A stretch of DNA of 64,000 nucleotides, from contig JARGFH010000001.1 in assembly GCA_029210695.1 (NCBI GenBank), forward strand, positions 62,001 through 126,000. The letters are read 5' to 3'. Positions 1-64,000 of the stretch are shown in pieces (the stretch's first letter is position 1; the number at the start of each line of letters is the position of its first letter). Position numbers and translations under genes: made by a program. A model generated the notes under the pieces. It was not told the origin of the DNA, did no database searches, and saw only the letters and a list, made by a program, of their open reading frames with translations. Source of the DNA: Acidimicrobiia bacterium (lineage in GTDB: Bacteria > Actinomycetota > Acidimicrobiia > Spongiisociales > JAHEDJ01).

Positions 1-1
1 A

Positions 2-628
2 GTCCGGCCGACCGGCTGGGATCGACCGGAAGGATTCGACTTTGCCGAGCTCGGCGATGCCATCGTCTGGGGTGACTCACTTCTCGTCGAACCGAAAGCC
101 GTTGCGACGGCCGTTTGCGCCGATCCCCGGTTCGGACATGTGACCGTCGATGCTTCGGTGCTGCTCGGTGTCTCCAGCATCGTCAACGAAGACACCCTCT
201 GGCCCGCAGTCGAGTATCCAGAAATGGTGGCGATCGCCATCTGGGACGACGGCACCTCGGCCAGGTACTCGGACGGGTCGGCTGCGTTCTACGACGACGA
301 CAGCGACGACATGCTCTTTGACCGTTTCGTTCTTCCGTACGGCGAGCACGTTGTGATTCCCCCGCAAACGGACCACGATCGGTTCATGGAGTTCCTGGCA
401 CCGCGGGACTCACGGTTCTCCGATGTGACCGGGAACCCGGTCGCGCTCGTCCTCTACCCACCGGATGGCCCGGCGGTGTGGGTCGACCTCGTCACCGACC
501 CGTCGGGAAGCATCAACGAGTTCGATTGCGCAGTTCCGAGCTTCCACCTGTTCTCGGTGGATAGGCAGGGCACCGCCCCCGAGCCTCCCCCGCCAACACT
601 CGATCCGGACACGATCTTCGACGCATAG
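2..628 (+). CDS. Hypothetical protein, 5' end outside window
   Basis: The reading frame is open from the first bases of the window, so the GTG at 140 is probably internal and the gene starts upstream. The visible 208 residues are acidic, with an Asp-rich stretch near residue 100 and a Pro-rich C-terminal tail (EPPPPTLDPD) before the stop. No membrane segment or catalytic motif that I recognise is present. The next gene lies 25 bp away on the opposite strand, so the two converge. I cannot assign a function. Confidence 0.6.
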   Translation, partial: VRPTGWDRPEGFDFAELGDAIVWGDSLLVEPKAVATAVCADPRFGHVTVDASVLLGVSSIVNEDTLWPAVEYPEMVAIAIWDDGTSARYSDGSAAFYDDDSDDMLFDRFVLPYGEHVVIPPQTDHDRFMEFLAPRDSRFSDVTGNPVALVLYPPDGPAVWVDLVTDPSGSINEFDCAVPSFHLFSVDRQGTAPEPPPPTLDPDTIFDA

Positions 629-653
629 CCGGGGCTGGTCCGAGCGGTCGACC

Positions 654-1178
654 TCAGGCCGATACACCCAAGAACTGCAGCCAGTGCGGGTCCACCGAAG
701 GGCCCGCACTTGCGTAGACCCATCCGAACCGCCACGGCGGTTTCGGCGACCGGGAGAGGTTGAGCCCGATCTCGTGAGGCAACCGATCCGCCTTGCGCAG
801 ATTGCAGCGCCGGCAACTTGCCACCACGTTCTCCCATTCATGCGCACCTCCCCGCGAGCGAGGCAACACATGGTCGATGCTCTCAGCAGGGGCGTCGCAG
901 TACTGACACAGGTGCCCGTCGCGAGCGAGTATCGCTCGCCTGGTCGGTGGAACTCGCCGGTGATGCGGAACCTTCACGTACCGGATGAGCCGCACCACGG
1001 ATGGGACCTCTATCGACCTCCGCTCCGAGCGCAGGCAATTCTCGCCGGACGCTACGACGGAGGCCTTGTTGTTCAAGACGAGCACAACGGCCCGCCGTGC
1101 ACTGACAACAGAGACGGGTTCATAGGTACTGTTCAACACGAGTGCACTGGGCACCCGGACCTCCTGCAAAAGATGCAT
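654..1178 (-). CDS. HNH endonuclease (small actinobacterial type)
   Basis: The 174-residue protein ends in an HNH nuclease domain: CQYC (Cys91, Cys94), Asp102-His103 in SIDHVLPRSRGG, Asn117 in WENVV, and CRRC (Cys122, Cys125). The two CxxC pairs form the usual structural zinc site around the catalytic beta-beta-alpha metal fold. The N-terminal ALVLNSTYEP stretch is typical of a short HNH family widespread in Actinobacteria and Cyanobacteria whose substrate is not established. No methyltransferase or restriction partner is adjacent, so a classical restriction role is unlikely. Homologs usually begin near the ALVLN segment, so the real start may be the GTG a few codons inside. Confidence 0.85.
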   Translation of the reverse strand: MHLLQEVRVPSALVLNSTYEPVSVVSARRAVVLVLNNKASVVASGENCLRSERRSIEVPSVVRLIRYVKVPHHRRVPPTRRAILARDGHLCQYCDAPAESIDHVLPRSRGGAHEWENVVASCRRCNLRKADRLPHEIGLNLSRSPKPPWRFGWVYASAGPSVDPHWLQFLGVSA

Positions 1179-1282
1179 CAGAATACCAGCGAGGGAAGGC
1201 TGACCCGGAACCTCTTCTTTGAGTCCTTGACCTCACTGATTGTGAGAGCTTGACTACCGGTGAAACCCAGACCGGAGACCGC

Positions 1283-1819
1283 TTGAACGTTGTCGGATAC
1301 ATACGCGAGCCTTCGAACGCTGAATCGGGAGACACGATGTTTGCCCAGTCTGAGCGCGTTCGGCGATGGGTGGCGCGCAACGGGTACCACCTGGTGGCGC
1401 TCTTTCAGGACACCGCCGGCACCCGAAGGAACCTCGACGGTCTACGGGCGTTGATCGGCATCGCCTCGCGCGGGCAAGCTGATCTCGTGGTTCTTCCCGG
1501 CCTGGCCGCGCTGTCCCCGGACAAGGTCATCCAAGAACTGATGCTCCGGAAGCTTCGCTCCCACGGGCTGGCGGTGGCCTCAACGGAAGAACCGGATCAC
1601 GCCGATCTCTCCGAACCGGCGGTCGATCCCGCCCGAATGCTGATCCGCGATGTATTGCAGCGCGCCGACGAGTTCAACGATCTCCTGACCTCGACCGAAG
1701 CTGCGCCGACCCTGAAGGTGGCCCGGCCCGTGCCCGTCCCCCGACCGGATCGTTCAGAGGCGGACGCCGACGTGCTCATCGAATTCGTAGAGATCATCAA
1801 CGCGGCCAACGCCTCATAG
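1283..1819 (+). CDS. Resolvase-like protein lacking the usual catalytic residues
   Basis: The N-terminal ~120 residues follow the serine-recombinase fold: an opening VVGYIREPS strand, FAQSERVRRWVARNGYHLVALFQDTAG, then ADLVVLPGLAALSPD and a following strand. Active enzymes carry YxRVS near the start and an Arg-containing DRLSR motif; here these read YIREPS and AALSP, so the nucleophile context and key arginines look lost. No DNA-binding domain follows, only about 60 residues ending in an acidic helix. I chose TTG 1283 because GGAG lies five bases upstream; the longer TTG 1250 start is possible. It is probably a non-catalytic or repurposed relative, not an active recombinase. Confidence 0.6.
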   Translation: MNVVGYIREPSNAESGDTMFAQSERVRRWVARNGYHLVALFQDTAGTRRNLDGLRALIGIASRGQADLVVLPGLAALSPDKVIQELMLRKLRSHGLAVASTEEPDHADLSEPAVDPARMLIRDVLQRADEFNDLLTSTEAAPTLKVARPVPVPRPDRSEADADVLIEFVEIINAANAS

Positions 1820-1852
1820 ATCGCAATCGGCAAGCTGCCACGTGCCCGTTGT

Positions 1853-2473
1853 CTAATCGGTGAGCGCAGCCCAGACTGCCCGGCCAAATGCGAACTCCCA
1901 GCCGACCGTCACAAAGGCTGCGCCGACTGCCAGGTCTCCGGCTCCCCTATCGAGCACGACGGTGATGATTTCCCGACTCCCCTCGGAGGCTCGATGGATT
2001 GCCACGACTGATGGCGCTACTCCCTCATCGTCAATGAGTTCGGAAACGGCCCCGACGATGGCATCGCGCAACGAACGCCTCGAAGTTTGCCCCACCGTCG
2101 AAACGGTGCGATCACGATCGTCGCGAGCAGTTACCTTGACACTCCGACGGTCCTCCTCAACGGCGAGCGCGACCAGGTGGCGAACCTGATTGGGCCGGTA
2201 CTCCTGCCCGGCGTCAGGATCGGCCGGTGCGGCGCTGAGCCCATCCGACGGAGGTGCCGGGGCGACGACTGGTTCTGACTCTGTTCGCTCAGGCGCCAGT
2301 CGCGACTTGAGCCCGTGATTCGCCAGGATTTGTTGAACCGATTCCCCCACCCTGCGGCGATCTGCTCCCGGTTCGACCTGCAATCGAACCGATGGTGGGC
2401 CGTCCTCCACGATTTCCACATGTGCATCGGCGATGCCTTCTATCGCCACCAGTTCGTCGTGAAGGATTGTCAC
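1853..2473 (-). CDS. Conserved hypothetical protein, 206 aa
   Basis: No known domain is recognised. The protein has two mixed alpha/beta segments (about residues 1-55 and 95-206) joined by a Pro/Ala-rich linker (PVVAPAPPSDGLSAAPAD). The start is the GTG at 2473, whose GTGA overlaps the stop of the upstream gene by four bases, implying translational coupling; in-frame ATGs at 2491 and 2500 are alternatives. The final third has many Val/Ala residues but no convincing membrane helix. It shares an operon with the small Trp/Arg-rich gene before it, divergent from moxR. Confidence 0.6.
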   Translation of the reverse strand: MTILHDELVAIEGIADAHVEIVEDGPPSVRLQVEPGADRRRVGESVQQILANHGLKSRLAPERTESEPVVAPAPPSDGLSAAPADPDAGQEYRPNQVRHLVALAVEEDRRSVKVTARDDRDRTVSTVGQTSRRSLRDAIVGAVSELIDDEGVAPSVVAIHRASEGSREIITVVLDRGAGDLAVGAAFVTVGWEFAFGRAVWAALTD

Positions 2474-2739
2474 ATCATCACCCGCCGCCATCGACGCCAT
2501 CGTAGGTATGCAAGGAGGTCTTCGCCTTTCAGATGAGCATCGGTGTCGCCGTAGGCAGTTCCCATTCTCCATGACAGGTACTGCCGATCTGGAATCGGTA
2601 GAAATGGGAATTGCGCCCACCAGCGTCTCGGAGCGAGCGCGAACACGGAACGCGCCGCTTCCGGCCACAGACCGGGGTGGCGCATCAGCGCACGTATTGA
2701 GGAAAACAGTCGCCCCATCCCGCCGACAGTATATGGCAT
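2470..2739 (-). CDS. Small conserved Trp/Arg-rich protein, ~82-89 aa
   Basis: Residues HPGLWPEAARSVFALAPRRWW, FPFLPIPDRQYLSWRM and AYLRWRRWRR give an unusual Trp/Arg-rich composition that is unlikely for a shadow frame, and the stop overlaps the next gene's start by four bases. I recall similar small unnamed proteins in Actinobacteria, but no function is known to me. ATG 2739 and ATG 2718 are both possible starts; neither has a clear ribosome-binding site. A TATACT sequence just upstream of 2718 could be a -10 box, which would favour the shorter form or a leaderless start. Confidence 0.6.
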   Translation of the reverse strand: MPYTVGGMGRLFSSIRALMRHPGLWPEAARSVFALAPRRWWAQFPFLPIPDRQYLSWRMGTAYGDTDAHLKGEDLLAYLRWRRWRRVMM

Positions 2740-2814
2740 ATCACCCGGCGCATCTCCCCTGTTTTCCAGGCTTTGATAACCTGTGTTGCCACAAGCTGGA
2801 GGAGAGGTCAACCC

Positions 2815-3798
2815 GTGACGACGATTGAGACAGTGGAACGGGAGCAGGTCGCCTGGTTCGCGCATCAGTTCGCCGAGATCGGTAGCAACATCGAGCGGGT
2901 CATCCAGGGCAAACGACCGGTGATCGACCTGGTGGTCACCTGTCTGATCGCCGAGGGGCACACCCTGATCGAGGATGTGCCGGGAGTCGGCAAGACCCTG
3001 CTGGCCAAATCCCTAGCCCGATCGATTGAGAGCGAGTTCCAGCGGATTCAATTCACGCCCGATCTCCTCCCCTCCGACATCACCGGGGTATCGGTGTGGA
3101 ACCGCGGCTCGAGCGAGTTCGAGTTCAAGCCCGGCGCAATCTTCGCCAACATCGTCGTCGGTGACGAAATCAACCGGGCCAGCCCGAAGACCCAGGCTGC
3201 ACTCCTCGAGGCGATGGAGGAGCGACAGGTGACGGTCGACGGCACCACCCGGCACCTCCCCCCACCATTCATGGTGGTCGCAACACAGAATCCGCTCGAG
3301 CACGAGGGGACCTACCCGCTTCCTGAAGCTCAACTCGATCGATTCATGATGCGCCTCACGATCGGGTATCCGAGCCGGGAAAAGGGCCTGGAAATGCTCG
3401 ATGCCCACGGCATAATCTCGATGTTCGAGTCCATCACACCGGTGCTCAGCGCCGCCGACATCACCAAGATGATCGGCGTGGCGCGGCAGGTACACGTGGC
3501 GCCCGCCGTCAAGGGGTACATCATCGATGTGGTCGAGGCGACGAGACACCACGACGAAGTGCTCCTCGGAGCCTCCCCCCGCTCCGCGTTATTCCTTCAA
3601 CGCGTCACTCGAGCCAAAGCGGCCAGTGAGGGGCGGGACTTCGTCAGTCCAGACGATGTCAAGGCCGTGGTCGAACCCGTCCTCGCCCACCGGATGGCTC
3701 TGCGGCCGGAGGCCCAAATGCGCGGGACGTCGATCCGAGAAGTGCTGACGACGGTTCTCCAAAAGCTCCCGGTCCCGGGAACCCGGACCAGCAGCTGA
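2815..3798 (+). CDS. moxR: MoxR family AAA+ ATPase
   Basis: A 327-residue AAA+ ATPase with Walker A DVPGVGKT (residues 54-61), Walker B VVGDEIN (114-120) and sensor-1 VVATQNP. The sequence between them (LPSDITGVSVW, GPIFANIV-like) is typical of MoxR proteins, chaperone-like ATPases that act with von Willebrand or DUF58 partners. The GTG start at 2815 follows a GGAGAGG ribosome-binding site; upstream in-frame starts lack one. The stop overlaps the DUF58 start by one base (TGATG), making a coupled moxR-DUF58-transglutaminase operon. The specific target in this organism is unknown. Confidence 0.93.
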   Translation: MTTIETVEREQVAWFAHQFAEIGSNIERVIQGKRPVIDLVVTCLIAEGHTLIEDVPGVGKTLLAKSLARSIESEFQRIQFTPDLLPSDITGVSVWNRGSSEFEFKPGAIFANIVVGDEINRASPKTQAALLEAMEERQVTVDGTTRHLPPPFMVVATQNPLEHEGTYPLPEAQLDRFMMRLTIGYPSREKGLEMLDAHGIISMFESITPVLSAADITKMIGVARQVHVAPAVKGYIIDVVEATRHHDEVLLGASPRSALFLQRVTRAKAASEGRDFVSPDDVKAVVEPVLAHRMALRPEAQMRGTSIREVLTTVLQKLPVPGTRTSS

Positions 3799-4982
3799 TG
3801 TTGACGGATCGAGGCTGGGCCGCGCTTGGAGCGAGCCTGGCACTCGTCGTCTTGTGGATCGCGCTCGGTGAGATCGAACTCCTCGCCACCGGCCTGTTCC
3901 TGACCAGCGCAGCGGTGGCCGCCTGGCTGTTCACGCGGATGAGTGAACCATCGGTACGGGTCATCCGGCACCTGCGCCCGACGCTGGTCCGTGAGGGTGA
4001 TCAGGCACTCGTGCGCACAGCAGTGACGAATACCGGACGCTGGTCGATCTTCAACCCGACCATCGAAGATGAGGTTCTGGAACTCGGATCTGCCCGCTTT
4101 GCGGCGGCCCGCATCAAACCCGGATCGACCGCCACCGGCACGTACCAGATCCTCTGCCGGCCCAGAGGGATCTATCAGGTCGGGCCTACCCGGATCACCC
4201 TCAGCGATCCCCTCCGATTCGCACAGCGGACGATTGAGACCGGCGAGGCCGACCGGCTCGTCGTCTACCCGACCATAGAGCCGCTCGATGATTTCCCAGT
4301 CGTACGGGGCCGCGACCCATCCATGCACGCGGTCCGACCCGAGTTCTCCCATCGCGGTGGCGAGGATTTCTTCACCCTGCGGGAATACCGCACCGGCGAC
4401 GACCTCCGGCGGGTTCACTGGCCGAGTTCCGCCAAGCGCGACGAGCTCATGATTCGCCAACTCGAGACACCATGGCAGTCGCGGGCGCTGGTTGTGCTCG
4501 ACGCACGAGAGGAGTGCTACGAGAGTCCTGCAGACTTCGAAAAGGCGGTTCGCGGCGCGGCATCGGTGGTTCGACATCTTTTCGCTTCCGGGTTCGACAC
4601 CGATCTGTGGACGGGGACAACCCAGGCCTCGAGCCGGGACCCGGATCCGTTCCCCAGGGCGATGGAAGCGCTGGCCGCCGTCAAGCTTCAGCGCGGTCTT
4701 GATATCCGCACGGTGCTCGGCGCCCTCCGGCAGACAGGTGATGGTGGGGTCTTGATCTTTGTGGGAGGACGGCCGGACGCCGACTTCTACACGGCACAAC
4801 AGATGCTGGCCAGAGATTACCCGGCCACGATTCTGCTATCCGTCAGTTCTGAACCATCCGCCAGCCTGATCGATTTCCAGCGCGCTGGTGTAGTCACCAT
4901 CTCCGTTCCGGCCGACGGATCATGGTCGACTGCCTGGCTCGAGGCTACGAGGAATACATGGTCTACCGTCTCAGCGCGCTAG
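3798..4982 (+). CDS. DUF58 domain protein
   Basis: Two N-terminal membrane helices (about residues 8-25 and 28-46) precede a beta-rich domain and the diagnostic DUF58 block at 186-222 (RGGEDFFTLREYRTGDDLRR then VHWPSSAKRDELMIRQ). DUF58 proteins regularly pair with MoxR ATPases and are thought to be client or adaptor partners at the membrane. The length of 394 residues is normal. The 3' end overlaps the next gene by 25 bp, supporting one transcript with moxR and the transglutaminase. Confidence 0.92.
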   Translation: MLTDRGWAALGASLALVVLWIALGEIELLATGLFLTSAAVAAWLFTRMSEPSVRVIRHLRPTLVREGDQALVRTAVTNTGRWSIFNPTIEDEVLELGSARFAAARIKPGSTATGTYQILCRPRGIYQVGPTRITLSDPLRFAQRTIETGEADRLVVYPTIEPLDDFPVVRGRDPSMHAVRPEFSHRGGEDFFTLREYRTGDDLRRVHWPSSAKRDELMIRQLETPWQSRALVVLDAREECYESPADFEKAVRGAASVVRHLFASGFDTDLWTGTTQASSRDPDPFPRAMEALAAVKLQRGLDIRTVLGALRQTGDGGVLIFVGGRPDADFYTAQQMLARDYPATILLSVSSEPSASLIDFQRAGVVTISVPADGSWSTAWLEATRNTWSTVSAR

Positions 4983-7336
4983 GGATCGCAGGCGCCGTAG
5001 TCCTCTGCTTGCTGAGGCTGCAACGCCTCCTCCGGCCGACCGAATCAGCAGCTTCATGGCAGATCATCCTGATCGCAGCAGTGATCCTCGGTGCCGTGAT
5101 CACCTGGGTGGCCCGTTCATACCGGATTGGACGGCTCGGAACGATCGGCCTGAACGCAGGCGGCATGCTGCTCTCGGTCCTCCGCATCGGAGCCCCCGAC
5201 ACCCTCACCTTCGGCATCATCCCGACGAGCGCAACGATCAGCGAGCTGACTGAGGAGTTCTCGTTCGCGCTCCAGCTCCTGCGCTTCGGCAACGCTCCCG
5301 TGGTCCCCGTTGTGGGCTTGATCGTGATCCTGGCACTCGTGTTCTGGGCATTCGGCATGCTGGCCGTGTGGGGGCTCACGTCCGGGCACCCCTGGATCGG
5401 GGCGATTCCGCCGCTCATGTTCTACCTGCAGCTCTCCACGATCGACCGGGCTCCTTCGAGCCTCCCCTGGACACTCGCCTTCCTGGTGCTCATCGCCCTC
5501 ACGATCGCCGGTGTGGCGGGCGAGGATCGGTTGAAGGGAGCAGGCCGGTTGCGGGGCGCAGACGGCCTGACCGTTCCACAGAGCGCCTGGGCCGTTCCCG
5601 TCGGGTTGCTCGTGGCGCTCGGAGCCGTCACGCTCTTCGGGACCGGCGCCGCGGCCGATCGGGTGCCCGAGAGTGGGGTACTGGAGTGGCGGAGTCGATC
5701 GGGCCTGGGCGATGGCATCTACGGAGGGGTTTCTTACAACCTCTACACGGGAATCGTCCAGGACTCATTGCTCTCCCTTTCGGACGAGCCGGTCTTCGTC
5801 GCCCGGGTCTCCGATTCAGGTGTGGACCGGCGCGATCGGTACTGGCGGCTCGTGACCCTCGACGCCTTCGACGGTGAGAACTGGTATCTGACCAATCGTG
5901 GAAGCCGGTCACCCGATAGCGGCGAAACATGGGAGGGCGATGGCTATGCGTTCCGCGGACCGACCGTCACCGTCGACCAGGTGATCCAGATTCGCTCGCT
6001 GAAGATGAACTACCTGCCCGCCATGTACGCCCCGAGTGGGCTCACGTCCGAAACTGCGATCGTCACACAAAGCCTCCGTGTTCGCAACGACGCCTCGATT
6101 CGCTTCGACGCGTTGACCTTCGAGGGACTCACCTATCGCGTCCGCTCAGAAGTACCGCAACCCGACCTCGACGTGCTGGCGACCACGGACGGACGGCTCT
6201 CCCCCATCTTCGACACGGCACGCTATGCGGGGGCTTTCTCCGGACAAGCTTCGACGCTGTCGGTCCAACCTGAACCCGAAGACCTCGAAGACTTCCTGGA
6301 ACTCCCGACCGACCTCGACGTCCGGTTGCTGGCACTGGCCCGCGACGAGACTCTCGACGCAACGGGGGACTTCGAGAAGGCCCTATTCCTAGAGCAGTTC
6401 CTCCGCAACACCGGTCCGGGTGGCTTCACCTACTCCGTCGACATCGAACCGGGTCATTCTGCTGAGAATCTCGCCGACTGGTTGACCGATCCAGAGAGTC
6501 CCAGCTACCGCACGGGATACTGCGAGCAGTTCGCAACGTCGATGGGAGTGCTGGCCCGCGTCCTCGATATTCCCAGCCGGGTCGTTATTGGTTTCACACC
6601 GGGCGATGTGCAGGAGGACGGCCTGATCGTGGTCCGCCAGCGCAATGCGCACTCGTGGGTTGAGTTGTGGATGGAAGGGCAGGGTTGGGTTCGGTTCGAT
6701 CCAACGCCGCGCGGGGCAGGAGACAATCCGTCGACGGTAGAGAGCCTGGTCCAGTTCGACCCGGCTCTCTACGTACCTGAGCCCGAGGCATTCACGGAGG
6801 ACGTCGTCCTCGATGAGTTCGGCAATCCAATCCCGTTCGGGCCCGGCCGTGATGAACTCCTCGAGAACCCTGATGACATCCTCTCGCAGAACGCTCCGTT
6901 CGTCGGCTCGGGCGACGCTGCCCTTGCGGCAGGTGTCCCCTGGCCGCAGGTCATCCTGGCCGTCGCCGCATTCGTGCTCAGCCTGATTCCCGCTGCCAAA
7001 TGGATCAGGAGGAAGCTGCGGCTTCGCAGACTTCGCACCGGCGACATCTCGGCGGCCTGGGATGAGATCGTCGACCGGTTGACCGATCTCCGGTACGACG
7101 TATCCGAGTGGAAGACCCCCGCCGAGATCGCCGCCACTACGGAGCCATCACTCACAGCTCTGGCGGCGGTCTACGGCGAGACGGTGTACGGACCCCCGCG
7201 CAAGCTGCGGAGACGGCAGATCGAAATTGGCACGGCGTCATTCGAGTCGACTGAGTCGGTGCTGCGCCACCGGCATTCGCGATGGCAGTTGACCCGGTCG
7301 TGGTTCACGCTGCAATCGCTGCGCAACAAACGCTGA
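4958..7336 (+). CDS. Membrane transglutaminase-like protein (TgpA family)
   Basis: The N-terminal ~190 residues hold six or more membrane helices (DUF3488/TgpA_N-like). An extracytoplasmic region follows with a transglutaminase core: Cys522 in GYCEQFATS, His565 in NAHSWVE and Asp581 in RFDPTPRG form the catalytic triad. A further helix at about 660-680 (VILAVAAFVLSLIPAAK) is followed by a basic cytoplasmic tail. The ATG at 4958 follows GAGGAA and overlaps the DUF58 gene by 25 bp; an in-frame ATG at 4922 is less likely. Family members are probable proteases or cross-linkers acting outside the membrane; the substrate here is unknown. Confidence 0.92.
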   Translation: MVYRLSALGIAGAVVLCLLRLQRLLRPTESAASWQIILIAAVILGAVITWVARSYRIGRLGTIGLNAGGMLLSVLRIGAPDTLTFGIIPTSATISELTEEFSFALQLLRFGNAPVVPVVGLIVILALVFWAFGMLAVWGLTSGHPWIGAIPPLMFYLQLSTIDRAPSSLPWTLAFLVLIALTIAGVAGEDRLKGAGRLRGADGLTVPQSAWAVPVGLLVALGAVTLFGTGAAADRVPESGVLEWRSRSGLGDGIYGGVSYNLYTGIVQDSLLSLSDEPVFVARVSDSGVDRRDRYWRLVTLDAFDGENWYLTNRGSRSPDSGETWEGDGYAFRGPTVTVDQVIQIRSLKMNYLPAMYAPSGLTSETAIVTQSLRVRNDASIRFDALTFEGLTYRVRSEVPQPDLDVLATTDGRLSPIFDTARYAGAFSGQASTLSVQPEPEDLEDFLELPTDLDVRLLALARDETLDATGDFEKALFLEQFLRNTGPGGFTYSVDIEPGHSAENLADWLTDPESPSYRTGYCEQFATSMGVLARVLDIPSRVVIGFTPGDVQEDGLIVVRQRNAHSWVELWMEGQGWVRFDPTPRGAGDNPSTVESLVQFDPALYVPEPEAFTEDVVLDEFGNPIPFGPGRDELLENPDDILSQNAPFVGSGDAALAAGVPWPQVILAVAAFVLSLIPAAKWIRRKLRLRRLRTGDISAAWDEIVDRLTDLRYDVSEWKTPAEIAATTEPSLTALAAVYGETVYGPPRKLRRRQIEIGTASFESTESVLRHRHSRWQLTRSWFTLQSLRNKR

Positions 7337-7387
7337 GCATCCAGGGTCGGAGCTTTCAGGACATCCTGGTGTCTTCGATTGGTCCGG

Positions 7388-7882
7388 CTATTGCCCGGAC
7401 GCCTCTGAGGCTACGTCCTCTTCGACCAGGCGAAGGATCTCGAGGAAGTGGTCCCGGTCGAGTTCGAAACGGCTGACATCCTCTTCGACCTCCCGCGTGA
7501 TCAGGTCGATTGCCACGAAGAAGGCCATCTGTCCATCGCGCAACGCGTCGAGCAGTTCACCGTCATCCGAGGTGATCTTGAAGATCGACGTGCCGTCCGT
7601 GACGAGCTTGACCTCGGCCAGATGGGTTTCCATATCCGCATTGCGCCGCAGGTAGTCCCACGCACGCCGGACCCGTTGCACCGACATCCCGTTGTCGAGC
7701 AGACTCCGCACGACGCGCAACGCGACCAGGTCGCGGAACGAGTAGAGCCGTCGCACACCCGGCCGGCCGCCGGTCGCCTGGATTGAGGGCCGCACCAGAT
7801 TGACGCGGTCCCAGTAGCGCAGTTGATGGGGCGTGCAGCCTGTCAGTTTCGAGGCCTGCTGCGCCGTATATCCCTCGTTCAA
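7388..7882 (-). CDS. MerR family transcriptional regulator
   Basis: The 164-residue protein starts with a winged helix-turn-helix (YTAQQASKLTGCTPHQLRYW, residues 5-24), then the MerR wing with GRPGVRRLYSFRDLVALRVV and a helical dimerisation region. No cysteine cluster for metal sensing is visible in the C-terminal half, which carries a short acidic domain with no known ligand motif. The gene ends 51 bp from the end of the convergent transglutaminase gene. The regulated target cannot be inferred from position; the next upstream gene encodes a DUF3040 protein. Confidence 0.88.
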   Translation of the reverse strand: MNEGYTAQQASKLTGCTPHQLRYWDRVNLVRPSIQATGGRPGVRRLYSFRDLVALRVVRSLLDNGMSVQRVRRAWDYLRRNADMETHLAEVKLVTDGTSIFKITSDDGELLDALRDGQMAFFVAIDLITREVEEDVSRFELDRDHFLEILRLVEEDVASEASGQ

Positions 7883-8003
7883 TCCTCACTCCCCGAAAGC
7901 CCGTTGGCGGACGATGCCGCCGCGATTCAATCCTCAAACCGACGCAGATGCGCTTCCTCGACGGCCCACGCTCCCGGTGCGCCGGGGGCGTCACTCTAGC
8001 GAC

Positions 8004-8363
8004 TCAGGACCGAGGTCGGAACCGTCCGTTGTTCCGGAATTTCGCAGTCCATGAGTTCCATCGCCCGGGCCCGTCCTCCACGCCGCCGGGATCGAGGTCA
8101 CGGCGCCGATAACCACGCAGCACGGCTGTAGTCGAAATCACGATCAGCAGGAATCCGAACAGAGCAATGAACGTGTTGTAACGAAAGGTGGCCAGCAAGA
8201 CGACAACACCCAGAACAACTCCGGCAATGGCCAGTCGGGACGACCAGCGGTTCAAGCCGCGACCCGAGATGTTCCGGACCGCGTGGGCGAGGTCCGGATC
8301 TTCCTCGTAAAACTGGCGTTCTATCTCCGCCAGTATCTGCTGCTCTCGATCGTCTAATGGCAT
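8004..8363 (-). CDS. DUF3040 membrane protein
   Basis: The 119-residue protein opens with MPLDDREQQILAEIERQFYE, the signature N-terminus of the actinobacterial DUF3040 family. Two adjacent membrane helices follow (about residues 43-60 and 65-84), then a basic tail. The family is restricted to Actinobacteria and often lies near cell-division or DNA-polymerase IV genes; its function is unknown. Here dinB is the neighbour upstream, 63 bp away on the same strand. Confidence 0.88.
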   Translation of the reverse strand: MPLDDREQQILAEIERQFYEEDPDLAHAVRNISGRGLNRWSSRLAIAGVVLGVVVLLATFRYNTFIALFGFLLIVISTTAVLRGYRRRDLDPGGVEDGPGRWNSWTAKFRNNGRFRPRS

Positions 8364-8426
8364 ATGGCTTCCGTTGGGTTCACACCCGTCGTGTGATCAT
8401 TATACGTTGGAGCGTACCTAAGAGTC

Positions 8427-9647
8427 TCACCCTTCGTCGTGATCCGGGCGGGTCAATCTGGCGGGCTTCAGCGCCTCCGCCCCGAATCGATCGCGAACCT
8501 CGGAGACGGCCCCGGCCAGGTCGTCCCATTCCCCCGGCCGGTCTGTGGCGAGCTGATGCGGCGCACCACCCTCCTCGAGCATGGAAAGGCCGATGCCGAT
8601 CAGCCGGACGGGACGCTCTCCAATTTCCGATCGTTCCAGGAGTTGGCCCGCCATCCGGTAGATGTCCCGCCCGACATTCGTCGGCCACGGGAGCGTGCGG
8701 CTGCGGGTGATCGTCGAGAAATCCGAGAAGCGAACCTTCAAGGTCACGGTTCGCCCGGCAAGTCCGGCACGCCGCAACCGCTCTGCAACCCGCTCAGCCT
8801 GTCTCAGTAACTCGGCCCCGATCAAATCCAGACCTTCGATGTCCGTGTCGTAAGTCTCCTCCACCGAAATCGACTTCGCTTCGCCTCCGCCGGCAACCGG
8901 TCGATCATCGATTCCACGGGCGAGTTGGTAAAGGTGCCGGCCGAGGGTTGCACCGATTCTGCGTTCGAGCGTGCCGACCGGGATTCCTGCCAGATCACCG
9001 ATCGTCTTCACACCGAGACGCTCGAGCTGGGCATACGTGGCTTCCCCAACTCCCCACAGGCGCCTCACCGGCAGCGGGTGAAGGAACTCATCAATCGCAT
9101 CGGCGGGCACCAGCCGCACGCCGTCGGGCTTTGCGTCCTGAGACGCCAGCTTGGCGAGCAGTTTGTTCACCGCGATACCGGCCGAAGATGGAAGATCCAG
9201 CTCGTTGCGGATAACCCGGCGAATCTTCCCGGCGACGGACGCGGCGTCGTCGAAGTGGCGTCGCAGTCCGGAAACATCGAGAAAGGCTTCGTCAATCGAG
9301 ATACCTTCGACTTGCGGGGTGAAGCGGTGAATGATCTCGAAGACGAGTTCGCTCTGCTTTCGATACTCGGCATGATCTGGAGGGACGATGATGAGCCCCC
9401 GGCAGATTCGCTTGGCTCTGGCGACGGGCATTGCCGACCGCACGGAGAAGGCGCGCGCCTCGTATGAAGCTGAGGCAACGACGCCTCGCGGGCCGGTTCC
9501 GCCCACGACGACCGGCACACCCCGCAGAGACGGATCACGCAGGCGCTCCACCTCGACGAAAAAGGCGTCTATGTCGAGGTGAATGATCGGCTCTTGGAAA
9601 CCGTCGTCGGAGGCCACACGGTGACGATAGAGAGGACGGTACGCCAT
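8427..9647 (-). CDS. dinB: DNA polymerase IV (Y family)
   Basis: A Y-family translesion polymerase with the metal-binding HLDIDAFFVEVE block, the palm motif SIDEAFLDVSG with its catalytic Asp-Glu pair, SYEARAFSVRSAMP in the fingers, and the SSAGIAVNKLLAKLASQDAKPDG segment. Helix-hairpin-helix and little-finger regions follow. I chose ATG 9647, which has GGAG about ten bases upstream; an ATG at 9674 would add nine residues. No LexA box is visible in the 41-bp gap to the divergent phosphatase gene. The enzyme copies past damaged bases with low fidelity. Confidence 0.95.
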   Translation of the reverse strand: MAYRPLYRHRVASDDGFQEPIIHLDIDAFFVEVERLRDPSLRGVPVVVGGTGPRGVVASASYEARAFSVRSAMPVARAKRICRGLIIVPPDHAEYRKQSELVFEIIHRFTPQVEGISIDEAFLDVSGLRRHFDDAASVAGKIRRVIRNELDLPSSAGIAVNKLLAKLASQDAKPDGVRLVPADAIDEFLHPLPVRRLWGVGEATYAQLERLGVKTIGDLAGIPVGTLERRIGATLGRHLYQLARGIDDRPVAGGGEAKSISVEETYDTDIEGLDLIGAELLRQAERVAERLRRAGLAGRTVTLKVRFSDFSTITRSRTLPWPTNVGRDIYRMAGQLLERSEIGERPVRLIGIGLSMLEEGGAPHQLATDRPGEWDDLAGAVSEVRDRFGAEALKPARLTRPDHDEG

Positions 9648-9688
9648 GACGAGCCATCTCCAATCCTCGGGCATTTACACTCGTCGCC

Positions 9689-10321
9689 ATGGCATCATTG
9701 GTCCACCTGGCACGCCACGGCGAAGTCGACAACCCGAAGCATCTGGTCTACGCGGATTTGCCGGGGTTTGGTCTGAGCGACCTCGGCAGACTGCAAGCAA
9801 AGCAGGCAGCCCGCTACCTATCGTCCCGCCCGATCGTGGCCGTATGGTCCTCACCGCTCGAGCGAGCGATCGAAACTGCCCAGTACATCGCGGCCCGCCA
9901 CCAACTCCCGGTTCGTGTCGACGAGCAGTTGACCGAGTGGCACCTGTCCTCACGGTGGTCCGGCATCCGATGGGACGACCTCCCGACCAGGCTGCCGGGC
10001 GAACTCGAGGCATACCTCGATCATCCCTGGGATCTGGACTTCACACCAGAGACTCTGGCGGACCTGGCCGAACGAGTGGCTGAGGCGGCTCGTCGCCTCG
10101 CAGAACGCCACCGAGAGGGCGATGTCGTCGTGGTCGCCCATCAGGACCCGATCCAGGCCGGCCGCCTTCGCCTAACCGGGGCGGATCTTCGCAGGCAGCA
10201 AGACGCCAAGCCCGGCCATGCATCGGTCGTTTCTCTCCGGCCGGGAACTCCGTGGAGCGAACTCAGCGCATGGGAGCCCGAGGCAGCCTCCTCCTGGCCG
10301 CCGACTCCTGATCGAGCGTAG
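9689..10321 (+). CDS. Histidine phosphatase family protein
   Basis: The RHGE motif at residues 9-12 contains the phosphorylated histidine. The second conserved block SSPLERAIETAQYIA and the later VVVAHQDPIQA histidine complete the phosphoglycerate-mutase-like active site. The 210-residue length suits small phosphatases of this superfamily, and the general layout resembles the actinobacterial MSMEG_4193-like group. Substrate specificity cannot be read from the sequence. It is divergent from dinB and converges on the Nudix gene with a 4-bp gap. Confidence 0.88.
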   Translation: MASLVHLARHGEVDNPKHLVYADLPGFGLSDLGRLQAKQAARYLSSRPIVAVWSSPLERAIETAQYIAARHQLPVRVDEQLTEWHLSSRWSGIRWDDLPTRLPGELEAYLDHPWDLDFTPETLADLAERVAEAARRLAERHREGDVVVVAHQDPIQAGRLRLTGADLRRQQDAKPGHASVVSLRPGTPWSELSAWEPEAASSWPPTPDRA

Positions 10322-10325
10322 GTCG

Positions 10326-10841
10326 CTAAGTGCGGCCGCCGAGCGCGGAGAGAAGCGCCTGGTCGGTTTCGAACGCCAGCGGCGGAAGATCGTCCATGGC
10401 GAAGTAGCCAACCTCATCGGCATCATCGCCTGCCTGGAGTCGACCGCCGGTGATCGTTCCGGCAAACCAAATGCCGACGGTCAGCTTGGCCGGATCGTGG
10501 AAGTTCGATGCCACGAAGACCGGTTCACCGACGTCGACTACGAGCCCGGTTTCCTCCTCCATCTCGCGGCGCGCCGCCTGGCGGACGTCTTCGCCGTAGT
10601 CGACATATCCCGCAGGGATCGCCCAGAACCCGGACCGCGTTGAGCCGGGTGCTCGCCGGATAAGGAGTACCCGTCCCGCTCCGTCTCGAACCAGGACCGC
10701 GGCGCCGACGCCGGGGTTGCGCCAGTGGACGAATCCGCAATCGGGACAGACGCGGCGGTCGCGCCCCCCGAGGCTGCGAACGGTGAGCCGGGAGGCGCAC
10801 ATCGGGCAGAACGTGAACTCACCGGGCCAGTGGGTCGCCAT
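10326..10841 (-). CDS. Nudix hydrolase with N-terminal zinc ribbon
   Basis: A four-cysteine zinc ribbon (CPMC at 12-15, CPDC at 32-35) is followed by a complete Nudix box, GYVDYGEDVRQAARREMEEE then TGL, matching Gx5Ex7REUxEExGU exactly. The zinc ribbon plus Nudix arrangement resembles NADH-pyrophosphatase-type (NudC-like) enzymes, but the protein is shorter and lacks an obvious SQPWPFPxS motif, so the substrate is open. ATG 10841 is chosen as start; ATG 10865 would add eight residues. Confidence 0.88.
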   Translation of the reverse strand: MATHWPGEFTFCPMCASRLTVRSLGGRDRRVCPDCGFVHWRNPGVGAAVLVRDGAGRVLLIRRAPGSTRSGFWAIPAGYVDYGEDVRQAARREMEEETGLVVDVGEPVFVASNFHDPAKLTVGIWFAGTITGGRLQAGDDADEVGYFAMDDLPPLAFETDQALLSALGGRT

Positions 10842-10892
10842 GGGCGTCGATGGTAGGCATGGCAATCAACGAGTACGCGTCATAATGGACTG

Positions 10893-11687
10893 GTGGATCG
10901 ACCCCCGACCTTCGCACCTGTCGCATTGCTGGCCGCCGCAGCAGCCTGGACATTGACGCTCGCCTTCGGGGAGCCGACGATCGGGAGTAGCGCGGCGGCG
11001 GTAGCAGCCATCGATCTGTTGTTGGTGACGGTGACGGCCATCGTCGGCATCGTCGTAGCCAGGGCCAGGTGGGCACGCCGGTATGCCCTGGTCATCATCT
11101 GTTTCATGGGAGCCATGGCATTGACCATGCAGATCTCGAACAACTGGATCGTTGCTCTGGCGCTGACCGGTCTGGCGGTCGTTGCCGTTACCGGCCCCTC
11201 ACTCGACGGGTACCTACCGGAGCGCAGCGTCGCCGGTCCGCCGCCCAAGGCCGTTGCGCTCCCCCTCCTGCTCCTTCTGTTCCCCGGAGTGGCTGCGTTT
11301 GCCTCCGGCTCGCCTGTGTCGGTCGCCGCCTGGTTGGTGATCGGCGGGACCCCCGTAGTCGCCTGGGCGTACGGAAAGGCGTATGTTGCCGGACTCTGGG
11401 CGGCGCGAGTCGCAGTTCCCATCGCGGCGATGGCGATGATGTGGTCGCTCGACCCCTGGTCGATGGTGCTTCTGAGCGCCGCCGTAGCAGGCGAGTTCTG
11501 GCTGGCCTGGAGTGGCGAGGCGGCTCTGGCGATCGATGTTTCCGACCAGATCCGTCTGGCGCGCTCGATCCCGATTCCACCAGAACTGACGCCGCCGGAG
11601 GTCCTGGCCGCAGCCGGAGTAGACGAACATGGGATGCGGCTGCCGGATCCGGCATCGGAATCAAGCGAAGAAGAGGGTGGCGAGTAG
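10893..11687 (+). CDS. Polytopic membrane protein of unknown function
   Basis: Hydrophobic stretches (around residues 8-25, 33-56, 65-82, 87-102, 119-140, 142-160, 165-183 and 185-205) predict about eight membrane helices. An acidic cytoplasmic tail follows, ending in SESSEEEGGE. I recognise no transporter signature. The stop codon is immediately followed by the ATG of the next small membrane protein, so the two are one unit. The GTG start at 10893 has no strong ribosome-binding site and may be leaderless. Confidence 0.7.
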   Translation: MDRPPTFAPVALLAAAAAWTLTLAFGEPTIGSSAAAVAAIDLLLVTVTAIVGIVVARARWARRYALVIICFMGAMALTMQISNNWIVALALTGLAVVAVTGPSLDGYLPERSVAGPPPKAVALPLLLLLFPGVAAFASGSPVSVAAWLVIGGTPVVAWAYGKAYVAGLWAARVAVPIAAMAMMWSLDPWSMVLLSAAVAGEFWLAWSGEAALAIDVSDQIRLARSIPIPPELTPPEVLAAAGVDEHGMRLPDPASESSEEEGGE

Positions 11688-11954
11688 ATGCGTCGGTATC
11701 CCAATCCATGGGTGTTTGGACCCGCAACGGTCGGATTGATCATTGCCGCCTGGCTCGGCTACTTCATCGCCAAGTTGAGCGGCAGCGGCCCCAGCGCCGC
11801 CGTCGCCTTCGCAGCCGTGGCCGGACTGGTCGCAGCCGTCGGTGTGGCCGTTGTTGCGGTACTGGCCATCCGATCGTTCGACGAGTGGAAGACCGCCCAA
11901 GAACAAGGACTGCCGGCACCCGAAGTCGGTTGCGAGGTCCCGCCCACCGAGTGA
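11688..11954 (+). CDS. Small two-helix membrane protein
   Basis: An 88-residue protein with two hydrophobic helices (about residues 9-30 and 38-62) and an acidic, Pro-rich cytoplasmic tail. Its ATG directly abuts the stop of the preceding membrane protein, implying a shared transcript and possibly a shared complex. It is followed by two palindromic repeat copies and converges on fabF. No family recognised. Confidence 0.65.
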   Translation: MRRYPNPWVFGPATVGLIIAAWLGYFIAKLSGSGPSAAVAFAAVAGLVAAVGVAVVAVLAIRSFDEWKTAQEQGLPAPEVGCEVPPTE

Positions 11955-11955
11955 G

Positions 11956-12006
11956 TTTTCTCCGCAATACTGTGGACCACCACGCACCATTGCATTGCGG
12001 AGAAAA
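11956..12006. repeat. Palindromic intergenic repeat, copy 1
   Basis: A ~50-bp unit bounded by complementary ends TTCTCCGCAAT and ATTGCGGAGAA. It lies immediately after the small membrane gene and before the convergent fabF end. Copy 2 is 11 bp downstream in the same orientation, and a diverged copy lies at 41495-41544. Position and symmetry suggest a REP-like element or bidirectional terminator. Confidence 0.8.
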
Positions 12007-12017
12007 TCGTTCAGATG

Positions 12018-12065
12018 TTCTGCGCAATACTGTGGACCACCACGCACCATTGCATTGCGGAGAAA
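12018..12065. repeat. Palindromic intergenic repeat, copy 2
   Basis: Direct repeat of the preceding unit, identical over the central region (CTGTGGACCACCACGCACCA) and differing at the left end, where TCTCCGC is TCTGCGC. It ends 14 bp before the fabF stop codon. Confidence 0.8.
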
Positions 12066-12079
12066 GTCCGTTTGTGGGG

Positions 12080-13339
12080 TCAGTCTCCGGGAGCCGAGAA
12101 GATGAGCGCCACGTTGTGACCTCCGAAGCCGAATGAGTTGCTCATCGCGTGGCGAATCGTCATTGGTCGTTCAACGTTCGGCACATAGTCCAGATCGCAT
12201 TCGGGGTCCGGGTCATCCTGGTTGATCGTTGGCGGGGCGATACCGTCGCGGATCGCCAGGACGCTCACCATTGCTTCGAGGGCGCCGGCGCCTCCCAACA
12301 GGTGGCCGGTCATGGATTTGGTCGATGAGACGGCGACGCCGGCGGCCGCCTCCTCGCCGAGGGCGATCTTGATGGCGCTCGTTTCGGTGCGATCGTTGGC
12401 GGCCGTCGACGTGCCGTGCGCGTTGATGTAGTCGATATCCGATCCCTGCAGTCCGGCATCTTTGAGCGCCATCTCCATGGCCCTGGCTTGTCCGGCGCCG
12501 CCGGGTCGAGGCAGCGTCACGTGGTAGGCATCCGACGACATCCCGTAACCGGTCACCTCGGCGTAGATCGTGGCTCGGCGGGCGATGGCATGCTCACGTT
12601 CCTCGAGGATGAGGGTTGCCGCTCCCTCTCCCATCACGAAACCATCCCGTCCTGCGTCGAATGGTCGGCTGGCCCGGGCCGGTTCGTCGTTTCGAGTCGA
12701 CAGAGCCTTAGAGGAGTTGAAGGCGGCCACTGCAAACTCGACAATCACAGCCTCAGAACCGCCGGCCACCATCACATCGACGATGCCCCTGCGGATCATC
12801 TCGGCTGCATCTCCGATCGCATTGGCCGAGGCCGCACAGGCGGTGACGGTGCAGTTCGTCGGCCCCTGGAGGTTGAAGGCGATCGAGGCGTACCCCGCCG
12901 CCATGTTGGGGATCAGCTTCGTGATCGTGAGCGGATTGACCCTCGCCGCTCCCCGTTCACGCAACGTATCGAGCCCCTCGATAAACGAGTGCATCCCTCC
13001 GAGTCCGGCACCCACGATGGCCCCAACCCCGGCGGCGGCCCGGTCGTCTCCCCGGTAGTCGAGGCCGGCGTCGTCGAGAGCCTGCGACGTCGCCGCCACG
13101 AAGAATTGCGTGTAACGATCGAGCCGACGCGCTTCCTTGTGCTCGAGGTACTCGAGCGGGTCGAAGTTTCCTACCTCAGCCGCGATCTTGGTGGCCGTGT
13201 CTGAGGCGTCGAAGGCAGTGATCCGATCCACTCCCGAGACTCCGGCGCGGGCGGCTGCCCACGACGAATCCACATCGAGGCCGAGCGGATTGACCGTACC
13301 CAGCCCCGTCACAACGACCCTGCGATCGTGCCGTTTCAC
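12080..13339 (-). CDS. fabF: Beta-ketoacyl-ACP synthase II
   Basis: This 419-residue condensing enzyme extends acyl-ACP with malonyl-ACP. The catalytic triad is visible: Cys168 in TACAAS, His308 in NAHGTST and His346 in KSMTGHLLGGAG, with Lys341. It is the last gene of the fabD-fabH-fabG-acpP-fabF operon and starts 9 bp after acpP. Two palindromic repeats lie just beyond its stop and may end transcription. Length and motifs are normal for KAS II. Confidence 0.96.
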   Translation of the reverse strand: MKRHDRRVVVTGLGTVNPLGLDVDSSWAAARAGVSGVDRITAFDASDTATKIAAEVGNFDPLEYLEHKEARRLDRYTQFFVAATSQALDDAGLDYRGDDRAAAGVGAIVGAGLGGMHSFIEGLDTLRERGAARVNPLTITKLIPNMAAGYASIAFNLQGPTNCTVTACAASANAIGDAAEMIRRGIVDVMVAGGSEAVIVEFAVAAFNSSKALSTRNDEPARASRPFDAGRDGFVMGEGAATLILEEREHAIARRATIYAEVTGYGMSSDAYHVTLPRPGGAGQARAMEMALKDAGLQGSDIDYINAHGTSTAANDRTETSAIKIALGEEAAAGVAVSSTKSMTGHLLGGAGALEAMVSVLAIRDGIAPPTINQDDPDPECDLDYVPNVERPMTIRHAMSNSFGFGGHNVALIFSAPGD

Positions 13340-13348
13340 GATCCCCCC

Positions 13349-13594
13349 TCAGCCGGCCAGCTTGGCCACCACGAGTTCAACAGCCTGGCGCACGGTGGCG
13401 AGGTTCTCTGCCTCTTCATCGGGAATCGTGACGTCGAACTCGTCCTCCAGCGCCATGAGCAGCTCAACGACTCCTAGCGAATCGACCTCGAGGTCTTCTT
13501 CGAATCTGGCGTCCGGGTTGATTTTTGCCTCGTCCAGTCCCAGCTCGCTCACGAGTAGTTGCGTGAACTTCGCCTCGATCTCTGCTCTCTCCAT
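13349..13594 (-). CDS. acpP: Acyl carrier protein
   Basis: An 81-residue acidic four-helix protein. Ser39 in the VDSLGVVEL motif is the 4'-phosphopantetheine attachment site. It carries the growing acyl chain for the enzymes of the same operon and sits between fabG (10 bp away) and fabF (9 bp). A GAGGAA ribosome-binding site precedes the ATG. Confidence 0.96.
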   Translation of the reverse strand: MERAEIEAKFTQLLVSELGLDEAKINPDARFEEDLEVDSLGVVELLMALEDEFDVTIPDEEAENLATVRQAVELVVAKLAG

Positions 13595-13604
13595 GGTTCC
13601 TCCT

Positions 13605-14339
13605 CTAGATCGTCAGGCCACCGTCGACGACGATGACTTGTCCTGTTATGAACCCCGCTTGTTCTCCGGCCAGGTACCCGACCGCGGCTGCCACGTCTTC
13701 GGGTCGCCCGAGCCTACCGACTGAGGTCGCCGATACGGCGGCTTCAAGAGCGGCCTCTCCGAGTGACGCCGTCATGTCGGACTCGATGAACCCGGGAGCG
13801 ACAACGTTGGCGGTAATGCCACGTCCGCCCACCTCTTTGGCGACGGATTTGGTGAAACCGATGATGGCAGCCTTGCTCGCTGCGTAGTTGGCCTGGCCTG
13901 GGTTTCCCGCCAATCCGGAGACCGACCCGATGGAAATGATCCGGCCCCATCGATTCTTGAGCATCCCACGCATCGCGGCCTTCGTGCACAGGAACACAGA
14001 CCGGAGGTTGACCTCCATGACCCGATCCCAGTCGTCGGATCCCATCCTGGCCAGCAGACCGTCGCGGGTGACCCCGGCGTTGTTGACGAGAACCTCGACG
14101 GGGCCCATCGCTGCACCGATCTTCTCGAAGAGGTCGGCAACGGCTTCTGTGTTCGAGACATCTGCCTGAACCGCGATCGCCTCTCCCCCTCCGGATCGGA
14201 TCTCCTCTGCCACCGCCTCCGCCGATTCTCCGCTGGTCGAGTAATTGACCACCACCCGGCAGCCGTCGGCGGCCAGTCCGAGCGCGATGGCCCGGCCGAT
14301 ACCCCGCGACCCTCCGGTAACGAGCGCGACCCTGTTCAC
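13605..14339 (-). CDS. fabG: 3-oxoacyl-ACP reductase
   Basis: A 244-residue short-chain dehydrogenase. The NADPH-binding TGGSRGIG lies at residues 8-15, NNAG at 86-89 and the catalytic Ser139, Tyr152, Lys156 in SVSGLAGNPGQANYAASK. It reduces 3-oxoacyl-ACP in each elongation cycle. Its start overlaps the fabH stop by four bases, showing translational coupling within the fab operon. Confidence 0.95.
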   Translation of the reverse strand: MNRVALVTGGSRGIGRAIALGLAADGCRVVVNYSTSGESAEAVAEEIRSGGGEAIAVQADVSNTEAVADLFEKIGAAMGPVEVLVNNAGVTRDGLLARMGSDDWDRVMEVNLRSVFLCTKAAMRGMLKNRWGRIISIGSVSGLAGNPGQANYAASKAAIIGFTKSVAKEVGGRGITANVVAPGFIESDMTASLGEAALEAAVSATSVGRLGRPEDVAAAVGYLAGEQAGFITGQVIVVDGGLTI

Positions 14340-15415
14340 TTCGGCTCCAATCCGAAGAAATCGAAGTTCGCCTGCAGTAGCTCCAGTGTGGTCCGATCGG
14401 CCGGCGGGAAGTCAACGTCACTGGTGCCGAGAGGTTCGGTGCGCGCTCCCCACCGCAGCACAGCAGCCGCCCAGCTCAAGCCGCCCCCGAATGCGGCAAA
14501 GACGATATTCGCTCCTGGACGAATCCTGCCCTGCTCGAGTGCTTCGGTCAGCGCAATCGGAATCGTCGCTGCCGAGGTGTTGCCGTAGTCGCCGATGTTC
14601 ATGAAAACCCGCTCCGGTGGGAGCTTGAGTTTGCGAGCAGTGGCATCGATGATCCGCTGGTTTGCCTGATGCGGGATGAGAATGTCGACGGCTTCGAAGG
14701 CGATTCCCGCTTTCTCAACAACCCGAACTGAGGCGCCTCCCATCATCGTGACTGCCCGCCTGAAGACTTCCGGCCCATCCATGCGAACGCCGACCTCGGA
14801 AGGCACGTCGGCCACCCGATCGCCTCTGGTTCCGTAGCCGGGTATGCAGAGGGACTCGGAGGCTTCTCCATCCATACCGAGCTCACTCGACAGCAGCCCT
14901 TCGTCACCATCGGTGGGCTCGAGCACTACCGCACCGGCACCATCACCGAAGAGCACCGAAGTGGTCCTGTCTGTGAAATCCATGTAGTAGTGGAGCTTCT
15001 CGGCCCCAATCACTAGAACCCGCTTATGTGTTCCTCCGCGGATCATGTTGGCTCCGAAGACGAGCGAGTAGATGAAGCCGGAGCAGGCGGCGTTGAGATC
15101 GACGGCTCCTGCGTTCTTTGCGCCGAGCTTCGCCTGCACGTACGCAGCCGCGCTGGGAATGAGCGTATCGGGGCTGCAGGTCGCCACGATGATGAGGTCG
15201 ACATCGTCCGGCTCGAGTCCTGCCGCCGCCAGCGCACGGTGAGCGGCGATGGTCGCCATGTCAGAGGTCTCCACGTGGCTGATTCGACGTTCCTTGATCC
15301 CGGTGCGTGAAGTGATCCACTCATCGGAAGTATCCATGAAGGATTCGAGGTCTTCATTGGAAAGCACTGATGGGGGTAGCGCCTTGCCCCATCCGGTAAT
15401 TGTGGCGTTTGTCAT
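14336..15415 (-). CDS. fabH: Beta-ketoacyl-ACP synthase III
   Basis: KAS III starts fatty-acid synthesis by condensing acyl-CoA with malonyl-ACP. Catalytic residues are Cys111 (NAACSGF), His249 (IPHQANQRI) and Asn279 (GDYGNTSAA). At 359 residues it is about 30 longer than usual because of a C-terminal extension after the core (VLRWGARTEPLG onward); the role of this tail is unknown. It overlaps fabD upstream and fabG downstream by four bases each. Confidence 0.95.
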   Translation of the reverse strand: MTNATITGWGKALPPSVLSNEDLESFMDTSDEWITSRTGIKERRISHVETSDMATIAAHRALAAAGLEPDDVDLIIVATCSPDTLIPSAAAYVQAKLGAKNAGAVDLNAACSGFIYSLVFGANMIRGGTHKRVLVIGAEKLHYYMDFTDRTTSVLFGDGAGAVVLEPTDGDEGLLSSELGMDGEASESLCIPGYGTRGDRVADVPSEVGVRMDGPEVFRRAVTMMGGASVRVVEKAGIAFEAVDILIPHQANQRIIDATARKLKLPPERVFMNIGDYGNTSAATIPIALTEALEQGRIRPGANIVFAAFGGGLSWAAAVLRWGARTEPLGTSDVDFPPADRTTLELLQANFDFFGLEPK

Positions 15416-16359
15416 GGGCCTTCCTCCTCGTCCCCCTCGAGTTTCCCGATCGCTTCTTCGATGCTGATCAGATCGTTCACAACCAGGACGTCGGCGCCGG
15501 GAACCGTGCGCCGGGCCATGCCGGCGGTCACATCACCGGGTCCAACGTGTACGAACGTCCGGATCCCCTGTTCGGCGATCCCGTCGAGCGTATCCGAGAA
15601 CCGTACAGGAGCAACTACTTGACGGGCGAGTAGCTCGGGAATTTCAGCGACCGCCACGGGAGCAGCATCGACGTTCGACCAGACGGGGAACTCCGGCCGT
15701 TCCGGCACCACGGTCGCAAGTCCGGCGGCAAGTTCAGCCTGGGCTGAGGCCATGAACGGCGAGTGAAACGCCCCGGCCACCTTGAGGGGCACCACCCGAC
15801 GCAGTCCGAGTGTCCGGCCTTCATTCTGAAGCCATTCGATATCGGCGGCGCCGCCGGCAACCACCACCTGGCCCGGTGCGTTGAGATTGGCTACCCACAG
15901 CCGCCCCCCTGCTTGCCGCCTCGAGGAAGCCACTTCCCCGGCCAGCTCGGCTGTTGCCCCGATGAGGGCCGCCATGGAGGAAGGTTCAGCATCGGCCGCC
16001 GACGCCATCGCCGTTCCGCGCAAGGCGACGATCCGCAGGGCGGTGGCGAAGTCGAAGGCTCCGGCTGCAGCAAGGGCCGTATATTCGCCCAGTGAATGCC
16101 CGGCGGCGGCGGCGGGCCGGGTTCTGAGCCGGCGGGCCAACTCGTCCCACAGAGCGAAGGCAATCGCAAAAAGGGCAGGCTGGGCGCGCTCGGTCCGGGT
16201 CAGTTCCTCCTCGGGTCCGTCGAGGCACATGTCGCGGAGACTCCAGCCGAGAGTTTCATCGGCCTGGTCGATAAGGAGATCGGGTCGAGCATCGAACAGA
16301 TCGGCACCCATGCCGACGAACTGACTGCCCTGCCCGGGGAAAAGAACCGCGTACGACAT
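15412..16359 (-). CDS. fabD: Malonyl-CoA-ACP transacylase
   Basis: First gene of the fab operon. It transfers malonyl from CoA to ACP. The serine nucleophile is Ser89 in GHSLGEY, the catalytic His199 lies in GAFHSPFM, and the N-terminal FPGQGSQFVGMG oxyanion motif is intact. Its 315 residues are a normal length. The 66-bp gap upstream, after the threonine aldolase stop, is the likely promoter region for the operon. Confidence 0.95.
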   Translation of the reverse strand: MSYAVLFPGQGSQFVGMGADLFDARPDLLIDQADETLGWSLRDMCLDGPEEELTRTERAQPALFAIAFALWDELARRLRTRPAAAAGHSLGEYTALAAAGAFDFATALRIVALRGTAMASAADAEPSSMAALIGATAELAGEVASSRRQAGGRLWVANLNAPGQVVVAGGAADIEWLQNEGRTLGLRRVVPLKVAGAFHSPFMASAQAELAAGLATVVPERPEFPVWSNVDAAPVAVAEIPELLARQVVAPVRFSDTLDGIAEQGIRTFVHVGPGDVTAGMARRTVPGADVLVVNDLISIEEAIGKLEGDEEEGP

Positions 16360-16425
16360 TGCGGTTTTCGACTGTAGGCGTGCCGGGAACGTTACGGACG
16401 GCGCCGATGGGTAGTTTCTTCAGCC

Positions 16426-17460
16426 CTAGAGGCTCCCCAACACGTCCAGCACCCGCCCTACGTCTCGCGAATCCACGTCCCGGTGCGTCACGAAGCGGAG
16501 CGAGTTCTTTGAGATCGAACCGACCAACACCCCGGCCTCTGCCAGGCGCGTCTGGAGCTCTCCGGCCCCGACCGGCAGGCCCTCGCCGTGGACCACCACC
16601 ATGTTGGTTTGAACCTGCTCCGGCGAAACCGCTTCCGGGAAACGGGCGCCGACCCCCTCCCCCAGCTGCTGCGCCAGGAGATGATCATCACCAAGCCGGC
16701 CGCGCGATTCGAGAGCCAGGGCTGCCGCGGCCGCGATCACGCCCACCTGTCTCATCCCTCCACCCAGGCGCTTCCGGAGGAAGCGGGCTTCGAGGATCAC
16801 ATCGGCTGGACCGCACAGGATGGAGCCGATCGGCGCCCCAAGCCCCTTGCTGAAACAGAACTGAACGGTGTCGGCCTGGGCCGCATACTCATGAGCACCG
16901 ATCCCGGTCGCCGCCACCGCATTCCAGAGACGCGCCCCATCGAGATGTATCCGCAACCCGGCAGCCCGTGCCACGGCAGAGGTTTCTCTCATCAGGTCGA
17001 ACGGAACCACCGTTCCGCCCGACCAGTTGTGGGTGTTCTCCCAGGCCAGCATCGCGATCCGGGGAAAGTGGTAGCCGCTCTGTTCGATGGCGGCCGCGAC
17101 ATCAGAGGGCTTGATTTCTCCCGAGCCGTTTGCCACCGTTCGGAATTGAAGGCCGCCGATGGCGGCCGCCGCCCCCATTTCGTAGTTGCGTACGTGGGCG
17201 GTCTCGACGCAGAGCACCTCATCGCCGGGACGGGCCTGGGTCACCAGGCCGAGCAGGTTCCCCATCGACCCGGAAGGCACGAATACGGCGGCGTCCTTGC
17301 CGACGAGTGCGGCAGCCTCCTCCTCCAACGCGTTGCCGGTTGGATCCTCGCCGTACACATCATCACCGACGTCGGCCGCCGCCATCGCTTGCCGCATCGC
17401 GGCGGTCGGACGTGTCACGGTGTCCGAACGGAAGTCGGCAATGCCATCGGGAAATGCCAC
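16426..17460 (-). CDS. Low-specificity L-threonine aldolase
   Basis: A fold-type I PLP enzyme that cleaves threonine or allo-threonine to glycine and acetaldehyde. The N-terminal FRSDTVTRPT and DDVYGEDPT motifs are characteristic. Lys205 in FSKGLGAPIGS is the PLP Schiff-base lysine, with Asp174 in HLDGARLWN binding the pyridine nitrogen. Length (344 aa) is typical. It lies upstream of fabD on the same strand, but I see no functional link. Confidence 0.92.
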   Translation of the reverse strand: MAFPDGIADFRSDTVTRPTAAMRQAMAAADVGDDVYGEDPTGNALEEEAAALVGKDAAVFVPSGSMGNLLGLVTQARPGDEVLCVETAHVRNYEMGAAAAIGGLQFRTVANGSGEIKPSDVAAAIEQSGYHFPRIAMLAWENTHNWSGGTVVPFDLMRETSAVARAAGLRIHLDGARLWNAVAATGIGAHEYAAQADTVQFCFSKGLGAPIGSILCGPADVILEARFLRKRLGGGMRQVGVIAAAAALALESRGRLGDDHLLAQQLGEGVGARFPEAVSPEQVQTNMVVVHGEGLPVGAGELQTRLAEAGVLVGSISKNSLRFVTHRDVDSRDVGRVLDVLGSL

Positions 17461-17535
17461 GTGAACGCTCCTTCATCTGGTTCCCTCACAGCGTAGATCC
17501 TTGGGGTCGGGCCGCGAACGGTCCACAATGGCGGC

Positions 17536-18585
17536 GTGCGGCGTCATCTCCTCATTGCTTTCAGCCTTCTCATTGCTGCCCTCGGCCCGGCCGCCCTCGG
17601 ATCGACCGCGGTCGATCGAGCGCTTGACCTAGCCGAACTGCGTCTCGAGCGCCCGGCGCTCGAAGCTTTGGTAGAGAGCGCCCGCGCCGATTTCGAGGTA
17701 CACAGCGCTGGCTTCGAGTTGAGTCGCGAGGAGCTCGACGCCGTGCTCGCCGAACAGATCGTTGCACTCGACCAGCTCGAGGAGGTGGAAGGCGATCTGC
17801 GCGCCGCTCGCTCCAGGTTCGATGATGGCATCGAGCAGTTGTACATTCGCGGCGGGACGGCGGCATTGACCGTCGTGATGTTCTTCGACGATCCGACTGA
17901 GGCCGGCATCGCCACCCACTACCTCGAAGCTCTCAATGACTCCGAAACCGATTCATTGGGCGACATCGAGGAACTGCTCCCCGTCATGGATGAGCTCAAG
18001 TACACCGCCTTCGACGCGGTCGAGCTGGCCGAAGCCGATTATGCCGAGCGGGAGAGAGCGTTTCTTCTGGCGGCCGGACACCTCGCTGAGCTCGAATCGG
18101 AGCTGGCACGGCTCGACGTGCGTGTTGATCGTCTTACGACGGAGTGGCGCGAATATCGCTTGGGACTAGTTGAGGACGTCCTCCAGGCCACCGGCGCCAC
18201 CGGCGTTCTGGCCGAGGTCACGGCCGAGCAGGGAGCGCTACGCGCGTCGTTGCCACTCGGACCGACAGTCGGCATCCCGCCGGGCCTCGAATCCACCGGC
18301 CGAGTCCTCTCCGGAGTTGCCTCGTGGTACGGGCCGGGTTTCCACGGACGGCGGGCCTCGAGCGGAGCCATCTTCGATGAACGCGACTTCACCGTCGCCC
18401 ACAAGACGCTCGCACACGGGACGTTGCTCCTGGTCACCTTCGGCGACAAGCAGGCCGTCGTCATGGTCAACGATCGGGGGCCGTTCATCGAGGGCCGCTC
18501 GTTCGACCTGTCGAAGGCCGCCGCCCAGTACCTGGGTGTCGGCCTCAACCGGATCAAGGCGGAGGTCCTCGTAGCTGCTCCCTAA
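17536..18585 (+). CDS. Secreted coiled-coil protein with RlpA-like barrel
   Basis: An N-terminal signal-like helix (residues 3-22) is followed by ~200 residues of predicted coiled coil. The C-terminal RlpA-type double-psi beta-barrel is at about 255-345: GVASWYGPGFHGRRASSG, TVAHKTLAHGTLLLVTF, then VMVNDRGPFIEGRSFDLSKA. RlpA domains bind or cleave peptidoglycan glycan strands; the Asp of NDRGPF is conserved. The coiled-coil-plus-barrel layout is common in actinobacterial wall hydrolase-like proteins, and the wall is the likely site of action. The start is a GTG. Confidence 0.82.
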   Translation: MRRHLLIAFSLLIAALGPAALGSTAVDRALDLAELRLERPALEALVESARADFEVHSAGFELSREELDAVLAEQIVALDQLEEVEGDLRAARSRFDDGIEQLYIRGGTAALTVVMFFDDPTEAGIATHYLEALNDSETDSLGDIEELLPVMDELKYTAFDAVELAEADYAERERAFLLAAGHLAELESELARLDVRVDRLTTEWREYRLGLVEDVLQATGATGVLAEVTAEQGALRASLPLGPTVGIPPGLESTGRVLSGVASWYGPGFHGRRASSGAIFDERDFTVAHKTLAHGTLLLVTFGDKQAVVMVNDRGPFIEGRSFDLSKAAAQYLGVGLNRIKAEVLVAAP

Positions 18586-18649
18586 TCCCGGCAGCAGCGG
18601 GGCGACGCTAACCTGCGCACACTTCCTTTTCCCTACCCGTGAGTTTTTC

Positions 18650-20779
18650 ATGATCAAAATCCCTATTCTGACGTCCGACGAACTACGCATCCCCGAGCGC
18701 TATTCACTGCTCTACGAGCTCGCCTTCAACCTCTGGTGGACATGGGATCCGGTTGGTCAGGATCTCTGGCGAACCGTCCATCCGGGTTTGTGGACGGAAT
18801 ACCACAATCCGATCGATTTGCTGCGTGCCCTGGACCCCGATATCTGGGCGGCGCTCGACGAATCTGAGACCTTCCACGACCTGTACACCGAGGCAACGCG
18901 CCGCTTCGAGGAGTACATGAACGACCAGGACACCTGGTGGACCAGGGAGCATGAGAAGGCGCTGCCGTCGGGGCCGATCGCCTATCTGTGCGCCGAATAC
19001 GGTATCCACCAATCGCTTCCGATCTATTCCGGCGGGCTCGGCGTCCTGGCCGGCGATCACACGAAGGCGGCATCAGATCTGGGTCTTCCGTTCGTCGGCA
19101 CGGGTTTGCTCTATCGCCGCGGGTACTTCCGTCAGGAAATCGATGCCACCGGAGATCAGCAGCACATGCATCCTCACCTCGACGTCCGCCAGCTGCCGGT
19201 TCGCCAGGTCGCAGGGCCGACCGGCGGCCAGCTCAAGGTCGCAGTCGATTTCCCCGGCCGCCAAGTCCAGGCGGTCGTCTGGCTGCTCCAGGTCGGGGTG
19301 GTACCGATCCTGCTGCTCGATACCGACATCCCCGAGAACGACCCGGCGGACCGGCCGATCACCCACACCCTCTACGTGCGTGGTCGGGAGATGCGCTTCT
19401 GCCAGGAGATGGTCCTCGGCATCGGGTCGGTCAAGGCGCTGGCCTCGCTCGGGATCGAACCGTCGGCCTGGCACGTCAATGAGGGCCATGCGGCCATGTC
19501 GATTCTCGAGCGGCTAAAGGACACGGTTGCGGAAGGTCACAGCCTCGCGGAAGCCGAGGAACTCGTGCGCTCGAACACGGCTTTCACGCTGCACACTCCG
19601 GTGCCGGCCGGGAACGAAGTCTTCGATTTCTCGCTCGTCGAGCGGTATTTCGGCTACTGGCCGGGCCTGGTCGGTTGCGACCTCGGCTATCTGGCCAGGC
19701 TCGGTGCCTCTCAGGAAGGAGAGGATGGACGTTTCGACCTCGGTGCCATGGCCATCAAGATGGCCTCGACGGTGAACGGCGTCAGCCAGCGCCACGCGGG
19801 CATCGTCAACGACGGCTGGGGCCACCTGTTGCGTACCCCTGCCATCGGCGTTACCAACGGCGTGCATACCCCGGGCTGGATCAGCCGGGACCTCGACCGG
19901 CTCCTCACTCGCCATATCAGCGTCAACTGGCGGCACAAGCTGGTCGACGACCCGGGGGCGTTCGACGCTATTCGCAAGATCGACGACGCAGAACTCTGGG
20001 CAGCCCACCTCAGCCAGAAGCGGCTGTTGACCCGTTTTGCCCGCGGTCGGATTCGCGGGCAGTTCGCCCGGCATGGAGCGTCACCGAACGAACTGCGCTC
20101 GATCGAGACCATGTTTCCCAGCGATCGACTCACGATCGGCTTTGCCCGCCGCTTCGCCGGTTACAAACGGTCCACCCTCATGTTCCACAACAAGCCGTGG
20201 CTCCAGGCCATCCTGACCAATCCGGACCGCCCGGTGCAGATCGTGTTTGCCGGCAAGGCACATCCTGCGGACCAATGGGGAAGCGGACTTCTACAGGAAG
20301 TTCACGAGCTGGCCAACACTCCCGAGTTCAAAGGCCACCTCTATGTCCTCGAGGACTACAGCCTCCGGATGGCCCAGTTCCTCGTTCAGGGTGTCGACGT
20401 GTGGTTGAACAACCCGCGCCCGCCGGAGGAGGCGAGCGGCACGTCCGGCATGAAGGCCGCCCTCAACGGTGCCATCAACGTGTCAACGCCGGACGGCTGG
20501 TGGATCGAAGGCCACAACGGCTCGAACGGCTGGGTCTTCGGAAGCGAGCACGGAAACGGCGACCACGCCGCCCAGGACGGCGAAGACGCCGTGGCGCTCT
20601 ATCACACCCTCCAGGATCAGGTGATACCCACGTTCTTCGACCGTGACGACAAGGGCGTCCCCCACGCCTGGGTGGCGATGATGAAGGAATCGATCATCTC
20701 CGTGATCAACGACTTCTCCACTGCGCGAATGGTGTCCGAGTATGCAGAAAGGGTGTATTTGCCGCTGGTGGGTCACTAG
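18650..20779 (+). CDS. glgP: Alpha-glucan (glycogen/maltodextrin) phosphorylase
   Basis: A GT35 phosphorylase of the short type (709 aa), close in layout to TIGR02094 enzymes. It releases glucose-1-phosphate from alpha-glucans. The PLP-binding Lys602 lies in EASGTSGMKAALNG. Other family blocks include YSGGLGVLAGDHTKAASDLG, WHVNEGHAA and FARRFAGYKR. The N-terminal DUF3417-like NLWWTWDP region is present. No strong ribosome-binding site precedes the ATG, so translation may be leaderless. No other glycogen genes are adjacent. Confidence 0.94.
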   Translation: MIKIPILTSDELRIPERYSLLYELAFNLWWTWDPVGQDLWRTVHPGLWTEYHNPIDLLRALDPDIWAALDESETFHDLYTEATRRFEEYMNDQDTWWTREHEKALPSGPIAYLCAEYGIHQSLPIYSGGLGVLAGDHTKAASDLGLPFVGTGLLYRRGYFRQEIDATGDQQHMHPHLDVRQLPVRQVAGPTGGQLKVAVDFPGRQVQAVVWLLQVGVVPILLLDTDIPENDPADRPITHTLYVRGREMRFCQEMVLGIGSVKALASLGIEPSAWHVNEGHAAMSILERLKDTVAEGHSLAEAEELVRSNTAFTLHTPVPAGNEVFDFSLVERYFGYWPGLVGCDLGYLARLGASQEGEDGRFDLGAMAIKMASTVNGVSQRHAGIVNDGWGHLLRTPAIGVTNGVHTPGWISRDLDRLLTRHISVNWRHKLVDDPGAFDAIRKIDDAELWAAHLSQKRLLTRFARGRIRGQFARHGASPNELRSIETMFPSDRLTIGFARRFAGYKRSTLMFHNKPWLQAILTNPDRPVQIVFAGKAHPADQWGSGLLQEVHELANTPEFKGHLYVLEDYSLRMAQFLVQGVDVWLNNPRPPEEASGTSGMKAALNGAINVSTPDGWWIEGHNGSNGWVFGSEHGNGDHAAQDGEDAVALYHTLQDQVIPTFFDRDDKGVPHAWVAMMKESIISVINDFSTARMVSEYAERVYLPLVGH

Positions 20780-20932
20780 TCGCAGGTCAATAGTCGCGGG
20801 TTGCTAGTGGTCCGTCGCGGATTTGGTGACTTGGTCTCCTGCCGGACGATCCCCGCTGTGGCAGGGTTCGTGGCACTGCCTACCCCGGTCATCAAATAGC
20901 AGACAGACCACTAGTTGCGAGTCGCTTGTTTC
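20777..20932. repeat. Degenerate heptamer array interrupted by a MITE
   Basis: Ignoring the inserted element at 20804-20914, the sequence reads as consecutive heptamers: TAGTCGC, AGGTCAA, TAGTCGC, GGGTTGC, TAGTTGC, GAGTCGC, TTGTTTC. The element splits the fifth unit. The array fills the gap between glgP and the aminotransferase gene. Related arrays occur at 39452-39486 and 50863-50883. Confidence 0.6.
20804..20914. mobile_element. MITE-like element, copy 1 (111 bp including CTAG ends)
   Basis: Begins CTAGTGGTC and ends GACCACTAG. The inverted ends extend imperfectly to about 27 bp, with ATTTGGTGAC on the left matching GTCATCAAAT on the right. It is base-for-base identical to 27702-27812. It is too short to encode a transposase. 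CTAG at both ends fits TA duplication at a CTAG target, as known for IS630-type elements. The empty site would restore a heptamer array. Confidence 0.88.
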
Positions 20933-21044
20933 CTGCGCCAGCACGTCGGCAGTGGTGGCACCCGGGAGGGCGAATACGGGGCCGGTCAAATCGCCCGCCT
21001 GATCGCTGATCCAGCGAAAGACGGCCCCCGGTAGATCCACCTGC

Positions 21045-22217
21045 TCAGAGACGGTCGAGCGCTTTCCGGAGCCCGCGAACTGCCTGAGCGATCCGGTGTT
21101 CGTTTTCGACGAGGGCGAACCGGACGTACCCCTCCCCCGATGCTCCGAACCCAACGCCGGGGCTGACCGCCACCTTGGCACGTTGCAGAAGGTCGATTGC
21201 AAAGTCGACCGAGCCCAGCTCACGGTAGGGGTCGGGAATCGGGGCCCAAACGAACATGGTTCCCTTCGGTGCTTCGGCTTTCCATCCGGCGCGATTGAGT
21301 CCATCGATGAGGACGTCGCGCCTGCGCTTGTAGATCGCGTTCACCTCGGAGACAAAACCGTCACCTTCATTGAGGGCAATGATCGAGGCGATCTGGATGG
21401 GCTGGAACGTGCCGTAGTCGAGGTAGGACTTGAGCTTCGCCAGAGCCGCCACCATCTCGGCGTTCCCAACGACGAAACCGACCCGCCACCCTGCCATCGA
21501 ATGACCTTTGGTCATTGTGTAGAGTTCGACGCCGACGTCCTTGCCGCCCGGGACCTGAAGCAGACTCGGTGGCGAATAGCCGTCGAAAGCCACATCGGCG
21601 TATGCGAAATCGTTGACGACGAATACGCCGTATTCCTTGGCAAAGGCGACGAGTCTGACGAAAAAGTCCTCGTCGACGCACATGGTGGTGGGGTTATGAG
21701 GGAACGAGACGAGGATCACCCGCGGCCGCGGCCAGGAGTCGTGAAAGGTCGCCTCCATCCGATCGAAGAAATCCTCATCGGCGGAGACCGGCACTTTACG
21801 GACCTCGGCCCCGGCCAGAAGCGGGGCGTAGATGTGGATCGGGTAGCTCGGCTCCGGTACGAGTGCAACATCACCCGGCTGCACGAGCGCCCACATGAGG
21901 TGCGATAGGCCCTCTTTGGCGCCGATCGTGTTGATGACTTCCGTCTCGGGATCGAGTTCGATGCCGAACCGTCGCTGGTAGCGGTCTGCAACGGCTTTGC
22001 GGAGATTCGGTATGCCCCTCGACTGCGAATAGCGGTGGTTGCGAGGATTCTGGGCGGCTTCGATCAGTTTCTGGACCACCACCGGGTTCGTCGGAATATC
22101 GGGATTGCCGAATCCGAGGTCAATGATGTCCTCACCCGCCCGTCGTGCCTCACGTTTGAGGCCGTCAACCTTGGCGAAGACGTACGGCGGCAGGCTGTGT
22201 ATGCGGCGAAATTCCAC
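21045..22217 (-). CDS. Class I/II aminotransferase (AlaC-like)
   Basis: A fold-type I PLP aminotransferase. Lys237 in [15 protein letters not shown] is the cofactor lysine; [20 protein letters not shown] and the C-terminal [13 protein letters not shown] arginine complete the family pattern. The sequence resembles glutamate-pyruvate transaminase AlaC and related aspartate/LL-DAP-like enzymes, so alanine synthesis is likely but not certain. GTG 22217 follows GGAGGG by seven bases, better than the GTG/ATG options upstream. Confidence 0.9.
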
Positions 22218-22280
22218 TAGTAGTCCCTCCTGACCGCAGCGTACCAACGGTTCGGTGCGATGTCGGGATTCCCATCCTGG

Positions 22281-25200
22281 TCAGGCATGAGCGAGCCGTT
22301 CGAGCGCTACGTCGATCGGCACGGTCGTCATGCCGATCTCGTCGCTCATGCGGCGTGCCTCTTCGATGAGTGCCCGACGCTCAGGATGATCTGCGGGTAG
22401 GAGCAGGGCACCTGCAACGAGCAGGACAACTGCGTTCGGCGGCGAGCTCCAGTGTTCGGACCAACGGCGCCCTTGTTCTCGCAAAGGCTCTAGTTCACCC
22501 GCTTCCAGGCGATCGAGAGCGTCGAACTCCTCTCGGAATGCTCGCACCCAGGTGTCGGCAGGCAGTTCAGACAACCTATCCCGATACTCGGCGATCAGCT
22601 CCGGGTCACCGGAAGTCAGCGCGCAGTTGCGGGCGTAGTAGATGATGATGCCGTGCGCGTAGGGGAACCCACGCGACAACTCGAGTGCCTCGTCGAGACC
22701 GTCGCGGAACCGGCCTTCTGCCCAGGCGATTGTCATCGATGCCCTCTGGATGGCCTGGAGAAGCTGCGGATCGTCCAGGTCGCCGATCAGTTCCCTCGCC
22801 TTGGCCAACTCTTCTTTCGCGAGAGCAACGTCGCCTTGGTTGGCCGAGGCCGATGACCGATACACGTAGTGGTGTGACCACCAGTCGGCGGGGGCATCCG
22901 CGAAGACGGGGTCTTCGGTGATGGTCGCCGGTGCGTTGAAGTCGCCCATGTAGATCCGGTAGGACGCCCAGTTTCCCGCGAAGAATTGGAGGTGGGACTT
23001 GTCTCCGAGACGCCGCGCTTCCTGGTAGCCGGCCTCAGTGGCTGCGATGCTCTCTTGCGGGTCCGGTGATCCATATCCGATGTTGGCGAGTGCGCGGAGT
23101 TTCGTGCCGACGAGACCGTTTACCTCGGCGATCTTGAGTGCCTCGCGGAGCAGCGCCATGGACTCGCGCGGTCGCCCTTGGTTCGAGAGGGCAGTTCCCC
23201 TCGTGATCATCGATTGTGCGGCAACCTCGTCGAGATCGAGCAGGTCGGCAGCCCGCATGGCCACCAGAGCCGTCGCCGCCGCGTCGCCTTCGCCGGCCAG
23301 CATCTGTCCCCGCGCCAGGGCCATGTAGGCCCTGGTCAGTCCCTCGTCGCCTTCAGGGTCCGGGTGGTCGGCCAGGTAGGGCGCCAGGACTTCAACCGCG
23401 CGTTTGGAACGGTTACTCACGTTGTAGGCCGTACCGAGCAGGCTCATTGCTCGCGCCTCCGTGCTTTGGTCGCCGAGTTCCTGGGCGGCTTCGATGGAGC
23501 GCCGCGCATAGGCCTCGCACTCCTCGTACCGAGCGAGATGCTCGGCTGCAGCTGCGGCTCGCTCGAGGAACGGCAGTAGATCGCCAGGTCCGGTGAAGAA
23601 CTCTTCCGCCTGCTTCGCCAGGCCGAGGCACTGGTCCCAGGCGTTGAGATCATCAGCTCTGTCGATTGCGTCGAGTAGGGCAGCCTTCGCTCGATCACCA
23701 AGTCTCTCAGCATCTTTCGAGTCGGGAGTAGCCCGGAGGGTCTCAACGAGATGGAACGCCACCAGCCCTGCCAGCTCATCATCCTCCAGAGAGGCGAAGA
23801 AGTCGGCGACCTTGAGGTGACGTGCACGACGGACTTCTCGTGAAATGCGGGCGTGGGCAACCTCCCGGATGAGGCCCTGCACGAACCGATACTGACCGCG
23901 CTCAGGTGAACGGGGGTCGCGGACAATTTCCAGCAACTCGTGTCGGACCAGAGGTTCGAGTCCGGACTCGAGGTCCTCTTTGGTCTGATCGGTTAGGAAC
24001 GCCAGGCCTTCCAGACTGAATGAATGACCCATTACGGCTGCGTCCTGCAGCAGGAACCGATGAGCTTCGGCTAGTCGATCGAGGCGAGCTCCGATCACCG
24101 CACTCACAGACTCGGGCACAGCGAGGTCGGTGAGATCGCTGGTGATCTCGAACGTACCGTCGCTTTGCTGGGAGATGACGCCTTGTCCGAGCAGCATGCG
24201 GACGAATTCAACTGCGTACATGGGAACGCCGCCCGACCGTTCGACCACCCCGACGAGTGTCTCCTCTGGGATGCCGGGAACGAGCCCGGAGACGAGCGCC
24301 CCCATATCATCATCGCTGAGTGGGCTGAGATTGAGGGAAATGAAACCCCGCTTGCCGGCGCCCCAGGTCGGCCGTCGATCGAGCAGATCTGCTCGCGCCA
24401 ACGTGATCACGAAGATGGGATGGTCTCGAGACCAATCGGTCATCTCTTCAACGAAGTCCAGCAGAGCCGGGTCGGCCCAGTGGAGATCCTCGAATACGAG
24501 AACCGTCGTTCCCTTGGCGGCAATCCGTTCGAATAGGAGCCGGTAGGCGGCTGCCTGCTCGCTGCCTTCACCGACGTTGCCATCGCGCAGGCCTAGCAAG
24601 GCTTCAATGTGGGGCTCGACCCACCGCTGCTCATCCGGGTCGGGGATGTAGGCGTCGACCATCTCCCGGAGTCGGGTGCGCGATGTGGCGGGATCGTCAG
24701 ATTCTGCGATGCGGGCGCGGTGCCGGACCATCTCACCCACGGCCCAGAAGGCGAGGTTGTCCCCGTAGGCGGGCGAACGACCCTGGTGCCAGTAGATATC
24801 GTGGATGAGACCGTCGATGTACTTCTGGAACTCCCAAACGAGGCGGCTCTTGCCGATCCCCGCCTGGCCGATCACCGAGATGAGGCGGGCCCGCTGCTCG
24901 CGCTCGGCGGCATGGAGCTGGTCTTTGAGCATGCGCAACTCGGGATCGCGGCCTGTAAATGGCGGCTCCAGGCCGTCGTTTCGGAGTGCACCACCGACTT
25001 GGGCGACGATCCGCAAAGCTTTCCAGGCGGGAACCGGCAGCTCTTTGCCCTTCATGTCGAGCGAACCGATGTCTGCGAACTGAATCGAGTCGCCTGCTGC
25101 CCGGTACGTGGTCTCCCCTACGTACACCGTGCCGGGCTCGGCCGATCCTTGCAGCCGGGCGGCTGTGTTGACGAGGTCGCCAATCACCATGCCTTCGGAA

Positions 25201-25748
25201 TTCGTGTCCGACCGCACCGAAGCTTCGCCGGTCAGCACCCCCGCCCTGGCCGCCATTTCGGGAACGCCGGCGTCGGCTCCGAGCTTGGCCACCATGTCGA
25301 CCAGCTCCATGCCGGCACGAACGGCCCGTTCGGCATCATCCTCGTTGGTGGCGACGGCGCCCCAGGCGGCCATGACGGCATCACCGATGAACTTCTCGAC
25401 CACCCCGCCGAAACGTTCGATGATCTCTCTGCTCCGGTCGAAGTAGTCGGAAAGGAATGAACGGACGTCCTCGGCGTCCCGGCCCTCGGAGAACGTTGTG
25501 TAATTGACCAGGTCGACGAAGAGGACCGAGACGATCCGGCGCTCGAGATTGGTATCGGGCCCGGCGGAGGGGGTCGCGGCCGGAGCCGGTGAACCACCTG
25601 CCAGCACCGTGCCGCATTCACCGCAGAACCGATTGCCGGGCGGGTTCTCGGCGCCACAGTTCGAGCAAGCTGCCGCCAGGCTGTTGCCACAATTGCCGCA
25701 GAACTTCTGACGGGCCGGGTTCTCGTGTCCGCAAGTGGGGCAATGCAT
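22281..25748 (-). CDS. Zinc-ribbon class III cyclase-AAA ATPase-TPR protein
   Basis: Two N-terminal zinc ribbons (residues 3-20 and 28-45, four CxxC pairs) precede a class III nucleotide cyclase domain at about 70-245. The metal-binding aspartates are Asp79 (FVDLVNYT) and Asp123 (FIGDAVMAAWG), with Lys119 and the Asn194/Arg198 pair in GDLVNTAARLQ, so catalysis is plausible. An AAA/NB-ATPase follows with Walker A GQAGIGKS (294-301) and a Walker B-like VLVFEDLHWAD. The C-terminal ~500 residues are TPR-like helical repeats. The architecture matches large actinobacterial signalling ATPases of the cyclase-regulator type; the input signal is unknown. All 1155 residues are in one frame. Confidence 0.9.
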   Translation of the reverse strand: MHCPTCGHENPARQKFCGNCGNSLAAACSNCGAENPPGNRFCGECGTVLAGGSPAPAATPSAGPDTNLERRIVSVLFVDLVNYTTFSEGRDAEDVRSFLSDYFDRSREIIERFGGVVEKFIGDAVMAAWGAVATNEDDAERAVRAGMELVDMVAKLGADAGVPEMAARAGVLTGEASVRSDTNSEGMVIGDLVNTAARLQGSAEPGTVYVGETTYRAAGDSIQFADIGSLDMKGKELPVPAWKALRIVAQVGGALRNDGLEPPFTGRDPELRMLKDQLHAAEREQRARLISVIGQAGIGKSRLVWEFQKYIDGLIHDIYWHQGRSPAYGDNLAFWAVGEMVRHRARIAESDDPATSRTRLREMVDAYIPDPDEQRWVEPHIEALLGLRDGNVGEGSEQAAAYRLLFERIAAKGTTVLVFEDLHWADPALLDFVEEMTDWSRDHPIFVITLARADLLDRRPTWGAGKRGFISLNLSPLSDDDMGALVSGLVPGIPEETLVGVVERSGGVPMYAVEFVRMLLGQGVISQQSDGTFEITSDLTDLAVPESVSAVIGARLDRLAEAHRFLLQDAAVMGHSFSLEGLAFLTDQTKEDLESGLEPLVRHELLEIVRDPRSPERGQYRFVQGLIREVAHARISREVRRARHLKVADFFASLEDDELAGLVAFHLVETLRATPDSKDAERLGDRAKAALLDAIDRADDLNAWDQCLGLAKQAEEFFTGPGDLLPFLERAAAAAEHLARYEECEAYARRSIEAAQELGDQSTEARAMSLLGTAYNVSNRSKRAVEVLAPYLADHPDPEGDEGLTRAYMALARGQMLAGEGDAAATALVAMRAADLLDLDEVAAQSMITRGTALSNQGRPRESMALLREALKIAEVNGLVGTKLRALANIGYGSPDPQESIAATEAGYQEARRLGDKSHLQFFAGNWASYRIYMGDFNAPATITEDPVFADAPADWWSHHYVYRSSASANQGDVALAKEELAKARELIGDLDDPQLLQAIQRASMTIAWAEGRFRDGLDEALELSRGFPYAHGIIIYYARNCALTSGDPELIAEYRDRLSELPADTWVRAFREEFDALDRLEAGELEPLREQGRRWSEHWSSPPNAVVLLVAGALLLPADHPERRALIEEARRMSDEIGMTTVPIDVALERLAHA

Positions 25749-26116
25749 GGTCAGGCCCTCATCATCCCCTCAGTCACGCAATTTCTCCCCTCGAGTGTTC
25801 CACAAGATACGCGACGCGCCGGCGTTATGCACCGACCACGCCCGGAACCCGGCTCGCTGGAGTCGGCCCCGACGATGGATCGCGTGTCCATCGGGCAGGG
25901 TTCAGGACTTGATTCTGCGTGGTAGCCCGATGCGCACAGGTACTCCGGATGCGTAGTGCACCGGGGCGCACGACGATTCGGCTGGCTGGTGCAGGAACGT
26001 GGCATCGTCCCACCGCTGCAGCATGACGGCCCGCCGCACGGGACTGGAAGTGGTGAGGGGATAGTCGTTGGCCGTGATCATCTCTCAATATTCGGAATCG
26101 TGACCGCAGCTTCAGT
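25749..26116. other. Intergenic region with no recognised gene
   Basis: These 368 bp separate the cyclase start from the M50 protease stop. Short open frames exist on both strands, but none has a ribosome-binding site or familiar motif. I see no tRNA, terminator hairpin with a U-run, or repeat seen elsewhere in the window. The left end should hold the promoter of the cyclase gene. Confidence 0.5.
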
Positions 26117-27247
26117 TCAGGCGGCCTGAGGCCGCACGTCGCGTAACCTAGCCAGCATCCGGGCGGTTTCGGCCACCGTGGCGAACTGAGCCTGAGTTAT
26201 CGTGCCAACCGGAGTTGACCCTTCCCAGACCACGACAAGCGGCGCAGTCCCTATCTTGTGCAGCAGTCCCGCCGCCGGCTCGTCAGCCTGAACTGCCGGG
26301 TACTCGTCCACCAGTCGGGCAACCGAGCGCACAGACGTCGTCCAACGATCACCGGCCTCCACTGCAGCCAGGGCATCGACCGTCACCACCCCGCCGACCG
26401 ATCCGTCCGGGTCGCCGACCAGATAGAACGGGCGGATCTGCCAGGTCGCATATCTGTCGATGAACGCACCTACGGAGAGCCAATCTCCTTCTACCGGTTC
26501 GGCCGCCGTCATGATGTCACGTGCGGTGACGGCTCCCAGGTCCTTGTTCAGCGACGCGAACTGGATTTCGGCCGTCGCCGCGTTTCTCAGGAACCAGCCG
26601 ATCAACGCTGTCCACAACCCGCCGAATCCGCCGAATACGAGTTGGACCAGGCCCAGTGCGATTAGCGCGGACCCGAAGGTGCGACCCACCTTGCCGGCGG
26701 TTTGCGTTGCCCGTCCCCTATCCCCATGGCGCTTCCACAGCCAGGCGTGCAGGAGACGACCCCCGTCGAGGGGCGCGCCGGGAGTCAAGTTGAAGACCGC
26801 CAATACGATATTGATGAGACCTGCCCATCCAACGATGGCCGCGGGAAGTCCGGTCAGCACGGTGGCGATGCCGTAGAGGCCGGCGCCGAGCAGCACACTG
26901 ATGCCCGGACCAACCCCGGCGATCTCTGCTTCGGCACGGGGGGTTTCAGCCTCGCCCTCGAGCTGGGCGACTCCGCCGAAAGCCCACAGGCTGATGCGTT
27001 CGACTTCGACTCCGTGACGGCGAGCCACGACGGCATGGCCGAGCTCGTGGAGCAATACGCTGCCGAGCAGAGCAGCGGCCGCGATCACCCCTCCCACCAG
27101 ATAGACGGCATCACTCCGGCCGGGAACTGCGGCAGGCAAGAAGCCTCCTGAAGCGGAGAGCGTGATGAGGAAGGCGATCACCAGCACGCTCCAGTTGATT
27201 TCGATTCTGACACCGGCCAGGCGGCCGAGACTGAGATTGTTTCTCAT
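26117..27247 (-). CDS. Site-2 (M50) metalloprotease with CBS domains
   Basis: An intramembrane zinc protease of the Rip3-like group. HELGH (His67, Glu68, His71) in a membrane helix and Asp161 in TPGAPLDGGRLL form the zinc site. About five to six helices occupy residues 15-230. A C-terminal cytoplasmic pair of CBS domains (about 235-365) is expected to sense adenosine-type nucleotides. Such enzymes cleave anti-sigma factors or other membrane proteins; no such partner is adjacent. An AAAGGAG ribosome-binding site precedes the ATG. Confidence 0.92.
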   Translation of the reverse strand: MRNNLSLGRLAGVRIEINWSVLVIAFLITLSASGGFLPAAVPGRSDAVYLVGGVIAAAALLGSVLLHELGHAVVARRHGVEVERISLWAFGGVAQLEGEAETPRAEAEIAGVGPGISVLLGAGLYGIATVLTGLPAAIVGWAGLINIVLAVFNLTPGAPLDGGRLLHAWLWKRHGDRGRATQTAGKVGRTFGSALIALGLVQLVFGGFGGLWTALIGWFLRNAATAEIQFASLNKDLGAVTARDIMTAAEPVEGDWLSVGAFIDRYATWQIRPFYLVGDPDGSVGGVVTVDALAAVEAGDRWTTSVRSVARLVDEYPAVQADEPAAGLLHKIGTAPLVVVWEGSTPVGTITQAQFATVAETARMLARLRDVRPQAA

Positions 27248-27303
27248 GGGATGACTCCTTTCGGGGTCGGGCGACCGGGCAGTCGCCGGGAGGTGTTGTG
27301 AAA

Positions 27304-27875
27304 TCAGGCGGTAGTAGGACAGGGCTCGAGGAAATCGGACAAAGCCTCTTCCTTGGCCGGGTCGAGAGGTCCACTGGATCGCCAGAGGATGCCGCCCGCT
27401 CGATCGATGAGCAACGTATGAATCGTCGAATCGTCTTCGATACCAAGTGACGCAAGGAACTCGATCTTGTCGATGTAGAGCGTGATCGTGTGTTCACGGA
27501 TGGTCCGGTCGGGAATTCCGGAGCGCATTCCGCTGTCGATGAACCACTGCGAAAGCCGGCCCCTGGATTCGATGACCGGCAACTCGTAGGCAACCAGATT
27601 GGAGTGACGGGCCTGAAGCCGTCTTGCCAAAGGCATCCAGGTATCGACCAACGTCTGATGGTCTCGCCGGAAAGCCAGTATGACGAGGTTCTTCTCGCCT
27701 TCTAGTGGTCCGTCGCGGATTTGGTGACTTGGTCTCCTGCCGGACGATCCCCGCTGTGGCAGGGTTCGTGGCACTGCCTACCCCGGTCATCAAATAGCAG
27801 ACAGACCACTAGGCCCCCCGGAAGGGTGACAGACCTGCGTTCGAGATTCGATCCGGCAACAGTCGGGAAGTGCAT
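27304..27875 (-). pseudogene. Redoxin-like protein gene split by a MITE
   Basis: The gene starts at ATG 27875 after GGAGGAG and encodes MHFPTVAGSNLERRSVTLPG, then meets the 111-bp element. Translation runs through the element and stops exactly at its far end (TAG of CTAG). Downstream, EGEKNLVILAFRRDHQTLVD continues in another frame to the stop at 27304. Removing 107 bp (the element plus one duplicated TA) gives 465 bp, an intact 154-aa frame. The encoded protein looks like a thioredoxin-fold, ATP10/redoxin-like protein (LYIDKIEFLASLG, TLLIDRAGGILWRSSG) without a CxxC motif. I infer a recently inactivated gene. Confidence 0.82.
27702..27812. mobile_element. MITE-like element, copy 2, inserted in a gene
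   Basis: Identical over 111 bp to 20804-20914, with the same CTAGTGGTC/GACCACTAG ends. It interrupts the redoxin-like gene at a CTAG (codons CTA-GAA), and the gene frame is restored on precise removal. No transposase for it is present in the window, so it would need a partner element elsewhere. Confidence 0.9.
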
Positions 27876-27903
27876 AACTCCTCCATGAGACTCTTCAACT
27901 TGT

Positions 27904-28662
27904 CTACGGAGCCCGCCACCGGTTCGGATGAATGAGTCTCTCGGCCGACTCAGAACCCGACCAAGCGAACGGTCCGGCGAATGGTGTCTGCACTGCCGGG
28001 TCGTCAACGAGCAAATCGAATCTCAGATGTGGGACGGAGGCGGTCATCCCCTGTTTCAGCATTCGGCTCAGCGCCGTTTCGAGGTCCGCATCGGAGAACT
28101 CGAATCCGTCATCCACCAGGCGTTCGGGCAAGACCCTGGTGCTGGAAAGGCCGATGGCCTCGGCCTTCTCGGCGCCAAGCGCGAGCCGCATCGCGAGTTT
28201 CGGTACCGGGAGAACGGCGGGTCGGTGAACTGCACGGACCAGGTGCTCCGCGAACTGCTTCTGACGCACGGGAGAAGTACCAACGAGGTTGACGGGTCCT
28301 TCGAGATCGGATCCGATCAAATGGTCAAAGGCGCGAATGACGTCGGAGAGGGTGATCCAGCTCCACCACTGCCGTTCATCGCCGATAGGTCCGCCGAGTC
28401 CAATTTTGAACAACGGCACGAGCCGCTCCATCAACTGAGCACGCCGCGACAGAACGAGACCGGTGCGTGGATAGACAACGCGGATGCCCGCTTCGGCTGC
28501 CGGTGCCGCGGCCATCTCCCAATCGAAAGTCAACGAAGCGAGATAGTCGTCGGTCGGACCGCGCGAAGAGGACTCCGTGAGGATTTCGTCACCCCGATCG
28601 CCGTATATGCCGATCGCCGACTGGGATCGACCTGCGAAGTGGGTGACTTTTATGCACAGCAC
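27904..28662 (-). pseudogene. Truncated SDR epimerase of the TIGR01777 family
   Basis: The 252-residue frame matches the C-terminal two thirds of TIGR01777/YfcH-type nucleoside-sugar epimerases: SAIGIYGDRGDEILTE, GIRVVYPRTGLVLS, GLGGPIGDERQWWSWITLSD, GPVNLVGTSP and VLPERLVDDGFEF. Complete proteins begin with a GGTGFIG Rossmann motif about 100-130 residues earlier; that segment is absent, and the 131 bp upstream before the HNH gene encode nothing similar in any frame. Without the NAD(P)-binding half the product should be inactive. It ends 28 bp before the redoxin-like gene start. Confidence 0.65.
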
Positions 28663-28793
28663 TTCGGTTGTTCTACGTGGCCGCGGACAACCGGGATGAT
28701 GTTCTTTGAACCTTCTCCGAGAGCGACCGGCTCAGGCGCAAGGCCCAATGAGAACGATGTATTCGGCATAGCCGTGGGTCGAGACCCGGGAGT

Positions 28794-30170
28794 TCAGGGC
28801 GATCGCCCTCTGGTCGTGTACCGGTGACCGAGCGGACTGGTCCACTCGTGGTCGCCGGCTTCGGTGCGCCGGTAGCTCCAGCCCGCACCGTGTCGTACGC
28901 AGTGGTCGTGCCGGCAGAGTGGGGCAAGGTTGCACCAGCACGTCGGTCCGCCGTCAATCCAGGGCGTGATGTGGTCGAGATCGCACCGCGTCGACGAGAC
29001 ACGGCATCCCGGGAACGCACAAGTCGGGTAGGCAGTCTCGATCGTGCGCCGATCTGCTGCTGTGGGGCGGCGGCGAGTGCTCCCGGAACATATCGGTTGG
29101 TGCTCGGCGTCGGTAACAACGAATCGCCACTCGTCCCTGCGCGAGGTTTGGGCCACCTGGCGTGCGATATCCGAAATCACCGGGCCGTAGCCCCCAAGAT
29201 CACCGGGAGACTCCGCAAGCTCTGCAAGCGTGGCCAGGTCAACCGTCATCACAAGTGATCCTCGCCTTACCTTGCGCCCAGGGTGTGAAACGGTGGGATC
29301 GAGCAAGTCGAGGGCGACATCCGCTCGGAGTTGATCCATCGTGCGCGTCTCTCCTGAGGTCCGTAGGTCGCGAGCAGCCGAATCGATGCGATCACGGATC
29401 CGGGCGGCTCGATCGGGCGGCAGGTCCATCAGGTACAGGTGTGTTGTGCCGTCAGAGCTGGGCTCGAGAACGACTCGGCGCTCATCGACAGCGTTCTCAT
29501 AGCGGTGCTTGGCATCTTCGGGATCGGCCTCGACGCTGAGCTTTCGCAGCAGCGCGGTCAGCTGCCCGGTCGTGAGCTCGGAAGCCCGCTCCAACGCGAG
29601 GTGGGCAATTTTCTGCGCCTGAGTGGCCGGCAGATGATCGGTGCGATGAAGGATGAGATTGGCACGGCGCCTGTCGACACGCCCGGCAACAAACTCCTGC
29701 CAGACAGTCGGCAGCCGCGTCTGGAAGTCTCGAGCTATGGAGAGTTCGTTGTCCGCTGCCCTCCGGGTGAGCCGGAGCGCTGCCCGGATCTCGGATGAAC
29801 AGGCTTTCTCCACTAACTCGAAATCGGTCTCGCCATCCCGGTTCAACTCGTCGGTGACTGCATCGGCCACTGAGACCATTGAGGCATACAACCGTGCCTG
29901 GTAGTGCGATGCCATCCGCTGATGGGCCGCCATCACGATGACGCGATCGTGGCCCGACAGATCCTCAACGTCGATATCCGACAGCAGAGCAGACAGCACG
30001 ATCCCGGGTTCCATCCCGGCCAACTCGGGCGGAATAGATGGCGCGGAAGGAGTTGCTGAATTCGCCTCCTCGATCGCCAGAGCCAGCTCCAAATCAGCTT
30101 TGTCGGCTTGGTCAAGCCAGCCCTGGATCTCTGTATCCAATGTCAGCGTATCGAACATATGTTCGATCAT
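28794..30170 (-). CDS. DUF222 / HNH endonuclease (13E12 family)
   Basis: A ~458-residue member of the actinobacterial 13E12 repeat family: a long helical DUF222 domain (with DHLPATQAQKIAHLALERA) followed by a C-terminal HNH domain containing CAFPGC, CDLDHITPWIDGG, CNLAPLCRHDH. These genes are multicopy in many Actinobacteria, and their role is uncertain. The start is ambiguous: ATG 30170, 30158 or 30215, and none has a strong ribosome-binding site. A perfect LexA box overlaps the 30170/30158 starts, suggesting induction by DNA damage. It sits beside two damaged genes. Confidence 0.85.
   Translation of the reverse strand: MIEHMFDTLTLDTEIQGWLDQADKADLELALAIEEANSATPSAPSIPPELAGMEPGIVLSALLSDIDVEDLSGHDRVIVMAAHQRMASHYQARLYASMVSVADAVTDELNRDGETDFELVEKACSSEIRAALRLTRRAADNELSIARDFQTRLPTVWQEFVAGRVDRRRANLILHRTDHLPATQAQKIAHLALERASELTTGQLTALLRKLSVEADPEDAKHRYENAVDERRVVLEPSSDGTTHLYLMDLPPDRAARIRDRIDSAARDLRTSGETRTMDQLRADVALDLLDPTVSHPGRKVRRGSLVMTVDLATLAELAESPGDLGGYGPVISDIARQVAQTSRRDEWRFVVTDAEHQPICSGSTRRRPTAADRRTIETAYPTCAFPGCRVSSTRCDLDHITPWIDGGPTCWCNLAPLCRHDHCVRHGAGWSYRRTEAGDHEWTSPLGHRYTTRGRSP
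30151..30166. promoter_or_regulatory. LexA (SOS) box
   Basis: TCGAACATATGTTCGA is a perfect match to the Gram-positive/mycobacterial LexA operator TCGAAC-N4-GTTCGA. It lies across the probable start of the DUF222/HNH gene, where bound LexA would block transcription. Mycobacterial 13E12-family genes are known to carry such boxes. Confidence 0.8.
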
Positions 30171-30224
30171 ACCCGGCGCGGGAGACAGAAAACAGCGCCT
30201 TGAATTCTTGCCCATCGAGGCATA

Positions 30225-30251
30225 AACCCCTCGCTTCTGAAGCGAGGGGTT
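30225..30251. terminator. Perfect hairpin, 13-bp arms
   Basis: AACCCCTCGCTTC is followed after one base by its exact complement GAAGCGAGGGGTT. No T-tract follows on either strand, so classic intrinsic termination is doubtful. It sits upstream of the DUF222/HNH gene and downstream of the remnant at 30332. It could be a mobile-element end. Confidence 0.45.
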
Positions 30252-30331
30252 CCAACCATCCCATCACAATGGTCGAAGCAACTAACGAGCGACCAACAAG
30301 ATGAGTCCAAACAGGGCCGGTGCCCACCCGC

Positions 30332-30762
30332 TCAGTCGGTGGACCCGAGGCCGATTCCCGTGATCGCCCAGTTGCCGGTGGCGTCCTTCTCCATCTGTAG
30401 CTGGAGGGCCCGGAACCAATCGGTGAATACGTAGCAGCCCTGTGGTTGGCCACAGTCGTCGATCCCAGCCTCAAAAAGCACGGTCCCGTCCTCCATCATC
30501 GCAGTGAGCATGTCGGTGACGCCGGCATCGGGTTGGGCTTCGGCGAGGAGTTCCTCCACTCCAGGAGCAGGCCCATTGCCGGATCTGAGCCGGTTGATGC
30601 TGCGAGGGCAACCGTGTCGATGAGAACCGTCAACGATTCGAATTCAGCTGCCGCGTCGATGAGACGCCGGGTCCGACCGACGATCCCTGCGTCCGTCCTT
30701 GTTCGTAAGCACCCAAATTCAACCGCCCAGAGCCGAGACGGACGACCTCCGGGTCGGAGCAA
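30332..30762 (-). pseudogene. Possible frameshifted small gene
   Basis: The downstream frame (30332-30559) encodes a coherent tail, GQPQGCYVFTDWFRALQLQM and WAITGIGLGSTD, but starts at a GTG with no ribosome-binding site. An overlapping frame (30496-30762) supplies a plausible upstream part, RLIDAAAEFESLTVLIDTVA then ASTGSDPAMGLLLE. Joining them at about 30560 would need one frameshift. No family is recognised, and a genuine short ORF remains possible. Confidence 0.35.
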
Positions 30763-30806
30763 GCAGTCGCACCGTCGATGCGAGAGCGCATTGTATCGGT
30801 CGTTGC

Positions 30807-31235
30807 TCAGGCAGCGGACAGGCGGCGCAGCAGGCTCTGGATCGGCTTCGGCAACAAGGTAGCGGCGAAGCCGGTGATCGATTCGACGAGTTCAAGAACG
30901 TCTTGACTGCCATCCCAGTGTTCCAGAACGATGTCCGTTCCGGCTGCTTCGATGATGTGGCGAACCGCATAGGAGAGCAAGAGAACTTCATCTGCCTGGC
31001 CGAACACCGGGATGAAGTCGGGAACGACATCGATTGGCACGACCAGGTATCCGAGGATGGCACCGAGAATTATCTTGCTCTTGCGCGGAATCCGCGGATC
31101 TCTCATCAACCGGTAGACCAGCTTGACGAGGTTGGGAAGAGCCAGCGCCGCTTCCTTCATCCACATCCCGCGTAGCGCGATCGGGTGACCGGTTGGGTCG
31201 TAGACGGCATCGGGCCGCAGCGGATCACCCATCAA
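30807..31235 (-). CDS. DUF1232 (YkvA-type) protein
   Basis: The 142-residue protein contains the DUF1232 core, LVYRLMRDPRIPRKSKIILG followed by GYLVVPIDVVPDFIPVFGQADE, which forms a hydrophobic hairpin probably associated with the membrane. The start (ATG 31235 or 31232) overlaps the ROK kinase gene by about ten bases, so it is the last gene of the overlapping run from 36.3 kb. The molecular function of the family is unknown. Confidence 0.85.
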   Translation of the reverse strand: MMGDPLRPDAVYDPTGHPIALRGMWMKEAALALPNLVKLVYRLMRDPRIPRKSKIILGAILGYLVVPIDVVPDFIPVFGQADEVLLLSYAVRHIIEAAGTDIVLEHWDGSQDVLELVESITGFAATLLPKPIQSLLRRLSAA

Positions 31236-32157
31236 TCATCTCCAAAGCTCGAAGTCCTGCACCGATCACAACTCCATTCTGACCGAACCGGGAGGCAACC
31301 ATCGGCAACTGCTGCCGGACGTTGCCACCATAGATTGTCAGAGCCAGAGCCGTTCTGGCCGGTCCGAGGAGGAGGTCACCCGCCCGCGACGGCGCTCCTC
31401 CGACCACCACGATGCCGGGGTCGAGGATCGCAGCCAACTGGGCAACCCCGCGCCCGAGCCATGTGCCGGCCGCAGACCATGCTTCCAAGGCGCCGGGATC
31501 GCCGGCCTGCGCAGCCACCATCAGATGTTGTCCGGCCGGCGGTAGACCGGCTGCGGCGGACGCCACCGCTCCTTTCGAATCAGCCGCGGCAAGTTGCACG
31601 GCCGCCGCATCGAGCACCGATCCAGATACGAGTGTTTCCCAGCAACCATCTCGACCGCACGCGCACCGCGGTCCGTCCGGATCAATGGTGAGATGACCTA
31701 TCTCACCTGCGAACCCGCTCCCCCGGTAGATCTCGCCATCGACCACGATCCCACCGCCGATCCCCGTGCCCAGCATCACCATCAGGACATTGTCGAATCC
31801 CTTGGCCGCTCCGAGGCGAACTTCCGCAAACGCGGCTACGTCGGCGTCGTTGTCGAGGATCACCGACAACCCGGTGGCGGCCTCAACCGCCGGACCAATC
31901 GGTGCAGGACCGGCCACATGTGGCCCCCACACGTGAACCCGGTTGGCGGAATCGACCAATCCGGCCGACCCCACTCCAACCCCCACGACGTCACTTGACA
32001 CGAGTTCCGAAGCCATGTTTGCGCAGCGGTCGGCAATTCCTCGCCCCGTCTGAGGCGTCGGGTGCTGTATGAGTCCTTCAACACTCCCCCGGTGATCGAC
32101 CAAGGCTGCCTTGATCGACGACCCTCCGATATCGATGCCGATCGCGGTTCGTGTCAT
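31225..32157 (-). CDS. ROK family sugar kinase (probable glucokinase)
   Basis: An ASKHA-fold kinase: phosphate-binding GIDIGGSSIKAAL at 7-19, catalytic Asp104 in LDNDADVAA, and the ROK zinc motif GEIGHLTIDPDGPRCACGRD (Glu152, His155, Cys165, Cys167, with Cys172). Actinobacterial glucokinases in an ArsA/SRPBCC neighbourhood like this one phosphorylate glucose with ATP or polyphosphate; no DNA-binding domain is present, so it is not a ROK repressor. It overlaps the ArsA gene by one base. Confidence 0.9.
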   Translation of the reverse strand: MTRTAIGIDIGGSSIKAALVDHRGSVEGLIQHPTPQTGRGIADRCANMASELVSSDVVGVGVGSAGLVDSANRVHVWGPHVAGPAPIGPAVEAATGLSVILDNDADVAAFAEVRLGAAKGFDNVLMVMLGTGIGGGIVVDGEIYRGSGFAGEIGHLTIDPDGPRCACGRDGCWETLVSGSVLDAAAVQLAAADSKGAVASAAAGLPPAGQHLMVAAQAGDPGALEAWSAAGTWLGRGVAQLAAILDPGIVVVGGAPSRAGDLLLGPARTALALTIYGGNVRQQLPMVASRFGQNGVVIGAGLRALEMIDG

Positions 32158-33320
32158 CAGCCGACGAACGTCACCCGGAGCACGCCTCCCGACAGTTTGG
32201 CTCCGGCGATACGACGGCGCAGCAAAGAATCGGGAAGCACGAAGGAGCGACGGTAGGGGCCAACCGTGATGTACAACTCGGCTCCCCTGCGCAGAACGTC
32301 GAGTTCCTCCTCATCGGCAAACGGGACGGCCAGCTCGATGATGACTTCTTCGCCATCCTCGGTGAGCGTGAACGGCGAAACGCCTTTGAATCCCGTTATC
32401 GGATCGGTATCTCCGTAGAGCTCGGCCGCCAACTCTCTCAGCCGGTCGACGCCAACCATTTCCTGCCCGAACAGGCGCAACGGCAAGATCGAGACCTCAC
32501 GGAACGATTCCTCGATCTCAGCTAGGTGCCTGGCCTGCACTTCGCGCCACGCATCGAAATAGCTGTCGGAGACGCTGGCCGGCAGCACCCGGTTCACGAC
32601 GACGGCGTCGACGCCGTACCCGAACAACCCCAGGTAGGTGTAGGTACGCCGAGCCTCATTTACAACCATCTTCTCCGGGTTGACCACCAGCCGCGCCGAC
32701 GTAATCTCCGAATCGGAGAGAAGGGCCTTGACCCCTTCGACGGCCAGGAACACGCCTTCGGCGGCATCAAAGACATCCTCGCCCGGCACCGGCAGATTCG
32801 TCATCCGGGTCAATACCGGGCGAGCCGCCTTCATCAGCCGCCGTTCGGTAGGCAGAACCCTGTCGAAATACCAGGAGAGCACCTCCGGCAGGCTGAGCAG
32901 GCGAAGCGTCTCGGCGGTAGGCGCACAATCGACGATGATCGTGTCGTAGCTTCCCGAGTCGACATGATCCTTCACTTGTAGGAGCGAAAACAGCTCATCC
33001 ATGCCGGGAAAGACGAGAAACTCCTCGGCTTCGATGCCCTTTACGCCACCCCAATCGAATACCCGCTTGAGTTGCTGATGGAGTTCCCCCCAGTGTTTGG
33101 CGAGCTGTAGCTGGGCGTCGATCTGCTGGACGTCGAGGTTCTCAAACAGCGTGCTCGGAACGTCGCCCAACGGCACATCGAAGGCATCAGCGAGGCTGTG
33201 GGCCGGATCGGTTGAGGTGACGAGCGTCCGGTGACCCAACTCCGCGGCTCGGAGGCCTGTGGCGGCGGCGACGGTGGTCTTGCCGACTCCCCCCTTGCCG
33301 GTCACCAGAACAACGCGCAT
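32157..33320 (-). CDS. ArsA/GET3-like ATPase
   Basis: A deviant Walker A P-loop GKGGVGKTT (residues 8-16) and the STDPAHSLADAF motif (Asp39) place it in the ArsA/TRC40 ATPase family; the single-domain 387-aa form ends in a beta-rich module (about 300-385). No ArsB pump or arsenite-binding cysteine triad is visible, so arsenic resistance is not supported. Bacterial relatives of unknown role occur beside ROK glucokinase and SRPBCC genes in Actinobacteria, as here. It overlaps both neighbours by one base. Confidence 0.9.
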   Translation of the reverse strand: MRVVLVTGKGGVGKTTVAAATGLRAAELGHRTLVTSTDPAHSLADAFDVPLGDVPSTLFENLDVQQIDAQLQLAKHWGELHQQLKRVFDWGGVKGIEAEEFLVFPGMDELFSLLQVKDHVDSGSYDTIIVDCAPTAETLRLLSLPEVLSWYFDRVLPTERRLMKAARPVLTRMTNLPVPGEDVFDAAEGVFLAVEGVKALLSDSEITSARLVVNPEKMVVNEARRTYTYLGLFGYGVDAVVVNRVLPASVSDSYFDAWREVQARHLAEIEESFREVSILPLRLFGQEMVGVDRLRELAAELYGDTDPITGFKGVSPFTLTEDGEEVIIELAVPFADEEELDVLRRGAELYITVGPYRRSFVLPDSLLRRRIAGAKLSGGVLRVTFVG

Positions 33321-33766
33321 CAGGCGGTTTGGACTTCCTCAACCCGCTTCTTGAGGCCGCGCAGTGCCGTCCCGACCAGTTGCTTCTCGGCCTGGCGGCG
33401 CAGGAATCCCGGAAGCGGGAAGGAGTAGTCGACCTTCAGTGCGTAGACGACCTCAGTGCCGCCGTCTTCGAGTTCCGTCAGGTCGTACGAGCCCTCCATC
33501 TCAGTGATGTCGTTCCCCGGGAGGGCCGTCCACATAATGCGGTGAGGAACCTCGTATTCGTACTCGAGCTCGTATGAGATGACCTTGACCATGGCGTCGA
33601 CCTCGAAAAGGGCACGCTCCGCCAGCCCGTCATCCCGTTCGGCGGTGACGGTGACGGACCGCATGGCGGTGATCCACTCAGGGTAGGTTGGGAGATCGGC
33701 GAGTACCGAAAACACGTCCGCAGGAGCAGCAGATATCTCGATGCTTTGAACGGCGCCTTCAGCCAT
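33320..33766 (-). CDS. SRPBCC (START-like) family protein
   Basis: The 148-residue protein fits the polyketide cyclase/dehydrase type of SRPBCC fold: IEISAAPADVFSVLADLPTY followed by PEWITAM at the N-terminus, a central beta sheet, and the C-terminal helix RRQAEKQLVGTALRGLKKRV. The fold makes a hydrophobic pocket; the ligand is unknown. ATG 33766 follows AAGAAGG; the upstream part of the open frame is non-coding. A TGATG overlap couples it to the ArsA gene. Confidence 0.85.
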   Translation of the reverse strand: MAEGAVQSIEISAAPADVFSVLADLPTYPEWITAMRSVTVTAERDDGLAERALFEVDAMVKVISYELEYEYEVPHRIMWTALPGNDITEMEGSYDLTELEDGGTEVVYALKVDYSFPLPGFLRRQAEKQLVGTALRGLKKRVEEVQTA

Positions 33767-33809
33767 GAACCTTCTTTCTCGAACTGACAACAGGGTAGTC
33801 GGACGGTGA

Positions 33810-34427
33810 CTAGCCGGGCACCCAGGCCGAGATCGACACGAACTCGAGGCCTGCGACGACCGGCTCCGCTCCATCCGGATGCGCGGACCGGAAGACCTTG
33901 ACCCCCTCCTCGAGTTCATCGTCCTCGATCAGCTGGAGGGTGCTGACGAATCGGGCTCTAAACGCCTCCTCCCATTCAGCCACGGTCCGCTCGACCCGTT
34001 CGACGATCCCTCCGAGCGCCACCCGCTCCATTCCTGAGGAGGCGAAATGGTCCGCCACCACTGCCACATCGGGAAAACGGCGCACATCGTGTTCGCGAAC
34101 AGAGGGAAACCACCTCCCGGTGAAGGAGGTTTCCAGGTAGTTCCTGGTGAACGTCCAGATCCACACCTTTCCGCCGGGCCGGACGACCCGGACGGCTTCG
34201 GTCACTGCATCGAGCCAGTCGCCGTAGTGCAGAGATAGATGGAAGTAGGCCATGTCGAATGAGTGATCGGAAAACGGCAATCGCTGGGAGACGCCCCCGA
34301 CGACCTGCAGGCGGCGCCCGTGCGCCTTCGCCCTTTGCGCTGCCGATGGATCAACGAGCACCGGCACAAAACCCTCGGTCCTCATGACCTCCGAGTGAGC
34401 CCCTGTTCCCCCTCCGATGTCCAGCAC
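33810..34427 (-). CDS. SAM-dependent methyltransferase, start unclear
   Basis: A class I Rossmann methyltransferase: motif I VLDIGGGTGAHSEVM, then VLVDPSAA, SQRLPFSDHSFDMAYFHLSL and VRVVRPGGKVWIW. GTG 34427 is the first standard start, but it lies inside motif I. The same frame upstream still reads convincingly (DLDHLSETYRFRPLRVEGAD then RVRTALAGLAHGAR) to about 34560, with no ATG, GTG or TTG before it enters the phosphoesterase gene. A rare start codon, a frameshift or a sequence error is likely. The substrate is unknown. Confidence 0.75.
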   Translation of the reverse strand: MLDIGGGTGAHSEVMRTEGFVPVLVDPSAAQRAKAHGRRLQVVGGVSQRLPFSDHSFDMAYFHLSLHYGDWLDAVTEAVRVVRPGGKVWIWTFTRNYLETSFTGRWFPSVREHDVRRFPDVAVVADHFASSGMERVALGGIVERVERTVAEWEEAFRARFVSTLQLIEDDELEEGVKVFRSAHPDGAEPVVAGLEFVSISAWVPG

Positions 34428-34533
34428 CCGGGCTCCATGGGCCAGCCCGGCGAGCGCCGTCCTGACGCGGTCCGCTCCTTCGACTCGCAGGGGGCGGAAC
34501 CGGTACGTCTCGGAGAGGTGGTCGAGATCAACG

Positions 34534-35292
34534 TCAGGCGTGACGAACCGCCCGCGCCGTTGCCCTGAAATAGCCGACGTTGACGCACCGGGTGCGCCCG
34601 ACCCGCCACTGTGATGCTTGTGGTTGGTGGATGTCCCCGAAGTAGTGCACGAGGGGTTGGTGCCGATAAAGGTACTCGGCGACCGCTTCCGAACCGCCCT
34701 CGAGCCGGCCCGTGATCACATCGAACCGCAGCGGATCGATCGAAGGGGGCACATGTGTCCCGAGCACGTCAACAGGCCCCATATCTTCGAGCAACCGCGC
34801 CATTTCCTCTTCGCTGATCTCCCCGGCGGCGTTGAGGCCGGTCTTGGAACCACCACCGACAATTCCCATTCGTAGCCCTTCGAACTCAACTACTTCACCG
34901 TTCACGTACTGGAAGCCGTCCGGAAGGTGGGATTGGAGCAGAGCCGGAACGTCGACGTTGCCATGGGTAACGAAGCCGGAACCTCCGGCCAGGGCCGACC
35001 GCATCGCCGCGTACTGAGCCGCGATAGCGCCGCCAACCTGGGCGCGGACCTCCTCCTCCCGGCCGGCCGACCGCTCCCTCCACAGGCGGCGCGAGGCAGC
35101 GAAGTCACCCTGCCTCCGATACCGGGCCGCCGCCTGCGCGAACTCCACGCCGAAGACTTCCGCGGCAATCCCCTCGCCCGTTCGGTAGTCCACGAAATTG
35201 ATGAGATCGCCGAGGACGACCACCCGTTCACCGGTCGCGATGACCCGGGCGAGATCGTCGAACGCCCCATGGACATCTGCCACCAGCAGCAT
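34534..35292 (-). CDS. Calcineurin-like metallophosphoesterase
   Basis: The metal-binding motifs are present in order: VADVHG (residues 4-9), VVLGDLINF, THGNVDVP, LGTHVPPS and YFGDIHQPQ. This is a 252-residue phosphoesterase of the calcineurin superfamily. No membrane or signal segment is seen, so it is cytoplasmic; the substrate (nucleotide, phosphoprotein or other) cannot be told. The ATG directly abuts the stop of the upstream membrane protein, and the 3' end overlaps the upstream extension of the methyltransferase frame. Confidence 0.88.
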   Translation of the reverse strand: MLLVADVHGAFDDLARVIATGERVVVLGDLINFVDYRTGEGIAAEVFGVEFAQAAARYRRQGDFAASRRLWRERSAGREEEVRAQVGGAIAAQYAAMRSALAGGSGFVTHGNVDVPALLQSHLPDGFQYVNGEVVEFEGLRMGIVGGGSKTGLNAAGEISEEEMARLLEDMGPVDVLGTHVPPSIDPLRFDVITGRLEGGSEAVAEYLYRHQPLVHYFGDIHQPQASQWRVGRTRCVNVGYFRATARAVRHA

Positions 35293-35589
35293 TCAGTCAG
35301 CATCCCGTTCGGAGCCCGGATCGTACCGGTAGGCGTAGGCGGCGAATACCAGCGCGGCGACGAGCGCCGCCGCTATCGCGGCTGCCGTCGGCCATCCCCC
35401 GTAGGATGCCGACAGTCCGCCGATTCCGAAGGCGGTCAACCCTCCCACGACGCCTCGCCCGGTTGCTCCAAAGCGTTCATCGGGATGCACAGGCCGGGCA
35501 CTATTCGACTCTGAGAGTCCACCAATGAGAATCCAGGCGACCAGCGCGACCAGGCCGATTACGAGGCTCAGGCCGTACACCCCGTTCAC
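35293..35589 (-). CDS. Small membrane protein, 98 aa
   Basis: About three hydrophobic helices (residues 4-22, 42-58 and 63-82) fill most of the 98 residues, with a charged C-terminal tail ending ERDAD. The GTG start at 35589 overlaps the zinc-ribbon gene's stop as GTGA; the longer frame upstream is a shadow of that gene. Given the coupling, it may work with the zinc-ribbon membrane protein. No known family. Confidence 0.65.
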   Translation of the reverse strand: MNGVYGLSLVIGLVALVAWILIGGLSESNSARPVHPDERFGATGRGVVGGLTAFGIGGLSASYGGWPTAAAIAAALVAALVFAAYAYRYDPGSERDAD

Positions 35590-36326
35590 GGTGCCGTCCC
35601 TTCGCCCGTAATGGAGACGGCCGCCACGATCACGAGCATGAATACCAACCCCATGGCCGAGGTCACCACCCGGGGTCGGAGCAGTGTGGCACCCTCGTTG
35701 CCCGCCGCCAGGCGGGTGGCGTCGTAGATGGAGATCGCCCAGGCGACAACGGTGAAAACCAGCAGGACGATTCCGACGGGGCGTCGATTGCCTCCGATCA
35801 TGAGGATGCCAAATGCCAGGCTGGCAATGAGCAAGCCCGCCACTGCCAGACCGAGAGCAGATTCGCCGACCTTGAAGTGCCCGCCGCCGGGCAGGAGGCC
35901 CCACAGGGCGGCCTTGGAGGCTTCGATTTCGGGTCGATCTTCCTCACCGGCTCCGAAAGCCTCGTAGATGGAGGTCTGGCACGATCGACAGCTGTCAACG
36001 GACACCAGATTGACCGTCCCGCAGACCCTGCAGGTCCAGCCATCGGTGACGATGCCGCCGGCCGTAGCGGGCTGTGGTAGGGACACGCCGGGCGGCCGAT
36101 CATGGCGGGTGGGCGGGGCCGGTGGGCCGCCCGGACCCCTCGGCCCACCGACTGGCGGAGCCGGCCTTGCCCGATCCGGTTGAGGTTGCACCGGTTGGCT
36201 GGGGGGAGGAGATTCGGGCATGGCCGGGGAGGACGCCGCCGCAAAACTCGCATAACACTGTCCGCACCACTCGGCTCCGACTGGATTGGCAGCCCCGCAG
36301 GCGGGACACGTGACGATGTCTGGCAT
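35586..36326 (-). CDS. Zinc-ribbon membrane protein
   Basis: The 246-residue protein has an N-terminal zinc ribbon (CPAC and CGQC, residues 7-24), a Pro-rich linker (~30-85), and a RanBP2-type finger GWTCRVCGTVNLVSVDSCRSC (about 96-115). Three or four membrane helices fill residues 150-240. Zinc-ribbon proteins of this kind are common in Actinobacteria and are usually unannotated. First gene of the overlapping run that ends at 30.8 kb. Confidence 0.7.
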   Translation of the reverse strand: MPDIVTCPACGAANPVGAEWCGQCYASFAAASSPAMPESPPPSQPVQPQPDRARPAPPVGGPRGPGGPPAPPTRHDRPPGVSLPQPATAGGIVTDGWTCRVCGTVNLVSVDSCRSCQTSIYEAFGAGEEDRPEIEASKAALWGLLPGGGHFKVGESALGLAVAGLLIASLAFGILMIGGNRRPVGIVLLVFTVVAWAISIYDATRLAAGNEGATLLRPRVVTSAMGLVFMLVIVAAVSITGEGTAP

Positions 36327-36368
36327 GACGCCGTCAGGGTACCGCGCTCAGCACAGACGGCCAGATCA

Positions 36369-38036
36369 TCAAGCTGTGACGGCACCGTCCTCTGCAGAAC
36401 CGACCAGGCGTGCGTACTTGGCCAGAGCGCCCGTCGTGTACCGGGGTTCCGGGGGTTTCCATCCTGCCCGGCGGGTGGCCAGGGTCACCTCATCGACGAG
36501 AAGGTCCAATCGTCGAGCGGGGAGGTCAACGCGGATCCGATCCCCCTCCTCAACGAGGGCCAGGGCGCCGCCGTTTGCTGCTTCCGGGGCCACGTGCCCG
36601 ATGCAGAGACCCGTCGTACCGCCGGAGAATCGTCCGTCGGTGATCAGCAATACATCCTTGCCGAGGCCGGCACCCTTGATGGCCGCCGTGATCTGCAACA
36701 TCTCCCGCATGCCTGGCCCACCCTTCGGACCCTCATAGCGGATGACGACCACGTCGCCCGGGGCCAGATCGTGCCTGAACAGGGCCTCCAGCGCCCCTTG
36801 CTCGTCGTCGAAGACCCGGGCGGAGCCCTCGAAGGTGTTCAGTTCAATGCCTGCGATCTTCACAACGGCGCCTTCGAGCGCCAGCGAACCGCGCAGCACG
36901 GCGATGCCTCCCTCGGGCGCCAGCGGATTGTCACTGGATCTGATCACATCCTGATCGCCGGGAAAGGTGACCCCTGTGAGATTCTCAGCGACCGTCTTGC
37001 CGGTAACGGTTGGGATGTCGCCGTTGATGAGGCCCTCATCGAACAGTGCTCGCATCACGACCGGCACCCCCCCGATGTGATCGAGGTCGACCATGTGATA
37101 GGCGCCGAACGGCTTGAGGTCGCCGATGTGCGGCGTACGGCGGCTGATGATGTCGAAATCCTCCAGGGTCAATTCCACTCCAGCCTCATGGGCGATCGCC
37201 AGAAGATGTAACACCGCGTTCGTCGACCCTCCCAGGGCCATGACCGTCGTGATGGCGTTCTCGAAGGCAGGACGGGTCATGATCTGCCGTGGCCGCAGGT
37301 TGGCATCGAGGAGTCGCATCACGGCTACTCCAGACTGCACCGCATAGTCCTCAAGGCGCGGGTCGGGGGCCGGGACGGTCGCGCTTCCGGGCAACGACAT
37401 TCCGATCGCTTCACCGACCGATGCCATCGTGTTGGCCGTGAACATTCCCGCGCACGAACCCTCCCCGGGACAGGCGGACTGCTCGATCCCGAGTAATTCC
37501 TCCTTGGTGATGGTCCCTTCACTGAAGGCCCCGATCCCTTCGAACACGTCGACGATCGAGATGTCCTTCCCGCGCCAGCGACCGGGCAGACTCGAACCCC
37601 CGTACAGGAACACGCTCGGGAGGTTGGTGCGGGCTGCGGCCATCAGCATGCCGGGGAGGGACTTGTCGCAGCCGGCAATCGTGACCATGGCGTCGAAACG
37701 TTCGGCATGCATCACCAGTTCGACCGAGTCGGCGATCACCTCTCTGCTGACGAGCGACGCCCGCATCCCTTCGTGCCCCATCGCGATCCCGTCGGACACG
37801 GCAATGGTGGCGAAGGTGAGCCCGATGCCGCCTTCCGCCCGGACACCCTCTTTCGCCCGTGCCGCCAGTCGAGGGCCGGAGAGGTTGCAGGGGGTAACCT
37901 CGTTGCCTGCCGAAACAAGGCCGACTTGCGGCTTGGCGAAGTCCTCCTCTTCGAGGCCGACGGCCCGGAGCATTGCTCGCGCTCCTGCCTTGGCCGGTCC
38001 TTCCGTCACATCCTGGGAGTGGATCTTGCGCGTCAT
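36369..38036 (-). CDS. ilvD: Dihydroxy-acid dehydratase
   Basis: Third step of valine and isoleucine synthesis: dehydration of dihydroxy acids to 2-keto acids. Three cysteines for the iron-sulfur cluster are present: Cys50 (EVTPCNLSG), Cys123 ([10 protein letters not shown]) and Cys195 ([14 protein letters not shown]). At 555 residues it is full length. It is transcribed away from ilvBNC and lies about 4 kb from it, separated by unrelated genes. No leader or attenuator is evident before its start. Confidence 0.96.
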
Positions 38037-38073
38037 GTGAGCATGGTACGCAGCGCGGGTGAGTCAGGAGGCA

Positions 38074-39168
38074 TCAATCGAGATTGCCGAGCGCGGCGTC
38101 GATCTCGCCCAGCACAGCCGGATCGTGCTCCACTGCTCTGCGTGCGGCCAAGGCGGGCCTGGCCTCTTCACCCATCTCTCCGAGGGCCCAGGCCGCATGG
38201 CACCGAAGCGTTGCACGGCGATGGCCGAGGTACCGTGCCAGGATCGGGAGGTGTTCTGGTAGACCCGAGTTACCGAGCGCGATGAGAGCGTTCCGCCGGA
38301 TGTAGTCCGGGTCGCGCTTGGGGATGAACCAGTGTCCGGCGAAATCGAGCAACGCCTCATCATCGGCCGACAGAAGCTCGGTAAGGTCGATCCGCTCACT
38401 CTCCACCGTCTGTTCCAGAGAGTTGTGCCCGGGCGGGCAGGCGTCGAGGCAGTCATCGCAGCCGTAGATGCGATCTCCCCACGGCCTGCGCAACGAAACC
38501 GGGATGACACCGGCAGTCTGAGCCCAGTAGGCAATGCATCGTGTCGCATCGAGGACCCCGGGTGCGATCAAGGCTCCCGTGGGACACGCCGGAATACAAG
38601 CGTCGCATTTGCCGCAGTCGCGTCGCATCGCTTCGCTCACGGGGAGATCGGCGTCGGTGACGATCGAACCCAACAGCAACCACGGTCCGTGCTTCGGTGA
38701 TATCACCATCGTGCTCTTACCCCACCAGGCGACCCCGGCCCTGACCGCGGCGGCACGATCCACCAGCCGGCCGTCATCGACCAGAGCTTCCACCCGGAAC
38801 CCCGACGCCGCCAGCAGCTCTGTCAGCATTCCGAGACCGGCACGGAGCGGGGCGTAGTGATCCCGGGTCGCGAACCGGGCTATTCGCCCACCTGCGCCGT
38901 CGGGCGGACCGGGCGAGCCGGCCATGGGAACATACGTGCTCGCCGCAACGACGAGTGACTTCGCCCACGGGAACGACCGGCGAACATCTGTAGCGAGATC
39001 CGGATCGCGATAGGTGAATCCAAGCCGGCCCGACAAGCCGCCGGCCTTTCGCTCGTGCATAGTCCGCCCCACCGCCTCAAACGGCTCAGCTGAGGCGATC
39101 CCGAAACCATCGAGTCCGGCGTGATCAGCGGCAGCCCGCAAGCGCACAACAAGTTGTTCCACCCGCAC
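38074..39168 (-). CDS. queG: Epoxyqueuosine reductase (QueG-like)
   Basis: A cobalamin- and iron-sulfur-dependent reductase that converts epoxyqueuosine to queuosine in tRNA. Two 4Fe-4S cluster motifs are visible: CGKCDACIPACPTGAL (Cys185, 188, 191, 195) and CIAYWAQ with YGCDDCLDACPPG (Cys211, 237, 240, 244). A C-terminal HEAT-like region (RRNALIALGNSGLPEHLPIL) is typical of full-length QueG. No other queuosine gene lies nearby, so the call rests on sequence alone. Confidence 0.88.
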   Translation of the reverse strand: MRVEQLVVRLRAAADHAGLDGFGIASAEPFEAVGRTMHERKAGGLSGRLGFTYRDPDLATDVRRSFPWAKSLVVAASTYVPMAGSPGPPDGAGGRIARFATRDHYAPLRAGLGMLTELLAASGFRVEALVDDGRLVDRAAAVRAGVAWWGKSTMVISPKHGPWLLLGSIVTDADLPVSEAMRRDCGKCDACIPACPTGALIAPGVLDATRCIAYWAQTAGVIPVSLRRPWGDRIYGCDDCLDACPPGHNSLEQTVESERIDLTELLSADDEALLDFAGHWFIPKRDPDYIRRNALIALGNSGLPEHLPILARYLGHRRATLRCHAAWALGEMGEEARPALAARRAVEHDPAVLGEIDAALGNLD

Positions 39169-39185
39169 AGGCTACGGCGTCTGCG

Positions 39186-39386
39186 TCATCCATTTGCAGC
39201 TGTTGGTTCTTCCCTGCGTGGAATCAGCCGGAGCCGGGGAACAAGCCCCACTTCGGCCAGGTTTCCCAACGCCTCGGTCTCCGTGTCGTTCAGTTCCACC
39301 GGCCCGGCCGCGAGCAGGTACGTAACCACGCAATCCGTGCACGCATCCGTGTTGCGCATCGCGCAGACGTCACAATCGATTCGCAT
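39186..39386 (-). CDS. Small Cys-rich protein, 66 aa
   Basis: The N-terminus MRIDCDVCAMRNTDACTDCV has four cysteines in CxxC-x7-CxxC spacing, likely a zinc or iron-sulfur site. The remaining residues are acidic then basic (VPRLRLIPRREEP). A ribosome-binding site GGAAGG precedes the ATG. It lies 17 bp upstream of queG on the same strand and could be co-transcribed. I do not know this family. Confidence 0.65.
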   Translation of the reverse strand: MRIDCDVCAMRNTDACTDCVVTYLLAAGPVELNDTETEALGNLAEVGLVPRLRLIPRREEPTAANG

Positions 39387-39451
39387 GGCTTCCTTCCTGT
39401 TCGTGATTCCTCGCTCACCGTATCGTGAGGGTGGGACAGAAAAGGAGCCGC

Positions 39452-39486
39452 GGGTTCCGGGTCGCGGGTCGCGGGTCGCGGGTCGC
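39452..39486. repeat. Four perfect GGGTCGC heptamers
   Basis: GGGTCGC repeats four times without error at 39459-39486, preceded by the degenerate unit GGGTTCC. The array ends on the stop codon of the inositol-phosphatase-like gene. It belongs to the heptamer arrays seen in other gaps of this window. Confidence 0.8.
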
Positions 39487-40253
39487 TACACGGCGCCAAG
39501 CAGACCCAGCACCTCGTCGTGGACCAGGCCGTTGCTCGATATCGCCGTGCCCCCTTCGTATGTCGTCCGACCACGGAAGTCGGTGAACCGTCCGCCGGCT
39601 TCCTCAACGATGATTTGGAGGGCGGCAAGATCCCACGGGTTGACGATCGGCTCTGCGGCGATATCCACTGCGCCCTCCGCTACGAGCATGTGCGACCAGA
39701 AATCCCCGAATCCCCTCGTACGCCAGCAGCGCCTGGAGAGCGACCGACCCTCTTCTCCAAGGCCGTGGTCATCGAAGTCGAGGAGACTACTGATCGACAG
39801 CTGTGCGTCTTCCAAAGCGGCGATACTGGAAACGCTGATCGGTTCACCGTTGAGAAATGCACCGTGGCCGTTTGCCGCCCACCATCGGCGGCCGAGGGCG
39901 GGAGCGGTGACGACACCGACCTCTGCATGCCCGGCTCGTGTCAGGGCGATCAGGGTGGCGAACACAGGGATACCGCGCACGTAGTTCATGGTGGCGTCGA
40001 TTGGATCGATGATCCACGTCCACTCACCCGACCCAGACGTGCCGTACTCCTCCCCCAGGACCGCGTGATTCACCCGCTGCTCGGTAATTCGCTCACGAAG
40101 GAGTTGTTCAACTCGTCGGTCGGCTTCTGAAACGGGTGTCATGTCCGGCTTCGTGTCTACGACCAGATCCAGCGCCTTGAAGCCGGCCAGAGTTACGCGA
40201 TCGGCGAGGTCGGCTAGACCTAGCGCAAACTCGAGTTCGATGGGGAGGTCCAT
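39486..40253 (-). CDS. Inositol monophosphatase family protein
   Basis: A lithium-sensitive-type Mg-dependent phosphatase of 255 residues. The motifs LGEEYG (Glu68-Glu69) and IIDPIDATMNYVRGIP (Asp83, Asp86) bind metal, and the later NPWDLAALQIIVEEAGG holds the third Asp. The usual DPIDGT reads DPIDAT, a Gly-to-Ala change beside the active site. It could act on inositol phosphate, histidinol phosphate or another sugar phosphate. ATG 40253 overlaps the NYN gene's stop (TGATG). Confidence 0.87.
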   Translation of the reverse strand: MDLPIELEFALGLADLADRVTLAGFKALDLVVDTKPDMTPVSEADRRVEQLLRERITEQRVNHAVLGEEYGTSGSGEWTWIIDPIDATMNYVRGIPVFATLIALTRAGHAEVGVVTAPALGRRWWAANGHGAFLNGEPISVSSIAALEDAQLSISSLLDFDDHGLGEEGRSLSRRCWRTRGFGDFWSHMLVAEGAVDIAAEPIVNPWDLAALQIIVEEAGGRFTDFRGRTTYEGGTAISSNGLVHDEVLGLLGAV

Positions 40254-41467
40254 CACCTGCCTCGCATCCATCCAACGAACGATTCGCTCCATAGGGCGAT
40301 GGCGCCGTTGTACTCTGCACGTTCTCGCACTTCTCGATCCGTGGATACCACGATCACGTCGCCGGGGAGGACTGCTGCCAGTCGAACGACCTCGTCGTCT
40401 GCGCTGCGCACGAACCTGGTTTCGATCGGACCGGGGATTGTTGCTTCCTCCTCAGTCGAATCGAACACGAGGACGATCGGCAATGGACCTTTTGCCAAAC
40501 GTCGGAGGCGGATCAGGCCCTCCCTGACCTGTTCACGCAACTCCGGTGTAGAAAACCTGCTCTCGTCGAGTTGGAACGAAACGTTGTAGCCGTCGACGAC
40601 GAGGGTTATGGGTCGCTCCTGCTGCAGCATCCAACGGATTGCGTCGACCTGATCCGGCCGGATACCGTCTGGAACGACGAGCGCGGGAGGCTTCCCGCCC
40701 TTGATGTCTGCATCGGTCGAGCGGGGGCGCATCGCCAACATGAGCTCATCGAGCATCTTCGCCATCTCGAGGGGATCACCGGTCCGCCAGATCCGAGGGC
40801 TTCCGTCGTCTTCGCCGGTGCGCTCGGCCCGCCGTTCTTTGAGCAGCATGTGCTTGAGCGACTCGATCCGGCCATCAGCCTCGACCAGGTCTGTCCGTAA
40901 CCGACCGACCTCGGCCCGCGCCTTTCGCAAATCCTTCTCGAGATCTGCCGAAGGTGCGGCCGCCGCAGTGCGGGCGGCCTCGGCGGCGATTCTCGCTTCC
41001 TTGACCTTCTTATCCGCCGTCCGCCGGGCGTCCGCAAGAGCGGCCCGAGCAGAGCGTTCCTTCTCTTTGGACGCCTCGAGGGCCGACTTCATCCGCTCCA
41101 TCGTCTGTTGGAGTGCCACGACCTCTGTACCCATCTGCGCCTGCTCACGATCAGCACTCAGCGCCAAGAGGCTTTGCTCCCAGTCCTCCGGGCGGTGCAG
41201 AAAGAGACCCGCCGCCGCCAGGTCTGGTTCGCCGGACTCCGGGTCGGCCTCCACCATCGCATCGGTGACCTTGTCGCGCAGCCACGTGTTCTCATCGATT
41301 TCGTAGAGCAGGCTCCGGGCGTAGGGCGGAGTGAGCCGCCGACCGGAATTCTTGGCCACTTTCCGCAGAGAGGCCGGGACCTCTTCGGGTTCCAGGTCCC
41401 GCAAAACGCCGCGAGCGGCTTCAAGGACCGGGTCGAGCAGCTTCAAGAGCGTGTTGGAACACTTCAC
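40253..41467 (-). CDS. NYN/PIN-like (YacP-type) protein with coiled coil
   Basis: An all-helical N-terminal domain with a long Lys/Ala/Glu-rich coiled coil (about residues 110-200) leads into a C-terminal YacP/NYN domain: LVVDGYNVSFQLDES, GPLPIVLVFDSTE and VIVVSTDREVRERA carry the acidic residues typical of PIN-like RNases. A role in RNA processing is likely, as for YacP/Rae1 homologs. I set the start at GTG 41467; a longer frame to 41506 would begin inside a palindromic repeat. No clear ribosome-binding site decides this. Confidence 0.82.
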   Translation of the reverse strand: MKCSNTLLKLLDPVLEAARGVLRDLEPEEVPASLRKVAKNSGRRLTPPYARSLLYEIDENTWLRDKVTDAMVEADPESGEPDLAAAGLFLHRPEDWEQSLLALSADREQAQMGTEVVALQQTMERMKSALEASKEKERSARAALADARRTADKKVKEARIAAEAARTAAAAPSADLEKDLRKARAEVGRLRTDLVEADGRIESLKHMLLKERRAERTGEDDGSPRIWRTGDPLEMAKMLDELMLAMRPRSTDADIKGGKPPALVVPDGIRPDQVDAIRWMLQQERPITLVVDGYNVSFQLDESRFSTPELREQVREGLIRLRRLAKGPLPIVLVFDSTEEEATIPGPIETRFVRSADDEVVRLAAVLPGDVIVVSTDREVRERAEYNGAIALWSESFVGWMRGR

Positions 41468-41494
41468 GTCGGCCAGGGTACAAACCTCATGGAC

Positions 41495-41544
41495 TTTTCT
41501 GCGCAATGCAATGGACCGTCACGCGCCAATGTATTGCGGAGAAA
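41495..41544. repeat. Palindromic intergenic repeat, copy 3 (diverged, inverted)
   Basis: In reverse complement it aligns to the repeats at 11956 and 12018: ends TTTCTCCGCAATAC and CATTGCATTGCGCAGAAA are conserved, the centre differs. It fills the gap between the DksA-like gene's end and the NYN gene. Confidence 0.7.
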
Positions 41545-41545
41545 C

Positions 41546-41887
41546 TCAGGGTCGGGCGGCGCCGGAGCTGCAAAGGACGCACATGGCCGTGGACGGAATC
41601 GCCTCCATGCGTTCGAGCGGGATCCGTTGGCCGCAGCCGTCGCATATGCCGTATGTTCCCTGTTCGAGCTTGCTGAGAGCTCGATCGATGTCGGCAATAG
41701 AGCGAAAAATCGACCGCGCCGTTGCGGTTGTACTGATCCGCTCGACGGCTTCAGTGGTTCCGTCCCCAACGCGTTTGCCGAAAGACACATTGGCTCCGGA
41801 CTCGGGCGGTGCCGTCAACCGGGCGAGCTCGGCGCTCAAGTCATGCCTTCGCTGTCTCAGGCTGCTGTTCAGTTCTTCGAAGCTCAA
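41546..41887 (-). CDS. DksA/TraR-type zinc finger protein
   Basis: A 113-residue protein with a helical N-terminus (FEELNSSLRQRRHDLSAELA) and a C4 zinc finger CDGCGQRIPLERMEAIP then CVLC at the end. DksA-type proteins bind RNA polymerase secondary channel or act as small regulators; in Actinobacteria the RbpA/CarD partners differ, so its exact role is open. TTG 41887 with GAGG eight bases upstream is my start; ATG 41950 is an alternative. It is divergent from the ilvB promoter. Confidence 0.8.
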   Translation of the reverse strand: MSFEELNSSLRQRRHDLSAELARLTAPPESGANVSFGKRVGDGTTEAVERISTTATARSIFRSIADIDRALSKLEQGTYGICDGCGQRIPLERMEAIPSTAMCVLCSSGAARP

Positions 41888-41974
41888 ATCGACATCCTCA
41901 GGAGAACGCGGGCCGCATCTCGGTGTGCAGAACGTTACTGATCGCCTCATGCCGATCCGCTCAAATCCGGGAGA

Positions 41975-42003
41975 TTGACATCGGCCCGGCTTTGGCCCAT
42001 ACT
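41975..42003 (+). promoter_or_regulatory. Predicted promoter of the ilvBNC operon
   Basis: A perfect -35 TTGACA (41975-41980) is followed after 17 bp by CATACT (41998-42003), a 4/6 match to TATAAT. Transcription would begin near 42010, only a few bases before the ATG of the leader peptide at 42014, so the leader would be almost leaderless. Confidence 0.65.
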
Positions 42004-42013
42004 GCCGCTCCAC

Positions 42014-42046
42014 ATGTTCTCAACAGAGATCCTCGTACTTCAATAG
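42014..42046 (+). CDS. ilvB leader peptide, 10 aa
   Basis: The ATG at 42014 encodes MFSTEILVLQ and a TAG stop. Four consecutive codons, Ile-Leu-Val-Leu, use exactly the amino acids whose synthesis the downstream operon begins. The stop codon touches a hairpin, and a terminator follows 40 bp later. This is the layout of a ribosome-mediated attenuation leader, as known for ilvBNC in Corynebacterium. No ribosome-binding site is seen, which fits a leaderless start. Confidence 0.65.
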   Translation: MFSTEILVLQ

Positions 42047-42108
42047 GCACATACGTCACAACCAGGACGTGTGTGCCCTCCGATGCCCTCCGAGCCGGAG
42101 GGTTTTTT
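42046..42108 (+). terminator. Pause hairpin and intrinsic terminator (attenuator)
   Basis: A 12-bp stem (42046-42057 with 42066-42077, one wobble pair) begins at the leader stop codon. A second stem CCCTCCG/CGGAGGG (42086-42092 with 42096-42102) is followed by TTTTTT (42103-42108), a textbook intrinsic terminator 22 bp before the ilvB ATG. CCCTCCG also occurs at 42076-42082, overlapping the first stem, so it could compete for the same partner; I could not define a clear antiterminator by eye. Confidence 0.75.
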
Positions 42109-42130
42109 GTATCCCGACCGAAGGAACACG

Positions 42131-43834
42131 ATGAACACAATCAGCGGAGCCCAGGCAGTCATCAAGGCACTGGAACGCGAGGGCGTCGACATCGTATTCG
42201 GCGTGCCGGGAGGAGCGATCCTCCCGGCCTACGATCCGCTGTACGACTCCCCCATTCGACACGTGCTGGCGCGCCATGAACAAGGCGCCGGCCATATGGC
42301 AGAGGGGTACGCCTGGGCGACGGGCAAGGTCGGGGTCTGCATCGTCACCTCCGGTCCGGCTGCCACCAACCTGGTAACGCCGCTGGCGAACGCGCTGATG
42401 GATTCCATACCGATCGTCGCCATCACCGGACAGGTCGCAACCACTTCGGTCGGTAACGATGCATTCCAGGAGGCCTACACCACCGGGATCACGATGAATG
42501 CCACGAAGCACAACTACTTCGTGACCAACCCCGATGACATTCCCGACGTCATTCACGAGGCGTTTCACATTGCCGCGACGGGACGACCGGGACCGGTGCT
42601 GGTCGATCTACCCAAGGACATCCTCAACGCGCACCTCAAGTGGCACAAGCCACCGAAGCTGGATCTGCCCGGATACAAACCGACGGTCGAGGGCCACCCG
42701 CGCCGGATACTGGAAGCAATCAAACTGATCGAATCCGCCCACCGACCCGTCATCTACGCGGGTGGCGGAATCATCAAGGCGAACGCGGCGGACCAGCTCC
42801 GCATGTTCGCAGAGCAAACGAACGCTCCCGTCGTCACAACCCTCATGGGTCTCGGTGGGTTCCCCGGTGACCACGACCTCTTCCTCGGAATGCCGGGCAT
42901 GCACGGAACGTACGCAGCCACCACGGCAATCCAGAAGGCCGACCTCCTCATTGCGCTCGGAGTCCGTTTCGACGACCGGGTTACCGGCAACCCGGACTTC
43001 TTCGCCCCGCACGCCAGCGTGATCCACGTCGACGTCGACCCTGCGGAAATCGGCAAAGTCCGCCAGGCAGAAATCCCGATCGTCGGGGATGTCGGCCGGA
43101 TTTTGGAACAGATGCTCGAGGCATGGGCAAAACGGCCGGCACCCGACCACAAAGAATGGTTGGAGAAGGTGAATAGCTGGCGCACCGACAACCCGGTTCG
43201 CTTCGACCAGCAGCCCGACGGGCCGCTGAAACCGCAGTACGTGATCGAGGAGCTCTACCGGCGGACGGGTGGCGACGCCATCGTCGTGTCGGGAGTCGGT
43301 CAGCACCAGATGTGGACGGCACTCCACTGGAAGTTCTCCAGACCACGCGAATGGATCAACTCCGGCGGGCTCGGCACCATGGGCTTCGGCGTTCCCGCCG
43401 CCATCGGCGCCAAAGCCGGAGCGCCCGAGCGAACGGTCTATCTGATCGACGGCGACGGGTCGTTCCAAATGACGCATCAAGAACTGGCCACCGCCTCGGC
43501 GGAGGGTTTCCCGATCAAGATTGCCCTCATCAACAACGGTGTGCACGGCATGGTTCGCCAGTGGCAGACACTCTTCTACGGGAGCCGCTATTCGGGGAGT
43601 GAGCTGGGGCGGGACACGGTCAACTTCCCGATGCTCGCCGAAGCAATGGGTTGCGTCGGTATGCGGGTCGAAACACCAGGAGAGGTCGGCCCGGCAATCG
43701 AGAAATCGCTCTCGATCAACGACCGGCCGGTCCTGATCGAGTTCGTGGTCGATCCGGACGAGATGGTGTTCCCGATGGTGCCGGCAGGTGGTTCGAATGA
43801 TCAAATCATCCTTGGACCGGAGGACTTGGAATGA
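42131..43834 (+). CDS. ilvB: Acetolactate synthase large subunit
   Basis: The thiamine-diphosphate enzyme of the first common step for valine, leucine and isoleucine. Catalytic Glu50 lies in LARHEQGAGHMAEGYA, and the ThDP motif runs from GDGSFQ (residue 441) to NNG (about 470). FAD-domain segments such as YAGGGIIKANA are present. ATG 42131 follows GAAGGAA and is preferred over the in-frame GTG 42071, which lies within the attenuator. Length of 567 residues is normal. It heads the ilvBNC-leuAB run. Confidence 0.96.
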   Translation: MNTISGAQAVIKALEREGVDIVFGVPGGAILPAYDPLYDSPIRHVLARHEQGAGHMAEGYAWATGKVGVCIVTSGPAATNLVTPLANALMDSIPIVAITGQVATTSVGNDAFQEAYTTGITMNATKHNYFVTNPDDIPDVIHEAFHIAATGRPGPVLVDLPKDILNAHLKWHKPPKLDLPGYKPTVEGHPRRILEAIKLIESAHRPVIYAGGGIIKANAADQLRMFAEQTNAPVVTTLMGLGGFPGDHDLFLGMPGMHGTYAATTAIQKADLLIALGVRFDDRVTGNPDFFAPHASVIHVDVDPAEIGKVRQAEIPIVGDVGRILEQMLEAWAKRPAPDHKEWLEKVNSWRTDNPVRFDQQPDGPLKPQYVIEELYRRTGGDAIVVSGVGQHQMWTALHWKFSRPREWINSGGLGTMGFGVPAAIGAKAGAPERTVYLIDGDGSFQMTHQELATASAEGFPIKIALINNGVHGMVRQWQTLFYGSRYSGSELGRDTVNFPMLAEAMGCVGMRVETPGEVGPAIEKSLSINDRPVLIEFVVDPDEMVFPMVPAGGSNDQIILGPEDLE

Positions 43835-43893
43835 GCGCCGTGAGCTATCGGCCACCAACTGAGGTCCGCCTACGACCCTGGAGTGCTTCATGA
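43831..43893 (+). CDS. 20-codon ORF coupling ilvB to ilvN
   Basis: An ORF encoding MSAVSYRPPTEVRLRPWSAS. Its ATG overlaps the ilvB stop (ATGA at 43831) and its TGA overlaps the ilvN ATG (ATGA at 43890). A strong ribosome-binding site GGAGG lies seven bases before its ATG, inside ilvB. It occupies the whole ilvB-ilvN gap. It may be a translational relay or a real microprotein; no similarity is recognised. Confidence 0.5.
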   Translation: MSAVSYRPPTEVRLRPWSAS

Positions 43894-44387
43894 ACCAGCA
43901 CACGCTGTCCGTCCTCGTCGAGAACAAAGCCGGCGTTCTGGCCAGGGTTTCATCGCTTCTGGCCCGACGTGGGTTCAACATCCATTCCCTAGCAGTTGGA
44001 CCGACTGCCGACGAGGGGATCTCCCGGATGACGATCGTGGTGGATGCCCCGGAACTCGAGCAGGTGAAAAAGCAACTCCACAAGCTCATCAATGTCGTCA
44101 AGATCACAGAGTTGGATAGGGCGACAGCCGTCGAGCGTGAGATCTCCCTCATACGTGTCTCCACGGACGGCCAGAAACGAAGCGACGTGCTGGAGGTGGC
44201 CACCCTCTTCGACGCCGTCGCCGTTGACGTTGGTGTCTCGACCATCATGTTCCTGGTGACCGGGTCACCAGAAAAAGTCAACGATTTCGTCGAACTGGTA
44301 CGGCCGTATGGTATCGCCGACCTCGTCAAATCGGGGCGAGTCGCTTTGGCACGGGACCAAAAGAGCCGTAAGTTGCGAGCGAGCTAG
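43890..44387 (+). CDS. ilvN: Acetolactate synthase small (regulatory) subunit
   Basis: A 165-residue regulatory partner of IlvB. The N-terminal ACT domain (LSVLVENKAGVLARVSSLLA, then RRGFNIHSLAVG) binds valine for feedback inhibition; a second ferredoxin-like domain follows from about residue 80. GGAG lies six bases upstream. The ATG overlaps the stop of the 20-codon ORF, so translation is probably coupled. Confidence 0.95.
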   Translation: MNQHTLSVLVENKAGVLARVSSLLARRGFNIHSLAVGPTADEGISRMTIVVDAPELEQVKKQLHKLINVVKITELDRATAVEREISLIRVSTDGQKRSDVLEVATLFDAVAVDVGVSTIMFLVTGSPEKVNDFVELVRPYGIADLVKSGRVALARDQKSRKLRAS

Positions 44388-44399
44388 AAACGAGGATTC

Positions 44400-45410
44400 A
44401 TGGCAACGATTCACTACGACGAGGACGCCGACCCTTCGATTATCAAAGGCCGCAAAGTCGCGATCATCGGGTACGGCAGCCAGGGACATGCCCACGCCCT
44501 CAACCTCAAGGAGTCAGGCGTCGACGTTGTCGTTGGATTGCGTGAACGTTCTGCCCGCCGTTCCGAGGCGGAAGCGGAGGGACTCCGCGTCGCGACGCCC
44601 GCAGAAGCGGCCGCCGAAGCCGACTTCATCATGATGCTCACACCCGACCAGAACATGGCCGCCCTCTACGAACACGAGATTGAACCTCATCTCGAAGAAG
44701 GCGATGCATTGTTCTTCGCCCATGGATTCAATATCCATTTCGGGGCCATCATCCCCCCGGAGCATGTCGATGTCGCGATGGTTGCACCCAAGGGCCCCGG
44801 CCATCTCGTTCGCCGCACCTACACCGAAGGTTCCGGGGTGCCGTGCTTGCTCGCCGTGCACCAGGACCACACCGGCCTGGCGCACGACCTCGCACTCTCC
44901 TACGCATGGGCCATCGGCGGTGGGAGGGCCGGAGTCCTGGAGACGACCTTCAAGGAAGAGACGGAGACGGACCTCTTCGGCGAGCAGGTCATCCTCTGTG
45001 GTGGCGTCTCCTCGCTTATCAAGGCGTCGTTCGAAACGCTCGTCGAGGCCGGATATCAGCCTGAGTCGGCTTATTTCGAGACACTGCATGAGCTCAAACT
45101 GATCGTGGATCTCCTCTACGAAGGGGGCCTGTCCTATATGCGCTTCTCGGTGTCCGACACCGCCGAGTACGGCGACTACACCCGCGGCCAGCGCATCGTC
45201 ACCGACGACACGAAAGCCGCCATGAAGGACATACTCACCGAAATCCAATCGGGCGCGTTTGCGCACGAGTGGTTGGCGCAGGCCAAGGAAGGCGCACCGT
45301 TCCTACTCGAGCAGCGCGCCAAAGGGCGTGACCACCAGATCGAACAGGTCGGTGCAGACCTGCGACGCTTGATGCCGTTCCTGGACCAGAAGGTGGCGGA
45401 CGACGCATGA
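44400..45410 (+). CDS. ilvC: Ketol-acid reductoisomerase
   Basis: Class I KARI (336 aa): NADPH-binding [17 protein letters not shown] at about 24-40 and the [12 protein letters not shown] loop with Arg and Ser residues that favour NADPH over NADH. The C-terminal knotted domain holds the metal residues in [11 protein letters not shown] and [16 protein letters not shown]. It converts acetolactate to dihydroxyisovalerate. GAGG lies five bases before the ATG; ilvN ends 12 bp upstream. Confidence 0.96.
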
Positions 45411-45452
45411 GAGAGCGGATCGACTCGCGCGGATGGTGGCTGGCGCTTCGCC

Positions 45453-45481
45453 GGCCGGGCGGCCACTAGGTCGGCCCGGCC
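45453..45481. terminator. GC-rich hairpin after ilvC
   Basis: GGCCGGGC (45453-45460) pairs with GCCCGGCC (45474-45481) across a 13-nt loop. No U-run follows, so it may slow polymerase or protect the ilvBNC transcript 3' end instead of strictly terminating. Confidence 0.45.
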
Positions 45482-45490
45482 GCAAGGAGC

Positions 45491-45518
45491 AATAGGCTAT
45501 AGGCGATAGGCCGTAGGC
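45491..45518. repeat. Four NNTAGGC heptamers between ilvC and leuA
   Basis: AATAGGC, TATAGGC, GATAGGC and CGTAGGC run in tandem, and the last unit forms part of a second hairpin (GCCGTAGG at 45510-45517 with CCTACGGC at 45524-45531). With the hairpin at 45453 this fills most of the 178-bp gap before leuA. Confidence 0.7.
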
Positions 45519-45588
45519 AGTGCCCTACGGCTCACAGCTCGATGCCAATCGTCCGCATCCACCGTTCACAACAGGAGATCCTCACACT

Positions 45589-47127
45589 ATGTCTGACAAG
45601 CTGATCATTTTCGACACCACCCTGCGCGACGGAGAACAGGCACCCGGTATCGCCCTCAACTCCGACGAGAAACTGGCTATCGCCTTTCAACTGGCCAAGT
45701 TGCGTGTCGATGTAATCGAGGCGGGTTTCGCCGCCTCCTCAGACGGCGATTTTGAAGCGGTTTCGCGTATCGCCAAGGAAGTGAAGGGACCGGTGATCGC
45801 CAGCCTGGCCCGCTGCGTACCGAACGATATCGACCGCGCTTGGGACGCGGTGCGCCACGCCGACCGGAATCGAATTCACGTCTTTCAATCCACTTCACCG
45901 ATCCACATGGAACGAATGCTCCGGATGACCCCAGAAGAGGTGATGCAGTCGGTCAAGGAGGGCGTGGCGCGCGCCCGCAGCTACACCGACAACGTCGAGT
46001 TCTCACCCCAGGACGCCACACGCTCCGACCCCGAATTCATGCTGGCCGTGTGCCGGGCAGCCGTCGAGGCCGGGGCGACCACTCTCAACATCCCGGACAC
46101 TGTGGGCTACGCCACCCCGAGCGAGTACGTCGAGTTACTCACCCGGGTGTATGCGGAAGCTCGCGGCGACAACGAAGACGTCATTATCTCGACCCACTGC
46201 CACAACGACCTCGGCCTGGCCGTGGCTAATTCGCTCGCGGCGATCTCGGCCGGCGCCAGGCAGATCGAAGGCGCCATCAACGGCATTGGTGAACGAGCGG
46301 GCAACACGTCCACCGAAGAGATCATCATGGCCATCAGGACCCGTGAGGATCAGTTCGGGGTCGAGATCGGCGCAGACACCACCGAGATCGTCGAGACCTC
46401 CAGACTCGTGTCCAGGCTCACCGGGTATCCGGTGCAGTTCAACAAGGCAGTCGTCGGACGAAACGCCTTTGCCCACGAGTCCGGCATCCACCAACACGGC
46501 ATGCTGCGCGACCGGGAGACCTACGAAATCATGGATCCGGCTGCAGTCGGACACATAAGCCAGATCATTCTCGGCAAACACTCGGGCAGGGCCGGGTTCG
46601 CCGACGCACTTCGCAAGATGGAGATCGTTCTGGAGGACGAGGACTTTGAACGAGCATTCGAGCGCTTCAAGGAACTCGCCGACCGCAAGGGGGAGATCAG
46701 CGAGGAAGACGTGCGGGCGATCGTCGACTACACCTCGTCCAAGGAAGCCGAGCTGATCCACCTGTTCAGCATGCACGTCGCCGGCGGCAACGAGGTCACC
46801 CCACAGGCCAGTGTGAAGGTCGAGACGCGCGGCCTGACGCTCGAATATGAGGCCGAAGGCGACGGCATGGTGCACGCCACGTTCGCAGCTCTGAAGAAGG
46901 CGTTCGGTATCGATGCCCGACTCGTCGACTACCGGGTCGTTCCCGTGACCCGCGGCGCCGACGCAATGGCTGAGATCAACGTCGTCGTGCAGATGGGCGG
47001 TCGCGCTTATGCCGGTCGATCGGTCGACACGGATGTCGTGGGTGGGTCGGCACGCGCCTTCGTCAACGCACTGAACAAGGCGGCCCAGCAGGTCATCGCC
47101 GAGACCGTCGGCGAGGTTCAGGTATGA
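45589..47127 (+). CDS. leuA: 2-isopropylmalate synthase
   Basis: First committed step of leucine synthesis: condenses 2-ketoisovalerate with acetyl-CoA. The HMGL-like TIM barrel starts with [13 protein letters not shown] (residues 8-20), the [14 protein letters not shown] metal site follows, and a C-terminal LeuA dimer/allosteric domain (from about residue 390) should bind leucine. The protein is 512 residues from ATG 45589, with AGGAG upstream; the longer frame is non-coding. It overlaps leuB by four bases. Confidence 0.94.
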
Positions 47128-48185
47128 GTCGATACCGGCTGGCCGCCATCCCCGGCGACGGCATCGGGGTCGAGGTAACCGCCGAGGCGGTCAAAGCGGT
47201 GAAGGCTGCGGCCGATCGATTCGACTTCTCCGTCGAGATCACGGAATACGACCTCGGCGGCGACCGCTACCTGCGCACCGGTGAGGTGCTGCCGGACACG
47301 GTCGAAACCGAACTGGCCGGCCATGACGCCATCCTCCTGGGCGCCGTTGGGACACCGGACGTGCCGCCCGGCGTGCTCGAGCGAGGATTGTTGCTGCGGC
47401 TTCGATTCTCGTTCGATCAGTACGTGAATGTGAGACCGGTCAAGCTCTACGAGGGTGCTCCCACCCCGATTGCCGGGCTCACTCCCGATCGATGTGACAT
47501 GGTCATCTTTCGAGAGAACACTGAAGGACCCTATGTGGGAGTCGGCGGCTTCGTTCGCCGGGGCACACCGCAGGAGATCGCCACCCAGGAGTCGGTCAAC
47601 ACACGCTACGGAGTCGAGCGAATCATCCGGCGCGCCTTCGATCGAGCCAGACGCTCCCGTCGCCACCTCACGCTCGCCCACAAGACCAATGTGCTCAACT
47701 ACGCCGGCGACCTCTGGCAACGAACGTTCGATGATGTTGCCGACGAGTATCCGGAAGTGGGCACCGATTACGTCCACGTTGACGCCATGTGCCTGTACAT
47801 GGTCACACATCCGGAACGATTCGATGTAGTGGTAACCGACAACCTGTTCGGCGACATCATCACCGACCTCGGAGCTGCGGTCCAGGGCGGCATGGGTCTG
47901 GCTGCCAGCGGCAACGTCAACCCTGAGCGGGACTTCCCGTCGATGTTCGAGCCGGTTCACGGATCCGCACCCGATATCGCAGGTCGCGGGTGGGCCAATC
48001 CGGTGGCAGCCGTCCTTTGTGCGGCCATGTGCCTCGACCACCTCGGGGAACAGGACGCGGCGAGCGCGGTAGAGCGCGCGGCCGCCTCAGTCCTGCCGGG
48101 CCTACGAACGATGGGTGGACCCGACATGGGATCAACCACCGCGGAGATCGGTGATCGCATCGGAACCGCGATCGCCGCGAGCTAA
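47124..48185 (+). CDS. leuB: 3-isopropylmalate dehydrogenase
   Basis: An NAD-dependent beta-decarboxylating dehydrogenase (353 aa). The [19 protein letters not shown] substrate loop and the metal-binding [20 protein letters not shown] segment are intact, as is [16 protein letters not shown] at the cofactor site. ATG overlaps leuA's stop as ATGA. Isopropylmalate isomerase genes (leuC/leuD) are not in the window, so the pathway is completed elsewhere. Downstream it converges on the P-type ATPase gene with an 11-bp gap. Confidence 0.93.
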
Positions 48186-48196
48186 TCGGCAGGCAA

Positions 48197-50800
48197 CTAC
48201 TCCAGCGGTAGCTCGAGTTGACTGCGGCCGTCCCCCGATTCGGAGGATTCGGCACCGTCCGGGGTGACCCAGTCCGGGAGCTCGATCGGCGCCGGAGAGC
48301 GGCGCCGGGGCTTCTTGACGGCGACGGGTCCGGGCCGTGGCCGCCCACCCGCCCGGAGGCTCATCCAGCGCGCCACCCGCCATCCCCCGGCGGCCACCAG
48401 CGGCTGGCGGATCACTTCTGGTGCATGGGCGAGAAGTTCGGGAGCCTGACGCATCAGATCGGGGGCAGATTGCAGCCACCTGGATCCGACCAGTGCGAGG
48501 TACATGAGGGTGCCCGTCAACGACGCAATCCCGATGGCGGCGAAGACGACAATGGCACGGGGAAGGTCGAGCCCGTAGAACTCCCTGAGAGATCCCCACA
48601 ACAACGTAATGCCGAACAGGCCGGCCATGCTCCAAATCAACCACTTGCGGCTCGTAGTGAGCGGCCTGCACACCACGGTCAGCGCGAAGAGACCGACGGC
48701 AACGAGCACGAGGGTCGCCATGGTCCGGGATTCCACCAGCCCAACATCCTCGATCTGGGCCAGACCGTAGGCGGCAAACGTCGACAGGGCCGCCACCGCA
48801 CCAACCGGAACCGCGAACCGCATCACGCGACCCACGAAACCTCGTTGAGCCCGCCGAGCAGTGGGTTCGAGGGCGAGGAAGAAACCGGGTATGCCAATGG
48901 TGATCGACCCGACCAGGGTCAGGTGCCGCGGTAGGAACGGAAACGGCAACAACGCGATGGCAACGGCCACAGAGAGCAGCACCGCGTAGATCGTCTTCGT
49001 GACGAAGAGGTTGGCGACTCGTTCGATATTGGCTATTACCCGTCTCCCCTCAGCAACGACCTCGGGCAGCGACGAGAACGCGGAATCGAGAAGTACTACC
49101 TGCGCAACGGCCCGTGAGGCACCCGACCCGTTGCCCATCGCCACCCCGATATCCGCCACTTTGAGGGCGAGCACATCATTCACTCCGTCGCCCGTCATGG
49201 CCACCGTATGGCCCCGCCGCTGGAGGGCCTTGATCATGGCTCGTTTCTGATGGGGATGCACCCGTCCAAATACTGTTCCGCGCTCCATGACGTCCGCCAG
49301 CCGATCCGGATCCGCCGGGAGCTCGCGTCCGTCTACGACGTTGCCCGGGCTGGGCACGCCGACCCTGGCTGCAATCGCGGCAACCGTGGCGGGGTGGTCG
49401 CCTGAGATCACCTTGACCGCCACGTTCTGCCTGGCGAAGAAGTCGAGCGTTTCAACAGCATCCGGGCGGATGCGGTCTCCCAGCACCACCAGCGCTACCG
49501 GTCGCATGTTCGCCGGCAGCACATCGCCGGCAAGCGCATCGTCGGTGCCGACCAGCGCCAGGACTCGGTTGCCGTCGGAAGCGTACCGGTCGGCCGCGCG
49601 CAGGATCTCCATATCGGTGGCCGCCACCACCTCCGGCGCCCCGAGGATCCAGGTTCCCCGACCGGTAAAAGCAGCAGCACTCCACTTTCGATCCGAAGAG
49701 AACGGCACCGTCTTGAGCACCGGCCAGTCGGGCCGCTCCGAAAATTGCGTGCCGATAGCCTGGATTGTGGCGTTCGGAGTGCTGTCGGCTGCTGCCGTGG
49801 CGGCCAGCACCAATCCAACGTCGACTGCCTTGTCGTAAACCTTGACGTCGAGCACCCGCAAATGCCCCTCCGTCAGCGTGCCGGTCTTGTCGAGACAGAC
49901 GACATCGACCCGGGCGAGACCTTCGACGGCCGGCAGTTCCTGGACGAGGACGTTCCGGCGGCCGAGTCGCACGACGGCCACCGCGAAGGCCATCGAAGTC
50001 AGCAGAACCAGGCCCTGCGGAACCATCGCCACGAGCCCGGCCACCGTCCCTTGCGCAGCCCTGCGGAAGCCCACATCGATCGACATCTGGCTCCACACCA
50101 GCAACGCTCCGGTGGGAATGAGTGCCCAACTGACCGCCAGCAGGATCCAATCGATTCCGTCGCGCAGCTCGGAGCTGGTGATGGTGAACAGCTTCGCCTC
50201 AGAGGCCAACTTCGCTGCGTAAGACTCGCTCCCCACCCTGGTCGCCTGCATGCGACCGGACCCGGCAACGACGAAGCTGCCCGACCGACAGGAATCGCCC
50301 ATGTGCTTGCTCACCGGATCGGACTCCCCGGTCAGGAGCGATTCGTTGATCTCGAGTCCCCGCGACTCGAGGACCTCGCCGTCGACCACGACCTGGTCAC
50401 CCGGGGCCAACATGAGGACATCATCGAGCACGATGTCCGCAATGCTGATTTCAACCGGACGACCGTCGCGGACTGCGATCGTTCCTGGTGTGCTGAGCAA
50501 CGCCAGCCGGTCGAGAGTTCGTTTGGCTCTCAGCTCCTGGATGATGCCGATGGCGGCGTTGATCACCATGACTGCTCCGAACAGAGCGTCCTGTATGGGA
50601 GCAACGAACAAGATTATGACCAGCAGGACTGACAGAATGAGATTGAAGCGGGTGAAGATGTTGTCCCGGAAGATCGCCTTCGTGGTCCGGCTCGGACCCT
50701 CGGGGATCACGTTGAGCCTGCCTGCCTCGACCCGATCGGCTACTTCGCGGCCGGTGAGACCGCTCAGTGGGTCGCGCAACGACGCCTCAACTTCCATCAC
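48197..50800 (-). CDS. P-type cation ATPase (CtpE-like)
   Basis: An 867-residue ion pump. The phosphorylated Asp304 is in DKTGTLTEG, the actuator TGES motif appears in LLTGESDPVSK, and the hinge is MTGDGVNDVLALKVADIGVA. Eight to ten helices are predicted, with VPQGLVLLTSMAFAVAVVRL in M4. The closest layout I recall is mycobacterial CtpE, linked to calcium uptake, but the transported ion is not proven by sequence. The last ~60 residues are a Pro/Arg-rich tail without domains. Confidence 0.9.
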   Translation of the reverse strand: MMEVEASLRDPLSGLTGREVADRVEAGRLNVIPEGPSRTTKAIFRDNIFTRFNLILSVLLVIILFVAPIQDALFGAVMVINAAIGIIQELRAKRTLDRLALLSTPGTIAVRDGRPVEISIADIVLDDVLMLAPGDQVVVDGEVLESRGLEINESLLTGESDPVSKHMGDSCRSGSFVVAGSGRMQATRVGSESYAAKLASEAKLFTITSSELRDGIDWILLAVSWALIPTGALLVWSQMSIDVGFRRAAQGTVAGLVAMVPQGLVLLTSMAFAVAVVRLGRRNVLVQELPAVEGLARVDVVCLDKTGTLTEGHLRVLDVKVYDKAVDVGLVLAATAAADSTPNATIQAIGTQFSERPDWPVLKTVPFSSDRKWSAAAFTGRGTWILGAPEVVAATDMEILRAADRYASDGNRVLALVGTDDALAGDVLPANMRPVALVVLGDRIRPDAVETLDFFARQNVAVKVISGDHPATVAAIAARVGVPSPGNVVDGRELPADPDRLADVMERGTVFGRVHPHQKRAMIKALQRRGHTVAMTGDGVNDVLALKVADIGVAMGNGSGASRAVAQVVLLDSAFSSLPEVVAEGRRVIANIERVANLFVTKTIYAVLLSVAVAIALLPFPFLPRHLTLVGSITIGIPGFFLALEPTARRAQRGFVGRVMRFAVPVGAVAALSTFAAYGLAQIEDVGLVESRTMATLVLVAVGLFALTVVCRPLTTSRKWLIWSMAGLFGITLLWGSLREFYGLDLPRAIVVFAAIGIASLTGTLMYLALVGSRWLQSAPDLMRQAPELLAHAPEVIRQPLVAAGGWRVARWMSLRAGGRPRPGPVAVKKPRRRSPAPIELPDWVTPDGAESSESGDGRSQLELPLE

Positions 50801-50862
50801 CTGAGGCTACCGGCTTCCCGGGACGGAATCGCGCCGGCGTCCGCAGCCCGTCGCTGGTATCC

Positions 50863-50883
50863 GCGACTCGCTACTCGCGACTC
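50863..50883. repeat. Three heptamers GCGACTC / GCTACTC / GCGACTC
   Basis: On the minus strand these read GAGTCGC, GAGTAGC, GAGTCGC, the same family as the arrays at 20777 and 39452. The last unit overlaps the tricorn protease stop codon. Confidence 0.6.
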
Positions 50884-53800
50884 AAGACAACCTCGGTGGC
50901 GTCTTCTTCGGCCGGTCACCGAAGGCGGGCGGCGAAGGAGGGACCTCGTCGATGATGCGGATCAATTCGGCGATGCCGCGCTCGAGCTGAGGATCCCGCC
51001 CGGCGGCATGGTCCTGGGGCGTGATCGTGACGCTGATGTCGGGGTCGGTCCCGTAGTTCTCAACGTCCCACCCAACGTCCGCGAACCAGTTCGAGAACTC
51101 AGGCTGGGTAGTGATCGTGCCGTCCACGAGTGATTGCTGCGGCCAGATGCCGATGACTCCACCCCAGGTGCGGGTTCCGATGAGCGGCCCGAGGCCATGC
51201 ATCTTGAACGCATGTGAAAAAATGTCTCCGTCGGACCCGGCGTACTCATTCGTGAGTGCCACCATCGGACCGGCCGGCGCATCAGCGGGGATAGCGTACG
51301 GCTCGGTCCACCTGGTCACCCGATACCCGATGCGGCGCCGCAGCAACTTCTCCAGAAGGAGGTGCGAGACATTCCCACCGCGGTTGAATCGCACGTCGAT
51401 CACCAAGCCGTCGTGATCGACCTGGGACAACCACGATCGATGGAATTCGGCGAACCCGCTCGGTCCCATATCCGGAAGATGGATGTATCCGGCCCGCCCT
51501 TCCGATGCCTCGGCAACCCGCCGGCGATTGGCCTCAACCCAATCCCGATACCGCAGGGGCGTCTCGGACTCGAGCGCTCGAACCGTGATAGACCTTGGCC
51601 GGCGGCGGCCCCGGCGAACCACGACGCGAACAGCTCTCCCCGCCCGGTCGACCAGCGCCTCCTCCGGTGCTCGATCTGCACCGAGATCCTTCCCGTCAAT
51701 AGAGAGGATCTGGTCTCCTACCACGACGTCTAGTCCGGGCGCCTGCAACGGCGACCAGGCTCGCTCGTCCCAGGAGTCCCCGTGCGGAATCGCCCCGATC
51801 CGCCAGGTGCCCCGGGCGGTTCGTTCGAAATCCGCCCCGAGACTGCCGAGGAGGTACTTCGGCTCCGGCCGGTAGTCCCCGCCTAGTTCGTAGGCGTGCG
51901 AGGTGCCCAATTCCCCCTGCATCTCCCACATGAGATCGGAGAATTCGGCGCGGCTGGCAACCCGTTCGACGAGAGGACGGTACCGGTGGTAGATCTGTTC
52001 CCAATCGACCGCCGACATGTCCTGGGTCCAGAAGTGCTCGCGCTGGAGACGCCATGCTTCTCGAAACATCTGGACCCATTCGCTCCCCGGATCGACCTCG
52101 AGCCGGACCCTGCCCAGATCGAGCCACCCGGAGTCCCTGCCCGGTTTGTCGTTCTTGGACGGGTCATCCTTGAAGGCGGCCGGAACCACCCGGATCCGGT
52201 TCCCGGCGCGGATCGCCATGACCTTGCCGTCCATCGAGACCGAAACGCTCGAGACATCGTCGGCGATCGTTTCGAGCTTGTGCTGCTGAAAGTCGTAGGC
52301 CTCGAGCCGCCCTGCCGGACCGGCCGAAACCATTGGCTGAGGCGCCAGCCGACCCTGGATCGGCACAGAAAGCAGAATGGATCGGCCCCTGGCGCCGAAG
52401 ACCGCCCGGTAGGAACCCTCCGGGACCGGATACGCCACCACCCGATCTTCGATGCCGTCTAGATCGACCTGGACCGGAGCGGGGGCGTCGCCTTCCATAC
52501 CGTTCCCAGCCTGCTGGGGTCCCGGCGGTGTGCCGGGTGGCCGAGGTTGCCGCTGGGCCGGGCTGAACGGCGAAGGGGTGTCCGCAGCCAGCGGGATGAG
52601 ATAGGGCCGGGTCCCCTTCGGGAAGGCGTAGTCGTGGAAAAAGGCGTCAGGAACGGGATCGAAGACCCGGTGACCGATGAAGTGGAGAAACCGGCCCTCA
52701 GCGTCGAATGATGGGCGTACATCGGCGAAGTCGGGTCGCGTGATCCGGTGCGTTCTTTTCGTGGAAGTGTCGTAGAGGTGAAGGGCGACTGTGTTGCGGC
52801 TGACCGCAGCCGAGAATGCAATCCACCGTCCGTCGGGTGACCAGTCGGTGCCTTGAATCCAGGAATGCGGGCTGTGGTGGACCACCGTGGACTCTCCGGA
52901 GTCCAGATCGACCACAACGACCTCGAACCGGTGATTGGTGAGTGCCACACGGTCGGATCCTGCTGGTGCAGGATCCAGCGAGCGGGGCCGTCCGATATCA
53001 CCACCGACCCGTGTCCCTGTCTTCCCGGCGCCGGAATCGAACACAACGAGCTCTTCTTCGCCGGACTCGTCGGTGACGGCGACGAAGCGCCGTCCGTCCG
53101 GGAGCCAGGCTGCCAAGCGGTAGCGGGATGAGGACAAATCGCCGTGACGGAGTGGTGCTCCCTCCCACAGATCCATGGTTACCGCTCCCCCCCGGGCAAC
53201 GATGGCCACTGCCTGGCCTTTCGGATCGAGATCGAGCGACTCCACGAAACGGCCCGGACTCATGAAGCGGCGGTTTCTCTGCGGCCGGGCGCTTGGAACC
53301 CGGACATCGATCTTCGTTCGAGTCACGCCTTCGAGGAGATAGAGATCGGCACCGGCGTGGTAAACGATCCGCTTGCCGTCTGAGGCCGGGAAGCGGGCGT
53401 AGAAGTCCTCGTGGTCTGTGTGACGCTGCAGGCTGCGGCCCGTGGGTGTGCACGAGTAGAGGTTGCCGGTGCCCTCGTGGTCGGAGAGGAAGTAGATCCG
53501 GCGGCCGATCCACGTGGGGTCGGCCGTATTCCCCTGCAGCTCGATGAGTGGAGCGAATTCGCCCGACCCGGCCCGGTCGATCCAGAGAGTTCCGGTGCGA
53601 CCGCCCCGGTACCGTTTCCATCGAGCAGGATCGAAGGAGTTCCGGCCGATGACGACACCGGGACCGCCCGGTTGATACGAGATAGCGCGGGCCGGTCCGA
53701 CCCTGATCGGCCGGGCCGGACTGCCGTCCATTGGCACTTCGTGGAGGGCGAACTGCCCTGCGAACGGTTGCTTCCAGTCCGTCGCCACGATCACGGCACC

Positions 53801-54094
53801 GCCGTCGGGTGTCCAACCCACCACATGGGTAAGCCCTCCGAAGAACGTCAACCTGCGGGCTGGGCCGCCTTCAGACGGCATCACGTGAGCCTCGAGGTGG
53901 CCTTCATCACGGCTCGAGAAGGCGACGTGAACTCCATCCGGGGAGAATCTCGGGTAGGCAACGGTGCCGGGGTTGGCAGTCAACCGGTGGGCCGAGCCAC
54001 CGGAAACATCCACCGACCAGAGGTCGTCCTCGGCCACGAAGACGACCCGGTCACGGTGGATCGTCGGATGCAGGTAGTAGCCGAGTTCACCCAT
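50882..54094 (-). CDS. Tricorn-type protease
   Basis: A ~1070-residue self-compartmentalising serine protease. N-terminal beta-propeller repeats (HPTIHRDRVVFVAEDDLWSV onward) lead to a PDZ domain and an S41-like catalytic core. The four active-site residues align with archaeal tricorn: Ser732-His733 (GTSHAYELGG), Ser954 (AGSDGDIFSH) and Glu1012 (VENYGTDPD), close to Ser745/His746/Ser965/Glu1023 of Thermoplasma. It should trim peptides from upstream proteases. ATG 54094 fits homolog starts; no clear ribosome-binding site. Confidence 0.93.
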   Translation of the reverse strand: MGELGYYLHPTIHRDRVVFVAEDDLWSVDVSGGSAHRLTANPGTVAYPRFSPDGVHVAFSSRDEGHLEAHVMPSEGGPARRLTFFGGLTHVVGWTPDGGAVIVATDWKQPFAGQFALHEVPMDGSPARPIRVGPARAISYQPGGPGVVIGRNSFDPARWKRYRGGRTGTLWIDRAGSGEFAPLIELQGNTADPTWIGRRIYFLSDHEGTGNLYSCTPTGRSLQRHTDHEDFYARFPASDGKRIVYHAGADLYLLEGVTRTKIDVRVPSARPQRNRRFMSPGRFVESLDLDPKGQAVAIVARGGAVTMDLWEGAPLRHGDLSSSRYRLAAWLPDGRRFVAVTDESGEEELVVFDSGAGKTGTRVGGDIGRPRSLDPAPAGSDRVALTNHRFEVVVVDLDSGESTVVHHSPHSWIQGTDWSPDGRWIAFSAAVSRNTVALHLYDTSTKRTHRITRPDFADVRPSFDAEGRFLHFIGHRVFDPVPDAFFHDYAFPKGTRPYLIPLAADTPSPFSPAQRQPRPPGTPPGPQQAGNGMEGDAPAPVQVDLDGIEDRVVAYPVPEGSYRAVFGARGRSILLSVPIQGRLAPQPMVSAGPAGRLEAYDFQQHKLETIADDVSSVSVSMDGKVMAIRAGNRIRVVPAAFKDDPSKNDKPGRDSGWLDLGRVRLEVDPGSEWVQMFREAWRLQREHFWTQDMSAVDWEQIYHRYRPLVERVASRAEFSDLMWEMQGELGTSHAYELGGDYRPEPKYLLGSLGADFERTARGTWRIGAIPHGDSWDERAWSPLQAPGLDVVVGDQILSIDGKDLGADRAPEEALVDRAGRAVRVVVRRGRRRPRSITVRALESETPLRYRDWVEANRRRVAEASEGRAGYIHLPDMGPSGFAEFHRSWLSQVDHDGLVIDVRFNRGGNVSHLLLEKLLRRRIGYRVTRWTEPYAIPADAPAGPMVALTNEYAGSDGDIFSHAFKMHGLGPLIGTRTWGGVIGIWPQQSLVDGTITTQPEFSNWFADVGWDVENYGTDPDISVTITPQDHAAGRDPQLERGIAELIRIIDEVPPSPPAFGDRPKKTPPRLS

Positions 54095-54156
54095 GAGGAG
54101 GCAATCGTAGCGAAGCGATGGTGCCCGGACCGCAGCCCGGGCACCATCCAAAACTT

Positions 54157-54206
54157 GTTTTCGCGCGGGAATTCCACCCTATGCGGTGGGATCCCCGCGC
54201 GAAAAC
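54157..54206 (-). terminator. Long hairpin after the osmoprotectant operon
   Basis: A 22-bp stem (54157-54178 with 54185-54206, two wobble pairs) ends with GTTTTC/GAAAAC and starts five bases past the substrate-binding gene's stop. It likely terminates the ABC operon before tricorn. An adjacent 11-bp hairpin lies at 54118-54147. Confidence 0.6.
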
Positions 54207-54210
54207 GGAA

Positions 54211-55143
54211 TTAGGCGTCGACGAAGCCGTTCTCGACCAGGAAGTCGCGAGCGATGTCTTCGGCGTCCAATTGCTCAATGTCGAACTGCCGGTTCATCTC
54301 GGTCAAGTCCGCCGTCGAAATCGCTGCGCTGATCCTGTCGACGAAGTCGCGGAAATCCGACCCGTAGGCATCGACGATCTCATCGCTGGTCACCGGCACG
54401 ACGTTGTCTGCGGCGAGCAGATTCTTGTCATCCTCCAGGAGCACCCAGCCCCGATCCGCGATGATGCCAGAAGTCGAGAACAGCAGGGCGATGTCGATCT
54501 CATCAGCTTCCAGCGCCTGCACCGTTATCGCCCCGGCATCGAGCGGCGTGAAGTTGCCACTCAGGTCGAGGCCGTACACGCTCTGGAGACCCGGAATGCA
54601 AAACGCGTTGGTCTCACAGTCGGGGGGCCCACCCAACTCAAGGTCCGCACCCTTCGAAGCAAGATCGCTGAGCGATGTGATACCAAGAGACTCACTCGTT
54701 GCCTGCGTAACCACGAACGCGTTCGTATCGACGGCGGGCGAAGGATCGAAGGCACTCAGGCCCTTCTTGGTCAGATATCCGCGCAGGGACTCAGTTGTCC
54801 CCTCCGCATCGCCGGTCGCCTCACCGGCGAACCCATTCAAGAACTCGAGCATCGACGCTGCGTACTCGGGGGTGAAATTGATATCACCACTCTCGAACGA
54901 GGCTAGGACTATGTCACGGAAGCCGCCGAGCGGTTGGACGGCAACGTCGTACCCTTCTGCCTCCAGCGCCTGAGCATATAGAGAGGCAAGTATCGCCGAC
55001 TCTCCGAAGTCCTGTGAACCGACTTTGATTTGTGGCCCTTCTTTGGGCTCTCCAGCGCCATCACCCGATCCGCATGCACTGAGAATCAGAATCAGTGTCA
55101 GCGTGATCGCCCCGATGGCACCCTTGCGGCAACTTCCCCGCAT
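54211..55143 (-). CDS. Osmoprotectant ABC transporter substrate-binding lipoprotein
   Basis: A 310-residue lipoprotein: signal peptide and lipobox LSAC with Cys24, then an OpuAC-type type II periplasmic-binding fold (KVGSQDFGESAILASLYAQA, GDINFTPEYAASMLEFLNG). It should bind glycine betaine, choline or a similar quaternary amine. GGGAGAG precedes the ATG. It is the fourth gene of the operon and is separated from the second permease by 77 bp that hold a small hairpin. Confidence 0.9.
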   Translation of the reverse strand: MRGSCRKGAIGAITLTLILILSACGSGDGAGEPKEGPQIKVGSQDFGESAILASLYAQALEAEGYDVAVQPLGGFRDIVLASFESGDINFTPEYAASMLEFLNGFAGEATGDAEGTTESLRGYLTKKGLSAFDPSPAVDTNAFVVTQATSESLGITSLSDLASKGADLELGGPPDCETNAFCIPGLQSVYGLDLSGNFTPLDAGAITVQALEADEIDIALLFSTSGIIADRGWVLLEDDKNLLAADNVVPVTSDEIVDAYGSDFRDFVDRISAAISTADLTEMNRQFDIEQLDAEDIARDFLVENGFVDA

Positions 55144-55165
55144 GGGTCTCTCCCTTCGTTGTGAA

Positions 55166-55182
55166 CCCGCCTCAGGGGCGGG
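55166..55182 (-). promoter_or_regulatory. Intercistronic hairpin before the binding-protein gene
   Basis: CCCGCC and GGCGGG pair across a short loop in the 77-bp gap between the second permease and the binding-protein gene. Such stems often stabilise the transcript so that more binding protein is made than permease; this is inference. Confidence 0.35.
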
Positions 55183-55220
55183 GCTTTCAACCCTAGGGGA
55201 TGAGGCGAGCTACCAAGACA

Positions 55221-55934
55221 TCAGCCGTGCGCCCCAAGTTCGACCTGAGTCAGGTCTTTGGCAGATATTCCTTGCGGCAACACCCACCTCTCGGCGACTG
55301 CGAACGCCTGATCGGTGACCACGGACATTGTCGCGACAAGGATCGCCCCCACGAACACCAGCACTTCGTTGCCCTGGGCGAATCCATCGATGACATACCG
55401 ACCAAGCCCGCCCCATCCGACAACGGCGCCCAGGGTGGCCGTAGCCACCACTTGTACTGCAGAGACACGGATGGCGGTCCAGATCACCGGCATGGCGAGC
55501 GGGATCTCCGTATGCGTAAGTACCTCCAGGTTGGTCATTCCCATGCCAACCGACGCTTCCACCGCAGCCGGAGATACCTCGCGCACCGCCGTATAGCCAT
55601 TCGTGAATATCGGCGGGATCGCCAGGGCGACGAGTGCGACGAAGGTCGGCCAGGAGCTGAACCCAAGGCCCAGGCGCAGCGCGATTGGGAAGGCAAGTGC
55701 AACAATGCCAAACGAGGGAATGGCCCGGCCGATATTGGCGATGGAGATTGCCAGAAACGCCCCCCGTCGCTGATGCCCCAGCCAGACCGCGATGGGGAGG
55801 CCCAGGAGCACGGCCACCGCAACCGCGAATACGGAAATGCGAACATGATCGAAGGTCCTGATGAGGATCCCGTCTGCACCGTTCCAGGATTCCGCCGAGG
55901 TGAAGAATGCCACCACATCATTGAAGAAGCTCAT
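55221..55934 (-). CDS. Osmoprotectant ABC transporter permease (second)
   Basis: A 237-residue inner-membrane permease with about five to six helices and the BPD transport loop around EASVGMGMTNLEVLTHTEIP followed by LAMPVIW. It is of the OpuBB/ProW type. ATG 55934 follows AAGGA and overlaps the first permease's stop by four bases; the much longer open frame upstream is a shadow of that gene. Confidence 0.9.
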   Translation of the reverse strand: MSFFNDVVAFFTSAESWNGADGILIRTFDHVRISVFAVAVAVLLGLPIAVWLGHQRRGAFLAISIANIGRAIPSFGIVALAFPIALRLGLGFSSWPTFVALVALAIPPIFTNGYTAVREVSPAAVEASVGMGMTNLEVLTHTEIPLAMPVIWTAIRVSAVQVVATATLGAVVGWGGLGRYVIDGFAQGNEVLVFVGAILVATMSVVTDQAFAVAERWVLPQGISAKDLTQVELGAHG

Positions 55935-56590
55935 GGAGTGTCCTTCTGCCGCACCCACGGTGTCGCCCTGTTCTCGATCCGCACGAGCAGATAGTCGAAC
56001 AAGGTCGCAAGCAGAATCGACATGACTGTGCCGACCAGGATCTCGGTGGCGAAGTTGCGGCCAAGGCCCCTGCGGATGAAGGCTCCGTAGCCCCCCTGGC
56101 CGATCAGGCTGGTGACCGTCACCAAGCCGACGGTGGTTACGGATGCGACCCGCAGCCCGGCCACTATCACCGGGACTGCCAGTGGCACCTGGATCTCCCA
56201 GAGAATGCGGCGATCGGTATAGCCCATTCCAAGCGCCGCCTCCCGAACCGAGTCGGGCGTGCCGTCGATTCCCGCCACGATGTTGCGAATGAGGATCAGC
56301 AGCGTGTATGAAACGAGACCGATCTCCGCAGTGAGAATAGAGAGGCCGGTGAAGGGCACCAGGAATGCGAAAAGGGCGATAGAGGGAATCGTGTAGAACA
56401 CGCCGCTGATCCATGTGATCGGCGCATAGGAACGCCGGAAGCGGAGGGCCACGATCGACAGGACCAGGGATAGCCCGAACCCGACCACCACCGCGATACC
56501 CGTCAGCGTCAAGTGCTCGACGGTCCGCTGCCAGATCTCGTCGAGATGACTCCAGATCCACGACCAGCGAATGAACGGCTGCTCGGTCAC
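55931..56590 (-). CDS. Osmoprotectant ABC transporter permease (first)
   Basis: A 219-residue permease with about five helices and the EAALGMGYTDRRILWEIQVP coupling loop, where the ATPase docks. Its start overlaps the ATPase gene stop by four bases, and its stop overlaps the second permease. The two permeases are distinct proteins, as in OpuB/OpuC-type importers where they pair. Confidence 0.9.
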   Translation of the reverse strand: MTEQPFIRWSWIWSHLDEIWQRTVEHLTLTGIAVVVGFGLSLVLSIVALRFRRSYAPITWISGVFYTIPSIALFAFLVPFTGLSILTAEIGLVSYTLLILIRNIVAGIDGTPDSVREAALGMGYTDRRILWEIQVPLAVPVIVAGLRVASVTTVGLVTVTSLIGQGGYGAFIRRGLGRNFATEILVGTVMSILLATLFDYLLVRIENRATPWVRQKDTP

Positions 56591-57690
56591 CGGCGGATCT
56601 CGCGGTTGATCTGGTCGGCAGTGATCATTCCCAAATAGGAATCTCCGTCAAAGACGGCCGCAACCTGCGTCCGGGTGGTGATGACCGCGTCGAGAGCCTG
56701 CTTGAGGGTTCCACCGGCATCGATCCTCGTTCTGAAGACCCGCAGCTGACCGTCGTCGGTCCTTTCCCGATCATCGAGATCGTCTGCGGCGACCCAACCG
56801 TCGATCCTCTTCCCCTCGCCCACCGCCACCCAATCGGTCGCATAGACCTCCATCACACGCCGGGCCTCGAGGACGGTGCTGCCGGGCGGAACCACCGGGC
56901 CCCGATCGAGTTCGATCGAGCTGATCGGAATCAGAGAAAGTCGTTTGATGCCACGATCGCTGCCGAGGAACTCGGCAACGAATTCGTTGGCCGGCTCCCG
57001 CAACAATTCGTCGGGTGGCCCGTATTGCTCGAGCACGCCTCGGACGTTCAAGAGGGCGACCCGATCCCCGAGTTGGATCGCTTCGTCGATGTCGTGCGTC
57101 ACGAATACGATCGTCTTCTGGACCCGCGCCTGCAATCGGAGCAACTCCTCTTGGAGCCGGGCGCGAACAATGGGATCTACTGCGCCGAACGGCTCATCCA
57201 TCAGCAAGACCGGCGGATCCGCGGCCAAAGCCCGCGCCACCCCAACGCGTTGCTGCTGGCCTCCTGAGAGCTCAGACGGGTAGCGGTCTCCCATTTCCTG
57301 GCCGAGTCCCACCAGGTCAATCAGCTCATCTACTCGCTCGGCGATGCGACCCGCATCCCAGCCGAGCAACCGAGGCACAGTGGCGATGTTCTGTCCTATG
57401 GTTTTGTGTGGGAACAACCCAATCTGCTGAATGACGTAGCCGATCTCGAGCCTCAACTGATGTGGCGCAACGGTGGCGGCGTCCCGACCACCGATCGAAA
57501 TCGTTCCCGAGGTGGGTTCGATGACTCGATTTATCATCTTCAGAGTCGTCGTTTTTCCGCACCCGGATGGTCCGACCAGGACGACTATCTCGCCTTCGCG
57601 GATATCCAGCGATAGGTCATCAACGGCCGCCTCGGCAGTGCCCGGGAAGGTCTTGGACACGTGCTCGAGGCGAATCATCGGTTCAGACAT
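56587..57690 (-). CDS. Osmoprotectant ABC transporter ATP-binding protein with CBS
   Basis: Walker A GPSGCGKTT at residues 40-48, ABC signature LSGGQQQR at 141-148 and Walker B VLLMDEP at 161-167, followed by a C-terminal regulatory part from about 245 that resembles a CBS pair (GPVVPPGSTVLEARRVMEVY; LKQALDAVITTRTQVAAVF). In OpuA-like systems this part senses ionic strength. Start ATG 57690 (MSEPMIRLEHVS) fits the family; the frame upstream is non-coding. First gene of the operon, divergent from a small membrane gene. Confidence 0.92.
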   Translation of the reverse strand: MSEPMIRLEHVSKTFPGTAEAAVDDLSLDIREGEIVVLVGPSGCGKTTTLKMINRVIEPTSGTISIGGRDAATVAPHQLRLEIGYVIQQIGLFPHKTIGQNIATVPRLLGWDAGRIAERVDELIDLVGLGQEMGDRYPSELSGGQQQRVGVARALAADPPVLLMDEPFGAVDPIVRARLQEELLRLQARVQKTIVFVTHDIDEAIQLGDRVALLNVRGVLEQYGPPDELLREPANEFVAEFLGSDRGIKRLSLIPISSIELDRGPVVPPGSTVLEARRVMEVYATDWVAVGEGKRIDGWVAADDLDDRERTDDGQLRVFRTRIDAGGTLKQALDAVITTRTQVAAVFDGDSYLGMITADQINREIRR

Positions 57691-57736
57691 GGTTGCCGAG
57701 GATAGATCGTTTCCCGTGCTGGCCCGACCCGGATAG

Positions 57737-57949
57737 GTGCGCCGGCCGGTCATACTGTCAGCCGTGGATTTCTTGCTCGATCTCGCCTTGCCGGCAACAG
57801 ACGCAGGTGCGATCGCGCAGGCGGTGATCGCCGGAATGGCGCTGATCGTTGCCTCTTGGCTCGTCCGGAAACGCCCGGAACCGCGCCTCTTCGTGATCGG
57901 CCTGGCCGTACTCAGCTTCTCGCTCATGGCCCTCCGCGCGGTGCACTGA
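57737..57949 (+). CDS. Small two-helix membrane protein, 70 aa
   Basis: Two hydrophobic helices (about residues 22-42 and 50-67) separated by a basic loop (VRKRPEPR), which predicts a hairpin with the loop in the cytoplasm. Starts at GTG 57737 or 57764; neither has a clear ribosome-binding site. Divergent from the ABC operon. No family recognised. Confidence 0.5.
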   Translation: MRRPVILSAVDFLLDLALPATDAGAIAQAVIAGMALIVASWLVRKRPEPRLFVIGLAVLSFSLMALRAVH

Positions 57950-58023
57950 GGCCGGCGACGTCTGCCGGTTCCGGGCTTCCGAACGCCCGGCCGCGACAGG
58001 ACCGGGGAATCAAGTCGCCGGCC
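57950..58023. terminator. Nested inverted repeats between convergent genes
   Basis: Outer arms GGCCGGCGAC (57950-57959) and GTCGCCGGCC (58014-58023) enclose a stem CCGGGC/GCCCGG (57971-57976 with 57985-57990). It lies between the convergent small membrane gene and the HAD gene, so it may terminate both. No U-run. Confidence 0.4.
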
Positions 58024-58032
58024 GATCGCACC

Positions 58033-58725
58033 TCATTCCCAGGCGGCAACGACCTCCGGTACCTCGGCCAGCGACACGACCTCCGCCTCGGGGAAGATGT
58101 CCGTGTCATTGGATCGGCCTGAACGATTCAGCCAGATGCCCCGGATCCCGGTGGCCTGCGCCCCGGCGACATCGTCGGACAGCGAGTCTCCAACGTATAT
58201 GGCTTCGGCTGCAGGAGTCTCCGAGCGCTCCAACAAGATCCGAAAGATCCGGGGATCGGGTTTGGCTATGCCCTCATTGGCGGCGAGGACGATCGGGTCC
58301 AGAAACCTTTCTAATCCATATCGAGCGGGGTCGGTGTTCCCGTTGGTGAGCAGCGCCGTTCGGTAGCGTCGGGACAGCAACATCAGCGCGGGCGCGGCAT
58401 CGTCAAAGGGTACCGAGTGCTGCTCCTTCACGGCGAAGAACATCGCGTTCAGGCGGGCGGCCAGACCGGGATCATCGATACCGGCTTCCTCCAGAGTGCG
58501 TTCGAAGGCTGCGTGCCGGACGACGGCCAGGTCGGCAACCCTCCCCTGCAACTCTGTTGCCACACGATCGCGGATCGCGATCATCCGCTCGACCGTGAGA
58601 GCTCCGGTCGATGGCCCGGGTCGAACGGTCCACAACTCCTCGAGGGTGCTCTGCAGTGCGGTTCGCATCGCTGCATCGAAATCCCAGAGGGTGTTGTCAC
58701 CGTCGAACGCGATGAGACGGATCAT
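58033..58725 (-). CDS. HAD-superfamily hydrolase
   Basis: A 230-residue haloacid-dehalogenase phosphatase: nucleophile Asp8 with Asp10 in FDGDNTLWDF, TNGNTDPARYGLE as motif II, Lys in GIAKPDPRIF and VGDSLSDDVAGAQATG as motif IV. A helical cap lies at residues 18-95. It is probably a phosphatase for a small metabolite. Start ATG 58725. Last gene of a three-gene operon with the ATP-grasp protein (30 bp upstream) and the CBS protein. Confidence 0.9.
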   Translation of the reverse strand: MIRLIAFDGDNTLWDFDAAMRTALQSTLEELWTVRPGPSTGALTVERMIAIRDRVATELQGRVADLAVVRHAAFERTLEEAGIDDPGLAARLNAMFFAVKEQHSVPFDDAAPALMLLSRRYRTALLTNGNTDPARYGLERFLDPIVLAANEGIAKPDPRIFRILLERSETPAAEAIYVGDSLSDDVAGAQATGIRGIWLNRSGRSNDTDIFPEAEVVSLAEVPEVVAAWE

Positions 58726-58754
58726 GGACTTGATTCTGCCCGCAGGTAGACCGG

Positions 58755-60260
58755 TCAGCGAACCGCCGGAGCCGGGGCGAGTTCGCCGAGGCCGACGTTC
58801 CACTGTTCGTCGGCAACACGAAACCCTTCAACCACGAGCGGAGCGATTGATGTGCCGACCGGCGTTGCTCCTGCATTTGGCGTGAACCGCACGAATCCGC
58901 CCTGTTCGCCGGGGCCCAGACTCAGCGAAGCGACGGCGTCGTCGTCATCGGACGAGACTGTGAGGCCGCCTGCCTCAGCCCTGGCGAGCAGCACCATGTT
59001 CGTGCTCTCGATCTCGGTTTCAACGACCGTCCAGCCCCCGCCGCCGCGCTGCCGATCCGCCGCTTCGACTATCAACCGTTCGAAACCGTCCGCCATGTAT
59101 TTCAACTGCTCTCCCTCGATCAAGGCCCGATTGATCGAGCCGATGCCGAGACGGGGCAGGCCCGCCAGCAGAGTCCCGGCTGCGGCACCCGCCCTGGTAT
59201 TCAGCTCGGTGGGCAGGAAACCCATCTCTGTCATCACCCCATCCACGGTGAATGCACCGCGATAGTCCACTCGCTGTCGCAAGTGCTCTCCGACCCGGCC
59301 GGCAACAGACCGCATGACATCTCGATCGCTCTCCGTCGGGTCCCAGAACGAGGCCGCGCCGCAGTACTTGAGTCGGTGTCCGGGCCGACGAAGCGTCATC
59401 AGCTCACACGGCCTCAGCGTTACCACCGTCTCAGGAAACACAAACCCGTGAATCGAGCACGGAATGCCTTCCAGAAAAGGCATGATCCGGACGCGGTCGC
59501 AGTGACGGCCGAAGAATTCGAGAGGCTCCTGCAGATCGCCGGGATGGGCAACCCACCTGACATATTCGGCCCCACCATTGAACCCATCCCTGGCATCTCC
59601 AGTGAGCACGATCCCCGCCCCGCGGTCGAACCCCGGCATTGCTCGCTCGATGGCGCTTCGCTCGACGGGGGTCACCACGGATGGGGCTCTTGCGACGCCG
59701 GCCGCGTCCCAGATCTCATCGACGATGATCTTGTCCTCGAGGGCGAGCCACTCCGGGCGCCGCCAGCCATAAACCAATCTGCCCGCCATCGAATCCTGAT
59801 AGAAGAACGGCCCGGCCAGCATCACAGCCCGACGCTCGGGATCCCATCGATCGAGCCGCTCCACCATCTCCGGGGTTGGATCGCGCAGGAGGCGTTCCAT
59901 GATCCGAAACGACTCAATCATCGAACCGGCCCGTGTATCGAGTACCAACCAGTCTGCCGAGTCGGCTGCCGGAAGTTCGCCGGTGCCTACCCCTGAGGCG
60001 AACAAGAAGAGGTCGGTAGCTCCCAAGTCCCGGGCCGTTTTGACGAAGGATGTGAACCCTGCGAGTGGTGCACCAGACAAAATGACCTTCCGGCCTTCAA
60101 ACTGGTACCGGGTCAGCTCCCGGTAATACTCGACGTCCATTGCCCAAGGGTATTCGAGAATCGGAGTCCCGGGTCGGCGCAACGCGTTTCGCAAACCGGC
60201 GCCAGCTTCGGCGGGCGACCAATGACTAGGGGCCAACCACTCCCACAAGAAAGCCGTCAT
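58755..60260 (-). CDS. ATP-grasp-like protein of unknown substrate
   Basis: A 501-residue protein. An N-terminal domain (GRKVILSGAPLAGFTSFVKT, LGATDLFLFASG) precedes an ATP-grasp-like region: IMPFLEGIPCSIHGFVFPET, YRGAFTVDGVMTEMG and PTELNTR. Glu352 and Asn354, with Arg356, fit the metal- and ATP-binding E-x-N-x-R motif. A ~90-residue domain follows. ATP-grasp enzymes join carboxylates to amines or other nucleophiles; the substrates are unknown. The start overlaps the CBS gene by 35 bp. I know no named family for this architecture. Confidence 0.7.
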   Translation of the reverse strand: MTAFLWEWLAPSHWSPAEAGAGLRNALRRPGTPILEYPWAMDVEYYRELTRYQFEGRKVILSGAPLAGFTSFVKTARDLGATDLFLFASGVGTGELPAADSADWLVLDTRAGSMIESFRIMERLLRDPTPEMVERLDRWDPERRAVMLAGPFFYQDSMAGRLVYGWRRPEWLALEDKIIVDEIWDAAGVARAPSVVTPVERSAIERAMPGFDRGAGIVLTGDARDGFNGGAEYVRWVAHPGDLQEPLEFFGRHCDRVRIMPFLEGIPCSIHGFVFPETVVTLRPCELMTLRRPGHRLKYCGAASFWDPTESDRDVMRSVAGRVGEHLRQRVDYRGAFTVDGVMTEMGFLPTELNTRAGAAAGTLLAGLPRLGIGSINRALIEGEQLKYMADGFERLIVEAADRQRGGGGWTVVETEIESTNMVLLARAEAGGLTVSSDDDDAVASLSLGPGEQGGFVRFTPNAGATPVGTSIAPLVVEGFRVADEQWNVGLGELAPAPAVR

Positions 60261-61134
60261 CGTCGATCACCGGAACGGGAGCGCCTCCCAGCGCCTCGCC
60301 GACCTGGCCTATCTCATCGATCGGAGAATCGACCATCACGGCGACAGGGTCTTCCATGACTTCCCCAACTTGGGTGCCGGCACCGGCCAGCATCAGGGCC
60401 GATCGGCGGACGATGCCCACGAGCTTCCCATTATCCGCCACCGGCAACACCGGAAACTCAATGAGAGCGAGGGCATCCGCCGTTCCGAGCATGGGACTGA
60501 CGTAAGCCTCGGGTTGCCGGAGAAGCTGAAAGGCGCGCTGCGGCGCCGATCGCACGACGACGGTTCCCGATGGAGCACGATTCTGCAAGCGTCGACCAGT
60601 TCCGAAGAATTGGCGTTGCAGCCAGGATCCGCCGGGGGCTCCAACGACCAGGAGCGAACCTGCGTCGAGTTCTGCCGTCAGGTCGGCCGGCTGATCCGCC
60701 TCGATGAGCCTGTAGGGGATGTCCTCGACGAGCGCGGCGATCATGGCCAGGCTCTCCCGCACCTCCGACCGCCGGTCGTCGGCTCCGTACGACGACACCA
60801 GCTCCGCCGAAACGTCGAGGGACTCCGAGAGCTGCCTGGCAACGACGGCGGCCAGTTCGGAGTGGGGACCTCCCGCAACGGCCGCAGTCACGGATGTGAC
60901 CGCTTCGAGGTCGAGTTCATGCGGAACCGCAACTGAAACCAGATTGAAGTTGGTCAGTCGCCGGGTCACCAGCAGTTCCGCGCGGGCGGCCCTGCAGATC
61001 TCCTCGAGGTCCCCTTCAACCCGAACGGCACCCGGAGAGATCGCGTCGGCGAGTTCACCGCACCCCTCGCCGCGGGTCCACACAACGGACCGCAATGAGA
61101 AGTGAGACGACTCCGGCTGGGGGGCAGCGACCAT
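60226..61134 (-). CDS. Universal-stress-like protein with CBS pair
   Basis: A 302-residue protein with an N-terminal part resembling a degenerate universal stress domain (LLVTRRLTNFNLVSVAVPHE, AGSLLVVGAPGGSWLQRQFF) and a C-terminal CBS pair (FPVLPVADNGKLVGIVRRSA; GGAPVPVIDDDGFLVGVVG). CBS pairs usually bind adenosine nucleotides, so it may sense energy state for the operon. ATG 61134 follows GAAGGA; the frame runs on to 61173 with no better site. First gene of the operon with the ATP-grasp protein. Confidence 0.75.
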   Translation of the reverse strand: MVAAPQPESSHFSLRSVVWTRGEGCGELADAISPGAVRVEGDLEEICRAARAELLVTRRLTNFNLVSVAVPHELDLEAVTSVTAAVAGGPHSELAAVVARQLSESLDVSAELVSSYGADDRRSEVRESLAMIAALVEDIPYRLIEADQPADLTAELDAGSLLVVGAPGGSWLQRQFFGTGRRLQNRAPSGTVVVRSAPQRAFQLLRQPEAYVSPMLGTADALALIEFPVLPVADNGKLVGIVRRSALMLAGAGTQVGEVMEDPVAVMVDSPIDEIGQVGEALGGAPVPVIDDDGFLVGVVGP

Positions 61135-61244
61135 ACGTTCCTTCAGTGTGGGACCCTTTGATCTCGAACGCAAGCTGCCGGCACTTGCCTTTCAAGATCG
61201 ACCACCGAAGATCGAGCACCATCAACCGGTAAACGGCCTTCGAC

Positions 61245-61273
61245 TTGGGAATCGCGGCCGGAGTCCGTACATT
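61245..61273 (+). promoter_or_regulatory. Predicted pntAA promoter
   Basis: TTGGGA (61245-61250) and TACATT (61268-61273) are spaced 17 bp apart. The ATG at 61285 is 12 bp after the -10 and lacks a ribosome-binding site, so pntAA may be leaderless. Confidence 0.5.
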
Positions 61274-61284
61274 CTTTTCTCGCA

Positions 61285-62421
61285 ATGATTATTGGCATAC
61301 CCAAGACCACAGAGGCCGGTGAGCATCGGGTGTCCCTGACTCCCGATGTTGTCGCCCGCCTGACGAAAGAAGGCCACGAGGTCGTCGTGCAGTCCGGAGC
61401 CGGAACGGCTGCCGGATTCATCGACGAAGCCTACGAAGGATCCGGCGCATCGATCGGCGATGCCGCCCGGGCCTGGTCGGCGGATGTTGTGTGCTCCGTA
61501 TCGTTCCCGTCCGATGAAGGTGCTTCGCACCTCAAGCCCGGAGCGGTCGTACTCGGCATGCTGCAACCGCTCGATCAGCCCGGCCGGTTCCCGGCGCTCG
61601 CCTCGACCGGTGTGACCTCGATCGCATTCGAGGCCGTTCCCCGCACGACGCGCGCTCAATCCATGGACGTGCTGTCATCACAAGCGACGGTTGCCGGCTA
61701 CCAGGCGGTCCTCATGGCTGCAGACAGACTCGACAAGTTCTTTCCCATGCTGACCACTGCGGCAGGCACAATCGCCCCATCGAAAGTGCTCATCCTTGGT
61801 GCAGGCGTGGCGGGCCTAATGGCTATCGCCACCGCTCGCAGGCTCGGAGCGATCGTCTTTGCCTTCGACGTCCGGGCAGAGGCCGCCGAGCAAGTCCAGT
61901 CTCTCGGCGCCCGATTCGTCAGCGTCGAAATAGAACAGCAGGATTCCTCCGCGACGGGCGGATACGCCAAAGAAGTCGCCGAGGACACCCAGGCGAAGAT
62001 CCTGGCGGGCTTGGCCAAACCGGTCGCCGAGGCGGATGTCGTCATCTCGACGGCGCAGATTCCCGGGCGCCCTGCTCCGCTGTTGATCACACGGCAGATG
62101 GTGGAATCGATGCGTCCGGGAGCGATCATCATCGACCTGGCCGCCCCGACGGGCGGTAACTGCGAGTTGACCCGGGCCGGCGAATCGGTCGTTCATTCCA
62201 ACGTGACGATCGAAGGCCCGACCAACCTACCCAGCATGGCTGCCGGAGATGCGTCGCGCATGTTCGGACGAAACGCGCTGGCCCTCATGAAGCTCTTCCT
62301 CACCGAGGAGGGATTGAATATCGACTTCGAAGACGACATCATCGAAGGCTCGGTCATCACCCACGGAGGCGCGGTCGTGCATCCACGGGTCAAGTCACTA
62401 CTCGACGGAGGAGGTAACTGA
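61285..62421 (+). CDS. pntAA: NAD(P) transhydrogenase subunit alpha part 1
   Basis: The soluble NAD(H)-binding domain I (378 aa): IGIPKTTEAGEHRVSLTPDV at the start and the Rossmann motif GAGVAGLMAIATARRLGA near 172-189, with VISTAQIPGRPAPLLIT. In the three-gene form of the enzyme this part is separate from the membrane part. The complex couples proton flow to hydride transfer from NADH to NADP. It overlaps pntAB by one base. Confidence 0.95.
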   Translation: MIIGIPKTTEAGEHRVSLTPDVVARLTKEGHEVVVQSGAGTAAGFIDEAYEGSGASIGDAARAWSADVVCSVSFPSDEGASHLKPGAVVLGMLQPLDQPGRFPALASTGVTSIAFEAVPRTTRAQSMDVLSSQATVAGYQAVLMAADRLDKFFPMLTTAAGTIAPSKVLILGAGVAGLMAIATARRLGAIVFAFDVRAEAAEQVQSLGARFVSVEIEQQDSSATGGYAKEVAEDTQAKILAGLAKPVAEADVVISTAQIPGRPAPLLITRQMVESMRPGAIIIDLAAPTGGNCELTRAGESVVHSNVTIEGPTNLPSMAAGDASRMFGRNALALMKLFLTEEGLNIDFEDDIIEGSVITHGGAVVHPRVKSLLDGGGN

Positions 62422-62702
62422 TGGAACTCGTGATCTCCATCACCGTGTTCGTCCTCGCCGCTTTCGTTGGATTCGAGGTAATCACCAAGGTGCCGCCCAC
62501 GCTGCACACCCCATTGATGTCCGGATCGAACGCGATTTCAGGTGTCACGATCATCGGCGCTCTCATCGTCGCCGGAAAAGCAGACAGCACACTTGGTGAG
62601 GTGCTGGCATTTCTGGCGGTGACAATGGCAATGATCAACGTTATCGGAGGATTCCTGGTTACAGATCGCATGCTCGAGATGTTCAAGAAGAAGGAGCGCT
62701 GA
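62421..62702 (+). CDS. pntAB: NAD(P) transhydrogenase subunit alpha part 2
   Basis: A 93-residue membrane protein with three helices, containing PPTLHTPLMSGSNAISGVTI, the conserved block of the alpha membrane domain. It forms half of the proton channel with PntB. Starts at the ATG overlapping pntAA's stop (TGATG-type) and ends overlapping pntB the same way. Confidence 0.95.
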   Translation: MELVISITVFVLAAFVGFEVITKVPPTLHTPLMSGSNAISGVTIIGALIVAGKADSTLGEVLAFLAVTMAMINVIGGFLVTDRMLEMFKKKER

Positions 62703-64000
62703 TGAGCCAGGAAGTCTCAGCTCTCATCTATCTCGTTGCTGCTGCGCTGTTCATCTTCGGTCTGAAGCGGTTGTCGTCACCGGCCACGGCCCGCTCCGGC
62801 AACCAGATGGCTGCCGCCGGAATGGCGATCGCGATCATCGTGACGTTGACCAACAGTGGCATCAGCGCCTGGACGATCATCGCCGGCATCATCGTCGGCA
62901 GCGGAGTCGGCGCCTACCTGGCCAGGACGGTCGAGATGACCGGAATGCCCGAGCTCGTCGCGGCTTTCAACGGCTTCGGCGGTGGGGCGTCGGTGATGGT
63001 CGCCTCGGCCGAGTTCCTACAGAACCCGGACCCTGCGGTACAGACCGTCGTGACGATTGCCCTCTCCGTGGTGATCGGTGCGATTACCTTCTCCGGCAGC
63101 TTCATGGCCTGGGGCAAGCTGAACGGAAAGCTCCCGGGACAACCGTTCGGCTATCCGGCCCAGAAGCTGATCGACCCACTCATCGTGGCGGTAATCGTCC
63201 TCCTCGGCGTCCTGTTGGTTCTCGACGTCGGCGGATCTCTGGTCCTGTGGATCTTGTTGGTACTCGGCCTGGTGCTGGGAATCACCCGTGTCATCCCTAT
63301 CGGCGGGGCCGATATGCCGGTCGTCATCTCGCTCTTGAATGCGTTCTCGGGTGTGGCGGCGTCGATGGCCGGGTTTGTCATCAATGAGAATGCCCTGATC
63401 ATCTCGGGCGCCCTCGTTGGAGCCTCCGGGCTGATCCTCACCAACATCATGGTGAAGGCGATGAATCGCTCCATCGCCAATGTTCTGTTCGCCGCCTTCG
63501 GCGGTGCGGATTCAACCGGGCAGGGTGGAACGACCAGCGACAAGCCGGTGAAGGCGGCTTCTGCTGAGGATGTTGCGATCACCATGGGATATGCCCGGTC
63601 TGTGATCGTGGTTCCGGGCTACGGCCTGGCGGTGGCGCAAGCGCAGCATGTGCTGCGTGAGTTGGCCGACCTCCTCGAAGAGAAAGGTGTCGACGTCCGG
63701 TACGCGATTCATCCGGTGGCAGGGCGCATGCCGGGCCACATGAATGTGCTGCTGGCCGAAGCTGATGTGTCGTACGACAAGCTATTCGCCCTGGAGGACA
63801 TCAACGGGGACTTCCCCCGGACGGACGTAGCGCTCATCGTGGGAGCCAACGACGTCGTCAATCCGGCCGCCCGAGAGGATGAGACATCTCCGATCTACGG
63901 AATGCCGATCCTCGACGTAGACTTCGCCACCACCACCGTGGTGATCAAGCGGAGCCTATCGCCGGGTTTCGCCGGAATCGACAACCCCCTGTTCTACAAC
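62702..64000 (+). CDS. pntB: NAD(P) transhydrogenase subunit beta, 3' end outside window
   Basis: An N-terminal membrane region with eight or nine helices (through about residue 260) includes GMPELVAAFNGFGGGAS, a conserved proton-channel stretch. The NADP-binding domain III begins after a short linker: ITMGYARSVIVVPGYGLAVA and the IHPVAGRMPGHMNVLLAEA block, then VALIVGANDVVNPAA. The window ends inside this domain, with the last ~35 residues missing. Completes the pntAA-pntAB-pntB operon. Confidence 0.95.
   Translation, partial: MSQEVSALIYLVAAALFIFGLKRLSSPATARSGNQMAAAGMAIAIIVTLTNSGISAWTIIAGIIVGSGVGAYLARTVEMTGMPELVAAFNGFGGGASVMVASAEFLQNPDPAVQTVVTIALSVVIGAITFSGSFMAWGKLNGKLPGQPFGYPAQKLIDPLIVAVIVLLGVLLVLDVGGSLVLWILLVLGLVLGITRVIPIGGADMPVVISLLNAFSGVAASMAGFVINENALIISGALVGASGLILTNIMVKAMNRSIANVLFAAFGGADSTGQGGTTSDKPVKAASAEDVAITMGYARSVIVVPGYGLAVAQAQHVLRELADLLEEKGVDVRYAIHPVAGRMPGHMNVLLAEADVSYDKLFALEDINGDFPRTDVALIVGANDVVNPAAREDETSPIYGMPILDVDFATTTVVIKRSLSPGFAGIDNPLFYN

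Follow-up and report, generated by a model that had tools for sequence, protein, structure and literature searches.

The window analysed here is a stretch of 64,000 nt from Acidimicrobiia bacterium (assembly GCA_029210695.1, contig JARGFH010000001.1, positions 62,001-126,000, forward strand). It contains two identical 111-bp stretches, at 20804-20914 and 27702-27812, each with CTAG at either end. The latter lies within a gene for a thioredoxin-fold protein, and the former lies 25 bp past the stop codon of a 709-aa ORF, within a tract of degenerate heptamer repeats. In window coordinates, the relevant features are:

27304..27875, minus strand: thioredoxin-fold gene that the element divides after codon 21; its two parts together make 154 codons
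27702..27812, no strand assigned: MITE copy, including both CTAG target copies
27702..27732, plus strand: terminal inverted repeat, similar at 26 of 31 positions to the 3' end of the resident IS630 element
27782..27812, minus strand: terminal inverted repeat of the opposite end, matching the IS 3' end at 22 of 31 positions and the IS 5' end at 21 of 31
27304..27774, minus strand: 156-aa frame that opens at a GTG inside the element and covers the 133 codons left, with a possible altered N-terminus
20804..20914, no strand assigned: second, identical MITE copy, intergenic

Structure of the 111-bp element

The element core measures 103 bp (27706-27808) if the target duplication is 4 bp long, and 105 bp (27705-27809) if it is TA. 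By inspection, the ends read TGGTCCGTCGCGGATTTGG and TGGTCTGTCTGCTATTTGA. The outer block of the inverted repeat comprises 13 bp with one mismatch, and 23 of 31 positions match when the comparison is extended to 31 bp. The element folds far more strongly than shuffled sequence, with z values of -3.9 as DNA and -5.3 as RNA.

Elements of exactly 111 bp were also found in three other genera of the order (genomes G080, G068 and G112), with gapless identities to the window element of 86/111, 72/111 and 83/111, respectively; homology of the core is clear for G080 and G112, and not for G068. When GTDB genomes were scanned for exact matches to the left-end sequence, only five stretches emerged, all in uncultured MAGs. 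The longest frame running end to end through the element has 36 codons and is open in all four genera. Differences among the four are spread evenly over the codon positions (56/52/46), and the frame thus carries no sign of coding selection; an element-encoded protein was rejected on this basis. The element is short and without a transposase gene, it has terminal inverted repeats, and it is bounded by a target duplication, with empty sites in relatives and dispersed copies in its own genome (vide infra), as is typical of MITEs.

The interrupted gene and its empty site

Joining the flanks over a single CTAG yields 465 bp, or 154 codons plus a stop (MHFPTV...LPGG-LEGEKNLV...PTTA*). When the joined protein was searched against about 100 related genomes, uninterrupted orthologues were detected in three of the four congeners, G001 (95% identical), G002 and G003 (86%), and more distant uninterrupted orthologues were detected elsewhere in the order. 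The DNA alignment across the junction is gap-free in all three congeners. At the site of the CTAG found here, these genomes read CGAG on the plus strand, and the target thus probably arose via a silent substitution (CTC to CTA, both Leu) that preceded the insertion.

Searching the PDB by sequence with the gene family gave no hit, and a fold comparison was therefore run. The AlphaFold model of the gene product (mean pLDDT 85.6) has a thioredoxin fold, and its best Foldseek matches in the PDB are thioredoxin/ResA/TlpA-type proteins. Against Pfam, the product gives a weak ATP10 match, and the CXXC motif is absent from it.

The insertion falls in codon 22. The upstream fragment stays in frame through the whole element until the TAG of the distal CTAG (27702-27704, minus strand) terminates it. 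What is left is a 21-residue N-terminal stub followed by 36 element-encoded residues, with 133 codons severed from their start. The function of the split gene has likely been lost. It is conceivable, if improbable, that the gene is instead retained with a new N-terminus, the element providing the start (a GTG) and roughly 23 new residues for a 156-aa protein with an intact thioredoxin core. The frame at 27304-27774 indeed opens within the element and continues into the remaining 133 codons, which contain neither a stop nor a frameshift, and in the AlphaFold model the part removed by the insertion is an N-terminal hairpin that precedes the core strands. However, an intact downstream frame is equally expected after a recent insertion, the GTG is a putative start only, and this lineage has an arginine in place of a tryptophan that six of the eight aligned orthologues share. 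Ten substitutions have accumulated in the 465 bp on this lineage since the split from G001; five of them replace an amino acid, versus two of seven on the G001 branch, numbers that are too few to call. Four of the ten fall within 21 bp at the insertion site (27809-27830; gene positions 46-66), a cluster that was noticed post hoc and may be due to chance.

A previous sequence-only reading had placed the 111-bp element at a CTAG inside a redoxin-like gene and had proposed that a 107-bp deletion restores a 465-bp, 154-aa frame. The first proposal is borne out by the thioredoxin fold and the uninterrupted orthologues, and the second by the joined flanks and their gap-free counterparts in G001, G002 and G003. 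The empty site that it suggested seeking in close relatives is present, as an intact gene without gaps, in three genomes of the same genus, and the insertion is consequently not common to all relatives. Its description of the deletion as the element plus one TA is correct as to the 107 bp and not as to TA specifically: the element plus one CTAG is the identical 107 bp, and restoration of the frame thus cannot distinguish a 2-bp from a 4-bp duplication. Upstream translation does end at the border of the element, as it had stated; the border it called the right one is so in the direction of the gene, and is the low-coordinate border on the plus strand.

Copies across the genome

The genome (3.9 Mb, 181 contigs) contains 29 copies of the MITE, including 24 that are identical over 111 bp, one that differs only in its outer bases and four that are cut by contig ends, and no copy was found in the four congeners. 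The deviant copy (L025) has an identical 103-bp core and is flanked by GTAG on both sides. The flanks of the 25 complete copies are unrelated, with only the four target bases in common, which excludes segmental duplication of flanking DNA. A joint search with the 25 reconstructed empty sites as queries identified orthologous unoccupied sites in G001 for ten insertions, the window gene site and nine further ones. Four orthologous empty sites have exactly one CTAG, and 32 of 40 target bases match the relative over the ten orthologous sites, indicating that the four flanking bases come from the target. By a crude ORF analysis, removal of the element reopens long frames at several sites (417, 272, 816, 368, 495 and 534 codons), and some insertions thus break genes. 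At a minimum of four sites (L009, L010, L016 and L021), the upstream frame has the TAG of the CTAG target as its stop codon, and the upstream protein is thus unchanged by the insertion. Further copies are located in intergenic heptamer repeats with CTAG in them.

Other repeats occur in the neighborhood of some copies. Degenerate heptamer repeats of the GTTCTAG, AACCTAG and GTTGCTAGTCGC types flank several MITE and IS copies in this genome, as well as both G112 copies; they are located at 20780-20930 in the window and in the flanks of L005, L006, L015, L017, L044, L070, L073-L075, L077, L082 and L083. Only two heptamer arrays stood out when the window was scored for a period of 7. These repeats contain CTAG and may serve as landing sites. 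A palindromic repeat of about 50 nt (TTTCTGCGCAATACT...CATTGCATTGCGCAGAAA), which belongs to a separate REP-like family, is found three times in the window (11958-12008, 12018-12068 and 41497-41547), beside the MITE copy at L010 and in many places in G001. A repeat like GGGGGAGATGCCGAGTCTTCGAGGCAGAGGGGG at the flank of L014 (C17:59365 region) recurs widely in G001, G002 and G003.

About 2,600 bp of complete MITE copies are without change, versus ten substitutions in 465 bp of the host gene, and the spread of the MITE thus looks much younger than the split from G001. The contigs that bear the IS described below stop 70-76 bp into it, which suggests an assembly k of about 77; the identity of the copies may therefore be in part an effect of the assembler, which may have smoothed rare variants. 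With that caveat, the recent movement proposed in the sequence-only reading is supported, and the copy at 20804 is identical, as it had noted. It had also pointed to a search for further copies and for an IS630-type transposase with matching ends, and these exist in 29 and about ten copies, respectively; the segmental duplication that it had named as a competing origin is refuted by the unrelated flanks.

The probable partner, an IS630-family element

The genome contains TAGTGGTCNGTC 75 times, versus twice for its reversed control. Beyond the MITE copies, these occurrences include the ends of one longer element, ten 5' and ten 3', mostly at contig ends; all are preceded by C, and therefore lie at CTAG, and they have the same TAGTGGTCTGTC ends. 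This longer element is an IS630 element with about ten copies in the genome. Its transposase fragments (161 and 129 aa) are recognized by the NCBIfam IS630 model at E values of 7e-22 and 4e-21, and the C-terminal fragment also matches Pfam DDE_3. The resident IS is incomplete in the assembly, which lacks the middle of the transposase; in other genera, full-length relatives occur whose ends are of the same kind and are bounded by CTAG on either side.

Because its ends (TAGTGGTCYGTC) and its CTAG target are common to the MITE, the IS630-family element is the probable source of the MITE's transposase. The left end of the MITE matches the 3' end of the IS at 26 of 31 positions and can be read as ...VTKSATDH*, where the transposase C-terminus reads ...ITESATDH*, and the variant TAGTGGTGTGTC is present in both the MITE and the IS of G068. 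These similarities make it likely that the MITE is mobilised in trans by the resident IS630 transposase, which would excise it via the common outer inverted repeat and paste it into CTAG sites, duplicating the target. The interior of the MITE, however, has no clear derivation from the resident IS. The MITE has recently spread to about 29 places, with one insertion landing in codon 22 of the thioredoxin-fold gene, where it left the stub with its element-encoded residues and probably abolished function.

CTAG flanks fit a TA and a CTAG duplication alike, and the published target duplication of IS630 and ISY100 is the 2-bp TA (PMC2170065). A TA duplication would leave the terminal C of the element on the right, and the GTAG on both sides of L025 thus suggests a 4-bp duplication, as a single case that is not decisive. 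This copy sits in a DDE_Tnp_1_4 (IS1380-like) transposase gene, an empty copy of which was not found in its own genome or in 58 relatives. Neither an element in G069 nor the IS in L163 is informative on the size of the duplication, as the outer bases are mismatched in both.

The GTAG-flanked copy, the only informative one, is also what would be expected if the MITE owed its movement to a different transposase family, IS5- or IS701-like and with a 4-bp CTAG duplication, and resembled the IS630 ends only incidentally. A precedent exists in MITEPsy1 of Pseudomonas syringae, which is thought to be IS5-derived and duplicates CTAG or YTAA (PMC3189936). Nevertheless, an IS630-family transposase is encoded by the only longer elements found with MITE-type ends, searches that did not target other families by name revealed no further transposase with ends of this type, and IS630 itself prefers TA within CTAG, to judge from the title of Tenzen and Ohtsubo 1991 as cited in PMC2170065; movement by another family is quite improbable. 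Even less credible is that the two window copies or the split gene reflect segmental duplication or chimeric assembly and no transposition. The MITE repeat is longer than the probable assembly k, and wrong joins are thus possible in principle, but the 25 complete copies have unrelated flanks and, at ten sites, the paired flanks adjoin each other in relatives, which makes an assembly chimera unlikely; at the window gene, one of these sites, the gap-free orthologues refute such an origin. Taken together, the sequence evidence very strongly favors a non-autonomous IS630-type MITE that has recently spread to about 29 places, splitting the thioredoxin-fold gene, and that was most likely moved by the resident IS630 transposase.

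Element lengths

For elements with these or similar ends, the TA-to-TA lengths are 109 (four genomes), 98, 99, 97, 98, 120, 89, 130 and 123 bp. Six scans of viral contigs added three of these lengths, and a sample of 397 genomes of the phylum yielded no further ones. With the 98 and 99 of one genus counted as one family, there are eight end-defined families, and the mean resultant of their lengths is 0.74 for a period of 10.5 bp (simulated p of about 0.008), in a small sample and for an idea that was formed after the first four lengths. Three of the later four lengths are within 1 bp of phase and one (123) is off-phase, with a chance of about 0.07 by a simple binomial estimate. This clustering at one-helical-turn spacing is only suggestive, a lead and not a result. 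For a helical constraint on short mobile DNA, the lengths of Paramecium IESs and helical-twist experiments offer a precedent (PMC3464196). The pneumococcal repeat RUP, which is related to IS630, measures about 107 bp (PMC3049150). A tentative and rather doubtful extension would be that very short IS630-type MITEs are limited to lengths that keep their ends on the same helix face (TA-to-TA near 88, 98, 109, 120 and 130 bp), and that at least this IS630 group duplicates CTAG and not TA.

Comparison with known systems

Like the MITE described here, pneumococcal RUP, which is linked to IS630-Spn1, has no gene, carries ends of the resident IS630 type, duplicates its target and has many copies that occasionally split genes (PMC3049150). 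Compared by literature description only, it differs in its host phylum, in being AT-rich and in having old and diverged copies, whereas those here are identical. The partner element resembles IS630 and ISY100, of the IS630/Tc1/mariner family, in its matches to IS630-family transposase models and in its use of CTAG; those elements duplicate TA, whereas one copy here points to a 4-bp duplication. MITEPsy1, for which transposition has been observed, is similar in its size (100 bp), its 4-bp duplication at CTAG or YTAA and its splitting of genes (PMC3189936). However, its IS5-like ends (GGAAGGTCTGAAAAAGCC) are unrelated to the ends given above. The cyanobacterial Nezha MITE, for which movement in trans by a resident IS has likewise been proposed (PMC3049150), has a different host phylum and an ISNpu3-like partner; it is set beside the present element by description and not by sequence.

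It is well supported that the window element is an ordinary IS630-type MITE, with a mode of operation like that of pneumococcal RUP. What it provides is a cleanly documented recent burst of such a MITE in an uncultured actinobacterium, and, since many empty sites and a probable partner IS are known for it, a convenient case for the study of MITE movement and site choice. The GTAG-flanked copy and the helical-turn spacing of element lengths raise two concrete, testable questions on IS630 transposition.
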